Shown here one piece after another: positions 1 to 64,000 of a stretch of DNA of 64,000 nt. The DNA comes from Zarea fungicola (Eukaryota; Ascomycota; Sordariomycetes; Hypocreales; Cordycipitaceae): the NCBI GenBank assembly GCA_900169235.1, contig FWCC01000224.1, positions 1 through 64,000 of the forward strand, read 5' to 3'. The notes under the pieces are model-generated. The model was not told where the DNA came from and ran no database searches. It saw only the letters and a program-made list of their open reading frames with translations. Both the position numbers and the translations under genes were made by a program. The number at the start of each line of letters is the position of its first letter. Position 1 is the stretch's first letter.

Positions 1-1149
1 TAGGGGGGTGGTGGGCGTTAGTGGCCGTGGTGGTGTGCTTGACGTGCTGACGTGCAGCAGACAGTGCGCGCTGAGCCGATGCCATGGAAGAGATTCGAGC
101 AGGGATTGGCGACCAGTCCAACGAAGGCAGGCCAATACAGACAGACATTGTCTATTTGAACAACAAAATGTATTGCCGTCGTCTTGTACCATATTTGATA
201 CTGCCTGGTACCGGGTAACCGCCAGCGACGAGCGACGGGTAGGAGATGCTGCCAGCTGGCAAACACACGCAAGGTGACAGACACAACACAGACAATACAC
301 AATCAAAGTCGCTCTGCATCATCATCGAAATAGTCGACATACCTCCAATGGGGTCGGACGCGGACAGATTCGCTTGCAAGCAGTGCAAAACACCCTGAAA
401 GAGGGTCTTGCAGGCTAGAATCGTCATCAACCAGAGACATTGAGAGACATTGTTCCCACTACCGGCTCCCAGGCCTCCCTTTGTTCCAAGGGACCCAATC
501 ATGGCTCCGAGGCTCCAACGACTTTACCGATGCCCAAGACATTGTTCTGTAGCGCAGGCCATGGACAGAGGGAGACCTTTCTGCTTTCGTCCAGGCTAGC
601 AGCGATGGCTGGCGTGGTTGCATTCCAGCGCCACCACGTCCCGCCCATAGCTGGAATTCAAGGCGTCTTTGCCGGCTTCAACAGGAACCCCACGCTCGAG
701 AGAGAATGTCTACTTGAAAGCTGGGTTTTTCGAGAATTCTTCTTCCTTCTTTTTACGAAATATTCAATAAAGTCCCCTTTCAACCATTCTCGCCTCTAGC
801 TCGTGTGACGTCTCTTTCTAGGCACAGCTTCTATTACGCCACCAACACAGCCGGGTCTACAAACAGACTTGTTGTCCTAGTGACATTCAACGGTCAACAT
901 ACACAAGCCTCCTCGACTAGCTCAAGATAGCTACTACATCCAGTACCGGCACAAGGACCTTGCAGCTCGCTCAGGCCATCACTCAATCCCAATACCAAAC
1001 CGGACGGACATTGAATCACAAATCTTCAACAATACCACTGCCTGGGGAAACAGTTTCGACAATAAACTCCACTTCCCTTTACTTTAATTAATATCGGCCC
1101 ACTTGGAGCAATATTACAGACAGGCACCAAACGGCCTTTGCAGCTCAGC
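1..1149. other. Intergenic sequence and probable leader of the coiled-coil gene
   Basis: No open frame here looks like a protein: short frames overlap on both strands and have no conserved composition. The last 300 bases are CT-rich and lead into the gene that starts near 1150, so they probably contain its promoter and 5' leader. I see no RNA gene or repeat. Confidence 0.4.
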
Positions 1150-2667
1150 ATGCAAGGCAGCTCCATTATCGCAAATGAAGATGCCCCAATAATAAAGGGG
1201 CATGAATATGCACCAAGGCGGCGCATGACAGACCACCTGAGCGCCGACTCCGACACAACGGGCCTCGCCATTTCCTTCCCTCTCAGCATCTCCAACCAGC
1301 AAAAGAGCGACACAGGTTCCTGCAGGCTGGAAAAAACAAATACAACCCCTTCAATAACGTCGCAGCGCCCGCATGCTTCTCATCTAGCCACCAAACTCAC
1401 CGACTCCGACTCATCATCCCCGGCCCCCAAGCCGTCCTTGCCGCCGGTGGACTCTCCCACAGCGGTCGCCCAAGCTAGACAAGGGTCGCGCGACATTCCT
1501 CCACAGCCCACTAATAACAACCTTTCTCCTGGCCTCGACACTCCTGACCTCTCTTCACCTTGTCAAGAATCAACTTGGTCACATTACGCTGGCCGTCTTC
1601 GTACCATCAGTCAACTACAGTCGCCCACAATCTACACGACGCCTGCTCCAAGAACCCGCCCCACGCGAGAGTCGTCACCAGCCACCTCAATAAGACGGTC
1701 CACACCAACGACGACACCAAGCTCCTCAACGCTTTCCTTTATTGCCTCGAAAATGTCAGTCTTCAAGGCCTTGCGATCGCCCTCCGTCCCGGGCGCGGAC
1801 TGCGGGAACGAACTCATTGACCTGGACATTGAGGCTGCCCTCTTCCCAGGCGGTGCCGCCCATGAAGGACAGGCTTTCTCGCCTGCCGCCTACAAGAACC
1901 TCCAGATGAACGCCGTCGGGCTGCTACATCGCTTCCAGGCGGCCTATCAAAGTCAAACGATTGAGTTCCGTACAACAAAAGCGGAGAAGGAGGCGCTCGA
2001 AGACGAAAAGAGCGAGGCACAGACGAGGGCACAGCACGCCAAGCTGCAGCTGGAAGAGGTTTCCCGCAAGGCAGCTGAGAAGGAGGCCGCTCTGCAGGCT
2101 TACATTGAAGAGCTGCAGCGTGAGAATAGAGCACTGACACAAGACCGGCAATCAAGAATGAGCCGCGTGGCGCCCTCGGTGGTGTCCACCCTGTCCGAGG
2201 ATCTCGGCGCGGAAGAGGACCAGTCAAACAAGATGTGGCGCCGCAGCGTCGATACATTCAAGACGGAGACGGGCTCCGATACAGACGAGGAGAGCGTCGC
2301 CGATGCGAGCATCTTCTCGCGCTCACGAAGCCCTACGACAGCGACAGCCATTTCCGAAATCAGTCCCGTGGAGCCAGTCTCACGTAGCCGGCTCTCACTG
2401 CCGGCACCGTCCCTTGCAGTCGCTGCCCCCTCGCACCAAAAACCTCAGCAAATGACTGCTTTCCGCAAACTCATGAAGGGCATCGCAGGCGAGACAGAAG
2501 TCCGCATTGTCACAGAGTGCAATAACTGCCACGGCCAGGACGCCAGTGTGGCTTGGGACACGGCGGGTCTCATGCGGGATGAGAACCGCGGCCTCAAGGA
2601 GCGAGTGACCGAGCTGGAATCGGCGCTCGAAGGGGCTCTGGATGTAGTCAATGGGCTGCACCTATAA
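1150..2667 (+). CDS. Conserved coiled-coil protein of unknown function
   Basis: A single-exon frame of 505 codons plus stop. The first 200 residues are Ser/Thr/Pro-rich and disordered. A more ordered part begins at an in-frame ATG at 1753 (residues start MSVFKALRSPS) that has an A at -3; this may be the true start, giving about 304 residues. It is followed by a long heptad-like coiled coil rich in E, K, Q and A at about residues 275-335 of the long form, an acidic serine-rich linker, and a C-terminal block with a short CNNCHG motif and a second predicted helix ending at the stop. I recognise no catalytic domain. The composition suggests a cytoskeletal or scaffold protein of filamentous fungi, but this is inference. 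The upstream neighbour is unknown; the downstream gene is convergent. Confidence 0.6.
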   Translation: MQGSSIIANEDAPIIKGHEYAPRRRMTDHLSADSDTTGLAISFPLSISNQQKSDTGSCRLEKTNTTPSITSQRPHASHLATKLTDSDSSSPAPKPSLPPVDSPTAVAQARQGSRDIPPQPTNNNLSPGLDTPDLSSPCQESTWSHYAGRLRTISQLQSPTIYTTPAPRTRPTRESSPATSIRRSTPTTTPSSSTLSFIASKMSVFKALRSPSVPGADCGNELIDLDIEAALFPGGAAHEGQAFSPAAYKNLQMNAVGLLHRFQAAYQSQTIEFRTTKAEKEALEDEKSEAQTRAQHAKLQLEEVSRKAAEKEAALQAYIEELQRENRALTQDRQSRMSRVAPSVVSTLSEDLGAEEDQSNKMWRRSVDTFKTETGSDTDEESVADASIFSRSRSPTTATAISEISPVEPVSRSRLSLPAPSLAVAAPSHQKPQQMTAFRKLMKGIAGETEVRIVTECNNCHGQDASVAWDTAGLMRDENRGLKERVTELESALEGALDVVNGLHL

Positions 2668-3418
2668 AGCCAGGAGAGCCAAGAAGGCTCCATTTTTGTT
2701 TTGTCTTTTATTCATGTGATATAATGTGGCGTTAAAGGAAAGGGTTTGGACTTTGCCTTTTTTATATATTTAGATGGGGTTGGAAACTACCTACCTATTA
2801 CTAAAGAGCCTGCGGCCATGACCAACGCAGGCTACTGAAAATTATATTAGCTAGAGGTTAACTCTGCAATACATTTATAGCTCATCTTGTGCTGGATAAG
2901 TGCCTTTTAGTAAATGGGTGTTTTTAATGCGCATATACGTTTGTCAACAGCAGGTGATGAACTGCTCAGTAGACTCATTCGTGAGAGTCCATTGAGCCCA
3001 AGTGCTGATTCTATCAAACCTACATCCTTTTTCTGTATCACAGAGTCAAGGTAGACACATTCCGTGGATGGTAATTTCTTTATATTTCCCAAGCACCGTA
3101 GTTTACAAGGGCAGACGCATCTAACAAATGAAAAGCAAAAAGATATATGATATGATGCCCGCAACCCCATTTCTCCCTCGGGATAAACCTCTCCTTGATG
3201 AAGATTTCAGTGTCCGGCCTTTTTCTAAGCATGTACCAAAAGGATGTGGACATTTGCCACCCTCTGGATGCCACCCTATGGCTGCGAAAAAAACAACGTG
3301 CCCCCATTGCTTGACCGAGTTTTTGTACACATTTCCGCGCCCACATGCTGGCTAGTCAAAATGACGTCTTGATTTTCCACACAATTTTCCCTAGCATCAC
3401 CCCGCTCCCTCGTTTTGT
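2668..3418. other. Convergent intergenic region
   Basis: This region lies between the stop codons of two convergent genes and should hold both 3' UTRs. It is AT-richer than the genes. No protein, RNA gene or repeat is supported. Confidence 0.35.
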
Positions 3419-3921
3419 TTAATGGTGGGCCTCCTCGCCGTGGTGGTGCTCATCTTGCATGAAAAAGTGCTCGTAGGTGCAGTAGCCCGCGAAGAGGACG
3501 GTTGCCGTGCCGAGTCCGGGGAGCGTGCCGCGGTAGCGGTTCCAGCGGGAGAAGACACCCTGGAATCTCCAGGCGTCACTGCACCAAAACCAGTATGTTA
3601 GCGATCAGACAAGTATGAATTTTGCGGCGCGTTTCGTGTTCATAGCGGCAGAAGGTCGGATGTTTGGGTATAAACTAACGCTCTCTCCCAAGGATCGTAT
3701 CGGGGCTTGCTAGCGGCCTCCTTGAAAGCACGCATGCTGAAGCCTGTGATGTTGGCCTTGCCGCCCTGGGCCGCCCGTAGTACTCTATTCCATCAACCAA
3801 ATGTTAGCCTCTGCCTCTGTACTCATTACTCGGATCTCTCTCGGTCGGGTATAGGACGTTGGCAGTCGCAGAGGCGCCAATTGCTTGGGGAAGCGTCGGA
3901 ATCGCACCTTGTGGGAAGCAT
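3419..3921 (-). CDS. NADH:ubiquinone oxidoreductase accessory subunit, NDUFB3/B12 family
   Basis: Three exons on the minus strand: 3908-3921, 3680-3784 and 3419-3578, with GTGCGA/TAG and GTTAGT/CAG introns. The spliced product is 92 residues. It carries the family signature: an N-terminal amphipathic part containing GFSMRAFKEAA and DPWERA, then WRFQG..RWNRYRG, one membrane helix (about residues 58-76) and a histidine-rich tail ending HHHGEEAHH. Members are single-span accessory subunits of the membrane arm of mitochondrial complex I. The first exon is only 14 bases, so automatic callers can miss this gene. Exon phases agree at both junctions and the length fits fungal homologues. Confidence is high for the family and good for the first exon. 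Confidence 0.85.
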
Positions 3922-4993
3922 TGTGAGGAATTGATGAGCCGAATGTCGGGTTCTGGCGACTAAAGGTAGCTTGGAGGAGAGAATATGGGAGATGCTGGTA
4001 AGCTGGGTTGCTGGCGGCGCGATTGGGTGAGGCGGATCAACTCTCGGAATAATATTCTTCCAGCAGAGGCCACTGAAGCCGAAGCTGCAGGCAGTCGCTT
4101 GCAGGCGGTTTGCAGGTGTTTTGCAGGCGTTTTTGGCGGGCGGCGGCACTGGACTACTGCGGACGCACGGGCCACGTCCGATCTTGTGCCTCTGCTGGCA
4201 CCTCACGCTTCAAAGGTGCAGGTGCTTGCTCTGCAACATCAACAGATTGCTTCATCGACTCTGCATTTCCAAGCACTCCCACCTCCCGTTTCCGCTACAA
4301 TTTTTAATTCAGGTTTCCATCGTGCAGTACGGCTGGCAGCTATTGTCTGCGCTTGCGAAAATACTAGACCTCCCGCCGATTCAAATAGCCCTTGCCCGAC
4401 TGTTATTTTGGGCTGCACACGACCCGCGACACACGACTCAGCATTGCTAGGACAGCATACGTTAACCTGAAAATTCTGATATAAATTCAGCTCCAGCTTC
4501 TCAACCAGCAGTTACCCCCTCTTCCCTCCCGGCGTCGTGCGAGGTTAGAGGGCCTGCTAGCAGAAGCTTATTTGACCAGCCTCCAGGTTGCATTGTCCAC
4601 CCCGACCCAATGCACCCTCACCAAGGACCTCCGCAACCACCTCAACATCCCACCAACCGTTCGTAGGGTCAGTCCTATTCCCGACGAGGACCTCCGTCGA
4701 GAGCAGCCCAAGAGGTACTCCGAAGAGCGCGTGCACAAGTACGAAGACGAGAGGCAGGAGAGCCACAACAGCCTCAAGGGCAGATTATTAGGGCGCGAAA
4801 CCCGCGAAACCCGCTACAACCGCAGCACCGATTCATTCCCCCGGCACCTGGTCTGAATCCGAATCCTCTGCATTCACCCGGCTACTCTCCCCCGCTACCG
4901 GCCAATAACGTATTTGTACCGCTCTGCTATCGACCGCCACTACCGCTCCCACCACCACCACCACCTCCTCCTCGACAGCCACCCGTTGCCGTT
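3922..4993. other. Divergent promoter region between the NDUFB3 homologue and the Caf1 homologue
   Basis: The two flanking genes diverge, so this 1.07 kb holds both promoters. Four spaced GCAGGC words occur at about 4087-4130. From 4667 to 4993 the frame of the Caf1 homologue is open and would encode a Q/P-rich peptide; an in-frame ATG lies at 4610 but is cut off by a TAG at 4664-4666. This is either a long leader or an extra N-terminal segment made by a splicing form I cannot resolve. Confidence 0.4.
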
Positions 4994-6542
4994 ATGCCCC
5001 CGCAACTTAGGGGCTTCGGCGCGGCCGGCCCAGCGCCTTTCCACCAGCCTCGATTCCCATCGCATGGGCAACCCCAAGGCGGCCCCATGGCCGGCAACCA
5101 GTACCTGAATGCGAATGGCCAGATGAACCCCTTTGGCGGCGCCAATGGCAATTTCAACGTGCCTGGGCTGAATGGCGGCGGCGGCTTCGGAGACGGTGGA
5201 TTCGGTGGCCAGGCTTCTAGAATGGGTTTCGCACACGGCCCGGCAGGCCTCCAACCACCCCAGCACGCTGGGCAGCTACACCACAATGTCCTCATGGACC
5301 ATCCGACAATGAGACCTCAGCAGAATAGAGGGCGTATACGCGAGGTGTGGAAACATAATTTACATGAGGAAATGGCGGTTCTGAGAGAACTAGTGGAGAA
5401 GTATCCTTATATTGCCATGGTTCGTTTTGATGCCCTTTGGCTGAATGTGGAACCATGTATGCTGACAAAAGACTTAGGACACCGAATTCCCAGGCGTTGT
5501 ATCAAGACCAATGGGATCATTTCGTGGCAAGAGCGACTATCACTACCAATGTCTGCGCACCAACGTGGACATGCTGAAAGTTATCCAGATTGGATTAACA
5601 CTATTCAACGAAGAGGGCGAGACACCACCAGCACGACCTGGTCCGGAACTGGATCTCGGCCCTGAAGTGCAACGAAGCGCCAACCAGGGCCCATTCCCGT
5701 ATGCGTGGCAATTCAACTTTAAGTACTCTCTGAAGGACGACATGTACAACGAGAAATCCATCGAGTCCCTCCAACAAGCTGGAATCGACTTTAACGTGCT
5801 CGAGCGCGACGGCATTGACCGCCACGAATTTGCGGCTCTGTTGATTCCCTCGGGGCTCGTGTGCTTTGACGACGTCAAGTGGCTCTCCTTTCACGGCGGC
5901 TATGACTTTGGCTACCTCACCAAGCTGCTCATCTGCACGGCGCTCCCTAATGACGAAAGCGACTTTGACCACAAGATGAAGCTCTACTTTCCCACCACAT
6001 ACGACGTTAAGCACCTTATGAAGCATGCTATTCGACTGCACAACTCTGGCATCTTGTCGCCGGCAGATCCCGGTAGCGCCGAGATTCTGCAAAAGTTTGA
6101 GCACAAGTCTGGGCTGGAAAACATCGCCGAGACACTCAAGATTAAGCGCATTGGCTCGGCGCACCAGGCGGGCTCAGATTCGCTCCTCACGGGCAAGGTG
6201 TTTTTCCAGATGCGTGATCGCATCTTCAACGGCGACATTCCGGACGAGCACATTGGCAAGATTTGGGGTCTGGGCATTCCCGACGCGGGCATCATGATTC
6301 CCGCGCTGATGAGCCGTGGGGACGAGGACGGCGGTGTCGGTGCCGCCGGCATGATGAATGGCACGCCGCGCACGCCCAACACGCACACGGCGCAGCTGGC
6401 GACGTCGACGCCCAACAACAGCAACAGCAACCAAGGGCAGCAGCAGCATGGCGCCAATGGTCTCGCCAACATGGGTCCCATGACGCCTGGCGGAGGTGGA
6501 GGAATCTTTGGCAGCTTTGCTTTTGCCGGATCTAGCAGATGA
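4994..6542 (+). CDS. pop2: CCR4-NOT complex deadenylase subunit Caf1/Pop2
   Basis: Two exons, 4994-5419 and 5478-6542, joined over a 58-bp intron (GTTCGT...TTAG); the product is 496 residues. The first about 105 residues are Gly/Pro/Gln-rich. The DEDD nuclease follows: the intron falls just before the DTEFPG motif, which supplies the first Asp and Glu; the next Asp is in GGYDFGYL and the last in the QAGSDSLLT block. The C-terminus is a low-complexity Asn/Gln/Gly tail. Caf1 shortens mRNA poly(A) tails as the catalytic partner of Ccr4 on the Not1 scaffold in the cytoplasm. All four catalytic acids are present, so the enzyme should be active. The chosen ATG is the first in an uninterrupted frame, but the frame is open further upstream to 4667, so the N-terminus is less certain than the domain. 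Confidence 0.93.
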
Positions 6543-7308
6543 TTGAGTCCAACCAACTGAGGAAAAGGATCTAGCAGATGACCGAAAAACGTGAAGAAAA
6601 GAACTACAATGAAGTTTGAATACCAGCGTTGTTGTGTGTGTTTTTGTAACACACATTTATACTATATCAAAGAGTGACGTCAATTGACGAAAAGGGGTTG
6701 AAAAGATGACTTGAACTGCCAACATTTGAATCTTGAAGTTGTTCTTTTTTTTTCTGTGTATTCACTGGTTTGAGTATTGGAGTTTTAAAGAATCAAGGAC
6801 TGGGTTTGTCATGTTAAAGAAAGACGGAAGAAGAAGGAAGAAAAGAAACAAGGACAGCGATGGAAATCAATCAGGCCGGTTTACGTCTTTTACACCTTTT
6901 TTTCTTTCTCTTGGGGCTTTTCTTGTATTTTTTTCTTCTTCTTTTTCGTGAGAAATGGGATGAGATGTGGAAAAACAGCGAAAGTGTGGGATGGGGTTTT
7001 TGGTTTTGTTTGCTTCTTTATTAGTTGTTTTGGTTTTGGTAATAAAACATTAATTACAGTCATGAATTTTCGAATTTGCGAAATAATGCGACCAGATTTG
7101 ATGGATATTGATTTGTAGTTGTATTTCCGTTAATAATCATGAGCCTAAACCAGGAATGCAGTTCCCAAAACACCAATTTGTACTTGGACTTTTTCAAAAT
7201 GAAGTTTCCAGAAAAGAGAAGAACAGAATATATCAAACGCCGATGCAGGTATTTTACCAAAAAACAACAACAAAAGGATATAAAACACAGCAAGGAGCAG
7301 GAAAGAAA
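6543..7308. other. Convergent intergenic region
   Basis: This T-rich and A-rich stretch between the Caf1 and Fyv10 homologues should carry both 3' UTRs. No gene or structured RNA is evident. Confidence 0.35.
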
Positions 7309-8796
7309 CTAGGTAATAAAGACCCTCTTCAACCCATCGGCCGGATACACCTCGCCGGTGAACACATCCTTGACCAGCGCCGGCGGCAACCCTGCCTTTC
7401 GCGACTGTGCGTCCAGCCGCTGCCGGCCATAGACGCGGCCGTTGGGGAGAAGCACCAGGTCGTGCTCGACGTGGCTCTTTGTGTGGTGCGCGTACGGCAC
7501 GTTGCGGGCGAGGTCGTTGAGCTCCATGGAGCAAATCGGACAGACGCCGTGGCCAATGGTGGATGGTGGTGGCGGTGCCGGCTGCTGATTGCTGCTGCTG
7601 TTGCCCTTTGAAAGGGACAAGGCGGCAGCCGCGTGCTGGCAGGCGGGCGTCTTGAGGGCGGAGAGGCCGGACGAGAGGGCAAGATGGAGCAGGGGCGCCG
7701 AGGGCAGGTTGAGGAGGGTGTTGTGGGCGGTGGTGAATTCATCGGCGAGCCGGGTCCAGCGGTCGTGGGCGTAGAGGTGGGCGTAGGCATTGTTATTGCT
7801 GCCGCTGCTGCTCCTGGAGGTGGAGGTACCGGATGGCGGGGGTGGAAAGGCGAGCAGGCCGCCGGCTTGCTTGACGTCTTGGGGGTAGGTTTGCCAGTAC
7901 GGGATGAGGTGCTTCCTGGCGTGGGCAATGGCTTCGAGGAGTTTGGGTTGGGATTGGGTGCGGATGAGCTCAATGTACTGTTGGAAGCGGAGGAGGAACT
8001 CGAGTTTGCTCTGCAAAGATGTGTTAGTTTCCTGGATAAGCTGTGATGATGGGGATGAAGGGGTTGTCAAAAGAGCCAAGAGCTGACGAGTGAAAACGTA
8101 CCCCGTTCTTGCGCAACTCTTTTTTATTCTCGGTACACCAGGCCAGGGCCTCGGTGATGCTCCCGTTGAGCAGGGCCTCGCGGATCAGACTCATGCTCTT
8201 AAAGGTGTCGACGTCGACGAGCGCCTCCATACCGCGCTCGCGAGCCAGCTGCTCGGCACTGGCGCTGTAGCCCTGGCGCAGCAGGTAGTCGGCGAGGAGG
8301 CGGTCGAGGCGGCGGCGGCTCCAGGCCTCGTACTTGACGTCCTCGGCCGAGGGGATGGCGTAGAGCTGGTCGAGATGGATGATGCGGGCGGCGGCCTGGG
8401 CGTGAAGGCGCTCCTCCTCGCGGGCGTGGGCGTCGAGCTTGCGCTTGACGCCGCGCATGCGGGCAATCATGGCGTCGATGTTGCGGAGGGCATCGTCCTG
8501 GGAGGCGCGGCCCGAGGCGGCGGCGGTGGCAGCGTCCTTGAGGAGGGTCTTGAGGGCGGTGGTGTCCTTTTCGATGGTGAAGTGGGCGGAACGGAAATTT
8601 TTGCGGAGGAGCTCGTTGGGGAGGCGGAGGAGGGGCTGGTCCTGTAAAGAGAAGAGAATAAAGAGCACAGGTGGTTAGCGAGGATTCTGGGCGAGCTCCG
8701 GGATTGAGAATGATTGGGATTGATGGGTATGATGGCGATACTTACGAGAAGAAGATGCTCGCCGTGCTTGAGCGTAGATTGCTCATGTTCAGCCAT
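7309..8796 (-). CDS. fyv10: GID/CTLH ubiquitin-ligase subunit Fyv10/Gid9 (MAEA family)
   Basis: Three exons on the minus strand: 8746-8796, 8102-8641 and 7309-8010. The introns are GTAAGT/CAG and GTACGT/CAG, and the product is 430 residues. It starts [17 protein letters not shown] and continues with the conserved block [24 protein letters not shown] coiled coil is followed by a LisH motif (about residues 122-155), the CTLH segment (about 160-215), a CRA-like part, and a C-terminal atypical RING (about 353-400) beginning CPIC and including [12 protein letters not shown]. In yeast this subunit pairs with Rmd5 to form the catalytic module that degrades gluconeogenic enzymes when glucose returns. 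A short Ser/Asn-rich insert at about residues 256-275 is lineage-specific. Domain order and length are normal. Confidence 0.93.
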
Positions 8797-11238
8797 CGTT
8801 TGCTAGATGGGCCTCCCGATGAGATGAGGCAAACGATGGCATGTGGTGTATGGTGTTTGGAGGGTTCAGGTTGATGATTGCAGCCTGCTTGACGGGAACA
8901 AGGTAGGATTACGTAGAGGTAGGCAGTGACAAACGGAGACGAGCCTAGCCATTCCGTATGCGGAGTCCGGAGGGACCTGGGATTGGTGGGTGTGTCAAAT
9001 TCGGGATGATGAATCTAGTATAAATAGCTTGAATACGGAATAGGAATCAAGAGCTATAATATTGTAGTAATAAATAATAAATAATAATTCTTCCCTTTGC
9101 TATGTTTACTGCCGTCACTGTCATTGACTGCTCTCATAACATCATTGGAGTGGATGGAGGCCGGGATACTGTAGCAAAGTAGGTACATGCAGCGACTTTA
9201 GTGGGCTGGTGGGCTTCAGGACGGCAATCGACAGCTGGTCCAGTGGGCTGTACAGTGAGCTTACAGCGGCCGGCATACCGTAGCTTGGCGGGGTTCGGAG
9301 AGGCTGGTGAGGCGAGGGGATACAAGTCGGGATTGACGAGTGGCCGAAATGGGTGCATTGCGGAATGGCAAGTCAATGTAAAATACTTGGCATAGGGTTC
9401 ATTTTGCGTTGGGGTTTGCTGATTCTACAATTTTACATGTTTCTCAAGGTTGTGGGCGGTTGACGTGCCACGGTCGTCGGTTTACATGTCTGTACCTTGA
9501 TAATACATTGGTGGTAGACGCAGTCACATCTCCCTCTGGCAGATCTCTAGTACGCTCTGGTACAAATGACTGGGAACCGAGTCTGTCGTTTGAGGGCCAT
9601 TGGCAAGCGTCCTTGAACATGGATGCCGACCCGACATGGCGCATGCAAACATGAGCAGTCGATTGCTTCAGCCACGTACGGACGATGGAGCCTTCATCTG
9701 CCATCCGGGTAATGCCGTGCTGCTGAACCATTTGTGCTCAGCTTGCACGGTGGCGGATGGTGCGTCGGATAAGAGAGAGTCGTGCTGAGACATGTCGCCA
9801 CATTGGAGCTGCAGCTTGCCACCGGGCCGGCCTCGACAACGCAATAATGGTGTACCAGTAATTTGATGCAGGCGTGATTCCAGCTGCTCATATTGCTGCA
9901 GGAGTTTCTGTACTGTGCAGGAAAGAGTAGAGGCAATTTTATTGCTTGCTTCCGAGATGACATGAATGGCAAATGATGTTTGCGTTTGCTCAGTAACCAG
10001 TATTAATTAATTACGCCGTGCTGGTACACTCGTCTTGATTGGGTGGATTCCAGGGCAGTTGAGAAGATTGACACCTAATATTCCAGGCAGCGATAATCCG
10101 GCTTCATATAACTGCCTCAGGCTGCACGTGTTGCGCTGGCTCCCCGCCTCCAAACCTCGTGACTTGGGTAGCCAGCCGCCGCCCACCCTCGCCAGTCACA
10201 GCCAGTCTCTGACGGTCCCCCCAGCCTGCCAGCCTGCCAGCCTGCTAGTCTGCCCGCCTGTCTGCCCGCCTGCTAACAGGTACTAAGTAGTAGCTGCTGC
10301 ACGCGCCACTGTCAAGTCCTGCCAACTGGTACGTGCCGGCTGCAACTGACGAACCCAACCAACAAAAACCAAGATCCGTTTGAATCAAAAATTTCGCAAA
10401 TTTCATCTGAAAATTCATCCCAACCCGGCATTCTTCATTCACTCCCTTTTTTTCCCTCTCCTTTTTTGATACTTTGGGCTCTTTCCTTCTTCTTCCCATA
10501 GTACAGCGCCGCGCGCGCTTACATCCTGCCGCGACATCACGAGATTTGGAACCACGCAAAAACACGTGAGGCAAAACCCGTGATCTACCACCCCAAGCGG
10601 CCCAGCAAAACACATGATCTGGCTGGTAAGTGCTCCTTTTCTTAGCACCTTGGACGACTTGTTTTTGATGCATTCGACTTGTCCTGCTCGCCATTTTGAT
10701 GCCGCCAGTGCGAGTGTCCCTTTCCCTCGTCGCACCCATTTCTCAACCCCTGAATCCTTTTTTCCCCATGTACCGTACCTCGTTCTACCTGCTCATCACC
10801 ACATGATGGACCGGCCTGCCTGTCATCCAACATGGACTTTGCACATCTCATCATGGACAACATGTATCGAATCACTGCATATTCACATCTCTATTGATGG
10901 TCTGCTACGTGTCGTCGCCGCTCCAGTTGCTGCCCGCAAACGCGACTTTTTCTGCGCCTTTTCATGCTCATCACCAACCAACTCAACTCAACTCAAACGG
11001 TTGTTGTGTTGCATGGATGGATGGACCTTGTCAAGAGCATCATCTGCTTTACCATCAAAAAGGGCTCATTGATTTATCTGCGCCCCCATCTCAACTACCC
11101 CTCTGCTTGACTTGCCCATTCACTCTCATCCATTCCGCCCTAGTATCTCTGCATGCCGTAACCTCTTGACTCTCTCTAACTCTCACTCTCACTAGTGTAG
11201 CCTATACAACCGTAAAGCTGGATTATAAATACCCCATC
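8797..11238. other. Divergent intergenic region upstream of the Fyv10 and Cbf1 homologues
   Basis: 2.4 kb between two divergent genes. No convincing coding frame. A CTGCC/CAGCC-type simple repeat lies at about 10,218-10,262. From 10.4 kb to the Cbf1 start the sequence is CT-rich, as in the long leaders of fungal regulatory genes. Confidence 0.35.
10218..10262. repeat. Imperfect CAGCCTGC/GCCTGTCTGC simple repeat
   Basis: Short words CCAGCCTG and TGCCCGCCTG recur head to tail. It looks like a diverged microsatellite with no associated gene. Confidence 0.6.
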
Positions 11239-12183
11239 ATGTCTGATCCCCTCGCCGATCATCCGGATCTATCGGCACTCACTGCCTCGCCCGGTCAGAA
11301 ACGCAAGCGAGAGCTCGAGAGTCCCACGCAGCGTCACAGGCGAATGGCTCCTGCCGCTGCCATGACTGCCGCCGAGACGGCCGCCTTTATTGAGAATGCC
11401 ATAGAAGCCACCAATGCCGCCGCCGCTGCCAACGGAGTCAACGTAGCCGACTTCAATGCCCTGCAGCAGGCCACCCACGGTGACCAGCACCAGGACCACA
11501 CCGATCACACCGATCACACCGGCAATGATGCCAGCACCACAGCCCAGGCCGCTCTCAGCATGTATCCTACTCTCCATGTTCCCCCTTCCACCGAGGAGCA
11601 GTTTGCCGCCCAGACGTCAGACAATGGCGAGCACCACCACGAGCATGAGCACGACCCCAATGCCTTCAACCCAGACATGACGCATGATCTAATGGACCCC
11701 TCTTCCGTCCCCCACCAGCCCGACAATGGCATCGGCGTCACCCAACCGCCGCCGCCGCCGCCCCAGCACCGCAGCTACTCCTCCTCTTCCCACGGCAAGC
11801 TCGAGATAGGAACCGAGGCTTGGCACAAGCAGCGGAGGGACAACCACAAGGAAGTCGAGCGCCGCCGACGCGAGACCATCAACGAGGGCATCAACGAGCT
11901 CGCCAAGATTGTCCCCGGCTGCGAGAAGAACAAGGGTTCCATCCTCCAGCGCGCCGTCAGCTTCATCTCCCAGCTCAAGGAGAATGAGCAGCAAAATATT
12001 GAAAAGTGGACCCTCGAGAAGCTGCTCACCGAACAGGCCATCACCGAGCTCAGCCAGTCCAACGACAAGCTCAAGCAAGAGTGCGAGCGCCTCTACCGCG
12101 AGCTCGAGACCTGGAAGCGCGTCGCCCAAAACGCCGGCCTCGAGCCCCCCCAGCCCAAGGAGGAGCCTGGCATGGGAGCCTAG
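11239..12183 (+). CDS. cbf1: Centromere-binding factor 1-like bHLH-zipper transcription factor
   Basis: A single-exon gene of 314 residues. The N-terminal 190 residues are Ala/His/Asp-rich and disordered. The bHLH domain is at about residues 193-250: basic region HKEVERRRRETINEGINELA with the H, E and R positions that read CACGTG E-boxes, then the loop PGCEKNKGSILQRAVSFISQL. A leucine-zipper coiled coil follows (about 250-290). Yeast Cbf1 binds CACGTG at centromeres and at sulfur-metabolism promoters; filamentous homologues keep the DNA-binding role. The gene is free of introns, has a long CT-rich leader, and ends in GMGA followed by TAG. Because the basic region is intact it should bind E-boxes; one such site lies at 55,562-55,567 in this window. 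Confidence 0.92.
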   Translation: MSDPLADHPDLSALTASPGQKRKRELESPTQRHRRMAPAAAMTAAETAAFIENAIEATNAAAAANGVNVADFNALQQATHGDQHQDHTDHTDHTGNDASTTAQAALSMYPTLHVPPSTEEQFAAQTSDNGEHHHEHEHDPNAFNPDMTHDLMDPSSVPHQPDNGIGVTQPPPPPPQHRSYSSSSHGKLEIGTEAWHKQRRDNHKEVERRRRETINEGINELAKIVPGCEKNKGSILQRAVSFISQLKENEQQNIEKWTLEKLLTEQAITELSQSNDKLKQECERLYRELETWKRVAQNAGLEPPQPKEEPGMGA

Positions 12184-13629
12184 GAAGCCCACCTGCGCAG
12201 ACACCAACCTACGGCCGAATTGCTTCAAACTGGTTGACACTTGCCCATTTTCCACCTTTTTTTTTCTTTTTTCGTGTTGGTTTGTATCGGGAGTAGGAGC
12301 TCTTTTTTCTTCTTTTTTCTTTCTCTTCTTTTTTTTGGCGTTGACATGATTCTCACTCTTCTTCAATTCATTCTTCATAGCTAGCTGTTGCGTTCCTCTT
12401 GTGTATTTTTTTGTCCCTCGTCGTGCCTTTCGAGTGTATCTACATAGTCTTATCTATTCTCGCTTTTAACATAATAAGGTAGCAAGGCTGTTCTTCTGAT
12501 ATGAATCAAGTACATGACTAGAGACAACAGAGGCAGACTAGAGATGGCTTCAAGTGCATGCTTCATGTAGACTTGTCTGGAGTAGACATGAGAGTGATGA
12601 GTATACGTGAACGGTTGAGCATCTTGATTAGTTGCTAGGAAATACTAGTAATCCAGCACGCACACACACACACTCGCACACCAAACTAGCTAGCTCTGGT
12701 CCTCGCGAACCAATTCCACATGATAATCTCTTCCATTCGTAATTTCGTTTGCCTGTTCTTTTTTTTCCCTTATATATACACACACATATATAGAAAAAAT
12801 CTTGCCTATATCGAAAGAATTTTTCAAAATCACCAGGTTGGAACTTTGACAGTTTCAAAAATCCCCCCGCGCCTAATTTTTATCTTGTCCCTGCCTATCT
12901 GAAAAGTTGGTTCGCGAAAGAAGGGGGAGCTTTCCCACAAAACTAAGNNAAAAAAAAAAAAAAAAAAAGTCCAAAACAAATAGTATTGAATCGCGCGCGT
13001 ACACTCTCGATGTGCAGAGGTCCAATGCAGCCGTTGATAACATCGTAAATGGGGCATATCGATATTCGTAATATGATGGCGAAGAAATAAAACGCAAACA
13101 AAATTCAAGCGACGCAGATGATGAAAACGATGAAAACGATGAAACAAAAAAAAATCAAAAGTCCTCCTAGCCTTTTAACAGAGAGAAAAACAAGGCCGTT
13201 TTGCCTGTTGTACTTGAAAAATCAGTCAAACCATGGAATACAACATTGCTCTGCAGACTATATCCAAAAGCCTCTCAGCAGGCACAGCTGAACTTCACCA
13301 GGCCAACCAAACTGTCATGTCGGCTCTGGTGGCGCTCGCTTCCATGTTGCTGCCCAGCAAGACTCACACACTGACAAACGAGATGGTATCTCTGTATAGA
13401 TTAACAAAACAAGACGGAAAAAAAAAAAGTCGCCTCCCAAAACAAAACAATGCTGAAAGATAGGCTTTGCCAATGCGTAAGTACTGCTGCATGAATTCGA
13501 AAAGAAAAAACGCCACACACAAATGCCTCCCCATGTGACCATTTCGTTAAACTGAATTAATTTAGTCGTCCGTAACATGTTCGCAGATGGATTAATCAAA
13601 TTGTGGTCAGCTGGAAAGTCACCGAGAGA
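12184..13629. other. Convergent intergenic region with an ambiguous base run
   Basis: 3' flanks of the Cbf1 and YDR124W-like genes. It has T-rich tracts, a CA repeat near 12,659-12,678, and two undetermined bases (N) at 12,948-12,949 next to a poly-A run of about 19, which marks an uncertain assembly or base-calling spot. No gene is supported. Confidence 0.4.
12948..12949. other. Undetermined bases next to a poly-A tract
   Basis: Two N characters followed by a run of A. The true length of this homopolymer is unknown. Confidence 0.98.
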
Positions 13630-15651
13630 TCAATGCATCGGCGTCCGGTTGACACTGTCCACTACCTGCGGCATCATGCCGCGGCCATCGTTGGTAACAT
13701 AATTGTAGCCCCCAGCCTGTGCAACGGAACCGGGCGGCATTTCCTCTGGGCGAAAGATGCCATTCTGGCCACCACTGTAGCCTGGTCTAGGAGCCTCCTC
13801 AAACGGAGTCGTCATGAACGACTGGTTTGGGTCCATGGGCACACCTGATGGGACAAATGTGCCCGACTCCATATTTTGTTGCTGGGTGGCATAAGCGTAC
13901 ATGGGCGATGCACTGGCGGCATTTGAGCTCGCCTGCCACTGCTGGGGATACATGTTATTACCACCGGGGCTGGGGAAGTCACTAAACACCGATGCCCGAC
14001 GGCTGGCATCGTGAGGACTTTGTACAAGATCCAGCGAAAGGCTGGAGCCCGTGGTAGCCACTCCTGCCTGGCTGTGAACTGGCATATTGCCGTTGTCAAC
14101 AAAACTGTGTTGCGAGGCTAAATCATTCATCATGGGTGGATGAAACTGGGAACCACGCATGGGCAGCTCCCCAATGAATGCTTCTGTAGGCATTCCAGAG
14201 AGAGTGGCCGAGTCTGTGCGAAGCGCGGGTCGCATGGAACTGCCCATTGTCGTAGTGGGCTTGGCCGTGGGCTCAACATCTTCGTCCTCCTTGATAAAGG
14301 ATGCAGCATCATCATTCTCCGAAACATAGCTCTCGGGCACTTTGTCTTCGGCCATGACGTAAATCTCAGTCGAGCCATCAATTTCGCCGTTCTTGAAGCG
14401 TTCTTCTTGTCGAGCTACTCTGAATATCTCCGTCAGATATGGCTTCTTGCGGGCGTTGGCATCATTATCCATGAAAAATGACGACAGCGCCTCTGCAGTG
14501 GTTTCTTCCAGTTTCGCCACGTCAAGGCCGAGTTTCCGAACGTCGGGATGCTGGTTTGCATTCGGTTCAATGACGAGTCTTAGAATATGTGCCAGTAAAT
14601 GGACGCGTTCTATTCCAGTTAGCATGCTGTCGGTTTGCAGCTGGGCAAACTCGAGAAAGGGTTCCTACCTCGTTTATACAAGTGATCAGGCTCCTTATGG
14701 CGAACCTTGTCGTCCTTGGTTGGCCCCCATGGCTTGGGCCACCATTCAGGTGCTTTTTCGTCGCTGCCAGTGTAGGGGTGAGTCGACTGTTTCTTGGGCT
14801 CTACAGCCTTTACCCAAGCCTTGGCGATGAGCTTGCAGGCGGTTTGCTGGCAGTTCTTGAATCTTTGTTCATAAAAACTCCAGACGGCATCCGAATCACC
14901 AAGCTTAATGCCACGTCTGGATGAGACCGCCATTGGGGTATCGTCGTCTTCGATCAAGGGATTGCGCTGCCTGGGCCGTTTGCGGCCGGAGGAGCGCGCT
15001 GGGCTCCCCCACTCACCAACTACACCAAATGCTGAGCTCCGACGTCGTTCTACTGGTCTGTTGCGGCTGAAGATGTGTCGGTTGAAGACGGGCTCTTCCG
15101 GACCGAGGGAGTCGTCTAGCATAGGGTTGGCTCCTGTGGTGGCTGTTAGAGGCGTGTCTCGTCTCGGACAAGTAGAAAGATTGCGTACCAGATTCTAATC
15201 GGCCCATGACTTGGTGAAATTTGGAAATGTCAAAGAACTGCCGTATGACACTTTCTGGGAGTTTGTGGCCACCGCTGACAAAAGTAGAAGAGGTACCGTC
15301 ATCAGCGGCGGCGGCGATAAAATGCCGACGTATGGGTACGCCACATTGCCGGCGAAGCACTTCATCAATCTCCTAGATATTGGTGTGAGTGGACTACAAT
15401 ATGACAGGTCAGTGAAGATGAAAGCTTACCGACGGTTGGTGCCGACGAATATTGTCGTGAGCCTCTGGAAAGCGGCCATTTTGATGGTGTATTTGATAGC
15501 GTTCTTGGTGAATACCATTTTGTGCCTGCATTTCATGGTTGTAGCGATCTGGGGCAAAAGAAGCCTGTCGTTCTGGTTGGTCCTGTGGGAAACAAGGACC
15601 TGAAAATGATTGGTGTCGCGGGAACGAGTCCCGAGGCCAGTCCTGAACCAT
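13630..15651 (-). CDS. YDR124W-like helical-bundle domain protein
   Basis: Four exons on the minus strand: 15430-15651, 15189-15372, 14669-15133 and 13630-14609; the introns are GTAAGC/TAG, GTACGC/CAG, GTAGGA/TAG, all phases agree and the product is 616 residues. A Gln/His-rich N-terminus is followed by a segment with RRHFIAAAADDG. The family domain is at about residues 215-355: DAVWSFYEQRFKNCQQ..CKLIAKAWVKAVEPKKQ, a WWP motif, VRHKEPDHLYK, and ERVHLLAHILRL. The C-terminal 240 residues are disordered and Gln/Met/Pro-rich, as in a transcriptional regulator. I recall this domain (formerly DUF2841) from yeast YDR124W and from a subtelomeric hrmA-associated cluster protein of Aspergillus fumigatus; its biochemical role is not known to me. 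The domain is split by an intron between the KR and ERVHLL parts. Confidence 0.85.
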
Positions 15652-17074
15652 TGCGGAGTTTGGGCGAGAGTCAGTCGTAGAAGGGTGTCAAATCGTACGT
15701 TGGGCAGGTACGCGGCGAATGGCAAGGGATGACGATTCGTTTGATGTAGACCTGAAATTCAGTACTCTACTGCATGTCGTGGCTTCAATAGGGTATAAGT
15801 CTTGACTTGTCCAGCGATGTGGTGATGGGATATTGCGTAGAAGGCGAGTCTCGGCAGAAACAGTTAACTGGCAGAAGAAAAATTATGCCAAGGTTACCTG
15901 TATATATCTGCTCGTTTGGGTCAGTATCTCGATGGGTAGGATGTTTGCTGTCGGGCCTTTGGAAAGCAACTTTGGGTATGGTTTTCAAAAGAGCAGAGTT
16001 GTGCACAACGGAGGACTGGCTAGATGGAGAAGCCGTCGATGAGAGAAGCAGAAATACGTTTGTCTTTGGGTTGGAATGGGGGGAATGGCAGAGGCAAGTC
16101 TTGAAATGCGAGACACCGCAAGCACTAAACGAGCAGCGAAGTCGCACTGGTAGACCGGCGGCTGAGTGGGCAATGTATGTGTAGGAAAAGCACTGGTGCA
16201 TGAGAAGCTAGAATTGTAGCACAGAAAACTCCGGGGCAAGGCGGAGGATGTGCTATTACTGGCAACGAGAGTGACACAACAGTGTGGCGTGGTGCTGCTT
16301 GTCTGCTGAGCCTGTTGCCAGTAGGATGTCTCGCCTTGACGCAGTGCGGCGCGGCAGAGAGCTACTAGTGAAGAGGAGGGATTCTCCAGGGTGGGGTGTA
16401 CAAGAAGGGGTGTGCAGTTGATGAGATGGACTATCAAGTCGTGGTGCGTACCTTTTGGAGAATATGAATATGTTTTCTTGCGAAAACCAGGCAGTGAACT
16501 GTTGCGGCGAGAGTATCAGAGATTCGAGGGAGACGGGCCGAGAGAGCTCGAGAGTGGAATCCAAGAGTGAGAGCCTAGAAGTGGACACGAGCCAAGGGCT
16601 AGATATTCTGCAAGAAATCCAAGAACAAGGCGCGCAAAGGACTTATAAGGAGAGGGAAGTTGACGACAGTTGAAGCAATGTTGGGCATGCGCCAGAGTGA
16701 TGTTGCCTGTTGACTAAAGGAGCTGCGAAATACGCAGGTTGCCCTTGCTGCGAGATGGAAGACTGTAAAGAAACAGGCGTAGAGATGGCGAGCAGCAGCT
16801 GAGAGAAACTGAGAGGTTGAGATTATAAATTGGCAGCAAGCGGTACGTATTGCGACAGTTTTCAAGGGCGGGCAGAGTGGCAGGCTTTTGAAGATGAGGT
16901 GGTGCGTGGGCAAAGAATTGATGAGAAAAGAGCGGGAAAGCGAGAGAGTGCCGGATGATGGCCGATCGGTGTTGCGGAGCCAAAACTCTGACGAGATGGA
17001 CGCCGACTGCAGAAGTACAAGCAGTAGTTGAGTAGCAATGGGTTTTAGCTGGAGTCGGAGAAGGGATCGAAGTC

Positions 17075-17104
17075 GCAGCAGCAGCAGCAGCAGCAGCAGC
17101 GCAG
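17075..17104. repeat. CAG/GCA trinucleotide repeat
   Basis: About ten uninterrupted GCA units. It is not inside a plausible coding frame. Confidence 0.9.
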
Positions 17105-18564
17105 TAAGTAGCAGGAGTGGCCGCAGTTAGCACAGGAAATATGTACAACCGTGAGGCTGGTGCGCGCGCAACGCTAGCTTCCAAGCAGGGATAGAGGCTG
17201 GCGTGCTAGCGACCTGATGCTGAGCGAGGATTGTGGCACAGAATGCGACACAATGGCATAGGACGGACGAGGAGAAGAGATCGGTCGGCAGCCTCGAGAG
17301 AAGCGTAGTTTGTGCTCTTCTGTGGTTGTAGTTTGTGGTGGTGGTGTGGTGTGCTGATCAGCAGAGAGGCACGGCTCGGCTGGCTGGCAGTCGGGGCTGG
17401 ATGGCGGTGGTGCTAATAACGGAATGGAGCAGGGTCGGGAGAATACTGGTAAGTTCTGGAGCTTTGTTGGAGCTCTGGCTGGAGCTTCTTTCCTGTCCAT
17501 CTCATTACTGGCAGCCAAATAGCCAAGCCAGGGTTAGTGTGCGGTAGTAGCCAGGTGGGCAACGGTACGGGACGGATGGAATAGCGGCCAATCGTTCAAT
17601 TAAGAGTTAGTCTGATGGAGTATTTAGTGAACAGACAAGGGAAACGGACGCAAAAGAGGACCAGAGGGGGGGGGGGAGGGGTGGGCGTTTGTCGGTGCTG
17701 GACGAGGCCCCATAACCCCACGGACTGAGAGCACCCAGTTATTAGCGGCGAGACAAGACTGGAGCATGAGCATGGGAGAGTGTGAGAATGGCAGACCTGA
17801 CACCCATCGCAGCCATGGTTGGTTGCTGGATGGCAAGGCGTCAAGAAAGAGGTTAAGCGGCGTTGATGAGATACAAGGATCAGCCGACCCCGTCCAGTTG
17901 CCTGTGAAAGGTTAGCCGGCGAGGCAACGGCACATCTAGAGCAGGAGGGGGGGTGTGGCTTGCGAGTGGTGGTACTGGCATTCGCTTGTGATTTTGCTTT
18001 CTTTTTCTTCTTTTGCTCTGGCTGGTGGTGCCAGTAAGCTGCGGCCGCGGTGCAGTGGTGCAGTGGTATTTTGGTGACGCCGACTGGGTCTGTCTTGTCT
18101 TTGAGATGGTGGATGGTGGAGGTGGATGGTGGATGGTGGATGAGAGGCGTGTGGATTTGGAGGGAGGAGGCGTGGGTTGCAGTGGAGAGGCAGAGGCTGC
18201 CAGAGGCAAGAGGGTACCTGGATACCTGGATACTTGGCTGGCCTGGGTAGATGGATACCTGTAGCGGTAGAGCGGAGACGAGGGAGACAAGAAGAGCCAG
18301 CCGTCCATGCTGGGTACTGGTAGGCATGGCAAGGGCAGCTTCCTGTGAAGTGCCTGGCCTGGCCTGGCCTGGACTGGGCCATTTGCGGCGGGCAGCGGGC
18401 GGCTGGAGCCTTGCAGGGCCTTGTTGTAGGGGCTGTTTGGGGCCCTGAAAGCCTCAACTGCCCTCTAACCTATCAAGAGGCAGGGCAACAAGCTCAGGCT
18501 GGCTCTCATGCCTGTAGATTGTGCTCTGTACGGAGTACATACATAACAGATGCATGTAGCCGGT

Positions 18565-18600
18565 GCCAGCCAGCCAGCCAGCCAGCAAGCCAGCCAGCCA
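18565..18600. repeat. GCCA tetranucleotide repeat
   Basis: Nine GCCA-type units with one interruption (GCAA). It lies in non-coding sequence. Confidence 0.9.
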
Positions 18601-21600
18601 TCGAGCTGATAAAACGGCAGAGTAATAATATAGCCAGAATTTTGGAATTGGCTCCAAATAAATTTATGCACACGTGTGGGTGGCATATAGTACACAATAA
18701 TGCATATATACACAATACACTTGGCTGGGCTCGCACACACACCATACAGGCCCCTCCATGTTATACCAGTACCAAGTACCCAAGGTACTGATAGTTATTG
18801 CAAGGCCGCGAGCCTTGTCGTTGGATATCCGGCTAAATAGACAGCCACAGGTAGAGACTTTGATTCTTCTTCACGTTTAGCGCTGGATTTACTTGGATTT
18901 TCCTCCATCTGCCTCGACTGGATTAGAGCGTGTTCATCCTGGGGATCAGGGTCCCTTCCAACGGCAAGCCGACGCTTTCGGGGATTACGCCGAGGGCTGT
19001 CATTGGTCCTGTCGACGTGCGTACGTTATACAGAGTCCAGCTGAATAACAGCCCGATCACGGTCACCCCTACCCAGCTGCCAGTATCTCGCAAGTCGATA
19101 CTATTCCAGAGAAGTGCATGCAGTCTGGAGCAAGAATGTATTTGCTCGGCCTCTCCGGGCATTTCTATAGCGTAGCGCCATACCATGCTTTTTAGCGGTG
19201 CTACTAGGCCCACGCTGTGCTACAGTCTGCTAAAAGGCTGCTAAAAGGCAGCTCAGTAGCGCCGCTGGCCAGCACCTCGACTGTTGTACGGCCCGCCGAT
19301 TACCTTTTCCTCGCATTGTTGCAACTTATTTATCCCAACTCCGAATTGGCCGATTTAATTTGGCCAAATTAAAAGCCACAGCCTTCTGTATTGCCAATCT
19401 ATATTGCGTAGCCTCTACCGTGCAAGAAAACCTCTCATGTCTTCGGGTTCTGCTTCGTGTCTTGGCAGGAGGTGGCGCCACACACCAAAACTATCAACGC
19501 ATCGAAGCCTGCAAACGCAACCTCGCCCTTCTTTCCCATCCCGATTCCCCCGCAAAACTCTTCTCAACGTCCATCGCCAAACTCGCACACACTCGTCCCT
19601 GATGCTATTTTCAAATCACGCATACCATACCATTACCATGACTCGACATCTGTGCCACCTGTGCGGCGTGCCACATACGTCCGTCTCGCTGGCTGCTTTA
19701 CCTACCAACTACTCAACCGTTACTAATTTATGCCCAATAATAATCAGCCACTCGTCCAGTGCCCGCGCGGCTCCCAACGCCGTCCAGTTGGTCCAGCCAA
19801 CCAACTTTATTTGACCACACCATTGACCATGTACCTCTCCGGCGCTAGTTTCCTCAGCTTTGGTTTTAACTAGATAGGTAGCTGCCAAGACCACAGTCAT
19901 CCCTGGAATACTCCGTCCTCTGGGTCCAATATCGTCATTCGGCGCCGTTTCTCTCGGCCGGCTTGCCATCATTAGACAATGGGGCCTTTTTACACCAGTT
20001 GTACGCAACAAAAGCCTTGCCAGACACCCATTCATCACGCTAGATGGGTGCTCTCGCAGCAGATACGGAACCCTACTGTGCCTGTACAAATCGCTACGGG
20101 ATAAAATATGCACCTTTGTCAGCCCGCCTCCTGCCCAACCCTGTTCAACAACCTCGATATGGTATCCCGCTATCGATTCTTGACTTTCCAGGGCCTGGTA
20201 CGCCCTCCCAGGTCGCCGACCACGTTGTCGGGGCCTCTCTCCTGGCTCGGTGCATCCCACTGGTAGGGTGGAATAGGTCCCATGGCTGGAATACAAGACA
20301 AGAGGCATGGCCAACCAGTGGGATGTGCTGTCACCCAATACCCTGACCTAGGATCTTTGTGTAACACGACCTGCCCGATCAAGACACGCAAAACTGCAGT
20401 CGACTAATTGCAGCAAGATTGGCTCTTCTACTCCCAGCAGATGGGGTGATCTGCATGCACCTCTGCCCAAGCCTCGTCCGACACTTGACCCAAATTGTCG
20501 TGGTATGAATACTGGTAGCATCACCACTGCCACCTCGCACGCCGACAAAACACAACCCTACCACAATGTTGCTCCAACAAAGCTAATAACAAGCCAACTC
20601 CAAAGACCAGCATCCTTTGTCGCTGCTGCTGCACAACCCTAGAGTATCGTTGCCCCATTTGGCGTGCCCGGCAGACAGGGGACCCCCTGTTACCAGCTCA
20701 CCAGTCAACAAGAAATCTCCTCGCCCCTCCGTCCCCATCAAGTAAAAGCCGTCTGTCGCAACACAACACGGACCTCTTGCGTACCTTGCGGTGGGACACG
20801 GTACGGCTCGGAATCTCAGAGGTCCCTTTCGCCATCTCTCTGCCATCCCCACCCCATCGGGGCCCGCCCTTGTAACCAGCACAAAACCCCCAACGACCAC
20901 TGCCAATCCTTTGACAAACTTGGCAGCCTGCAACTCTAGACCTACCTGATTCAGGGTAACTAGTGCGCACGCTCTATTGGCTGCTTCCCGCACGACTGCG
21001 ATGGGTAATTCATACTTTGCCTAGTTGGAGTAGCGCCAGCCACCAGAGCACTCGTTGCCGGCTCCCAAATCTAATTTCCTCCTTTGAGCGCAAGGCCGTT
21101 ATCAGCTGCGCCATTCAGATCAAAATGTTGGAAGCCGCTGTACTCCCTACAACGGCAGGTAATTGTCCAAAACGGTGAACGGAGCTGCGTGTACAGCCCG
21201 TATGCACCAACTACTTGGCAACCAGCCTACCAGAAAACTAAGCCAAAAACATGTATATCCGATCCCTGCTTCAGCTATAATTTATTCCGTGATCTTGAGG
21301 CTAGTACTCCGACCAGAATGTGCGGGGCCACGACAAGCCAACCCGGTGCTTTGGAAGGGCTGCACACCACCAGGACAGCCACAATAGACATGGCTTGCCC
21401 ATTGCAAAAGCCACAACTTACAGCTCGGAGGATATTTACGCCAGAAGGATCTGCCCTTTTCCAACTATTCTGCCAGTTATTACCCAGCGAGTCGAGCAAA
21501 GCTTAATTTCAGAAACACCTGCCTTGGCCCACGATACTCGGCTTTGTAAACGAGGGCGTCTCCAGAATGCCAAGAGTCCACCGTCATCCTGCAGCACAAC

Positions 21601-24600
21601 GATGCCTGCAGCACGATATGGTCTGCATCTAGGCCCGCCAAATCTTGAAAACAAGACTGTGGCCAAGCGTTGGCTTCTCTTTATCCTCTGCCTACCAGGT
21701 CTTCAACAATCCTCTCGAGAAAACTAGACTTCCACAAGCCTCTGCCCAAGTTGTGGGCGGCATCTGCGGCCGCAATCTGTTGCATTTTTGCACACTCATC
21801 CGTTTCAATTAACTAATTTAGCGCATAGCTCAGAGGAAGCAAGACGCCACTGCCCAACTCTGTTCCAAGTAACAACCCCAGATCTCCCCAGGCAGCAGCC
21901 AAGGCTAGCTAGCGTGGCTTGCATTCTGGAGCAGGAGATGGGAAAAGAAAAGAAAGCATGATAAAACAGCAGCATACGGAGAGATGGTGACTGAAACAGA
22001 AAGACTCCGAGGGTCACAACGCGGCCGCAACGAGACCCTCTAATGCGCGTAGAGGGCAAAGATCTTCCAACTCAGACGCGCTACTCAATCTGGCATATGC
22101 AAGAGCACTGTGGAGGGGCGACACTGCGTCTCCAAGCCTTTTTTACTCTTCTGGTTGCCTGAACTGGTCACATTCTTCTGTTAGCGTAGACGATCTCGCA
22201 TTTGGGCATCTACGAATGGCCACTGCTTCTTGATGAGGCTGCCGAGATCGCATTTACCTGTCCACGTCAGACTGGAGGACTCCCGAGGCTTATCAGCTAC
22301 GAATTTAATGTTGTGAACTCGCACGCACAATAGAACGGCAGGCCGTGACCAAGTTGTATATGCTCCTGGCTCTCCATGTTTCCACTCGACCCTACAGAAC
22401 GGGGACACCAGCACACGAGATCCGGCGCAGGACGCTGAGTCGTACAGGCTGCACAGGTTGTTGCATGATGAGATTCTACCGCGGCCAACACTGTCAAGGC
22501 ACTAAGCACCAATGTCCCCGTTTTCACAGTTGGTGGAGAAATCTTGAGAGGCGAAAGTCTGTTGAATGGGGCTGTGGAATAAACAGTTCCAGCGTTACCC
22601 GACACTCTTCGCCACCATTCCTCGCTTATCACAAGTCCAAGCCACCAAGATGCGCTATTTACCGAAAGCAGCTATTATCATCCAAGTATAGCAATTGTGG
22701 GAGATGCGACGCAATATGTTCTGCCGCCAAGGCGTAGTCAACAGAGGTGGCAACTACGTGTCAGCAGCACCGTCGAGCCGACACGTACGCATTTGACTCT
22801 GCCGTGTACAATGGTGTACGATGCAGTTCAATTGTGAGAATAAACTGCATCTAGGCAATTACACCCAGTTGTGACATGTTGCAAAGCTTGTTACTCGTCC
22901 GTTACTCTCCAGTGTATTTCAGCTTCTTCTATGCTAACTGATGTGTTGCATCGCTGTCGTGCAAGGACTACTCGCACCCATTCCTCTACGGCAACACAAT
23001 ACAGCAACTCATGCGGCCAGGATTAGGTCGTGTTTTTGGAGTTGATGCGGCATTGGCGAAGCAGCCATTTGGTCAGCGCACTTGTCCATCTTGACGCGTA
23101 GTGCTTCGTGGGTGTTGCCTCGTTCCGGATTTACGGATGGCCGGCTACAAGAAGCCTAATTGGGTAAGATGAGCAAGAATGTGGAAGATTCTTGACGTCT
23201 TCACTGACACGAGCCAAAAAAAAAAAAGTCCCGAAATTGAGGGGGAACCACTGTCAGCGACATGGATCAGTGACAGATATGCGGAGCATGCAAACGCCTC
23301 ATGCCCTGTGCGTGTTGGTCACACAGAGCTTTGACAAAGCAGGACAGCGGGACGACACGCAGCAAACCACAATGGAAATGGATTTAGAGACAAGTCAACT
23401 TTGCAGTTCCTTATAGCAAGTGGGCACGGGACGATGGTGATTTGCAAGGAAGCTGGGTAACCCTTGGAATTGTCGATGCAGCAAGACTCATCTTTGCTCA
23501 GCCAACATGTGTTGAAAGGGTAGATGCTGACGCTGACTGCAGTCAAGGAGCCGACTGAGGAAAAACAGAGTGGGAACATTTGCTAGTAATAGCTGACCGC
23601 TGGAGGGCGTGTTTTCTCACCGGCGTGGTTGTGCTCTGCGCACTTTACCAGTCCGGATTAGGGCACAGTCCCATACAAGAGGCACAGTGGGTTTAGCGCC
23701 TGGATCACCGGTCGGGGTCAGGGCCGACTTGCAAGAAAGCGGTGATGCATATGTATGGGGTATTACATGCGCATGTGCGTGTATGTGCGTGCTTGCATAT
23801 GTTTGTGTGAGGGATAGCGAGGGATAGCGTTGTGCGTCCTCGGCGGACGTGAGATATTGGCACAGATGGCCATCTTGGCTGTGAAACATTACAGTGGGGA
23901 ATGACATTGATAATGATTATCAATCAGTGCGTTGCGCCGATCCATCTCGACAACTATCTATGTATAGTTGTGTCTGCCAGACTGCAACAGGCACGGCTTA
24001 TTGATCTACAATTTGGTGTCCGGAGCAAGCCACTCCGCGCGTACCAGCTACCGGGTTTCTCGACTCTGGAAGGTCTGAGGAAGCGTGGCGTACTGGCGGG
24101 CTGAAGAAGACGAAGGAGGGAGAAAGGCAAAGCAACACGACTGGTCCAATGGGCAGGCCGAAAAGGGTGCCTGTGCTGCATGGAGTCTATGGAGCTTACG
24201 GAAGGCTGCCGTGATTCCACACCGGAATGAGCATGGCTCACCTCAGGGTATTACAACATTTTCTGCCTGCTCGGAATGACTGGAATGGCGTGGACGAGGG
24301 CGCACTCGAGCACGCTACTGGGTCACTGCAACGTGTCGTGTGGTTGTTCACGGACAGTGGCGTTTATTGTCCAAGAGACAAGGCGGATTTTGTGTCGGTT
24401 AATTGGCCTGGTCTCGATTTTTCTATTGTGGTGGCACACCTTCAGTCGACGACAACCTTGCACAAGGACAATCAGGCTCGGCAGTGGCGACGGGCCCGGC
24501 CGCCGGCTGGAACGGATCAGTTGGACAGGCGGGGAGGGTCACCCTCAGCCCACACGGCAACTTTTATTTTGTGTGCGTGTTATTTTTTATTTTATTTTTT

Positions 24601-27422
24601 ATTTAAATTTCAGGGTCAACGATTGCTGGGGCAGCTATGGGACGAGGCATGTAGGAGTTTGACGGCAGTTTAAAAACCCTGGAAAAGCGGAGAGACGACA
24701 GGAGATAAGCTTTTTCGGCCAAGCGGAAAAAAGAGGAACTGCAGCAGTTGTTTGCGACATCTTTGACGGTCATTGCCCGAACCTTGAGGGAGGAAAATCG
24801 CAAGGGCGAAAACACCTCGCTTAGAGATGATGACGACAAGGACGACGGCAATGGGCGCATGCCCTCCCTGCAAATGCACGCGCACTCGCACACTCGCATA
24901 CTCGCACACTCGTCTTCTCTTTCTCTCTGTGTTGTTGTCTCCCCGGATAGAGAATAGCCGTAAATCCGGTGCCCCGTGCGGTCGGTGTTGGATTCGGGAA
25001 TTTTTTGTGCAGAATAAAGTTTCGACAAGACACTAGCACGAAAGCCAAGTGAAGTACATATTTAGCTGCTTGATGACGGTGGACTGCAGCACTGGTAAAG
25101 AGCGAGTGGACCAACTACCACTATGTGGTTGGCATTTACTGCTGACTCGTGCGGAACTACCGTGGTCCCTGTCGAATTTCTTTAGCAAGGGCGGCAAACT
25201 CGGTGTAAACTAGTGGGCTTACTGGGTATTTGAGCTGCCGAGCCATGGATTGGCATTGTTGATTGCAATTGCAGGGGTTTTGCGGCATTGTGGTCCAGGG
25301 CTCTACGTTTCTGTTATTAGCCTGGAAACCACCAAGTTGCTGCCAGTACTAGTACGGAGCAAAGTTGCCAGGATTTAATATATTATTAGTCTTGCCTGGA
25401 CGGGTTGCCCAAAACCGGCAGAGCGACGGCCGCTAGTAGCGGCAGGGCGGGAGCTAACAGGAAGCGAGAAGCTACTGACACAGGGAGCAATCAAGCGGAC
25501 GGGTTGCAGAAGAAGTACAGAGAGAACAAGAAGGACTAGGAGAATAAAGGGAAATCAGGAGACTATGACTGTGTATCAGGCAATGGCTTGCCTTGTTTGT
25601 TTGCTACAATCGTTGTGTAATATAAAAAAGGTCATTGTGTGACCAAACTCTGCTGCTGTGTAACCGATGATGGTGTTAGAACAAACGTAGTTAGTCTGTC
25701 ATGCATGAATGCATATGCATGAATAAAATACCCAGCAGCTCCCACACACTTTTATGTTATCATGACTTGCTGCACACACCCCGGTCATTCTCGGCTATCC
25801 GCTTTGGGCAAACCTATTGGTGTCACCGCATGTATGTAATAAAAACTAAAGAAAAGTACGGTAGCTGCATGGTAAAAAGGGAAAACGTGTTGATCTCGCT
25901 ATTTGTCTTGTGCGACTCGCGACTCCCCCTTTCCCCCCCTCTTCTCTGCATACTGTAATCACGCTACGGGATAGTACGTGCCACATATACGCACAGTAGG
26001 GCTAGGGAGAAGGGGGAGGGGGCGTATGCATAGGGCGGCCAGGAAACAAGCCTTTCTTCAAGAGATTTTTTAATTCCCAGAAACCCGGTACAGTTTTCAG
26101 TGCAGCATCATGAGCTTTCATCAGTATAGGACACAAAGAGAAGAGGTCTTTGTATCACCATGCTACACAAGAAAAGGAGAGAAAAAAAAATAGAGTACCA
26201 AGGGCGTAAACAGAATATTCTGCGTCGTGTCTATTTTATGTTGTCTGGATTAGTTATGATTATTATGATTATAATACAGAATGCAGTCCAGAGGCGTCAT
26301 GGCAAAATGGCAAAACGGCAGAAAGGGCCAAAAGAGGATATGCGCTTCCGACAAATTTTCCTTTCTTTTTTCTAGTCTTTCCCCCAAACTCCACTCTCTC
26401 ACTTTTTTGGATTGATTTACCTTGCAGAAAAAAAAAGAGACCTTGTAAAAGATGACGTTGATGACCCTTATTTTATTCAAATGCATGGGGACACAAAAGG
26501 GGGGCTCAAGGCAAGTAAAAATGCCGGGTTTGCCAAGATTGCGGAGTTGTACCGCTTGAATCTAACAAGGGTATACAAATGCATCTATTAAAATTGTCGC
26601 ACAGACTTTTGATAATGGTTATGCCCTTGTTCAAGTGTCACGAAAGACATGCATTGTAGTTGGGAGCTGAAAAACCATATAGAAAGGGAGGCTATTTTTA
26701 TGCACTCGCTGAATATACTAGGCTACAAGCAGAGCAGTGACACAGACACGGACATGGATAGGCTTCGAATGTCATTCGTTGTTGTTTTCTTTTCTTTTTC
26801 GTTCCCGTGACGTCTTGCCCTTCTACTGGACGCCGAGCACAATGCATGTACATACGCTGTGACCTCGAAACTCGTGGCATTGTGCCGTATTTGGTACTGT
26901 GCCGATTTTCAGCCACTTGTCAACTCCCTGGATCATCATAGCTTTCAGCGAATGCAATTGCTTCCTGTGCCGAATATGCTGATGCATTCTAGTACAGCAT
27001 CTGCGTGCTCTCTGCTTGTGTCCCGGCGTTGACGTTTCATAAAACGGGCCTTGTACATGACGCCCGATTCACACTTGACCTTGCTCGTATTCCATTCGGC
27101 GAATGGTACTCCCCGAAAGACACATTTTACAATCGCACGGGGGAAGCAAAAAACGCCTCGGCAGACCTGCAGGCACTCGGAATAGATGGATGCCGTAGTT
27201 ACTGGTATACCAAATACTCTTTTTTTGGGTTGTATCCCGCCACCTTGTAATCCTTGCTTAAAAACCTCCCTCGCATCCCTGCTTGCCCCCCTCCCCGACA
27301 GCGGAACGAGATTGCCTCATTCGGCGCCGCCGCGCGAGCCCGCACCAAGGTTACCGGGGGGTCGTGGCGGCGGGTTTTATCCGTTTACATTCATTCTAAA
27401 CATGACACGGTGAATGGTATTT

Positions 27423-27447
27423 AATAAAAATAAAAATAAAAATAAAA
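27423..27447. repeat. AATAAA-type simple repeat
   Basis: Five head-to-tail AAATA-like units in the gene-poor region. Confidence 0.85.
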
Positions 27448-27818
27448 TTGGTCTTTCATTATTAATAATTTGGAACCCGGCCGAGTGGGCTGGCCGACAC
27501 TCGTATGGACTTGCTGTACTCCGTATGTCGGTCATCCATTACTCCATATGTATGAAATAACGGCCCGCCTTGTGATGATTGAAATGGGGGCCGTATGCGG
27601 GGGCTCATGCTCCGGAATGTGTTATTCTGTTGCCCTATACGCAGTTGCTTTTATTGTTCTTATACTTTTATTCATTTTTTTCTGCTCGGGTAAGGGGGTG
27701 CAAGATGATCGGCAAACGTCCCTTTGTGTAGCCTTTCCCGATGGCGTTTTACACGAATTTGACAGCTTTCAGCCCTCGTCAAACCTTCCTACTTGACCTT
27801 GTTTCTTTCAACGAGTTG

Positions 27819-27856
27819 GATTCATGTAGCTTTGATTCATGTAGCTTTGATTCATG
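27819..27856. repeat. 15-bp tandem repeat, 2.5 copies
   Basis: The unit GATTCATGTAGCTTT occurs twice exactly, followed by a partial third copy. Non-coding. Confidence 0.9.
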
Positions 27857-29864
27857 CCATGACAACCCCATTTAGTAATGGAGGTTTCCCCCAAACAAAA
27901 ACATGTATTACCATTCCATGCTTCCGTAGTCGTATACAATCTCACTCAGTTTTCAAGGAGAAAACTCCATATAATTGTGGTCTTTTTGCGCGTATCTCGA
28001 CCCAAAAACGCAACGAGATTAACATTGGACAATGGCGCATGACTTGAACTGTTCTAGAAATCTGAGTCTAATCTACATGTCTCACACCCTCCCCCACGCA
28101 AGGACCCGTTTACAAGGACAGATGAAAAGGGAAAAAGGAAATGTGATGAAATATATGGGAACAAAATTTTTAATTTCAGCGTACTAGTAAACGGAGTAAA
28201 AGAGGGCATGGAACGGGCAATCTTACCTGATGGATACTGTAGTACAAAAACTGTCATCTTTTATACGATCAGAATCGGTATCGTAGATTGTTGTAAGCGC
28301 ACTGTCCCATGCATCATTCTGATACACTGATACACCAATGCACAAGCCACACCACCACACGCACTCTGCCGGGTATTTCCCATCGGCAAAAAACCCTCAA
28401 AACATTGACATGTGCCGAGGATACTTAATAAACATGTTGAGAAGAATGTTATTTGTTTGACTCGTAATCAAGAATTGCTTACTCGTTTCCAGCACATATG
28501 GCGTTGTGGCGGCGACGTCTAATATATCTAGGCGCCCTCTTTCCTCACTCCATGTAGGCTGTACATATGCCATGGTTGATGAAGTGTTTATGTCTCAGCT
28601 TGAACCAATAGTTTACGTCTTTTATTCAAGCTGGAAAATTGATTTTTAAAAAAAGCAAATAAAACCACACTTCATAGATGGATAGACGGGACGATTTCAT
28701 CAATCTATGTCACATTTACTTCATCTCTCTGCAATCGGGGATTATAGCTCATTACGGTTCCCATCTCTTTCCCTCCCGAGACAATTTGAAAAATGACAGA
28801 GATTTGGTTTATTGTTTGGTCATGGAGTGAGAGGGTGTGTAGACTGAGTCGCGTTCCTGACACACACACACAGTTCAACCCTCGTTGCCTGCCCGGAGCA
28901 AAAAAGCGCCTCCAAGCCTCCTCCTTCACACCCACTTTGCGCAGCTCTCTTTTGTCTGTGCGTCTTTTGGACCTGGCGAAAAAAATATGATAGTTGAGAA
29001 GGCTGACCTTGGCCCGTAAGAACCAACTACCCTTTCCAAGCCAGTGGGGGAAGCAAGAGGGGGGGAGGGTTGTCATCCAGAATAACCCGAGATGAACGAG
29101 ATGAGAATAAGCAACCGGGGGGAAAAGTGGCTTGGAGCAAAAGACAAGCTTGAAATGGGTATTCCCATAATTTTCTCCTCTTTTCTCCCATTTTCTCTTC
29201 TTTTTGTCAAGTCGGATACAAAACAAAAAGTCTCCTTTAAAATTCAATGATTCTCGTAACTGCCGGGGCTGAAAAGGGGCTTTTTCCTTTTGCTGGTTCG
29301 TCCGGGATAAACGGTGGCGGATCGGCGAATGGGGGCAGAAAAACTAGAGCCTTATGCTGCTTCACCTTTTCCTCCAATTCCATTGTCTATTATTTTGTTG
29401 GGCCAAGATTCAAATCTACGCAATGTACTCCGTATAACTAGTAAACTGCAGTACATATACGGAATACTCCGCAGCTGTGGACGGAACATGTGGGACGCAA
29501 CGGTGGACGTCATCTTTGCTTTTCAGCTCCTTGTTAGCTCGTACGAGCCAATGGACTCTCTCGGACATGATGAACGTCCAGTTCTAACCAATTCCGGGAC
29601 CCTGCAACAACATCCAAACTGTTCGATATGCTAATGTCTTCATCAATTGGCGTAGAAATGAAAACACCTTGATTGTATACAACAGCTATATGACAGTGTC
29701 CAATAAATAGACCAAATAAACAATGATAAAAACTTTTTTCCCAACTAACTTCAGTCTGGTTGTTGATGCTTGAAAAATAAAAACTCCACTCCCCACCAAA
29801 TGTGACAACAGCCAGGAACAGGAAAACATCAAAGGGATACACGCCCTCCTTCACAGGGCTCGCT

Positions 29865-34945
<5,081 letters not shown>

Positions 34946-36389
34946 CGCGGTGGTTGATGGTCGGGTTGGTGAAGTCGGGGGACAGCTCAGTTCATGCTGG
35001 TGCAGCGTGGGGGCGTAATAAAGAGTGTGCACGTTCAGCGGGTGATGGCAGCTCCCAGACGACAGGCGATGGTCCGAGAGGAAGGGAATAGACTGCGATG
35101 ACGGTGAGGCAACCGCAGACGCTTCACCTGGTTTACCTACAATAAGAAAACCAGCAATGGCAGGTGTCCCTAGGCGTGGAAGGGAGGTGAGGTCGATGGT
35201 CGGATGAGTGACGGAAAAGACATTAAAAAAAAGTCCCAGCTAGAAATATTGAATGACGAGCCCGGCCGACTGCCCCGGTGGGCGGTGGATCACGGCTGGC
35301 GGAGTCGCGCCGCGTGCAGAATGAACGGCTTTGTCAGCATGCAAAGTTGTCTGAGACACGATTGGTTGATTCATCTATCAGAGTCTCCACATGTAGTTGT
35401 TAGCGTGGGTAGCACAATCGCTGATTGGTGCGAGTCTCGGCCAGCTTGCGACCTGCTGGTAGCTGCCTGCCAGCTGCCAGCCAGCTGCTTGCTGCTGCAG
35501 GTGACGTAAACCACTATAATGCCGCTGCGGACTCTGTAAGTTCACTGTAGATGCGAGCGCCAAGAAGGACCGCAGGCAGTCCGAATTGGTACCAAACACC
35601 AAATTCAGCTACAGAGTAGGTACTTTTTCTGCACAGATATGGGGTACTAATTAAACAATGGCCCTGGAAAGTTCTGCGCCACTGGCAACCCACCTCGGAG
35701 CCAAGCCTTTAAAGCCGGTACAGTAATTTAGACGTTGACTTTGGGTGAGTCTGGGTCGTCTTCAAGTTGTCACTAGTACTGCTTTTATGGCTGCAGTAAT
35801 GCACACCTGCATCCCCCTCAGCACCAACTATGCCATGCGACACACAAATCATCCCACTGCATGCATGCGTTGTCAAGAAAACCGGAATGAGGGGAGAAAA
35901 ATGGAGAAGGATCAATCGAGACTCTTTGCTAAAAGTGCCAGAGTACAGTATCAACGCGTGTAGCCTCATATACATACATGTCAGCTGTCAACAGAATACA
36001 CTACGTGCCCAAACATTGCTTGTATCAAACCACAGTGTCACAGATTGTCACAGATTGTCCCACATTGTCTTTCTGCCATCGACCAACCTTTTCAGGAACG
36101 CATACATGTATAGCTCTTTCTGTGGCTGCTGTGGGTTTGCTTGGTCTTGCTCTGCAGGGTAGGCTGCCAAACCCTGCATTTACGTAGACTGCATGTTAGA
36201 AAGTATTGAGCACGCTCATCATGGCCTCTTAAACAAATCCAAACTCATCTTTCGAACAATATTTTATTTATATTTATTTTCCGCACTTGAATAAATCCAT
36301 CAATGTGCAGATTCGAGTTGTCTTTTTGCATTTCTATGATGCAGCAGCTCAACTACTGCTTTGCCTCTAGTAGCAACTTAAATCTGCAC
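34946..36389. other. Intergenic region upstream of the ABC transporter
   Basis: Promoter side of the transporter and 3' side of the DUF1749 hydrolase gene, both on the minus strand. No gene is supported in the short frames. TGCAG/CTGCC-rich words occur near 35,450-35,510. Confidence 0.35.
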
Positions 36390-37375
36390 TTATTCAAGTG
36401 TTTTAAGAAAAGCAAGGACAGATTGCGCCATCCATCTCTGCGCATCAGGATCAGTGACGGCATGGTTGGCCTCCGGAATATAGCCCGACAACTTGCTAAT
36501 CACTGGATTCCAACCCATGTACGACTTGAGCAGAGCATTGGGATTCACATGGATCGGCACGTACTCGTCCTCCTCCGAGTTCATTATCAAGACCGGCTTC
36601 TTGAACCGGCCCCAGAATCCGGCACGAGTCGCCTCGTCCAGATCCGACGAAAAGTAATCGTCATCTCCGCTGTCTCCTCGTTAGCAAATGTCCATACCTC
36701 TAGTCAAACCAGGCCAGTTACCCTTTTGCGAGCAAGGATCTCAGTCTGTAAGCCGTTATGGGCGCATCAAAGTCGTCCGGTATCATCTTGGCTGGTATGA
36801 GTTCATTTTCTTCGCCGTTGGCACACATCTTCTCCGACAGCTCCAAAAGCTCATTATAATTAGAAAAATGAAGCTTGAGCATCTCACGGTCAGACACCGG
36901 TGCCTGAAGGATAAACGCATCGACAGGTACGTTGCCGTGCTTGTCGTAGTCGCTGTATTCCATGCAGTCCTGCATTCAAGTTAGATGCCCGCCATGACGC
37001 GGCAGAAAGCCATATACACACCTGGCATCCCGTTGAATGACCAAACAGCACAATCTTTTCACGACCAATGGAGCGAAGATACTTGACGAGCGCAGAAATG
37101 TCCTCTACATCGTTCTTCAAGCTCGACGTTCCAAATCCAGTAAACGAGCTTCGCATTCGAATCTCAAACACGGAATAATCCAAATCACTGCTGTTTTCAA
37201 GGAGTTTGGCCAACAGCCGCGTATAATTCACCGTGTGAGGGCCGTCAAAAAGACCTCCGACGAAGAGAATGGCATTTTTGGCGCTGGTCGGCCCCAGTTC
37301 GTACGCAACACCACCTTGAACGCGCGTCCTGTAAGGGTGCGCAGTGACGGCAAATGGAGGAGGAAGCGCTGACAT
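36390..37375 (-). CDS. Alpha/beta hydrolase of the DUF1749 family
   Basis: Three exons on the minus strand: 37022-37375, 36722-36969 and 36390-36669, with GTGTGT/CAG and GTAACT/CAG introns; 293 residues. The nucleophile elbow GHSTGC lies at the end of exon 1 (Ser near residue 115), the likely acid is in the NSEEDEYVP segment, and the histidine in EANHAV near the C-terminus, so a complete Ser-Asp-His triad is possible. DUF1749 proteins are soluble fungal and plant hydrolases of uncertain substrate; a role in siderophore ester cleavage is known for some related fungal esterases but I cannot claim it here. The gene is divergent from the Tti1 gene across 388 bp, with which it may share a promoter. 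Confidence 0.88.
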
Positions 37376-37763
37376 TGTGGGAAATTTGTAAAGTTTAATT
37401 CAGAAAATTTAGGAAATCTTGAAGATTGCGGGGGGCTGTATCACAATGAGATCGGAGCCTGAAGTCAGATGGAATGGAATATGAGGGAAGCGGGCCGCTG
37501 CTGTACAGTGCAAGAGTTGGCTGTGCAACAATACGCACTGTAAATTCACAGCCACGCCCACAGTGCGGATCGTCCGGCTTGCCTCATTGGTTCCTAATTT
37601 TGGCTGCAAACCTGTCGCGCGCACGACTTCAGAGCCGCCTAACAGAACTATTGTCGTAAAATATCATGAAAATGGGCGCCTCCATCTGAGTAACGATTTT
37701 TAGTCGATAGATGCTCCAGCTGGGGATGCGGTGGACCCAGATCGCCTACCATCGCAAACAGTC
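37376..37763. promoter_or_regulatory. Shared divergent promoter, DUF1749 hydrolase and Tti1 homologue
   Basis: 388 bp between two divergent start codons. No TATA box or known operator is clear. Nothing else is seen in it. Confidence 0.4.
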
Positions 37764-40700
37764 ATGAACGCGACAGCCGATTCAGAGGCACGGAACGCCT
37801 TGTTCCAACGGGTTAGTGGTGGCCGCAGCTCCTACAAGTAACCGTTTTGCTAATCAAAGCTCCAGCTGAAACCATGCTGCATTGAAATAAGCCGGTTGAC
37901 AATCCGGGAGTCGGATGGCCCTTCTTCAGCCCGCGAGCTCCAGGTCCTCACAGCCTCGCTCCTAGACATCCTTCACTCATCACCATCTGGCTTACATGAC
38001 AAGCTGGCCGAATATGTCTTCTTTCCACTGTCGCACATTTTCCGCCAGTTGGACAAGTATCCAAACACCATTGTGGAGAACTGCGTAGCATGCCTGCGCA
38101 TTCTTATTGTCCATGGCTGGCGGACCAGGATATCGGCTGCCCTCGTCCAGCAGATTTTCACACTCCTCGTCTTCATCATCGACGGTGTCCCTGGGCCAGA
38201 AAAAGTTCAAGAAAAGCCAGAGGAACTCATCTTGGAAACTCTTCGCACATTGACAGCGCTCCTCGATGCCGCTGCCGGCTCTGCACAGGCGGCCGCTGGC
38301 TTGGCAGAGCCGTCAGCAATCCCTTCCTTGGGCCAAGGTGTAACTGTCATGCTGGAGGCTGCTGCCGATGGCGTCACCCCTGTGATTCAAGAAGAAGCCA
38401 TCAAGTCGCTGGTTTCCCTGCACCAAGCAATCCGAGAGCACAGCGCCTTGGCCACTTTCCTGCCAGGCACGCTATCAAACCTGGCCAAGATTCTCCACAC
38501 ACCAGCGCGATATAGATCGTCAGTGCTCGCAGCATGTCTGAACGCAGTGCGGGTCGTTTTAACACGAGTACTCGGAGACCTGCGCACGCGATCGATACTC
38601 ATAAAACAGAAAGGACAGGACACTGAAACAGAAGAGGATAAAAACAAAATCCTCGGATCTGCTTGGCTTAGGGCAACCGTTGAGCAAGTTAGAAAGGCAC
38701 TAGTAACTATGATGAGGCTTCGCGCTCATGAGTCTGAGGATGTGAGAAACGCGCTCAATACGCTATGCATTACACTACTGGACGAGTGCCATGAATCCTT
38801 GGCCAACTGCTCTGCTTTGCTTGTTGAAACGGCCGTCATTCTCGATTCAAATGAACCTGATTCATTCGACGTAACGAACCTATCACACATAACTGGCATA
38901 TACCCTGAGCTTCTTGACGTAGTCAAGACGACGGTGTACAACTGGATGTCAAGTCTACCGCGACACATGCAATCTGCGGATGAAGATGTGAAGCGAATCG
39001 CGGTCCACAACTTCGCCAAGGGCATTGCGCTTTTGAGAAACCTTGGCATTGAATCAAGCACAATGGAGAGTGCACTGTCCAACACCATATGCGAGACCAT
39101 TACATCGCTGCTCCAGGCGAGCAAAACTGCAAACACGGACAATGCAGCACCTATACAACTACTGGAAACAAAGTCCATGGTCAAAGCGGCAGGGAAAACA
39201 TTATACCCCCCCGTGCTGCTTTCACACGAGAGCCAGAGGGGTCTGAAGAAGGAAATCATGTCGCTTTTGCAGGCTGTCAGCTCAATGCCTCGGAAGGGCG
39301 CGTTGATAGCGGACATAATGGAACTTGTTGGGGACGCTACGGGTAACGGCCAAGTGGCTGCATACTGGTTGTCATTTGAACTTATAAAGGCGTCTCATAC
39401 TTCTTCCGTCGAGGAAGACGCCTTTCTTGACCTAGCAGATGCAGCAGGTGGCCCAGACGACACCGAATCTGCATTTAACGAGCTTTATTCATTTTCTGTT
39501 GAAATGCTGGATTCACACAGCGATGCTTCAGCCGTCGACTGGCGCATGGAGGCCATTGCACTTGAAGTTGTGGCCTACGCTGCACAGAGGTCGGGCGAGT
39601 CCTTTCGACCAGAACTCATTGACGTCTTGTTCCCTATAGCCACCTTTTTGGGATCCGACAACCATCGGCTGCAGCAGCATGCCGTAGCCACACTGAATCT
39701 AGTTGCCTCAGCGAGCCAGTATGATTCCGTATCCGAGCTCATTGTGAGCAACGTCGACTACATGGTCAACTCGGTGGCGCTGCGCCTCAACACGTTGGAC
39801 ATATCGCCAGCATCGACGCAAGTCCTTACCATGATGATTCGCCTTGCGGGACCGCGATTAATTCCCTTTCTGGATGATGTAGTGGAGTCCATCTTTGCCG
39901 CTCTCGACAACTATCATGGCTACCCTGCTTTTGTGGAAAGCCTGTTTGATGTTCTGAAAGAGATTGTGGACCAAGGCGCCAAAGCCGAGGGCGGACGTCT
40001 CCTTAAAGATCACGAGCGAAAGGATGTCCACCACAAGAAGAAATTGGGCCAGCAGGAAGACCTCTCCACATTGGCTACCTTTTTTGACAAGCGGAATGAG
40101 CGAATGAAACGCGATGAACAAGAGGCGCAGAATATGAGACCTCTGCAAGGATTCCCCGAGGAACCATGGGGCGAGCCTGAGAAGAAGCCAGGCGATGGGG
40201 AACTGGAGGATGCTGGTGGCGAGCCGCCGAGCGAGGACAAGCCACCAAGCTCGCCAACGTACCAGCTGCTGAGTCGCGTCGCAAAACTCACACAGTACTA
40301 TCTGACGTCGCCTACGCCGAAACTGCGACGGTCGCTCCTGGAACTTCTAAAGTCTGCCACCACTGTGCTTGCCGCCGATGAAGACGCCTTCCTACCTCTG
40401 GTCAACGCCACATGGCCAGTTGTCATTAGCAGGCTCAATGACCCGGAGGCATACATTGTCGTCGAGGCCTGTCAGACACTGGCTGGCCTTTGCGAAGCCG
40501 CGGGAGACTTTCTGACGACGAGATTCAAGACGGAGTGGCAGGACGGCCTGCACAGCTTCTGTCGCAAGGCAAAGCAGGCGGCAGCAACGACGCGCCCGGT
40601 GCAGAAGGAAACCAACCCAAGAGCCATTGACAGCAGAAGCAGTGGTACTTTGGGAGACGTCAAGATACCCCTCCGCTCTGAATCTGGACTGGATATGCGC

Positions 40701-41015
40701 ACGATGACGCTCAGTCGCCGCGATGATGAGACTTCTTCTTCCAGCCTCGGACAATATGCGTCGCCGGCGAGGATATGGGCTGCTGTGGTGACGTTGCTGA
40801 CGGCGCTTGTTGCCAATGTGCGCATTGATGATGACATGTTTGACGACGTGCTGGAGCTTCTTGTCGACGTTCTCGACAAGAAACCGGATGCAAGGGAGGC
40901 ACTGGAGGTGATTAACGCGGATGCAGTGTGGTTAGCACGCTACGAGCGTGGATTTATTGCGTGGAAACCGGCGCCAAAGACGGAAGGCGCTGCATTTATC
41001 GAACTGCATGCTTAG
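37764..41015 (+). CDS. tti1: Tti1-like HEAT-repeat protein (Tel2-Tti1-Tti2 complex subunit)
   Basis: Two exons, 37764-37811 and 37860-41015, with a 48-bp intron (GTTAGT...AAAG); 1067 residues. The protein is an alpha-helical solenoid of HEAT repeats throughout, beginning LQLKPCCIEISRL just after the intron and including the N-terminal block with FPLSHIFRQL and ENCVACLRILI characteristic of the family. An acidic disordered insert lies at about residues 745-805. The TTT complex is a cochaperone that matures PI3K-like kinases such as TOR, ATM/Tel1 and ATR. The tiny first exon (16 codons, MNATADSEARNALFQR) is supported by frame and splice sites. Length is normal for the family. Confidence 0.88.
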
Positions 41016-41277
41016 GAGACCATGCCATTCAGGTAGTAAGCCAGTGAAGCTGATGGATAGCTGGGATATGAAGTGGATTAAATCTATGCTATTTCTATTT
41101 AGTATAAATAACTGCGTTACATTTACACTCTACAATCAATGCTTTTTCATATCGTCGTCAACTCATGCCAGGCTCCAACCAAACACCTCTGTCTATGCAC
41201 AGAAAAAAAAGAAAGAAAAAAGCCGCCCAAAATAGTACTCTCTACCGTCCTCCTCCCCCCTCCTGCCCAAGATTGTC

Positions 41278-42658
41278 TCAAATCTTGGAAGCGCCAGTAT
41301 ACTTGCCATCCGCGACAGCCTTCATGAGTTGATGGGCAATGGCCTGCGGCGGCGGCACGCGCAGATCCCCTTCCTTGTACTCTGGCGGCTGGGGCCCCGA
41401 AAGCAGACTGCCGCCCCTCGCCAGCGCCGTCCTGACCTCGTCGAGGTCAAACCACCGCGCGCTCTCGAGCTCTTTATCGTTGAGGGAAATTTCTTCCCCG
41501 CCGGGGAGGGCCTGCGCGATGGCGCCAATCATGAGGCTGGACGGGTACGGCCACGGCTGGGTGGAGTGGATGACGACGCGGCCCACGCGGACGCCCGCCT
41601 CCTCCCATACCTCGCGCCGGACCGTCTCCTCCATGGACTCGCCCGGTTCGAGGAAGCCTGCGAGCGTAGAGTACCAGTCCTTGGGCCACGCGGCCTGGCG
41701 GCCCAGGAGGACGCGCTGGCCGTCGGCGGAGAGGACGGCGGCGATCATGGTGGGGTCGGTGCGGGGGAAGCAGACGTTGGAGATGCCGTGGCGGGTTGGG
41801 CAGTCGTCGCGGGTTTGCGGCTCGGATGAGGAGGGCTTGCCGTTGAAGTCGGTCGGGGGGCAGACGCGCTTGTAGCCGCCCTGGATGGAGAGGTTGCGGC
41901 TGCCGCAGCCGGCGCAGAAGCGGTTGCGGGTGTTCCAGTCAATCATGGAGCGGGCCTGGGCGTATATGGAAGCTGAACGAGACGTAAATGTTAGTAAGAA
42001 GCCCGGAAGTGCATTACAAGTTAGAGAATGGGAGATGGATCGTACCATGCTCGGGGAGCAGAGCCATGGCGCGCGGGTTCGCCTCAATGGACAGTCCCCG
42101 CGCCTCAAAGGCCGTCTGAAAGGCTTCCGCCGCCTCCTTGTATGAATCCCGCGGCGTCACGTCCACGGCGAAATACGGCTGCGCGTTGACGCTCCCGTGC
42201 GCTGTGGTCTCAATCTCCTCTGTGGCTTCCCCGGCCGCCGCGGCGCTGCCGCCAATGGTACCATCGACTAATCCCAGAAACACCACCAATGGCGTCGACT
42301 TTGTCGAGTCGAACTGCGCCACGGCCGTCTTTTCCTCGACCGCGAATGGGAGCTCCGCACCGGCACCGGCACCGGTACCACCAATCAGTGCCTTCACATC
42401 GTCATAGGTAAACGTCGCGAGCTGCGACTTGTCGACGGCGACGGCGTTGAGGTTGCTGAGGGCCACGTAGCGGGCGGCAGGACTGGTGGCGGCGCGACGG
42501 AGAAAGGCGGCGTCGGTGCGGAGGAAGGAGTAGCGGTTGAGACGGGTGCCGGAGTAGTAGTTGATGACCTCCTGGCCAAACTTGCGCGTCAGCATCGAGT
42601 CGTCGTCTTGCAGGGCGGGATTCACGGGGAGCATCACTTTGACCGGCGGTGACGGCAT
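41278..42658 (-). CDS. npy1: NADH pyrophosphatase, NUDIX hydrolase Npy1/NudC type
   Basis: Two exons on the minus strand, 42046-42658 and 41278-41972, with a GTACGA/CAG intron; 435 residues. The N-terminal half is the NUDIX-like domain of this family. A zinc-ribbon follows (CAGCG ... RVC, with two further Cys near DDC and NVC), then the NUDIX box GFLEPGES..EETVRREVWEEAGV matches the G-x5-E-x7-REUxEExGU signature in full. The enzyme splits NADH and NAD+ into NMN and AMP. The last three residues are SKI, a plausible peroxisomal targeting signal, in line with the peroxisomal place of the yeast enzyme. The start at MPSPPVK was chosen because the upstream in-frame sequence is low-complexity. Confidence 0.92.
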
Positions 42659-42898
42659 TTGGGGCGGGAGTTGGTTGGTGTTGGTGGGGGGGAAATGGTT
42701 CGTGTGAGTTGAAATTGTTGGGAACCGTGCCGGAAGCTGCAGATGAGGCCTGAAGAGGAAGAAACAAAGGGACTCGGCAGATAAAGTATAAAAATGTAAA
42801 TATGATAAGATAGGACAAGTTGGGCAATTATTAATCAAGGAGAGTGCGTGTAAAGCGATTGTATCAGCGGAGGGGGCCGTTGCTGGTCTGGACCGGAG

Positions 42899-42918
42899 GA
42901 TGAGTAATGAAAGGCCGT
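42899..42918 (+). repeat. 20-bp exact direct repeat, copy 1
   Basis: The word GATGAGTAATGAAAGGCCGT is found here and again at 47,957-47,976 in the same orientation. Flanks do not align well. Confidence 0.9.
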
Positions 42919-43230
42919 CGGGCGATTAAATGCGATGTGCGCCATATCATCCTTTTACTTGTAGAGTGATGGTAGGTGTAAAGTTTAAAAAGTCGCATGT
43001 TTTAAATTCAATTTCTTTTCTCTTTTTACTATAATTTTTAGAGAATTAATTATTTAATAAATAATGAATCGGGGGACAGGCCTGGCAAATACCGTATAGG
43101 GTAGCCGCCTTGAAAATTTGTATATATATTTCTCATTAGCTACCATAACTTCAATAAAATAACCTTTCGTTTTCCTTATCCTGAAATTATTGAAAATCGC
43201 TCTTATTTGACTGATCACTTGATCCTGGAA

Positions 43231-43410
43231 TTTAGTTGCCTTGCAAATGGCTCCTTATGCTATCTATCTGCATTATAAGGGCTTAAAGTCCTTTGTGAGA
43301 ATTCTATTAGGTGTCGCTGTCGCCATATCTCTACCAGTCAAGGAGAAGGCTCCTTTCGAGCCTTCGGACGCGGTCGTTTGTTCGCCCCAACACATCATGC
43401 CTTAAGATTA
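43231..43410 (+). repeat. Degenerate 170-bp direct repeat with conserved hairpin, copy 1
   Basis: Aligns with 47,621-47,785, in the same orientation, at roughly two thirds identity by eye. Shared words include GTTGCCTT, TCTGCAT, GGAGAAGGCTCC, GAGCCTTCGGA and CCAACACAT. An 8-bp inverted repeat (GAAGGCTC / GAGCCTTC, 43,345-43,352 and 43,358-43,365) is conserved in both. It is probably the remnant of a transposable element. Confidence 0.7.
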
Positions 43411-45062
43411 TATTTAGGACACTTAGTAGGATTGACTGTGTCTCGACGTACTTTTTACGCTTTGTGTAATAGTTAGATAAGAGAACGTTTTAGGGCTATC
43501 TAGTCTTAACCTACTATATAATATAGGATTTGTACTAAGACATGTATTAGCTAATTATTTAACTAAAAAATAGATGCCTGTAAATTTATTAATCTATATA
43601 ATTGGTTAGTTACTAATTCTCACCGCTAATACTACAGGTGATTGGACATGGTTGACACCCAAGGCACTAAGTTGGTTCATGTATAGGAATGATGAAGCAC
43701 GCGCTCAAGTGTCGCCACAGTCGAATGAACCGCGACATGACACATGCTTGCCTTTTTTCTGTACTGAGGCACCTATCATTGTTGCTTTGCTATACTACGT
43801 AGGCGGTCCAGGCGGTCCAAGGCCTGCAGAGGACTTCCGCTATTATTCGCTTGTGACGATCCTTTGGGGCCAGTTGACTGCTGTCGGTCAGACGGTTCTA
43901 TCCGTTCGCCACAGTGGCTTTTTGGACGCATATGGGTAATTTGGCATAATTCGAATCCCTTCACCACTGGCCGCTTAAAATTGCATTACAATCGCATTAG
44001 ACACGTATTGCGTTACGTGAGAATTGTAATGATTGTTCCGGTTGCCGAGTGACAGCAAAAATAGGAGTAGCCAGAAATGTCATGGTCGGGATCCCGTCAG
44101 GTAGATGGGTTCAAAGATAACATGTTGTACTTGATTTCTATGTAGAAGATGGGCCTATGGCCTCTATATATAATCGACTGATAGGCAGCCAATGCTGCAG
44201 CAGGTAGCAGCATTATACGAGGCGGAAGGTACATGATATTATGACGGTTAACCTCAAGCCGGCTTCACTGAGATAGCGACCATATGCTATCCCTCATGGT
44301 AACAATTAAAGATTTTCTCTTTCGTTTTCTGCTTTAGTAGAATAGAGTTCCGAATCCACACTCGGAGAACAACATTTTGCAGACCCCGTTTTGGGAAATA
44401 CACGCGACCTAATGTACCCAAATTGGCTAAACCCCGCATAAAACCCATACACGACCCATGCGACCCATGGGTGTTATTTAGTAACTCTTTATAAATTAAT
44501 ATATCTTTGATATACCTAGCCTCTAAGACTAATATATAAATGGTCGTCTACCAGGAGACGGTGGGGCGCACTGTGGATGAAGTTACAGCCTTCCGGCAAG
44601 CTCAACACGTTTACCTATTCCAGAGGAACTGGCCAACTTAACTGCACAGCTGACGATCCACGAGGAGACAGTTGAAGGGTGACACAGGCATTGCCAAGTA
44701 TCTGACGGCATTCTATGCAAAATGTGTCCACTAAATATATTAAGCGCCTTACAACAAATAGATGGGTCCGTAGCTAACGCCAATATTCAGGATCCCAGAC
44801 AATCTCCCATGAGAAATAGCCAAAGAGGCAATTTTCCGTCTGCAAATGGTCATTCACCGGAAATGCCTGTTCGAAATTCGGAATGAGAAGCCATTTGTCG
44901 ACCCGGTTGCCGAGCCGGGCAACCAAAGTGCAGGGTTCACTAGTCATTATCATCCGTAGAAGAACCGTAGACTCTTGCAACTATAAAATACAGCCTCGTA
45001 GCCTGTTTTTCTGCTGTTACTCTGTTGAATCACAAAACTTACAACACGCAACAGTTTGGTCC

Positions 45063-45069
45063 TATAAAA
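45063..45069 (+). promoter_or_regulatory. TATA-box-like element
   Basis: TATAAAA 30 bp upstream of the start codon of the secreted protein gene. The spacing implies a very short leader. Confidence 0.4.
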
Positions 45070-45098
45070 AGTCCGGCCTGTAGACCAAAGTCAGCGCG

Positions 45099-45602
45099 AT
45101 GCTGCCTACAACCTCCTTGGCATTTGCCCTTGCCAGCGTGCAAGCTGTTGCTGCCTTGCCCTCGGCTGAAGCTCCCAATGGTGTCGCAGATGTCCGGCTT
45201 GCCATCAATGGAGTGGTTCAGGATACGCAGAACCCGTAGGTGAAATTCTTATCAATACTGCCATCATTTTCTGTTTACCAGTCTTGGCTAACCGTGGCTT
45301 ATGGAATTATCAGAATCAATAGCAATTCTCCCATAAATGCGTTTCTGTGGAATACACAGTGCAGCGGTAGCCCTGATTTCACCTGGCCTGCCGGAGTGGA
45401 TGGGGAATGCTTTACATTTGTTGATTCGAGTGGCAAACACGTTGATATGTACTCTGTCGGGGCCGATCAGAACCATTGTAACGTCTTTGCCTACCATGAC
45501 ACTTATAAGTGCAATACAAATAACTGGACCGGACCAGGCCCTGGATGCACTTCATTTGGTAGACCAGAGTCTATTAAAAGCTTCTCAATCAAGTGCCATT
45601 AA
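45099..45602 (+). CDS. Small secreted cysteine-rich protein, effector-like
   Basis: Two exons, 45099-45235 and 45314-45602, with a GTAGGT...CTAAC...CAG intron; 141 residues. A clear signal peptide of about 19-25 residues begins MLPTTSLAFALASVQAVAA; the mature part has exactly six cysteines, enough for three disulphides, and ends in IKCH. I recognise no named family. Small secreted proteins with paired cysteines are common effectors or antimicrobial proteins in plant- and insect-associated fungi; that role is inference from size and cysteines only. The gene lies between two copies of a degenerate repeat in an AT-rich patch, a frequent place for such genes. No toxin family can be assigned. Confidence 0.75.
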
Positions 45603-45967
45603 TGAGCTAATCAGTGGTCAGTTGGGATTAGCTGCTTACAAGAAAAAGTTCGCATTTGACAAGTTATGACTCGACAGTGTAACCATTGCAGTGGGCCCTG
45701 CAAGAGAGCTTAGCTTTGAGCACAGTGGAGCGCAGTATAGCACTGAAATAAATATTTTGGGAGAATAGTGTAGTGTTAATCTAATTTGTGTGTTCTCCGC
45801 CTGTTTCGGTCCACCATGGGTTGTGCTCAGGTGAAGCGTGACTAGGCAGTGTGGCAATGCCTAGCATCTTATCCTTGGATTAGGAAAAAAGATTCTAATT
45901 ATCTTGGAACAAGTGCAAGAGAGTTACGCTTGCTGCAGTATTCCATCTGGTCATTGTCGAGCCTGGT
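45603..45967. other. Short intergenic region
   Basis: 3' flank of the secreted protein gene. A plus-strand frame of 163 codons starting at 45,904 runs over into the next feature; see there. Confidence 0.3.
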
Positions 45968-47068
45968 CTAGAATTCGCGCAAGGTGGCCTTGTCGCGACC
46001 CGTCAAGGCGCTGGCGTCAAGATCTCCATCCCAGATCGGATCTCGTCCATGGAGGATTGCTGATTCTTCCGGCGGAATTACCACTGGGCTCCGAAGGCGG
46101 CGTTGCGATCTCGACGATCGTGCCTCTCGCCGAGATTGTCTCGGCCGTCTTCCAGTGCCTAGAGAAGGCCCGCGCCGGCCACGCCTTGGTCGCAGCGCTT
46201 GAAAAAGAAGAGGGCCTCTATCCACAGAACAATTGTTCTGGTCACCGTCTCCATCGTCCTCCGGTTCGGGGTCTGTCTCAAACCCCAGTTCCTCGAGGTA
46301 CCGGTGTGGTCGAGCGGGCGAAAGCAGTACGTTGGCATAATCCTCAGCGTCAATATCAGATTTTGCGAACTGGTCCCTATCACCTCCTTCTTTAGATATG
46401 GCACCTCTATCTTGCGGTGTACTTGCTCGTGGTTGGTCTTGGCTCGCATCTGTCATCTCTTGTTAGCTAGCCAAGAGGAGCTACTGCAAGTTGCGGCACA
46501 GGGATGCGTACCCTCTCCAACGGGCTTTGCACCCCAAGGGATGCTGAGCTGAGATACTGTCGGCGTCAGCGACACGGCCTCCCCAGCACGCCGCCGTGAG
46601 CGATGGTCGCGCTGGATAGCAGCACGCTTGGCCCTTGCCTCGGCCTTGGAGGAGCCATCTTGCGAGTGTTTCACACCTTTGTGATATTTATCCGCCAAGT
46701 AAGCATGATTCACACGAGATGCCTCGTTTCGGGTAGTGGCTGGTTCAGACACTGGCACAATTGGATGGGTCCTTTCCTGTGCGTAAGGTGAGGGAGCCAG
46801 TGCACAGAAGAGCCCTGAACTTTGTTGGGTGAGCGATAAAGGCGTTCCTAGCACTGCACGCGGCTGGGTGATTGACGGTTCAGATAACAAACTCACCATA
46901 TGACACTCCCGGACCCGCTCCGACAACGTAGGCTGGGTCCTGGATCTGTCATTTGGAGGCGAAAGAGAGGCATCCCCTTCTGGCCTCTTTAGCGAAGATC
47001 TCTCACTGGACGGGGAGCCAGCTATAATACCCTTTAACGCTAGGATCGCTTCCTCTAGTTGCTCCTTA
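45968..47068 (-). pseudogene. Hypothetical gene fragment, truncated at an AT-rich boundary
   Basis: On the minus strand a polar frame runs from about 47,070 to 46,503 and can be spliced by a GTACGC...CTAAC...CAG intron (about 46,451-46,502) to a second frame ending at 45,968. It has a basic helix-like stretch (KAEARAKRAAIQRDHRSRRR) and an acidic one (FETDPEPEDDGDGD). No ATG heads the frame: it stops abruptly where the sequence turns AT-rich, so the 5' part seems lost or hidden behind an intron. The last 230 bases also encode, on the plus strand, a hydrophobic helical stretch (GGVAISTIVPLAEIVSAVFQ), so the coding strand there is uncertain. I do not recognise the family. Confidence 0.35.
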
Positions 47069-47620
47069 TTTTAAAATTATCTATATAAAATTAGATTAAT
47101 TAGATCTAAGTAAAATTTTAATCCCTATTTACACTAAAGTCTTATATTAAGAAAAACTTACTATTCTTTTTTATATATAGATAGCCTATAGCTAAATAAA
47201 CTCTATAACTATAATCCTAAGTTTCTACTCTAGCTTTCTATATTAACTTAGCGGCTTATTATCTATATAAAAAGGATGCTTTACTGAATTTAGGTATTGT
47301 CTTTTGCTAAATCCCTATAGAGCTTTTTTAAACCTTTTGCCTAAGTCACGTCGCGAAACAGCCAAGTCACTTAGCGGCCAGCGACACGTAAAAAACACAC
47401 TAAAATGCTATTCTATAACCCTAGCAACAATAGTAGGCGTAATAGCAGTATATATAGCGCAGAGCAGTACCGCCACAACGGTTTGTTACAACATGGTCCC
47501 TGTTGAGTCTGAAGCTAGTTAAGATGTTGCGTTTAACCTTGAATAACTTTAATGGGTTCTCCTTGCTAGAACAATTTAAAAATTCGATGAAGCCTAGGTT
47601 TCTGTCTGATTATATGATTC

Positions 47621-47785
47621 CTGAACTTGGTTGCCTTATAGAGTACTCTTGGCGCCTTCTGTCTGCATAACTGGGCATAAAGACTCTGTAGGAATACTAT
47701 AGGCGTTGTTGGCGTGGCATCTATATCTACTTAGGAGAAGGCTCCTCGGAGCCTTCGGAAATTGCCGGTGTTTCGCTCCAACACA
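47621..47785 (+). repeat. Degenerate 170-bp direct repeat with conserved hairpin, copy 2
   Basis: Second copy of the element at 43,231-43,410. Its hairpin is slightly longer (GAAGGCTCC / GGAGCCTTC, 47,737-47,745 and 47,748-47,756). Confidence 0.7.
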
Positions 47786-47956
47786 TTATATTAATAAGCC
47801 ATTATTATAATAGTGGAATCTAGAGAATTAAGTGGCCAACATAATAAGATAGATGCCTAGTTTATAGGGCCTAGAATATATTCTTCTATATATTTTTTTA
47901 ACCATAATAATAGAAATCTTTTTAGTAATAGTAGTTTAGAATGTTTAGCGGGAATA

Positions 47957-47976
47957 GATGAGTAATGAAAGGCCGT
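47957..47976 (+). repeat. 20-bp exact direct repeat, copy 2
   Basis: Identical to 42,899-42,918, same orientation, 5,058 bp away. Confidence 0.9.
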
Positions 47977-48326
47977 TGATTGTAAGCGCATCGCTGAGGC
48001 ATAGCGGGGAGCTTCTGGGACAAATCCCGCCGGCAGCTAGCTTCATCAGAGCGTAAGGATTCGGCGAGGATATTTTATTTACTTTGGAGCAAGTTCTATA
48101 TATTATTATAATGAACGGCCGCATTTATTAATCTCAGCATGCTGAAACAGTCATCTGGGCAGACTCCTGCGGGCGTATAACCCGTTACGAAGTAAATTTA
48201 CAGTTCCGCTCACTGGTAAGCTACTTGGCCTTTCTAGTCATAACCGACTTGTCAAATTACACGTCTTAATAGGCTATTCTTTAATCCTTGTGACTAACTG
48301 AAAATGTAAATAAAGAAACAAATAAA

Positions 48327-51300
48327 CTAATAGAAAATGGCAAACCCTGCAGTTGTTGGCTTATTCAAATAAACGAAGAATATTGATTGCCGCATCCTCT
48401 TCAATGTCAATACACGTTCATGATCTGGGCTCAATCGACTGGTCAGGCGCCTTATACACTCATCCATAAGAGATTTAGCCTTTTCAATACCTCCAGCAGC
48501 CGCCCATGTAAAAGTAATATTCCCCATGATTCGCAGTGTCGTCCTCGTCTCCAATCCAGATACTTCTCCTTGTGCTACTACTTCCTTCATTACTAGATCT
48601 CCAGCTTCCTCAAACCGACCTTGAAGTCGATACGCAAGGGCGAGGATTGCAACACTAAAGATTTTCGATGAATGTGTCGCCGGCAGCGTCCGACATGCTT
48701 CCATCGCTTCTAACCCAACCGCCTCAGCCTCCTTGAACTGCCCCTGGTCACAGTACATCTTTGCTAAGTTGTACATGCTCCCTATGGTTTCCAGGTGATT
48801 AGCCCCAAGTATTTCTGCACGCCTTCCCAGAGCCTGGCCCTCAAGGGCTTTAGCTTCATCCCACCGATTCTGCCGAAGATATATGTTCACTAAGTGACCT
48901 CTGCTTGCTAGCGTGCGTGGATGCTCGGCCCCCAGCGTCCGCACGCATGTCTCTAGCACTTTTGCGCAGAGTTGTCCAGCCTCCTTCAAACTACCTTGCT
49001 CCAAGTAAGCTAACACCAGTGCCTCCATGCTATTCAATGTGTCTAGATGCCCACATCCTGATTTCAACGAGTGAATCATTATCACCATTTTCATGAGCTG
49101 TTGGGCTTCATTCCACCGACCTTTACCCTGTGCAATTTCCGCTAGATCCATTGCGTCAAATAGTAACTCAGGGTATCTATTACCCGACTCCTGCGTGTCC
49201 ATTAATTGCTTTAAAATGACTGTTGCCTCATTCCACCGACCCTGCTCTTGCAGCAAGTGTCCTAATTGGCGTATGTGAATTCGCGTGAGGGGATCTTTGG
49301 CACCTTTCTCTCTTATATGTTGCTGTACAAATTGTCTTTGTAAATCTTCAGCATCCTTGAAGAGACCTTGTCGCGAATAAGCTGACACTAGGAATCTTGA
49401 GCAGAGGACCATATCTGGATGTTTCTGCAACAGCTCTTCATTGGCGTTCTTCAAAACCAGCGTGAAACACTTCACCGCCTCCTTGCGTAACCCGCAGAAA
49501 TACGTACAAGTGCCAAAGCGCCATAAAAAGAGGATTTCCGGCTCCTGTAACGACTCTGCGGGGATGGACATCAAGAGAAAATGACCATGCGATAGGTAGG
49601 GCTTCGATAGGCTAGAGGTCAGAAAGTTCACAGTTGGTAGCAGAACCGCTAACCTCGAGGCCGCCTTGCGAGTCCACTGGGAGAGGCTCTTTTCTCCCTC
49701 CCTAAGCCAATTCCGCATCGCAAGGTGCACAAGCCGATGCATGTCGAGTAATTCCGTTGAACTTGTCATGGATTTCCGTCGAGTGACAAAGGTGTATGCC
49801 GTTAGTGTCCCTATAGCATCCACCTCCTGTTTTCGGGTGTCTTTCGGCGGCAGAAGCGAGCGTGGGATATCTTTCGGGTCGAAGCAGCACATCAGCGATA
49901 AGTACTCCACTGCTACTGGATCTGACCGCTGGATCTCTTTAAATGAAACAAGCCAGGTCGTCGCCACCGGATCTTTGATCTTCTTGTAGCTCCCCTCATC
50001 TCCAAACTCAAAGCTAAGAAGCTCAATAACATCTTCCTCTTGTTCAGCAAGGAGAGCGAGGTATTCCGTTAGTGAGACCCCATTCATCTCAATATATGCA
50101 GCTGCTTGGACAATTGCGAGAGGCAAGCAGCAAAGCTGTGCAACCAGTTCCTGAGCGTCATTGAGCGCCCCTGGTATTTCCTGATCGAGTCGACGGAGTA
50201 GCAGTTGCTGGGCCGTCTCGTCGTCCATCTGTGGAACCTCTTCTCTTAGACCCTGTGACGACAAGAAGACTGCAATTTTCCTGTTCCGTGTCGTGAAAAC
50301 AGTACAGCCATTGCTGTTCTGCGGCACAAATTCGAGCAGTCCACAGGAATCTGATGGCCCAGTACCTCCAGTCCAAACATCAAATTCATCGGCATTGTCG
50401 TAAATTAGCAACCAGCGACCTGCAGACTCCTGACTAAGGTGGCTTTTAACGAGTCGCTTTACATCGGCGCCGTTTGCCACAGCTAGTCCCAGCTTTTCGG
50501 CTGCATCGAGATACGCTTGTTGCATTCGCTCAGCATTGTAGACAGGTATCCAGATCACAGAGCAGTCCGGGTGCTTTGCTCTGGTCCGATATGCGAGCTC
50601 GAGGACTACCTGCGTCTTCCCTACGCCTCCTAGGCCAAAGAGCGACACCTTGGACAGCGGGTCCTCACCAAAAATAACAGTTTCTAGTTTATCCAAAAGG
50701 GCACCGCGCCCGACGAAGCTTGTATTTCTCTCGAATGGAACAGTCCAGCAAGGACGCCTAGAGGTCCCTAAATCTTCGTTAGCAATGGTTTCGACCGATT
50801 CAGGCTTAATAATGTCTAACTTGTTTGTTCTTGATTGGAGTCAATGCTAAATGCCTGTATATTTGTAAGATGAATGCGAATGTAACGCTAAAGAGTCTCC
50901 TTACTTGGATAATAGAGGCAAAATTGTTTGGCGTTTTGTCTATTCTAGTGTTTTAGTTGAAATTCTATAAGAATCTGCTCAGGGAAATTGCAGCACACCT
51001 TGCTTCTGGCTGAGATTTAATACACAATCTCTCACGCGTGATACTTGCGCTGTATGATCAAGATAGCTCTCCGTTGCGGCCTCCATGGCTCCCTGTTCCT
51101 TGTACTCCGCTAAGCCAATGCCGTCAAGGCCACGATCAACGTTGAATCGAAAGTAGCGCTTCAAATCGAAATGTTGTCTCCATCTAGCAATAAAGCGCGC
51201 CTCTGTTGTTGCGGTTTCAGTTGCCATTTTCATAAAAGTTTTGGCCAATTTCAGCATGTTGTCCTCAATCGCCTTCTGACTGACACGACCGGTTCCCAGT

Positions 51301-52101
51301 GATATAAAGCATTTAACTTGAGGCATCAGCTCCGCTGTCTCCTCGCACCAAATATTGTTGCCTCCCTTTCGACCTGTTCGACAGGTTTATTTGCTCCGAG
51401 GGCACCATCGACGTACTGGCGAGCGCCAATGCGAACTGGGTCGAAAAAGCCAGTGGCGGCCGAGGTTGCAAGAGCGGCCTCCAAAATGGTCACGCCAGCG
51501 CTCGTCTTACTTGGTAGAGTATAGCTTCGCAGCCTCGCAACGTCGGCCGTTTCCTTTGCAGTGGCGCAAACAAAGACCCTGCAGGCTCGGCTTTTCTCAT
51601 CGTCGAAAGCGTCCGTCGGCGATGCGCCGCTGCGAATAATGACTTGCTCAACGGCGGCCTGGAGCTTTTTTGAATCGAATTTTGCTTTAACGCGCCCGCG
51701 GAAAGAGAGCGGCAATTTGTTGGCTCTCTTTTCGAATATGCCCTCCATCAGCTCGTTATAGGCAGATATGCACTCATCAACGTCCATCTCGAGCCGCCCC
51801 AGCATTATGGCAATGAGACTGACGGGGTTAGCCCCAAATTTTGGATATAAAACGCTTGTAAGGGGTGTATTTTATCAGCTTACCCTCCCGTGCTAGTACC
51901 TCCGATCAGGTCAAAAACTTGGCAGGGCTTCAGACAAGTGTCAAGACGTTCTGCGCGACGGGCATGATTCAGCCGCGCCATGATCCCTTTCAAAATAAAC
52001 AGTGTCGTCAAGCCGCGCACACCTCCGCCATCAAGTGACAAGAGGCACAGCCCTTGGGTGTCGACAGGATTTGCTGCATCTCGTTGAATTTCTGTGGACA
52101 T
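48327..52101 (-). CDS. Patatin-NB-ARC-TPR NLR-like protein, apparently frameshifted
   Basis: Minus strand. Exon 1 (51,884-52,101) and exon 2 (from 51,818) encode a patatin phospholipase: oxyanion motif LDGGGVRG, the lipase Ser in GTSTGG at the first splice junction, and the second catalytic residue Asp in YVDGALG. Near 51,351-51,360 the frame is lost by what looks like one missing base in a short A/T run; the family sequence (ELMPQVKCFISLGTG and onward) resumes in another frame and runs to a donor at 50,999. After an unresolved intron region the frame PCWTVPFERN..FVGR leads into NB-ARC (P-loop GLGGVGKT near 50,640, Walker B WLLIYDNAD) and a TPR array to 48,327. The architecture is a known fungal NLR type in incompatibility and defence. 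The next gene upstream is another NLR in the same orientation. Confidence 0.8.
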
Positions 52102-52984
52102 CTTGCAATCGCGATAATCGCAGTGATAACAGCGATGGTCACATTAGAAATGGCGACAATGATGAAGAGAGTAAACAGAGCAACGACTGCAAAATTGGGC
52201 AAAAGAAATTTAGCAAGCAGTCAGCCCTGGGCAATCTAGGCCCAATCATTATTGGCAACGAAGCGCTCTGGAAAAAAATGGCGGGCAGGGGGCTTGGCTT
52301 GCATGAAACTGCAAGCCTGGTCCAATCATTTTCAGTGAGGCGGCGGTGGGCGAATACATACCGTACAGATTTTGATGGCAGGACTATGATGGCACTCCGC
52401 CTCTAATGAGTGTAAAAACTAAAATAAAACAAAAAATTAGTCGGCCTTGTTGTTACGACTCAATAGGCGCCATGTGAGTTGGTAGATAGCGACTTTCTCT
52501 CACTCAGCCTTGCAGATGCATTGTCCTTATACATATGACCATAGATGTCAGAAAAGTTTGGATTCTTTTAAGTTCTTCATCACAGTCTAACTTCTGCAAA
52601 ACCTGCTGGACCTGCTTTTGCGGCATCGGGTGCCTCCAATTTTGGATGCAGCTTGACAAGGCGCTGCACCAAACGACTAGGGTTAGACATCTTGCGAATC
52701 ATGTAAATAAAACCCTGATTAAAGTAAGTAAATTAAGTAAATTAAGTAAATTAAGTAAATAAATCAAATAAATTAGATATACTATATTGTAATTAGACTT
52801 GGTGTCTTGTGTTTTTAATTCTTAAACATTCGATAACAGTGACGTCTATGTCACAACTGTCAAGACGCCATGAACTGAGCTACTTAGAGCAGGATGTTGT
52901 CACTCCAGTTGACCACATCAAGACGCTTAATACCGTTTCCAAAGACTGAGCGTAAATTGGGAAATACCCAGTGCACGGCTTGAT
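52102..52984. other. Intergenic region between the two NLR genes
   Basis: Promoter of the patatin NLR and 3' flank of the next NLR. It contains a 9-bp tandem repeat near 52,726. No gene supported. Confidence 0.4.
52726..52760. repeat. 9-bp tandem repeat, four copies
   Basis: The unit AAGTAAATT occurs four times head to tail, the last truncated by one base. Confidence 0.9.
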
Positions 52985-55446
52985 CTACCCAGCACCGGAG
53001 ACCATATCCTGCTGCCAATTTTCGATCAACTCCATCGATGATTTGGTAGAAGGATGCTGTAGACCAAAAACACGCTCTCGATCAGAAGCGCAGCGATTCA
53101 TTAAATGAAGCGCCTCTTGAAGACGGTCAAGACGCTTGAGGAGGCACGCTAAGTTGTGCATAATGATAAGCGTATCGGGATGATCCATGCCAAGCATCGT
53201 CTTTGACTTCTCAAACAGCTGCACTTGAAGTTGCTCTGCCTCCTCTAAGCGGCCTTGTTTTGAAAATACCATTGACAGGCTGCTTATAGGGCTTAGCGTA
53301 CCGGAATGATCTTCACCGAGCTTTGCCGTTAGGTTTTCCACGGTTTCTACAAGAAGCCGCTCTGCCTCCTCTAAGCGGCCCTGCTTCAAAAATGCTGATG
53401 CTCGGGCGTTCATGTAACCTAGGGTCTGGAGATGATCTGCACCGAGCGTAGCCTTGTGCATCTCCAGTACGTGTGAGCCAAGCTGCTCTCCTTCCTCTAA
53501 GCGGCCTAGGTTCGAATATATCAATGCTAGGTTGCCCATGTAAACTAGAATTTCAGGATCATCTGCACCGAGCTCTGCCTTCCGTATTTCCAGTACCTGC
53601 TCCTGAAGCCTCCTTGCCTCCTCAAAGCGGCCCTGTTTGACAAATGTGCCTGCTAAACCGAGTGTGTAACTTAGCGTATCGGGATGATCCGCACCATAAT
53701 TTATCTTGCAAGCCTCAATCGCTTGTCCCTGAAGCCTCTCCGCCTCCTCCCAGCGCCCTTGCTTTGCCAAAACTTCGCCCAACAATGATCTGCTGCGGTG
53801 TAGCTCGTAATCAAATCCTGTTGACCTGTTTTTATAGGCTTCTTCTGTTTTGCGAAGCATCTGCTCCGCTATATCGTACTGGCCCTGCTGTAACGCAAAA
53901 TCTGCGCCGTTGTAGAGTAGCTCCGCCCAAGCTTCCGACGCTTCGTCGTCGACCAGTCGATAATTAGCAGCTGCTTGGACGTGTGAAAATAGCTTCCTGC
54001 ACATTGGCCAGGAGTCGATATCTTCGGACGGGAATGCGTCAGCCAACTGCATAACAAACTGCTCCTTGAATGTATCCTGCAGGCCTCCAGCCGCTAGCCA
54101 CTTTCTAGTCGACAACTGTACAAGCCGGTGCATCTCGAATGTATTGCTTTCTTCTCTGAAGGAAATCAGACTAAAGTCCCTGAGAATCTTTACGTCATGC
54201 TCGAATTCAAGTGCATCCAGCTCGCTGGAGCTACTACTGACGATATCGCTGGAGCTTTCCAGTTCGTCATTATGTTCTTCCCCCGACACATTTTGTCCTT
54301 TTGTTGCTTTTTCAGTTGGTCTTAACATCCAATCAGGGATTCCCTGCCGATCAAAGAAACTCATCAGCGAGAGAAGATGGGCTGCCGAGCGGCGTCGATT
54401 GTATATGTGTTCAAACGAGATCTGCCACGTTTTGAGGATGGCATTTGACGCACTTCCATCCCGACGCAAATCGTCATCACTGTACTCTAAAAGCTTGAAC
54501 TTTCCCACATCGCTCTTGTTGAATTCATGCAAGTACCGACCTGGCGACATCCGCGGTTCCATGGCTTGTATGTAGCCAGCCGCCTGACTGATGGCGAGCG
54601 CAATGTGGTCCAAAGCCTGTACTAGCTGTAAGGCGGAATGCTGATCTGAAACTGGACCCAGCCTTTTTTCAAGAAGCAGAAGAGCATCTCTCGTCTCCAT
54701 TGGCCCAATGTCGATAACAGCCGCCCAATTTCCTGTCAATCTACGGGCAAGGCTTCTGTCGCGCGTCGTAACAAGGACGGATCCGTTGGGGCTCTGTGGA
54801 AAATAAGATGCCATCGGCCGGCTGTCTGGTTGATGATCATTGGTACCGTAAAAAACTTCGCTGTCATCAGCGCTGTCTAAAATGATGAGCCATTTGCCAT
54901 TCTGCTCTCTAGACAGCCAATTTCGGACAAGCTCTGGTATATTGGCAGTGGGTTGCTGCCGCCCGTGTATCTTGGCAGTATCGGCGATGCCACGGAGACC
55001 CTCTTCGAGACGTGCTCGAGTCGCGGCATGAATCCAGAATATCCATCTGTCGCTGTGCTTGTCTGCGATCCGATGGGCATATTCGATTGCCAGCTGCGAT
55101 TTGCTATTCCATGTCAGTCTGCCATCCACGCACAACTATGGCGACAGACCTACCCAACGCCACCGAGCCCCACGAGCGCTGTACGGCCTGCTGGCTGGGA
55201 AAATCGTTCGTCGATTCGGTGGAAAATGTCGCCGCGCTCAATGAAGTCGGGGTCCCGAGAGAAGGAAATGGCGGCACAGGGCGGCGGCGGGGGCTCTGGC
55301 AACTCTGATCGGTGTTAGCTGGAAAGGACACTGGAGGCGCCCGGGTTTGAGGTACCTGGCGGGAGCTGCACGCTAATCGACCCAAAGTTCTGCGCCACTT
55401 GAAGTCCGTTATTCTGGCCATCAAAGGAAGCTTCTAGTTGCGCCAT
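52985..55446 (-). CDS. NB-ARC-TPR NLR with N-terminal PP-type amyloid motif (PNT1-like)
   Basis: Three exons on the minus strand: 55356-55446, 55154-55304 and 52985-55103; phases agree and the product is 786 residues. Residues 10-25 read GQNNGLQVAQNFGSIS, a single N-x-G-x-Q-x-A-x-N motif followed by a proline-rich linker, and then the ISFSRDPDFIERGDI leader found before NB-ARC domains of this class. The P-loop GLGGVGKS (residues 76-83) is cut by the second intron just before its lysine; Walker B is WLIILDSADD. About six TPR-like repeats of about 42 residues with closely similar QGRxEEAE units fill the C-terminal 300 residues. Family knowledge: PP-motif NLRs such as Chaetomium PNT1 sense a signal through the repeats, oligomerise, and present the motif as an amyloid seed to a partner. 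The partner candidate is divergent, 215 bp away. Confidence 0.88.
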
Positions 55447-55661
55447 AGATGGTAGTTTGCGTGGGCGAGACCTGGCTATTTACTGATTGCATGTCGGCGA
55501 CAGTAATAGCTTGAAAGTTTGAGGCTGGATGTTTACAGCTGCTAGGTGACCGATGGAGCAGCACGTGATAATATGCACGTCAGCCTCAATGATTCTCTTC
55601 CATTGTCCTGAAGATAAACAAGAGGAACTTCTAAAGTTTGTTTGTCAAGAGTCTTGTCAGC
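55447..55661. promoter_or_regulatory. Shared divergent promoter of the NLR and HeLo-like genes
   Basis: 215 bp between the two start codons, so the pair probably shares control. Besides the E-box at 55,562 a second ACGT core (GCACGTCAG) lies 13 bp further on. No TATA box is clear. Confidence 0.55.
55562..55567. promoter_or_regulatory. CACGTG E-box in the shared promoter
   Basis: Perfect palindromic CACGTG, the site class read by Cbf1-type bHLH factors. It lies 95 bp upstream of the HeLo-like start codon and 116 bp from that of the NLR. Binding is not shown. Confidence 0.5.
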
Positions 55662-56529
55662 ATGGATCCTCTCAGTATTACAGCGGCTGCAGTGGGTATC
55701 GCTGCTCCGACTATTCACTGTGTGCATCTCCTCTTAGAAGACCTCCAGAATATTGTTGATGCGCCAGTGGCAATTGAGAGGTTAACAGCGCAGCTGCTCT
55801 CTGTCGATCATGCGCTTGCCTCACTTCAGGCTGTGACTGCCGAGCAATGGACATATCTTGGTGATGCTGTGCTCCAACAATCGGAGGCTGCAATGAGTGC
55901 ATGCAAAGACTCCTGCGACAAGTTTAGAGCCAAGCTTGGTCGTTGGACACGGCACAGTGACAACGGAGAGTTATCATTGCAGGACCGGGTCATGCTTGGT
56001 GTCTTCAAACAGAAGCACATTGAGCTGATGTCAACACAGTTGCAGCAATACAGTATTACACTTGTATCAGTTGCCAGTATCGCAACCTTGTAAGTAAAGT
56101 CCCTTGGCGTTCCGAAAACAAGCTCTAACTTGTCAAAGACATAGCTGTCTTAAGCAGAACCAGCTAGAGCCAGCCACAATGGCGAACGTATCTGCGAGGG
56201 AAGCAGACATCGCGGCCTCAATTGCAACGGCGGATGATACGCTAGCTGTGGTAGATACTCAGTTAGGAGAGCTTTGTCTTGCAGATGCGGGCGAAGCCGA
56301 GACAGAAACGGATAGGGTTGATGCAATTACCCAGGCTTCAGCGACACGGGTCGCTTTGGGTACGTCTCGCAGCTTGCTGGAAGAATTGCTCTCCCGTGCG
56401 CAGGCTGCAGTGTGGACCGCTTCGCAAGAGAACGGCAAGACAGTAAACAATTTTGGGGGTCAAAATGAAGGTATGCAGATTGGCACCAATTATGGTGCCA
56501 TTAGTGGTATTACATTTGGCAAGAAATAA
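55662..56529 (+). CDS. HeLo-like cell-death effector with C-terminal PP-type amyloid motif (HELLP-like)
   Basis: Two exons, 55662-56089 and 56145-56529, with a GTAAGT...CTAAC...TAG intron; 270 residues. The N-terminus MDPLSITAAAVGIAAPTIHC is the hydrophobic first helix typical of HeLo-like domains, and an all-helical region continues to about residue 235. The last 27 residues hold an amyloid motif: GGQNEGMQIGTNYGAISG, in which N250-x-G252-x-Q254-x-G256-x-N258 fits the pseudo-palindromic PP core and contains an MQIG tetrad like the mammalian RHIM core. In HELLP, PP seeding folds the tail into amyloid and lets the HeLo-like domain act on the plasma membrane. The start was chosen at MDPLSI because the upstream in-frame part has no ATG. 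Cell-death activity is inferred from architecture. Confidence 0.87.
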
Positions 56530-58771
56530 GTTATTTTGAGAACGCACTCTAGTGTGGGTGTTGTGACTGTTGACTTGTTTGTCAAGCAACGTATCCATGG
56601 AGGCCTGACGCCGTATGCAGGCTTACGTCGGTCAACGCCTGACTATTGCACTCCTTCATAATGGGCTCTTTCGGTAATTAAAGCTTTCCGGTATCCTAAG
56701 TAGGGATAGCACACTTAAAGCACAGTCATAGACAGCGATGGGAACAACGCCATTTGTAACTCTGTGGCAAAGCGCTGTATACCAATTACTGCACCCCAAC
56801 CTCTGCCGCAGCCTCGACCAGTGCTTAGTCAAAGGCAATCCCAGTAAGCCCATAAGATTTACTAGAATTGTATTTTAAAAGTCAAACCTCATATGTTACA
56901 TCGTGTACAATGGGAGGTTGTGGCCCGCGGACTGACAGGATCATCGGTGTCGGTGTTAATGAATACTGCCCAACTACCTCCGACAGCCTCCTTGACTCCT
57001 TCCAAGTGGCCGCCATCTACTTCACCCTCTCCACCCTGAGTGCAGAAGTGGCCTTTAATTTGTCAGAACTAGCATTTCTCGTATTCTCGTAATGACTCTG
57101 ATTGAAAACTCGCGGTCCTCGTTTGCGAGCAGAGACCGAACCACCCTTCCGCCTTGCAGACCCGTAGCCCCCAAAACGGTTACAAGAGTATTGTGTGACA
57201 TTTTTTACAAAGAGAGTATAATATGGGGGAGTTGTTAAATATATTGAACATTGTTGATAACAGGCAGGGGGCAAACATTGTCCGAAGAAGAATACTCTCC
57301 AATCTAGAGCCGCATGCATAACTTGTCCTCATATACTTTTCGCTAATTTGAGAGCCGGCTTTTGAAGTCTAATAAACTGCATCAAGTCCGCAGCGCATCA
57401 AAGGCTTGCAATAAATATAAATTAGGCCCTTTAAAGGTAGTGTGTAGCACTAGTTAGCATTTGAAATCTGTGCTGCCATCTTAAACTTCATAGAACAAGC
57501 CCAGAGTAGAGATTTGATACAACTTATGACAAAAGTCTTAGCCGACGCCGTTATGCTATATCGTCGGGTAAACTTCCGAACAGTTCCGGAATGAACATAT
57601 AAATGTAGGGGCTCACAGGCCTTCTTGGGACGCAAGCTAATGGCAAATCATCCAAGCCACAGACGAATCTGGTAATCATCGCGGAGGGTGCGACAGTAAT
57701 TGATCCCCCCACACCTTTAGGACCCGTCTAACGCCGACGTGACGCACTGGAATTGATCAATTCATCCTTAAACTATCGCGCTCTACATTTAAGTGTAACG
57801 TGCTAAGCCCTATAAAGCACGCTAACTTTAAAATCGCCTATGACTGGCCAGGGCTTGGTAATCGAACCGGGGAGATTGTTCACTTCGCTATCCCGGCAAA
57901 CTGTGGATGGTGGTGCTGAGGGCCGCGGATCTGTTGACATCTTCTAGCTAGCCAATCCCGGTTCTGCAAAGATGCTGGCTGCTGAGTCACCTCAGCCGCA
58001 CACGTATGTTGTGACAGCCTTGTTTCTCAAAATCTTACTCGAAATCGAAATATGACTCGAAATCTGACTCGAAACAAACCTCAGGCATGAACTCAGCTAC
58101 TCGTGCAGCCACAGTTAACGGGAATAGTTCTCTTCAAACGCTATTACCCCGATGCCCCGCCAGGATTAACCAACAACCGTTAGGTCAATCAGACGCGGCA
58201 CGAGTAGATTTTAGACGCAATCTCAAAGACTTGGCCCTCCATGCGCCCAAGAGAGAATGGGGCTTTATAATCTGCCTCTAACTATGGTATTACTATGGCA
58301 TGCTCTGCACCGAAGCAATACAATACATTAAAAAACAGACTGCCAGGTTCGCTGTTACCAAGTTGAAGTGGTTTGTGTGCCCACAAATGTGCCGAGTGAA
58401 AATTGGCGGAGCTCGGCCCGTAGCCCGTTTGAATTAACTATGATTCATCTTGAAATTTTAGTGCTTACTAGCATCGTAGGGCAGCACAGGAATAGCAATT
58501 ACAAGCTAGCATACATGCAGCACGTACTTGCAAACTGGAGGAACGTCTTCGGGCTAACCTTCGCCCGTCCGCTAGACACGGAAGTTGCCGTTCTCGGTCT
58601 CGGATACAAGTGGCGAGCACCAATATACCTTCGTCTCAAGCGGTGCGTGCCAAGAGTCCGTATATGAAGACATGACCAGCCAGCCATACATACAACAGCA
58701 AATGGCAGCCCCTCTTTAACCTATCAGCCTTTGATATTTTCAGCCGCGCGAAACTCACTACAAGCTGCAAT
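56530..58771. other. Intergenic region, 2.2 kb
   Basis: No convincing protein. It holds a possible tRNA-derived remnant (57,852-57,902), short repeats of GACTCGAAATC near 58,030-58,078, and AT-richer patches near 57,200-57,450. The last 400 bp are the likely promoter of the Zn2Cys6 gene. Confidence 0.4.
57852..57902 (-). repeat. Possible tRNA-derived (SINE-like) remnant
   Basis: Read on the minus strand, a word close to an A box (TAGCGAAGTGAA) is followed at short distance by a B-box-like word (GGTTCGATTAC, one mismatch to GGTTCGANTCC). No cloverleaf can be drawn, so this is not a working tRNA gene. Confidence 0.3.
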
Positions 58772-60583
58772 ATGAAGCGCATATTCCAGCAGCAAGGGGA
58801 ATTGTATCCATATTCCTGTCTTGCCTGCCGACGGATGAAGAGGAAATGTGACCGGGTTCACCCTTGTGGCAATTGTCGGAGAGCAGACGAATGCATCTAT
58901 GTCTCCAGAAAGCCGTCAACCAGGTACACGGCATCCGGCAACGGTACAAGACGCAGCATCTCCACCTCTGGCAGCCCGAAAACTACAGGACATGGAGGCC
59001 CTGTGATGCTGCAAGATGAATTGCGATATGAAAACAAAACGGGCCGCAATGCTTTCGGTAGCTTTTGGGCAAACTTAATTCATACCGTATGTTGTGCTCT
59101 AGTTGGGTTGGAAAATAGTATGTGCTAACTGTATGTATAGGTGGAAGATGGCCCAGATACTTTGCAGGGCTCGATTGGTCCGACGCATTTTAGTGATGCA
59201 TCCACGGTTTCGAACTCACCGTGCCCCAGCCCACGCTCCATACCGAGTTTGGACCAACACCACCTGCTTTTGCCGTTACACCCCAATACCGAAAAGATAC
59301 CTCGATATTGGACCTACTTTAAAGATAACTGCAACCTGATCAGAATTCTTCATCTGCCAACAACAGAATCTATGATCCTATATGCCACTGAGCAGTTGGA
59401 TTTCATTTCAGGCGGCCAACAAATGCTCATGTTTGCAATTTATTTTGCAGTCGTAATAAGCCTATCCAATGAGGAGTGTTTGCGTGTCTTGGGTGGCGAG
59501 AGGGACCATTTTATCCGCCTATATCGATACGCTATGGACCAATGCATAGCAGTGGCTCAAGTTCAAGAAACTAAAGATCCAATTGTTATACAAGCTCTTT
59601 TTGTATATCTGAGTAGTCTAAAAGGCTATTGCAGCTCTGGCCTGCTCTGGACTCTTACTTCAATCACAGTCCGACTTTCACAGAACATGGGCTTAAATCG
59701 TGACAAGAGCCGCTATTCGACATTTGACACTGAACTTCGACGACGACTTTGGTGGGGAGTATTTTGGCTTGATACCCGCGCACGAGAGGACGCTGGCTAT
59801 CAAAGCACGGTTGAGGAGTCAGCCAACATTGACGTACAGCTGCCCTGCAACGCAAATGACTGCGATATATATCCATCAATGTCTGCGTTACCAGAATGCA
59901 GCTCTGAATGGACAGATATGACGTTCACCAGGGCACTCTTTCAAGCGGTAACTGTGCATAGACAGCTTACAGCGGGCGCTAGTAAGCACGTAACTAGATG
60001 CGAGATGGCCAAGATCACACAAGATGTCTCTGGGAGACATGAATGTGTATTGGCCTACCAAGGCCAGCTCAATCAGTCTCTGTCCGCTAGCACGTCCCCA
60101 GATCCGTTTTCTGAATATGCTTCTATAACCACTTGGATTATGCTAAACAAGCTCTGGCTTGTAGCATACTATCCATACTTGTTCAACGAAAGCTCTGTTC
60201 AACTTCCACAGGATATGAGACGAAGCTTGTTGGTAATCTCTATCAATGTGATTGAGATGGCCGGCGAGCTTCGCCAACAGAAGAAATTTAAGAAGTGGAT
60301 ATGGTTAACCAAGACATTTACGCAGTGCTACGCGCTCACATATATCCTTTTTGAACTATGCCAGAACTCTGGGGGAGATCTGACTGAAAGGGCATGGAAT
60401 ACAATAAACACAGCACTTGAGCAGAGCGTAGTGGGGAATCGAGGTGGCGGTACAGAATTAGATAGGGAAAGCATCGAGTTTGGTCGCGGTTCAAGTGCGA
60501 CATCGTCGTGCTGCACTGAGCACGACCTTCTCAATAAGCTGTTGAGACGCGCCCGTTCGGGAAAGGAGAAACAGGGTGGCTAA
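58772..60583 (+). CDS. Zn2Cys6 fungal-specific transcription factor
   Basis: Two exons, 58772-59086 and 59141-60583, with a GTATGT...CTAAC...TAG intron; 585 residues. The binuclear zinc cluster is at residues 16-41: C-x2-C-x6-C-x5-C-x2-C-x5-C; the last spacing is one shorter than the usual minimum of six. A Ser/Thr-rich linker follows, then a middle-homology region (fungal_TF_MHR) at about residues 160-460 including RLWWGVFWLDTRA. The protein should be a nuclear regulator binding CGG-type sites. It stands beside the amyloid pair and the ankyrin genes and could regulate neighbours, but there is no direct sign of that. Start is the first ATG in frame. Confidence 0.85.
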
Positions 60584-60899
60584 AGCTAATAGAACATTTG
60601 CACTCCGCAAGCGCAAACAAGTTCTGAATTGTGTGCCTAAACCAAACCTAAGCACCTACTATGGGATTGAACTGCTGAGCTCGGTTAATTAAACTGGTCG
60701 ACGCACAACTGACCGGCAGGACAATTCACTACGGCTTTCATTGCAGCTGTTTACTGTCTCTCAGCCGTTAGAGCGGCATTCATCATCTTTTCTACAAATC
60801 CAACCCATTCTTTTGACTTTAAACCGGTCGCGTGGTATATTCTCATTTTGAAATTGTCAGGGAACGATAAAAGAGAGTGCTTGTATGGCCGACGCTGTG
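60584..60899. other. Convergent intergenic region
   Basis: 3' flanks of the zinc-cluster gene and the ankyrin gene. Nothing recognised. Confidence 0.35.
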
Positions 60900-61928
60900 C
60901 TAGGTTTGCCTTGCTCCTTGATGGAGAAAGAGTAGCATGGCCATGTCCTCATTGCCCATACTGGAGGCTATGGCGTGCGGTGTAAGACCGGAGTTATCCG
61001 TCGTCTCAACAGAAGCTCTAAAGTCGAGTAAGTGCGTAGCCACCATTATATGGTTTCCCTTGGCTGCCCAAGCCAAGGGCGTCTGGCCCAGCTCATTATC
61101 TTCTGCTTCGCAATTGGCACTATACTCGAGGAGCATCTTGGCCACAGCAGCGTGCCCGTTCTCTGCGGCATACGATAATGGGGTCCGACCAAACGTCTTC
61201 GTATCCACTTCGGCACCACGCAAAAGCAGCAGTTTAACAACAGGGTCGTGACCTCTGCTGGCAGCACACCCTAGCGGCGTCTGAAATAGAGCAGACGCTT
61301 CAATATTCGCGCCGTTGTCAAGCAGGAGCTTGACCACGCTTTCGTGGCCGTTCTCAGCGGCCCAGGCCAGTGGTGTTTGAAACAGGGTCGTCTCCTCGAT
61401 ATCGGCGCCTCTTTGCAACAGCAGCTGAACAACATCGGCATGGCCATTTCCCGCAGCCCAAGCCAGTGGCGTTTCAAAATGAGACTTTGCCTTGACATTC
61501 ACGCCCTTCTCAAGCAGAAGCCTAACTACGGCCCCATTCCCACTCTCAACCGCCCATGCTAGCGGAGTCTGGTTGAACGCCCTGTCCTTTATCTCAACCT
61601 TGGCGCCTGCCCTCAGTAACAGCTCAACGACAGCCTCGTGGCCATTGTCAATGGCCCACACCAGTGGTGTCTGGCCGTACGTGCTATCCCTTGTCTCTAG
61701 GAGGGCTGAGTGCTTGAGTAGCAGCTTGATAATTGCGTCATTACCCTTGGTGGCGGCCCAGGCTAGTGATGTGCGACCTGTACTGTCCTTTGCCTCGGTA
61801 TCCGCACCACGCTGAAGCAGCGATACTCTGAAGTCTAGTGACCCTCCGTCTGGAGGTACAATATGACCGAAAAATAGCTGTAGCTGTGATGCTGACCTTT
61901 CTCTTGCAGCAACAAAGTTGTAATGAAG
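60900..61928 (-). CDS. Ankyrin-repeat protein, 5' end unresolved
   Basis: A minus-strand frame of 342 codons without a start codon near its 5' end. A probable splice acceptor lies at about 61,903; a first exon between 61,970 and 62,055 (an ATG is at 62,055) would fit in phase but is not certain. The protein is built almost wholly of ankyrin repeats: about eight full units and two partial ones. Units 4-6 are very alike (QTPLAWAAENGHESVVKLLL type). There is no N-terminal NACHT or other domain in sight. Such repeats bind proteins. With near-identical units it resembles the fast-evolving recognition domains of fungal NLRs. It may be a lone repeat protein or the tail of a decayed larger gene. Confidence 0.7.
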   Translation of the reverse strand, partial: LHYNFVAARERSASQLQLFFGHIVPPDGGSLDFRVSLLQRGADTEAKDSTGRTSLAWAATKGNDAIIKLLLKHSALLETRDSTYGQTPLVWAIDNGHEAVVELLLRAGAKVEIKDRAFNQTPLAWAVESGNGAVVRLLLEKGVNVKAKSHFETPLAWAAGNGHADVVQLLLQRGADIEETTLFQTPLAWAAENGHESVVKLLLDNGANIEASALFQTPLGCAASRGHDPVVKLLLLRGAEVDTKTFGRTPLSYAAENGHAAVAKMLLEYSANCEAEDNELGQTPLAWAAKGNHIMVATHLLDFRASVETTDNSGLTPHAIASSMGNEDMAMLLFLHQGARQT

Positions 61929-62284
61929 TTAAAGAACAGGAATAGTTATGCATGAATAAATGGGAAAAGAAACACGAGTAATATAACGCGCAGCGCAGCC
62001 TTTTCATTTGAGTAGTTGAACCTAGCCAGTCTGGTCCATGAAGTCGAGCTTTCATGGTGTCGCCCTTGGCGTGCCTGCGCCCAATACCAGGTGCCGCTGT
62101 TTTTGGTAACCTGCAAATAGGCTAACGTTGCATGTAGCATATAATGCTTTACTTCATATGGCTGTAAAGAGTCACGAGATTGCAGGTGTTATTGTAATAC
62201 CTCTGAATCAGCAGTCACAACGGAAATCTGGCCAGGCTAATATTTCGCCACGTCGCCAGACTAGGCGGCCAATTAGTGACTATG
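61929..62284. other. Short intergenic region between ankyrin genes
   Basis: It may include the first exon and promoter of the preceding ankyrin gene. A minus-strand frame ends in a hydrophobic run (ILLVFLFPFIHA) near 61,950, but I cannot show it is translated. Confidence 0.3.
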
Positions 62285-64000
62285 CTATTTTCTTGAAAAG
62301 TTCGTCTCAAAAACCTCCAAGACTTCTTGACTACCAGACACAGCAGCGACATCAGCCGGCGTCTGCTGTCCCTCGTCCTCCAGCATGGCATCAAGGCCTT
62401 CGTCCAAAAGCATCTTGAAGAAGGTGGCGTCATTCGTCCTTGCCGCCACATGGAGCAGGCCTTGACCCCTATTGTCAGTGGTGAAGAAATCGGCCCCTAA
62501 GCCTTTTAGCATTATCAATACTTCTTTATAAGGTACATTTTCCCTTTCCAGACAATCGTAATACGATTCTCTAAGCTCGGTCTTTTCCTGCTTGCAGAAT
62601 ATAAGCAGCGGCGTTTCGCCATGCGTGTTGCGTGCATTTATGTCAATGCCGTCTTCCGCCAGGGTCTGGAACAGACCTAGTTGACTAACTCTGACCAAAC
62701 TCTTCGCGAGGACGTGAAGGACGCTATTGCCGTTCCTATCAACAGCTAGGAGATCAGCTCCTGCCGATCGAAGGGCCTGCGCGGCGAGAGTATCCCCAGT
62801 CTTATCGGCCTGGATAACAGAATAGTGTAAGGGTGTCTGCCCGTTGTTATCTCTCTGGTTTATGAGGTCCGGCGCCTCTTGCAGAGCACTGACGAACGAA
62901 TGCTTAAAATTCTTAAAGGGAGCGCCAAAATTCTCAGTGGCAATCATACCATGCAAGACATTTCGGCCAGAGTTATCCCGCACCCCAAGACTAGCACCAA
63001 GAGAGATGAGGTGTTGGAAAATGGTAACCTGGTCGTCACCGTCCCGAACCGCCACCGCCTCTTGATCCGAGCCTAGGATAGCATCAGGGCCACGTAAACC
63101 TTGACACGCCGCGAGTAGTAGAGTCCGGCCCTTTGCATCTCGGTGGTTGACGTCTAGCCCCGGAAGGCCAAAAAAAGGTCCCGTGGCTGACCAACCTAGC
63201 AAGAGTTCATGTAGAATGGTACACTCTCGATGATCTTCAGGTACCTCAATTGACGGCGTGTCTCTCGTAGTGTCGCATGCGTAGGAGTCCTCCCATGCTC
63301 TATTGATTTGGCTGAGAAACTTGGCAAAAGGATCGGCACCATGGTCTAGAAGCAGTGTGACAATCCGTTCTCGACTCCGCAGCTCAGGGAACATCACAGC
63401 ATGATACAAAGGGAACACCTCCTGGTACAACGGAACCCCCATCGACCTTGATACACTATACGGAATAGGGTGTGTACGCTCGCCGTCGGAATCGAACTCA
63501 GGCCAAAGCAGCTTCCCCCGGCGCATGCTTGCACCTGCCCCAGCAGACAGGAGCTCTTCAGCTCCGACCACATTGCTCGCGGTAATTGCTGCAAACATGG
63601 CATCGGCACTCAGATTTGCGCCGTGACTTACAAGTAGTCTGATCATATCCACATCGGCAACTGCACACGCGAGAATACTCTGCCCCTCACGACTGGTCGC
63701 GTTGACGTCCGCCCCGTTCTCGATGAGAGTCCTGGCTGCATGCTTGGCAAAGGGGCCGACATTGTTGGAGAGGGCAATATGCAGGGGCGTTTCCTCCTTG
63801 TAGTTGCGATTATTGATATCTGCACCGGCCTCGATCAGGTAAGGCAGTGCCTGGTTTGCGTGCCACCAGGAATTGCCTCTGGCGGCATAGTGGACCGCCG
63901 AGTCTATTGGGACCTGTTGATTGTACAGCATCCCGCTGGGAATGCGTATGCTCCTGCGACTAAAGCGACATTCGTTGATATCCACACTAAACTTTTCAAT
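62285..64000 (-). CDS. Ankyrin-repeat protein, 5' end beyond the window
   Basis: A single open minus-strand frame of 571 codons plus stop that runs off the right edge, so the N-terminus is missing. It contains about ten to twelve diverged ankyrin repeats, for example INNRNYKEETPLHIAL near the start, DVNHRDAKGRTLLLAA in the middle and TTDNRGQGLLHVAART near the end. Repeat units are much less alike than in the neighbouring ankyrin gene. Fungal proteins of this kind often carry an F-box or a NACHT/HET-type domain at the N-terminus; that part, if present, lies outside. The C-terminus ends EVFETNFSRK. Confidence 0.8.
   Translation of the reverse strand: MEKFSVDINECRFSRRSIRIPSGMLYNQQVPIDSAVHYAARGNSWWHANQALPYLIEAGADINNRNYKEETPLHIALSNNVGPFAKHAARTLIENGADVNATSREGQSILACAVADVDMIRLLVSHGANLSADAMFAAITASNVVGAEELLSAGAGASMRRGKLLWPEFDSDGERTHPIPYSVSRSMGVPLYQEVFPLYHAVMFPELRSRERIVTLLLDHGADPFAKFLSQINRAWEDSYACDTTRDTPSIEVPEDHRECTILHELLLGWSATGPFFGLPGLDVNHRDAKGRTLLLAACQGLRGPDAILGSDQEAVAVRDGDDQVTIFQHLISLGASLGVRDNSGRNVLHGMIATENFGAPFKNFKHSFVSALQEAPDLINQRDNNGQTPLHYSVIQADKTGDTLAAQALRSAGADLLAVDRNGNSVLHVLAKSLVRVSQLGLFQTLAEDGIDINARNTHGETPLLIFCKQEKTELRESYYDCLERENVPYKEVLIMLKGLGADFFTTDNRGQGLLHVAARTNDATFFKMLLDEGLDAMLEDEGQQTPADVAAVSGSQEVLEVFETNFSRK

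Follow-up and report, generated by a model that had tools for sequence, protein, structure and literature searches.

The locus examined here, within a 64-kb stretch of Zarea fungicola DNA (the window, meaning the whole stretch that was analysed), raises the question of whether two divergent genes that share a short motif form an amyloid-controlled cell-death module. An earlier note had proposed a complete module of this kind, made up of an NLR and a HeLo-like protein on opposite strands. The gene models below were predicted from the sequence for this analysis, and they agree with the divergent arrangement.

52985-55446, minus strand: NLR gene, three exons, 786 aa, NB-ARC/TPR
55356..55446, minus strand: NLR exon 1, 30 codons plus one base, with the start codon and the PP motif
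55372..55428, minus strand: NLR-side PP motif, residues 7-25, SFDGQNNGLQVAQNFGSIS
55154..55304, minus strand: NLR exon 2, a proline-rich linker followed by the nucleotide-binding domain as far as GLGGVG
52985..55103, minus strand: NLR exon 3, the P-loop remainder (KSQ), NB-ARC/NACHT domain, DUF7779 and TPR repeats
55447..55661, no strand: intergenic stretch, 215 bp between the two start codons, presumed to be a bidirectional promoter
55662-56529, plus strand: effector gene, two exons, HeLo-like (PF17111) with a C-terminal PP motif, 270 or 272 aa
55662..56089, plus strand: effector exon 1, HeLo-like domain with a hydrophobic N-terminal segment (from PF17111, hydropathy and a model of homologue P0001)
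56139..56529, plus strand: effector exon 2 (alternative in-frame start 56145), a helical region and the C-terminal tail
56452..56505, plus strand: effector-side PP motif, FGGQNEGMQIGTNYGAIS, followed by GITFGKK and the stop codon

The two NLR introns, of 51 and 50 nt, are both GT-AG. The PP motif takes up most of the short first exon, a CTAAC branch-like site lies in the intron directly after it, and removal of the second intron makes the P-loop GLGGVGKSQ whole. Pfam matches to TPR_10 (4.7e-52), NACHT (2.6e-6), NB-ARC (3.8e-5) and DUF7779 give the NLR the combination of NB-ARC (or NACHT) and TPR that characterizes a PP-type HELLP/PNT1 module, and its TPR-coding DNA contains four copies of a 91-nt repeat spaced at 126 nt, three of which are 68-73% identical to the reference copy. 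Residues 1-205 of the effector match PF17111 (1.6e-14, 54.2 bits against a cut-off of 27.2), a family named PigL_N in the copy of Pfam used and called HeLo-like in a section of PMC9815663. There is a choice of acceptor for its second exon, with a start at 56145 giving 270 aa and one 6 nt earlier, at 56139, giving 272 aa. The longer form reads IATLHSCLKQ at the junction where most of the aligned relatives have IATLHSSLQQ, and we favour it because of this fit; the annotation of the top relative, P0001, resembles the shorter form.

The pair is adjoined by a patatin-type NLR at 48327-52101 (minus strand), in which PF01734, a patatin-like domain matched as two segments (3e-5 and 1.4e-10), lies upstream of NB-ARC/TPR. 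Its frame changes near 51326, where no intron is seen, and the gene may be broken, misassembled or unusually spliced.

The motif that the earlier note quoted for the NLR, GQNNGLQVAQNFGSIS at residues 10-25, is present as quoted. Its counterpart in the effector, GQNEGMQIGTNYGAIS, is indeed at the C-terminus, but residues 250-265 are a likelier position than the proposed 248-263, because the acceptor at 56139 gives the reading that matches most relatives. The other details hold: nine of the 16 positions are identical, the gene models place the motifs at opposite ends of the two proteins (N-terminal in the NLR, C-terminal in the effector), and the core N-x-G-x-Q-x-[G/A]-x-N fits both. The effector has exactly NxGxQxGxN, the PP core according to part of PMC9815663, whereas in the NLR the second Gly is replaced by Ala, a variant that it shares with six listed relatives (QVA in P0047, P0065, P0072, P0076 and P0092, all with a strict core, and QIA in P0063).

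A check with a PP profile, which the earlier note had recommended, gave a mixed outcome. The Pfam model Ses_B, employed for PP in a portion of PMC8086366, falls exactly on both motifs, but neither reaches its cut-off of 23.2 bits; the NLR motif scores 13.8 bits (E 0.055) by hmmscan and 18.2 bits (E 0.169) in a search of its own genome, and the effector motif 10.6 bits (E 0.57) by hmmscan. Since precomputed Pfam lists place PF17046 on only some of the listed NLR relatives (e.g. P0032, P0041, P0050) and on no effector match, we do not treat a Ses_B match above cut-off as defining. Run genome-wide with E values of up to 10 allowed, the profile found the NLR motif alone and missed that of the effector, and is thus too insensitive for counting PP proteins; one below-cut-off match was seen among 14 control genomes.

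The two proteins were also compared directly. Their best local alignment is the PP motif (NLR residues 7-25) with a score of 62, which is reached by two of 2000 whole-protein shuffles and, when shuffling is limited to the two 60-residue termini, a restriction chosen after the fact, by none of 5000 (maximum 39). In a less biased scan of N-termini against C-termini at 21 NLR loci, the window pair scores 62, one other motif pair 60 and the best spurious match 53; a TPR-against-TPR match between the two NLRs of the window scores 75, and the scan missed both HRAM-type pairs described below (C169 and C360), which were found by other means.

This arrangement closely recalls HELLP/PNT1 of Podospora anserina, described in part of PMC7885112 as a HeLo-like protein and an NB-ARC/TPR NLR encoded by adjacent genes, with the PP motif at opposite ends. 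The window pair has the same two adjacent genes, the same HeLo-like effector with a C-terminal motif, the same PP-NB-ARC-TPR NLR and the NxGxQxGxN core; it differs in belonging to another species, in its divergent sequence, in the Ala of its NLR motif core, and in being known here from genes alone. The alignment gives 50% identity between the window effector and P0014 of Podospora pseudocomata, which we infer to correspond to P. anserina HELLP. CgHELLP/CgSBP/CgPNT1 of Chaetomium globosum also resembles the pair in motif and in the architectures of effector and NLR (parts of PMC7885112 and PMC5485727) but has three genes, whereas a six-frame PP-pattern scan of the 64-kb window, which a degenerate motif could escape, returned the two genes and two unrelated frames, with no third PP gene to match the lipase (SBP) gene of that cluster. 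HET-S/NWD2 and HELLF/FNT1 follow the same logic of adjacent genes with an N-terminal NLR motif and a C-terminal effector motif (portions of PMC7885112 and PMC4518210), but their effectors carry paired HRAM repeats rather than a single PP motif, and the window effector has no Pfam match to HET-s_218-289 or HRAM repeats at E up to 1. Nor does its motif fit the PUASM pattern FxGxGxQxxGxGxF, and its domain is HeLo-like and not PNP_UDP. Finally, the mammalian RHIM of RIP1/RIP3 has a G-x-Q-x-[G/A] core in common with the PP motif of the window, a likeness drawn from the motif core and not from sequence comparison, and partial cross-seeding between RHIM and fungal PP is reported in a section of PMC7885112; the window system differs in lacking kinases and in carrying the motif on the executioner itself.

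The relatives of both proteins extend this picture. The effector has 28 homologues, the best of which (Rhypophila decipiens) is 59% identical over its full length, with others in Chaetomium-like and Podospora-like fungi, Gaeumannomyces, Tolypocladium and Trichoderma. A strict NxGxQx[GA]x[NSH] core is present in 15 of these; the 13 others comprise four recognizable variants (P0003, P0006, P0007, P0019), eight short predictions of 149-180 aa that lack the tail (P0018, P0020, P0021, P0022, P0024, P0025, P0026, P0028) and P0017, which has a different C-terminus. NLR residues 1-240 have 887 matches; among the best 120, one of which is the window NLR itself, the strict PP pattern begins within the first 80 residues in 48 and lies deeper in the protein in some others. 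The earlier note had suggested comparing gene order in related genomes, and the pairing of the window genes, which lie 215 bp apart, does have parallels: for at least 10 of the 28 effector matches an NLR of the same species, on a contig of equal length and so apparently the same one, is found by eye among the best 120 of the 887 NLR matches. Two Gaeumannomyces species have consecutive locus tags for the partners (RB597_010317/010318 and RB595_010335/010336). In one pair, P0017/P0122 on a 3.3-kb Rhypophila contig, neither predicted protein shows the motif, and P0122 is labelled partial. Partners tend to have the same motif subtype (permutation p 0.0006) in a set of 10 pairs that comprises the window pair and nine of the ten same-contig pairs, with the motif-less P0017/P0122 dropped. 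We do not use this partner-specific co-variation as independent evidence; it disappears when the six hydrophobic-subtype pairs are taken by themselves (p 0.44), and for the window effector the adjacent NLR comes no higher than fourth of 10, so that the signal may reflect shared ancestry.

We conclude that the window pair is a predicted two-gene PP-type amyloid signalosome of the HELLP/PNT1 kind, with a probability of roughly 0.87. The case is convincing that it represents a further example of a system already described experimentally rather than a new one, and the locus is therefore less exceptional than first rated. The architecture of the complete module that the earlier note envisaged stands, on Pfam matches, homologues and pairing in other species, and it is from this architecture that we infer amyloid control and cell death. 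By analogy with the work on HELLP/PNT1 in sections of PMC7885112, a ligand bound by the TPRs would cause the NLR to oligomerize, and the clustered N-terminal PP motifs would nucleate a RHIM-like cross-beta fold. This fold would then template the same fold in the effector tail, upon which the HeLo-like bundle would rearrange, the hydrophobic N-terminal helix would insert into the plasma membrane, and the cell would die.

A structural model of the homologue P0001, made from an alignment of 23 homologues with the window effector left out, is consistent with such an effector. It has long helices in a helical bundle (mean pLDDT 77.6, pTM 0.48), and its last 30 residues, where the motif lies, extend beyond the bundle with pLDDT below 50, a disordered tail that is predicted for P0001 and not for the window protein itself. 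VIA-align comparison of this model with solved structures returned mainly generic helical bundles and coiled coils, with MLKL absent among the matches listed, an absence that carries no weight against a resemblance of the HeLo-like domain to the four-helix bundle of MLKL. Profile searches of solved-structure sequences gave three matches for the effector (best E 0.16), none a convincing relative, and no match for the PP motif.

The principal competing explanation is that the pair is a degenerate or retired HELLP/PNT1 system, in which the effector has lost its ability to kill or the motifs theirs to seed. The window effector is on a long branch in the tree of its relatives (0.62, against a median of 0.11) and differs at 8 of 62 near-invariant positions, which together make relaxed function possible, and the NLR core has QVA with Ala for Gly. 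However, the reading frames, splice sites, P-loop and motifs of the two genes look intact, other relatives deviate too (P0011 at 9 of 64 positions, P0009 at 5 of 60, P0016 at 5 of 61), and the QVA/QIA core recurs in the six NLR relatives noted above; we consider degeneration unlikely. In the same tree the window effector falls with a set of Sordariales sequences and apart from those of Tolypocladium and Trichoderma (support 90/89). Horizontal transfer of the effector was considered and is not claimed, the long branch weakening this grouping.

The window pair is also not alone in this genome. In the 43.1-Mb assembly (456 contigs), NLR residues 1-346 have 25 matches, several being parts of one gene and three lying in the window, and in 20 stretches examined round the matches outside the window we found three more head-to-head effector/NLR pairs with other motifs and effectors.

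C169 (L032): HET-S-type effector 2121-2963, plus strand; NLR from 1815, minus strand; gap of 305 bp with assumed start codons
C360 (L031): HeLo-like effector from 4814, minus strand; NLR from 5028, plus strand; gap of 213 bp with assumed start codons
C439 (L033): PNP_UDP effector 2480-1287, minus strand; NLR from 2746, plus strand; gap of 265 bp with assumed start codons

The C169 effector has a HeLo domain (PF14479, 2.7e-43) and HET-s_218-289 (8.9e-11), and the N-terminus of its NLR matches the HET-s_218-289 model (0.001). This NLR is 55% identical to that of the window over residues 26-345; the P. anserina partner of HET-S, NWD2, is in contrast a NACHT-WD protein (part of PMC7885112). The C360 effector has PF17111 (4.6e-13) and two FG...QG repeats, with one such repeat in the facing NLR; the repeats have no Pfam match, and by eye we assign them to the HRAM kind, making this a putative HELLF/FNT1-like pair. 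The C439 effector contains a PNP_UDP domain (1.2e-14) and ends NFGNNNSGIQAGNLNGGVNVQL..., and the facing NLR starts MSTNNFAERNSGFEAGTINGPATVEI. A PP-like pattern is present in the tails of 16 (one identical to the query) of the best 120 of at least 2502 homologues of this effector. The named ones are from Beauveria (the best, at 73%), Metarhizium, Pochonia, Lecanicillium and Conoideocrella, and several others of 37 inspected have a different FGNN...QGD tail. We do not claim the combination of a PP-like motif with PNP_UDP as new, because portions of PMC9815663 report HRAM-like and PUASM motifs on PNP_UDP effectors, as well as PP motifs that go with effectors of the pore-forming and of the enzymatic kind. 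Two Sordaria macrospora proteins, P0040 (architecture checked with Pfam) and P0042 (from precomputed domains), combine in a single polypeptide a PNP_UDP domain, then a PP core (residue 415) and finally NB-ARC/TPR; by its predicted domain order, each corresponds to a fusion of what are two separate proteins on C439.

Among other NLR loci, a gene on C58 (L034; 3918-3256, minus strand) encodes a SesA domain (2.5e-34; NACHT_sigma scores 27.2 against a cut-off of 27.6 bits) directly upstream of an NLR on the same strand, possibly forming a sigma-type unit with it.

When the motifs of the four pairs are compared in a 4x4 table, which is descriptive and not blind because the stretches compared were picked by the analyst, every effector has its highest score with the adjacent NLR (window 62, C439 60, C169 45, C360 38), with 0, 0, 0 and 1 of 500 shuffles respectively reaching the score. 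On this basis the genome probably has four parallel amyloid circuits, two of them PP-like. Tentative, when taken as a whole, is the wider proposal of at least four parallel amyloid-gated head-to-head circuits (213-305 bp), in which two PP-like circuits have different executioners (a HeLo-like membrane protein in the window, a protein of nucleoside-phosphorylase fold on C439), partial cross-talk may occur, and related NB-ARC/TPR receptors, such as those of C169 and the window, would have swapped motif and effector together. Between the two PP-like pairs the cross score is 43 whichever effector is taken (z 5.7 and 6.5), well above shuffles, against 60-62 for the adjacent partners; the motifs may thus be similar enough for partial cross-talk, in which a single receptor would activate a pore former as well as an enzyme that consumes nucleotides. 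Together with a C. globosum NLR reported to drive two effectors (a passage of PMC5485727), these cross scores allow that the window NLR signals mainly to another PP-like protein, such as the PNP_UDP protein of C439, with its neighbour as a secondary partner; adjacent partners nevertheless score clearly higher and same-contig pairing recurs in other species, making this quite improbable. That an N/G/Q-rich NLR N-terminus merely resembles an unrelated tail by chance, as a short motif with weak Pfam scores and two successes in the whole-protein shuffles might suggest, we reject on the terminus-restricted shuffles and on homologues that have the motifs at the same ends, many of them on the same contigs.

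Read as a HELLP/PNT1-type signalosome, the window pair enlarges the RHIM-like signalling systems of fungi by a divergent member that looks intact. With its four motif-matched pairs, this genome is a natural system in which to study the insulation of parallel amyloid circuits, and the window and C439 pairs one in which to ask whether a PP receptor can act on an enzyme of phosphorylase fold as well as on a pore-forming protein; if true, cross-talk between the PP-like pairs would link one receptor to membrane pore formation and to nucleotide consumption.
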